The notes below the pieces were generated by a model. It did no database searches and had not been told where the DNA came from. It saw nothing but the letters and a program-made list of their open reading frames with translations. A DNA stretch of 5,864 bases from assembly GCA_016193165.1 (NCBI GenBank), contig JACPST010000048.1, positions 4,982-10,845 of the forward strand, read 5' to 3'. How positions within the stretch are numbered: the first letter of the stretch is position 1; each line of letters begins with the position of its first letter. Positions 1-5,864 of the stretch are shown one piece after another. Made by a program: the position numbers and the translations under genes. The DNA comes from Deltaproteobacteria bacterium (lineage in GTDB: Bacteria; Bdellovibrionota; JACOXK01; 2-02-FULL-40-11).

Positions 1-108
1 AAGTTGCGACAAGAAAAAGAAGAAAAATTAGTTCCTCTTGCCCAAGTCCTTCCAGAACTGATGAAAGTGCGCGATGAGCTTTTCAAAAAAACTAATCCTA
101 GCTCTTGA
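1..108 (+). CDS. 3' end of an unidentified gene (partial)
   Basis: Frame 1 is open from the window edge to a TGA at 106-108 and encodes the last 35 residues of a protein. The visible tail is strongly charged at first (KLRQEKEEK), followed by LVPLAQVLPELMKVRDELFKK, which reads like an amphipathic helix, and a short TNPSS end. The gene runs 35 bases into pyrF in a different frame, so the two are probably co-transcribed and translationally linked. No domain can be recognised from so short a piece. In Escherichia coli the gene before pyrF is lapB, but nothing in these residues supports that identity, so I give no function. It could be a chance open frame, but its continuous run into the pyrF start makes a real gene more likely. 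Confidence 0.5.
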   Translation, partial: KLRQEKEEKLVPLAQVLPELMKVRDELFKKTNPSS

Positions 109-784
109 TTTTTCTGAAGTTCAAGAAGCGCTTCAGTGGGTAGATCGCTTCATGGACTTTGTAAAAATTTTTAAAGTGGGCAAACAACTTTTTACATCTG
201 CGGGTCCCCAAATTATTCGGGATATTCACCGGCAAGGAGGACAAGTTTTTTTAGATTTAAAATATCATGATATTCCTAATACTGTAGCAGGAGCATGTCG
301 TGAAGCTTCTGAGCTGGGTGTCTTTATGCTCACTATTCATGCCATGGGAGGCCTTGAGATGATGCAAGCGGCAAGAGAAGCTATTGATCAGAGATCTTCT
401 CAGCATAAGCCTTTGCTGATTGCTGTGACCGTTCTAACAAGTTTTTCTGAACAAAATCTTAAAGATATTGGGATTGTTCTTCCTTTAAAGCAATTGGTGT
501 TGCAATATGCAAAACTTGCCCAAAAAGGAGGAATGGATGGGGTGGTATGTTCTGTTCAGGAAGCAAAATCTATAAAAAAAGAGTGTGGAGAAAAATTTTT
601 GGTTGTAGCTCCTGGGATTCGTCTAGAAGAACGGAAGATTTTAAAAGAAGATCAGAAAAGATCATCCGGGATTGAGGCTGCTCTTCAGAGTGGGGCTGAT
701 TTTTTGGTATTGGGACGCTCTCTTTTTCAGGCGAAAAATCCTGTCAGCCTTTTAAAACAAACCATCGAACACTATTCTTCATGA
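74..784 (+). CDS. pyrF: orotidine-5'-phosphate decarboxylase
   Basis: PyrF removes CO2 from orotidine 5'-monophosphate to make UMP, the last step of de novo pyrimidine synthesis, in the cytoplasm. The 236-residue length is normal for the short bacterial family. The fold is a TIM barrel that works as a dimer. Visible active-site elements are D12 in LALDF, K34 in FKVGK, the catalytic array D61-x-K63-x-x-D66 in DLKYHDIPNT, H89 in the TIHAMGG strand, the phosphate-binding PGIR at 180-183 and GRSLF at 214-218. The segment after PGIR keeps the family DQ-R pattern (EDQKR, 192-196), but the usual Thr-Pro after it is SG here. The ATG at 74 places D12 at the normal distance from the N-terminus. The upstream sequence has only a weak ribosome binding site, and the start lies inside the previous gene, which suggests coupled translation. 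The stop overlaps the start of rlmB. Confidence 0.96.
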   Translation: MSFSKKLILALDFSEVQEALQWVDRFMDFVKIFKVGKQLFTSAGPQIIRDIHRQGGQVFLDLKYHDIPNTVAGACREASELGVFMLTIHAMGGLEMMQAAREAIDQRSSQHKPLLIAVTVLTSFSEQNLKDIGIVLPLKQLVLQYAKLAQKGGMDGVVCSVQEAKSIKKECGEKFLVVAPGIRLEERKILKEDQKRSSGIEAALQSGADFLVLGRSLFQAKNPVSLLKQTIEHYSS

Positions 785-1518
785 AAAATTTTATTTTTGG
801 GATTCATTCCATTTCGGAAATCTTAAAAATGCGTCCTCAAGATGTAAGAGAAATTATTGTTGCAAATAATAGAACGATTAAAAATTTAGAAAAAATTTTA
901 AATCTTGCAAAACAGTTTCATATTCCCATTCTTTATAAAGAAGAGTCATGGTTTAAGTGGGCTCGTCAAATGAACCATCAAGGAATTGTCGCGGAAGTCC
1001 GAATGAAAAAAGAAAGCTCCTTAGATGACATTTTGTCTCAACTGAAAACGCAAGAAGTTTCAGGATTTTTTTTAGTCTTAGATGAAATCACAGATCCTCA
1101 CAATGTGGGCGCGCTCATTCGTTCCGCGGCGTGCGCGGGAGTCCATGCGGTTATTCTTCCTAAACGAGGAGGATCTCCTTTGACATCTGCTGTTGCTAAA
1201 ACTTCTTCTGGAGGAATGGAGCATGTGGCTGTGATTGCCGTGGCTAATATTAACTATGCGTTGGATCGTTTGAAAAAAGAAGGCGTTTGGGTCATAGGCT
1301 TGGCGGCAGAGGCAGAAGCCTCTTTATATGAGATGCCTGGGCTGCAAGCGATAGCGCTGGTGGTAGGCAATGAGGAGCAGGGGCTGAGACGTCTTGTGAG
1401 AGAAAATTGCGATCAACTTATTAAAATTCCTATGGTGGGAGGGATGGACTCTTTGAATGCTTCTGTCGCAGGAGGCATTGCTCTTTTTGAAGTGGTGCGT
1501 CAGCGCATAAAAGAATAA
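781..1518 (+). CDS. rlmB: 23S rRNA (guanosine-2'-O)-methyltransferase, RlmB type (SpoU/TrmH superfamily)
   Basis: This is a SpoU-family (SPOUT) 2'-O-ribose methyltransferase using S-adenosylmethionine. Full-length relatives with this two-domain layout, such as E. coli RlmB at 243 residues, methylate G2251 in the P-loop of 23S rRNA. This protein has 245 residues. The N-terminal RNA-binding domain starts with FGIHSISEILK and ends near HQGIVAEV (about 66-73). The knotted catalytic domain carries motif 1 at 101-115 (DEITDPHNVGALIRS, with N108 and R114), motif 2 at 195-201 (VGNEEQG, with E198) and motif 3 at 222-229 (MDSLNASV, with S224 and N226). All are intact. The start ATG overlaps the pyrF stop as ATGA and has no clear ribosome binding site, so translation is probably coupled to pyrF. 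TrmH-type tRNA enzymes and antibiotic-resistance paralogues are alternatives, but the N-terminal domain and the position before tRNA genes and tuf favour RlmB. Confidence 0.9.
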   Translation: MKNFIFGIHSISEILKMRPQDVREIIVANNRTIKNLEKILNLAKQFHIPILYKEESWFKWARQMNHQGIVAEVRMKKESSLDDILSQLKTQEVSGFFLVLDEITDPHNVGALIRSAACAGVHAVILPKRGGSPLTSAVAKTSSGGMEHVAVIAVANINYALDRLKKEGVWVIGLAAEAEASLYEMPGLQAIALVVGNEEQGLRRLVRENCDQLIKIPMVGGMDSLNASVAGGIALFEVVRQRIKE

Positions 1519-1525
1519 AAAAATC

Positions 1526-1554
1526 TTGATTTTTAGTTTCGATCTGAATAGAGT
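1526..1554 (+). promoter_or_regulatory. possible sigma-70 promoter for the tRNA-tuf transcript
   Basis: The 91 bases between rlmB and the first tRNA contain TTGATT (1526-1531) and TAGAGT (1549-1554) separated by 17 bases. Each matches the consensus at four of six positions. A start near 1561 would leave about a 50-base leader before tRNA-Thr. In AT-rich DNA such matches arise by chance, and the tRNAs could also be read through from pyrF-rlmB, so this is tentative. Confidence 0.3.
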
Positions 1555-1609
1555 AACAAGGTTTACCATAAGTGTATTTTGCGAAGGTCTTTGAGCGCGA
1601 AAATTTAGT

Positions 1610-1682
1610 GCTGGCGTAGCTCAGTTGGTAGAGCAGCTGATTTGTAATCAGCAGGTCGCGGGTTCGAATCCCATCGCCAGCT
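1610..1682 (+). tRNA. tRNA-Thr (anticodon UGU)
   Basis: The cloverleaf folds fully. The acceptor stem GCTGGCG (1610-1616) pairs with CGCCAGC (1675-1681), the D stem GCTC pairs with GAGC, and the anticodon stem GCTGA pairs with TCAGC around loop TTTGTAA. The anticodon TGT at 1643-1645 reads ACA and related Thr codons. The T loop is TTCGAAT and the discriminator base is U at 1682. CCA is not encoded. The T stem GCGGG/CCCAT has one C-A mismatch (1659 against 1673) next to a G-U pair, where a G at 1673 would give a normal stem. It is the first gene of a Thr-Tyr-Gly-Thr cluster ahead of tuf. Confidence 0.95.
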
Positions 1683-1695
1683 GAGATTCGGATAG

Positions 1696-1778
1696 GGAGA
1701 GGTACCCGAGTGGCCAAAGGGATCAGACTGTAAATCTGACGGCGCAAGCCTTCGGAGGTTCGAATCCTCCCCTCTCCA
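1696..1778 (+). tRNA. tRNA-Tyr (anticodon GUA)
   Basis: This is a class II tRNA with a long variable arm (about 1740-1753, GGC-GCAA-GCC hairpin). The acceptor stem GGAGAGG (1696-1702) pairs perfectly with CCTCTCC (1771-1777). The anticodon stem TCAGA/TCTGA encloses CTGTAAA, giving anticodon GTA at 1730-1732. The T arm is GGAGG-TTCGAAT-CCTCC and the discriminator base is A at 1778. The bases that follow are TGG, so CCA must be added after transcription. The long variable arm with GTA anticodon and A73 identifies tyrosine, not serine or leucine. Confidence 0.96.
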
Positions 1779-1808
1779 TGGTTTAAAAAATTTTATTGGG
1801 GAAGTGAT

Positions 1809-1881
1809 GCGGGAGTAGCTCAGTTGGTAGAGCATCAGCCTTCCAAGCTGAGGGTCGCGGGTTCGAGCCCCGTTTCCCGCT
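1809..1881 (+). tRNA. tRNA-Gly (anticodon UCC)
   Basis: The acceptor stem GCGGGAG (1809-1815) pairs with TTCCCGC (1874-1880), with one G-U pair at its inner end. The anticodon stem TCAGC/GCTGA encloses CTTCCAA, giving TCC at 1842-1844, which reads GGA and GGG. The T loop is TTCGAGC and the discriminator base is U at 1881, as expected for glycine. It is directly followed by CCA at 1882-1884, so this is the only one of the four tRNAs here whose 3' CCA could be encoded. Six bases separate that CCA from the next tRNA. Confidence 0.96.
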
Positions 1882-1890
1882 CCATTTTTC

Positions 1891-1963
1891 GCCCACGTAG
1901 CTCAGTTGGCAGAGCACTTCCTTGGTAAGGAAGAGGTGACCGGTTCGATCCCGGTCGTGGGCT
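1891..1963 (+). tRNA. tRNA-Thr (anticodon GGU)
   Basis: The acceptor stem GCCCACG (1891-1897) pairs perfectly with CGTGGGC (1956-1962). The anticodon stem CTTCC/GGAAG encloses TTGGTAA, giving GGT at 1924-1926, which reads ACC and ACU. The T arm is ACCGG-TTCGATC-CCGGT and the discriminator base is U. CCA is not encoded. With the UGU tRNA upstream, it covers most Thr codons. It lies 41 bases before the tuf start, so processing of this tRNA probably sets the 5' end of the tuf message. Confidence 0.96.
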
Positions 1964-1990
1964 TGGGATAGAAATTAGAAAGTATAAACT

Positions 1991-1997
1991 GAGGAGG
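1991..1997 (+). promoter_or_regulatory. strong ribosome binding site of tuf
   Basis: GAGGAGG is a near-perfect anti-16S match, spaced 7 bases from the ATG at 2005. It is by far the strongest site in the window and fixes the true tuf start at 2005, although the long open frame begins only after the frame break. Confidence 0.9.
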
Positions 1998-2004
1998 ATA
2001 AAAT

Positions 2005-3223
2005 ATGTCTAAGGCGAAATTTGAGAGGAAGAAGCCACACATTAATATAGGGACGATAGCAGCCACACATTAATATAGGGACGATAGGGCACGTAGATCA
2101 TGGCAAGACGACGTTAACAGCGGCGATTACGAAGGTGTTAAGTGGGAAGGGGTTAGCCGAGTTTTTAGCGTTTGATAAGATTGACAAGGCTCCTGAGGAA
2201 AAAGAGCGAGGGATTACGATTGCCGTTAGTCACGTAGAATATGAGACGGATAAGAGACACTATGCGCACGTAGATTGTCCTGGTCATGCGGATTATGTGA
2301 AGAACATGATTACGGGAGCTGCGCAGATGGACGGAGCTATTTTAGTGGTTTCAGCAGCGGATGGTCCGATGCCGCAGACAAGAGAACATATTCTTTTGGC
2401 TCGGCAAGTAGGGGTGCCAAAGATTATTGTATTTTTAAATAAAGTAGACATGGTGGATGACAAAGAGCTTTTGGATTTGGTGGAAGTGGAAGTGAGAGAT
2501 CTTTTAAACAAATATGAGTTTGATGGGGACAATGCGGTGATTGTAAGAGGGAGTGCTCTTAAAGCCTTAGAGGGGGATAGTGGGGAATTAGGAGCTCAAT
2601 CGATTCAAAAGCTGATGGATTCAGTAGATAGTCAAATTCCGGAGCCCAAGAGAGATATGGATAAGCCTTTTTTAATGTCTGTGGAAGATGTATTTTCGAT
2701 TTCAGGACGAGGAACGGTGGCTACGGGGAGAGTAGAGAGAGGGGTTGTAAAACCTGGGGAAGAGGTAGAGATTGTAGGGATTAAGCCTACGGTAAAAACA
2801 GTAGTGACCCAAATTGAGATGTTTAGGAAGCTTTTGGATGAGGGGAGAGCTGGGGATAATTTGGGAGCACTTCTAAGGGGGATAGATAAAGATGGGGTAG
2901 AAAGAGGACAAGTGTTAGCTAAGCCTGGGACTATTACGCCGCATAAGAAGTTTAAGGCAGAGATTTATGTTTTAACCAAGGAAGAGGGTGGCAGGCACAC
3001 GCCCTTTTTCAATGGATATCGGCCGCAGTTTTATTTTAGGACAACAGATGTGACCGGGAGCGTGACACTTGCGCAAGGAACAGAGATGGTGATGCCTGGG
3101 GACCGTGTGACGGTAGATGCAGAGCTGATTACGCCGATTGCGATGGAAAAGGAGCTGCGGTTTGCGATTCGAGAAGGTGGAAAAACAGTGGGAGCGGGTG
3201 TCGTTACCCAAATTGTAGAGTAA
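2005..3223 (+). CDS. tuf: elongation factor Tu, frame broken near the 5' end by a 28-base duplication
   Basis: EF-Tu is the GTPase that delivers aminoacyl-tRNA to the ribosomal A site. Read as written from the ATG at 2005, translation gives 22 residues ([18 protein letters not shown], then AATH) and stops at TAA 2071-2073. Removing 28 bases (2060-2087) restores a 396-residue protein, the normal family length. It would have all G motifs: P-loop GHVDHGKTT (19-27), the switch I segment KERGITI ending at 63, [12 protein letters not shown] and GSALKALEG, followed by intact domains 2 and 3. The rest of the gene (2060-3220) is clean and conserved, so decay is not advanced. A GTG at 2135 could start the long frame, but it lies after the P-loop and has no ribosome binding site, so such a product could not bind GTP normally. 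Glycine codon use is heavy in GGG, unlike the genes on both sides. The gene sits between tRNA-Thr and rpsJ. The break may be an assembly error or a real pseudogene copy. Confidence 0.93.
2033..2087 (+). repeat. 27-base perfect direct repeat, period 28, inside tuf
   Basis: Bases 2033-2059 and 2061-2087 are identical over 27 bases and are separated by a single C at 2060. Both copies encode [12 protein letters not shown] sequence from the EF-Tu N-terminus, but in different frames, because 28 is not a multiple of three. Copy 1 continues the frame of the ATG at 2005. Copy 2 is in frame with the P-loop and the rest of the gene. A TAG at 2057-2059 closes the downstream frame just before copy 2. Confidence 0.98.
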
Positions 3224-3226
3224 CCT

Positions 3227-3541
3227 ATGGACGCACAAACACAAAAAATTAGAATTCGGCTCAGAGCGTTTGATCACGCTCTCTTGGATAAATCTGTTCA
3301 AGAGATTGTGGAATCAGCCAGACAGACGGGAGCTCGTATTGTTGGACCTATTCCTCTTCCAACCGAAATTAATAAATTTTGTGTTCTTCGTTCTCCGCAT
3401 ATAGATAAAAAGTCACGCGAACAATTTGAAATCAGAACGCATAAAAGACTTCTTGAGATTATTGAGCCCACGCAACAAACAGTGGACTCCTTGATGAAAC
3501 TAGAACTTTCCTCTGGAATAGATGTAGAGATCAAATTATGA
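3227..3541 (+). CDS. rpsJ: 30S ribosomal protein S10 (NusE)
   Basis: S10 is a head protein of the 30S subunit and, as NusE, also takes part in transcription antitermination with NusB and NusG. The 104-residue length is normal. Recognisable stretches are [33 protein letters not shown], the loop [20 protein letters not shown], and the end [10 protein letters not shown]. The start is 3 bases after the tuf stop, with only a weak GTAGAG at 3215-3220, so translation is probably coupled to tuf. There is no room for the long S10 leader that L4 uses for feedback control in E. coli. The stop overlaps the rplC start as ATGA. Confidence 0.97.
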
Positions 3542-4164
3542 GTGGGATTTTGGGAATTAAAGTTGGAATGAGCCAGGTTTTTACTTCTGAGGGAGAAAGA
3601 GTTCCTGTGACCTTGGTGAATACGGCAGGGTGTGCAATTGTCCAACTTAAAAATAAAGAAAAAGATGGATATGAGGCTGTTCAAGTTGGGATTGGAGAAA
3701 AATCTATTCGGAAAGTCAGTAAGCCTTTACAAAAGCATTTTGAAAAAGCTCAAACCAAACCCACACGGTGGCTTAGAGAATTTAAGGTTGAAAATCCATC
3801 GCAGTATAAGGCAGGACAGGCGATGCCCCTTGATTTTTTAAAGCCTGGAGATTTTGTGGATGTTCGTGGGACAACCAAAGGACATGGTTTCTCAGGAGGA
3901 GTAAAAAGATGGAGTTTTCAAGGAGGCCCAGGAGCCCATGGATCCCGGTTTCATAGAAGAGGAGGCTCCATCGGTAACCATACCTATCCTAAGCATGTAT
4001 TTAAAGGAAAAAAAATGCCAGGTCATTATGGAGTGGATACCTGCACGGTCCTCAATGTGAGAGTGGTGGATATTTTAAAAGACGAAAATCTTTTGGTTCT
4101 TCATGGGGCGGTGCCTGGCGCTTCCCGAGGCCTTTTAGAGATTCGAAAAAGTCAACGGAGTTAA
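3538..4164 (+). CDS. rplC: 50S ribosomal protein L3
   Basis: L3 is an early-assembling 50S protein whose long loop reaches towards the peptidyl transferase centre. The 208 residues fit the family. It begins [12 protein letters not shown], a hallmark of L3, and carries the extended loop [20 protein letters not shown], then [20 protein letters not shown] and KKMPGHYG. The position that is a methylated Gln in E. coli L3 (KKMAGQMG) is His here, as in many bacteria, so no PrmB-type methylation would be expected. The tail [15 protein letters not shown] is typical. The start overlaps the rpsJ stop by 4 bases, and rplD follows after 4 bases. Confidence 0.97.
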
Positions 4165-4168
4165 GTCA

Positions 4169-4789
4169 ATGCCAGTTATTGCTGTATATGATAAAACAAA
4201 GAAAAAAGTTGGGGATTTAAATCTCGATGATCGAGTGTTTAATGTCCCTCTTAAAAGACATCTCATTTATGATGCCGTGATGGCTCAAAGAAGGAGCTCG
4301 AGAAAAGGAACAGCTTCAACCAAAACACGAGCAGAAGTGAGGGGAGGAGGAGCTAAGCCTTTTCGACAAAAAGGGACAGGACGAGCTCGTCAAGGATCGT
4401 CACGTGATTCTCATCAAGTTGGAGGAGGGGTTGCTTTTGGTCCTAAGCCTCGAAAATATGAGTATGGACTTTCTAAACAAGCGTGGAAGGGAGCTCTTCG
4501 AACGACTCTGAGTATGCAATGCCGTGAAAATACTCTCACTGTTTTAAAAGATTTAAAATGGGATCAAGTGAAGACAAAAAATGTAGCACAGCTTTTGAAG
4601 AAATTTTCGTTAGAAAAAGGGTTGATTATCGATATTCAAAATGAAAATCTTCAAAAATCTTCCGCGAATTTACGATCGTTTAGATTTTTAAAGCCAGAAG
4701 GTGTGAACGTGTACGATCTTTTAAAGTTTAAAAATGTGATTGTGTCTGAGCCCGCTATTTTACAAATTGAAAAAAGGTTGCAGTCATGA
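4169..4789 (+). CDS. rplD: 50S ribosomal protein L4
   Basis: L4 binds 23S rRNA early in assembly and lines the narrow part of the peptide exit tunnel. The 206-residue length matches the family. The long tunnel loop is seen at about 46-97, with KPFRQKGTGRARQGS at 63-77 and the following GGGVAFGPKPRKYEY. The globular part then continues with LSKQAWKGALRTTLS and ends with a conserved-type FKNVIVSEPAILQIEKRL helix. ACGGAG at 4155-4160 is a reasonable ribosome binding site 8 bases before the ATG. In E. coli L4 also represses the S10 operon through a leader upstream of rpsJ, but no such leader fits between tuf and rpsJ here. The stop overlaps rplW by 4 bases. Confidence 0.97.
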   Translation: MPVIAVYDKTKKKVGDLNLDDRVFNVPLKRHLIYDAVMAQRRSSRKGTASTKTRAEVRGGGAKPFRQKGTGRARQGSSRDSHQVGGGVAFGPKPRKYEYGLSKQAWKGALRTTLSMQCRENTLTVLKDLKWDQVKTKNVAQLLKKFSLEKGLIIDIQNENLQKSSANLRSFRFLKPEGVNVYDLLKFKNVIVSEPAILQIEKRLQS

Positions 4790-5076
4790 AAACGAAATGG
4801 GATGTGATTAAAAAACCTTTAGTTACTGAAAAAGGAACAGGATTAACAGCGGCTCTGAATCAATATGTTTTTGAGGTCGCAAAAGAAGCCAATCGGGTAG
4901 AAGTTAAAAATGCGGTAGAAGTGTTATTTAAAGTAGAAGTGAAAAACGTTAGAACTTTAATTGTCCGAGGAAAAACAAAAACATATCGTCGAACCATAGG
5001 ACAAATGCCCAATTGGAAAAAGGCGTATGTCACGCTTAAAGAAGGGCACAAGATTGAACTTGTTCAAGGAGTGTAA
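4786..5076 (+). CDS. rplW: 50S ribosomal protein L23
   Basis: L23 sits at the rim of the peptide exit tunnel and is the docking point for trigger factor and SRP. The 96 residues are typical. Visible family features are the N-terminal [11 protein letters not shown], with E15 matching the trigger factor-contacting Glu of E. coli L23, then [34 protein letters not shown], and the C-terminal [17 protein letters not shown]. The start overlaps the rplD stop as ATGA, with AAAGG 8 bases upstream. rplB follows after 11 bases. Confidence 0.97.
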
Positions 5077-5087
5077 GAGATTTTTTT

Positions 5088-5864
5088 ATGACAGTAAGAA
5101 ATTATAAACCCACGTCCCCAGCTCGGCGCTTTTATGGAGTGATCAACTCCAAAGATTTGACCAAAAAAGAACCTGAAAAGCGACTGATTGAAACTTTAAA
5201 AAGGTGGGGGGGGCGAAATAACTTAGGACGATTAACGGTACGTCACCAAGGAGGGGGACATAAAAGAAAATATCGCATCATTGATTTTAGACGAGATAAA
5301 CTAGATATTTCTTCTCAAGTTTCCGCTTTGGAATATGATCCAAATCGATCCGCGCGAATTGCTCTTCTTCATTATAAAGATGGTGAAAAGCGATATATTT
5401 TAGCTCCCGAAGGATTGAAAATAGGGGATTCTGTGGTTTCTGGTGATTCTGCAGATATTCGGCCAGGAAATTGTTTGCCGATGCAGTTTATTCCTCTAGG
5501 AACGATGGTGCACAATGTGGAATTACACAAAGGGCGTGGTGGACAAATTGTGCGTTCCGCAGGATCAGCGGCACAACTGATGGCTAAGGAAGGAGAAGTT
5601 GTTCAATTAAAACTTCCTTCCGGTGAAGTCCGAGAAATTTTGGCAAGCTGTCGGGCAACAGTTGGGCAGGTTGGAAATTTGGATCATGAAAATGTTATTA
5701 TTGGAAAAGCCGGACGCCAACGTTGGTTAGGAATTCGACCTACCGTACGAGGAGTTGCAATGAATCCTATTGATCACCCTCATGGCGGTGGAGAAGGCAA
5801 CCAGCCGATCGGGTTAAAGAGCGGACCGAAAACCTACACGGGCAAACTGGCGCTTGGCGTCAAG
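5088..5864 (+). CDS. rplB: 50S ribosomal protein L2 (3' end beyond window)
   Basis: L2 is needed for subunit joining and supports the peptidyl transferase centre. The first 259 codons are present and open to the window edge. The usual length is about 273-280, so only a short tail is missing. It begins [15 protein letters not shown] and contains [19 protein letters not shown], the OB-fold stretch with [19 protein letters not shown], the [14 protein letters not shown] segment, and the conserved [13 protein letters not shown] at 225-237 with H230 equivalent to the functionally important E. coli His. After this the tail is unusual: [20 protein letters not shown] in place of the common HPVTPWG-type sequence. 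The ribosome binding site is weak (AAGAGA followed by seven T bases). Confidence 0.96.

Follow-up and report, generated by a model that had tools for sequence, protein, structure and literature searches.

The window analysed here—the whole stretch of 5,864 nucleotides of DNA—makes up the right end of a scaffold of 10,845 nt (G000:C164:4982-10845) and is directly preceded by a 22-N gap in that scaffold. Its genome, G000, is a draft of 219 contigs and 1,293,806 bases with a completeness of 71.6%. The window encodes pyrF, rlmB, four tRNAs, tuf, rpsJ, rplC, rplD, rplW, and the start of rplB, and those of its features that are given with coordinates below lie on the plus strand. The tRNA genes (1610..1963) are tRNA-Thr(TGT), tRNA-Tyr(GTA), tRNA-Gly(TCC), and tRNA-Thr(GGT), with which a tufB locus ordinarily opens; the identical tRNA set is found ahead of tuf in relatives. 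On the other side of tuf, rpsJ (S10; 3227..3541)—the usual follower of tufA—is the first gene of the local S10 cluster rpsJ-rplC-rplD-rplW-rplB. The window was compared with the sister genome G001, the family member G003, and the further family drafts G004 and G005, among other relatives; genes in loci outside the window were named via sequence comparison and by eye.

Repeat and frame break in tuf

The tuf gene opens at ATG 2005, ahead of which a purine-rich ribosome-binding site, GAGGAGGAT, can be read off the sequence (1991..1999). The frame of this start codon comprises 22 codons and ends at TAA 2071-2073 (2005..2073). The body of the gene follows in the +1 frame (2060..3223 with its stop codon), where 387 codons from the P-loop through the C-terminus are open from 2060 to 3220; TAG 2057-2059 lies immediately 5' of this frame, which overlaps the start frame by 14 bases. 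Around the frame change, two copies of a repeat (2033..2059 and 2061..2087) are identical at 27/27 nucleotides—as an overlap of two contig ends retained twice would be—and are separated by a lone extra base, C 2060, which differs from both the A before copy 1 and the G after copy 2. An exact adjacent repeat of this length is far beyond chance. An earlier note on this DNA had described a duplication that separates the tuf start from the frame of the GTPase body, an ATG 2005 that yields merely 22 residues, and a body that is intact from 2060 on, and all of this holds. Its remark that deletion of 28 nucleotides would restore a 396-residue EF-Tu agrees with the size of the shift (28 = +1) and with the 396 residues of the 14 closest relatives.

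The body scores 709-730 bits against the NCBIfam EF-Tu models; for TIGR00485 (EF-Tu), the body by itself reaches 710.0 bits and passes the curated cut-off of 522.4. Relative to the sister genome, 124 of its 1,161 bases differ; 108 of the affected codons change synonymously and five non-synonymously, and the codon that holds base 2060 is one of these five. Judged by such substitutions, the constraint on the tuf body is normal and without decay. The 14 nearest other database proteins are 93-99% identical, and every one of them is 396 amino acids long. For the window itself, a gene caller set the EF-Tu start at ATT 2069 (database protein P0006, 384 aa), a choice that was forced by the frame break.

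Read in the body frame, C 2060 turns residue 10 into Gln, whereas Lys occupies this position in 28/28 relatives' loci with a legible N-terminus (29 loci, the 29th being cut by a contig end) and in 15/15 fetched proteins spanning it; the former count was read by eye, as a narrow script pattern matched 22/30. All 28 legible loci have an in-frame Met and an N-terminus that continues into the P-loop, and the duplication is found in none of them. A simple tandem duplication copies its flank, and hence an A or a G would be expected between the copies. The observed C fits neither, so that a real duplication requires a further change exactly at the junction, whereas none is required if two contig ends were abutted with a spacer of one base. 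This bears on the reading that a real and very recent 28-base tandem duplication, together with one changed base, disabled one of two tuf genes, the other of which supplies EF-Tu. The undecayed body is what such a very fresh event predicts, but in addition to the extra substitution or insertion at the junction, an intact tuf in all of the legible relatives' loci and in the 14 closest other database proteins speaks against it, and we regard it as unlikely.

Alternatively, the duplication might be real and the gene recoded: the 22-codon leader would end at UAA, and an EF-Tu whose N-terminus is changed would arise through slippage into the +1 frame ahead of TAA 2071 or through a stop and restart at the overlapping AUU 2069. 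The +1 frame, open from 2060, briefly overlaps the start frame, and a gene caller itself starts at ATT 2069. The programmed +1 frameshift of prfB relies on a Shine-Dalgarno-like run directly ahead of CUU UGA, and tuf resembles prfB in having an early stop in an essential translation gene whose remainder is in the +1 frame. In contrast to prfB, however, tuf bears neither a matching signal—a shift signal of the prfB type was looked for and not seen—nor conservation, and its shift stems from a perfect duplication that no relative with a legible locus shares. Moreover, the frameshift product would repeat the first strand ahead of the P-loop GHVDHGKT (2087-2110). The in-frame starts are limited to GTG 2135 and the ATT of the gene caller: restarting at the former, the earliest ATG, GTG, or TTG of the body frame, lies past the P-loop and would lose it, and the AUU lacks a well-spaced ribosome-binding site, with AGGGA positioned ~14 bases upstream. 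Recoding, one of the options of the earlier note, hence finds no backing in a shift signal or in conservation among relatives; it was rejected and is extremely improbable.

Gene order around tuf and its copies in relatives

Two types of tuf locus occur in the phylum: tRNA-Thr/Tyr/Gly/Thr-tuf-tRNA-Trp-secE-nusG and fusA-tuf-rpsJ. The 30 loci that were typed among the matches listed—leaving aside both G021 copies and the second G014 copy—comprise 12 with the order tRNA-Thr-tuf-tRNA-Trp, five with fusA-tuf-rpsJ, 11 with one side illegible, and two hybrids; in other words, 17 of the 19 listed loci with both sides legible are ordinary. The window is one of the hybrids, its order of four tRNAs-tuf-rpsJ combining a tufB front with a tufA back. 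The only other hybrid among the typed loci belongs to the sister genome, whose fusA-tuf-tRNA-Trp is the complement of the window's join; rlmB and rpsJ were sought in this sister genome, and neither was seen. For a fresh duplication within one tuf copy, the hybrid order and its reciprocal counterpart in the sister are left unexplained.

Duplicate genes tufA and tufB that are kept alike through gene conversion are described in PMC6053082. Compared with the pairs described there, the window has the tufB-side tRNAs in front and rpsJ, the tufA neighbour, behind, and G003 shows two identical tuf 3' ends; unlike in these pairs, the window fuses the front and the back of two loci around one tuf. This raises the possibility of a real duplication accompanied by a genuine tufA x tufB recombination in the genus, with tRNA-tuf-rpsJ and fusA-tuf-tRNA-Trp as true gene orders. 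Both reciprocal products are indeed seen, one per genome in two genomes of the genus, and the gene conversion between tuf copies covered by PMC6053082 provides a precedent. Yet an event between direct repeats would excise rpoBC-fusA as a circle whose re-insertion is then needed; neither of the two genomes shows both products, both are fragmented drafts that are broken at tuf, and wrong exits from a collapsed repeat in an assembler give the identical two joins. We consider such a recombination highly improbable.

The family member G003 illustrates how the two tuf copies behave in an assembly. Its loop contig C13 (16,090 nt), spanning tRNA-Trp to fusA-tuf, carries an identical 141 nt of the tuf 3' end at both edges, and contig C15 on the rpsJ side opens with those 141 nt too. 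Two tuf 3' ends in this genome also mean that one copy could be spared if the other were disabled by a fresh duplication. In G004—2.0 Mb in 20 contigs, with a completeness of 100—the rlmB-tRNA contig stops 68 nt into tuf and the rpsJ contig opens within the tuf 3' end, and in G005 the corresponding contigs stop right after the tRNAs and open inside tuf, respectively. Family assemblies break at the edges of tuf, as the contig ends of G003, G004, and G005 fall there. Such breaks in relatives are put down to tuf being, in all probability, present as a two-copy repeat throughout the family, which would also explain the position of the break in the window: the junction lies 55 nt into tuf, near the break in G004. 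Among the matches listed, no EF-Tu body was found for G004, nor for G005, G002, G031, and G036; the best hits in these drafts are GTPases other than EF-Tu or short stretches of the 3' end. That G004 is rated 100% complete and yet has no listed EF-Tu body implies that tuf drops out of such assemblies.

Missing DNA and traces of joining in the drafts

Protein and DNA searches of G000 returned one tuf only, and the second-best protein hit, at 33% identity, is not EF-Tu; a second tuf within this assembly was dropped as a candidate. For the option of the earlier note that the window holds a pseudogene beside a second tuf, this search is unfavourable, but an absence from a draft of such completeness is weak, and the low probability given above stands. 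In the ordinary order, the segment from tRNA-Trp to fusA would lie between the two tufs. Searches for this segment in G000 found no true match to rpoB (a single 51-residue stretch, E 1.1e-4) and, for fusA, other GTPases only; rpoC residues 523-1384, the 3' half, and an rpsL-like ORF are located on a separate 3,029-nt contig. With sister DNA as the query, the search for tRNA-Trp to rpoB, which had no positive control within G000, retrieved a dispersed repeat only. The S10 cluster past rplB was likewise not found in G000 with G003 DNA, which means little at family distance. As G000 is 71.6% complete, the missing loop is weak evidence when taken alone—supporting, not decisive.

The dispersed repeat is ~100-130 nt long and is located between rplL and rpoB in the sister genome (L123:5509-5713). 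In G000, it gives 14 matches on at least 11 contigs at 80-93% identity; no Rfam match was obtained for it in L123 or L127.

Gaps and repeats were scanned in 81 of the 219 contigs of G000, eight of which are all N, corresponding to 508,965 other bases. This sample contains 19 N gaps of 1-75 N each, four of which are flanked by exact overlaps that were left unmerged, and the flank length is a constant 9 nt at these four, which suggests that they stem from a single stage of the assembly procedure. In the sister genome, one of six gaps shows a 6-nt overlap. The tuf junction itself contains no N, and an overlap of ~27 nt was found at none of the 19 sampled gaps. The earlier note had pictured two contigs sharing an end of k-mer length; this picture fits the junction, but a 27-nt contig-end overlap was absent elsewhere among 74 contigs of G000, whose ends showed no repeats beyond two short ones of 17 and 15 nt that are rich in A/T. 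Contig-end overlaps as a pointer to the word length of the assembler were therefore dropped, as no 27-nt family exists in these contigs.

Two-copy tandem duplications that satisfy the rule of the scan number five in the scanned non-N bases of G000, tuf and four others, compared with one in 177,277 bases of the sister genome and none in 400,000 bases of G011, a genome in one contig; with counts this low, the genomes cannot be told apart. Apart from these, G000 carries one 9-nt tandem array, CCAGACAGG, with about eight units (L194:605-710, G000:C157). Of the four other duplications in G000, three keep the frame of the long ORFs that contain them and have the look of real events. Tandem duplications elsewhere in G000 and in the sister genome show that real duplication does happen here, which lends some weight to a fresh duplication of tuf; tuf is the only one of the five in which a gene is broken.

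A perfect tandem duplication of 41 nt (L143:3309-3390, G000:C9) covers the ribosome-binding site and the start of an RRM-like gene, of which one complete start is kept. It was considered as a second scar at a repeated gene and rejected, as the stretch matches only itself in G000; lacking another match, it gives no support to a join at tuf.

Origin of the frame break and its implications

The frame break in tuf very probably marks a join made in draft assembly and not a biological novelty. The earlier note had listed a wrong sequence as one option among others, and it is this option that is favoured by the hybrid order of the genes, its reciprocal counterpart in the sister genome, the missing middle DNA, and a junction base that a simple duplication leaves unexplained. 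The organism would carry two near-identical tuf genes ~14 kb apart, as G003 shows, which would act as a repeat beyond the resolving power of a short-read assembly. One contig, whose end consists of the initial 55 bases of the tuf on the tRNA side (tufB), would then have been joined to another that carries rpsJ from the tufA side together with the tuf body common to both loci. Repeat copy 1 would correspond to the end of the former and copy 2 to the start of the latter, the 27-base overlap staying unmerged at the join with one filler base between the copies. A join that leaves its overlap in place is the simplest account of the repeat, the odd base, the frame, the hybrid order, and the missing middle together. 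We infer that software made this join, and that the organism has two tufs, both intact.

A comparable behaviour is reported in PMC8352505: where contigs overlap, the scaffolder LINKS places a one-base gap between them and can thereby fragment genes. The junction in the window resembles such joins in its repeated contig end, its one-base spacer, its fragmented gene, and its position at the margin of a gene that is probably duplicated. It differs from the LINKS joins in that its spacer is a base and not an N, and in that the sampled part of G000 holds no second 27-nt case.

A real duplication would mean that one tuf copy was inactivated very recently or, as the least likely case, that an essential gene is recoded. 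If the frame break is indeed due to assembly, it calls for caution: because of near-identical tuf genes, EF-Tu loci are broken, lost, or fused in short-read drafts, and an essential gene can hereby show a convincing frameshift, with a gene caller then starting at ATT.
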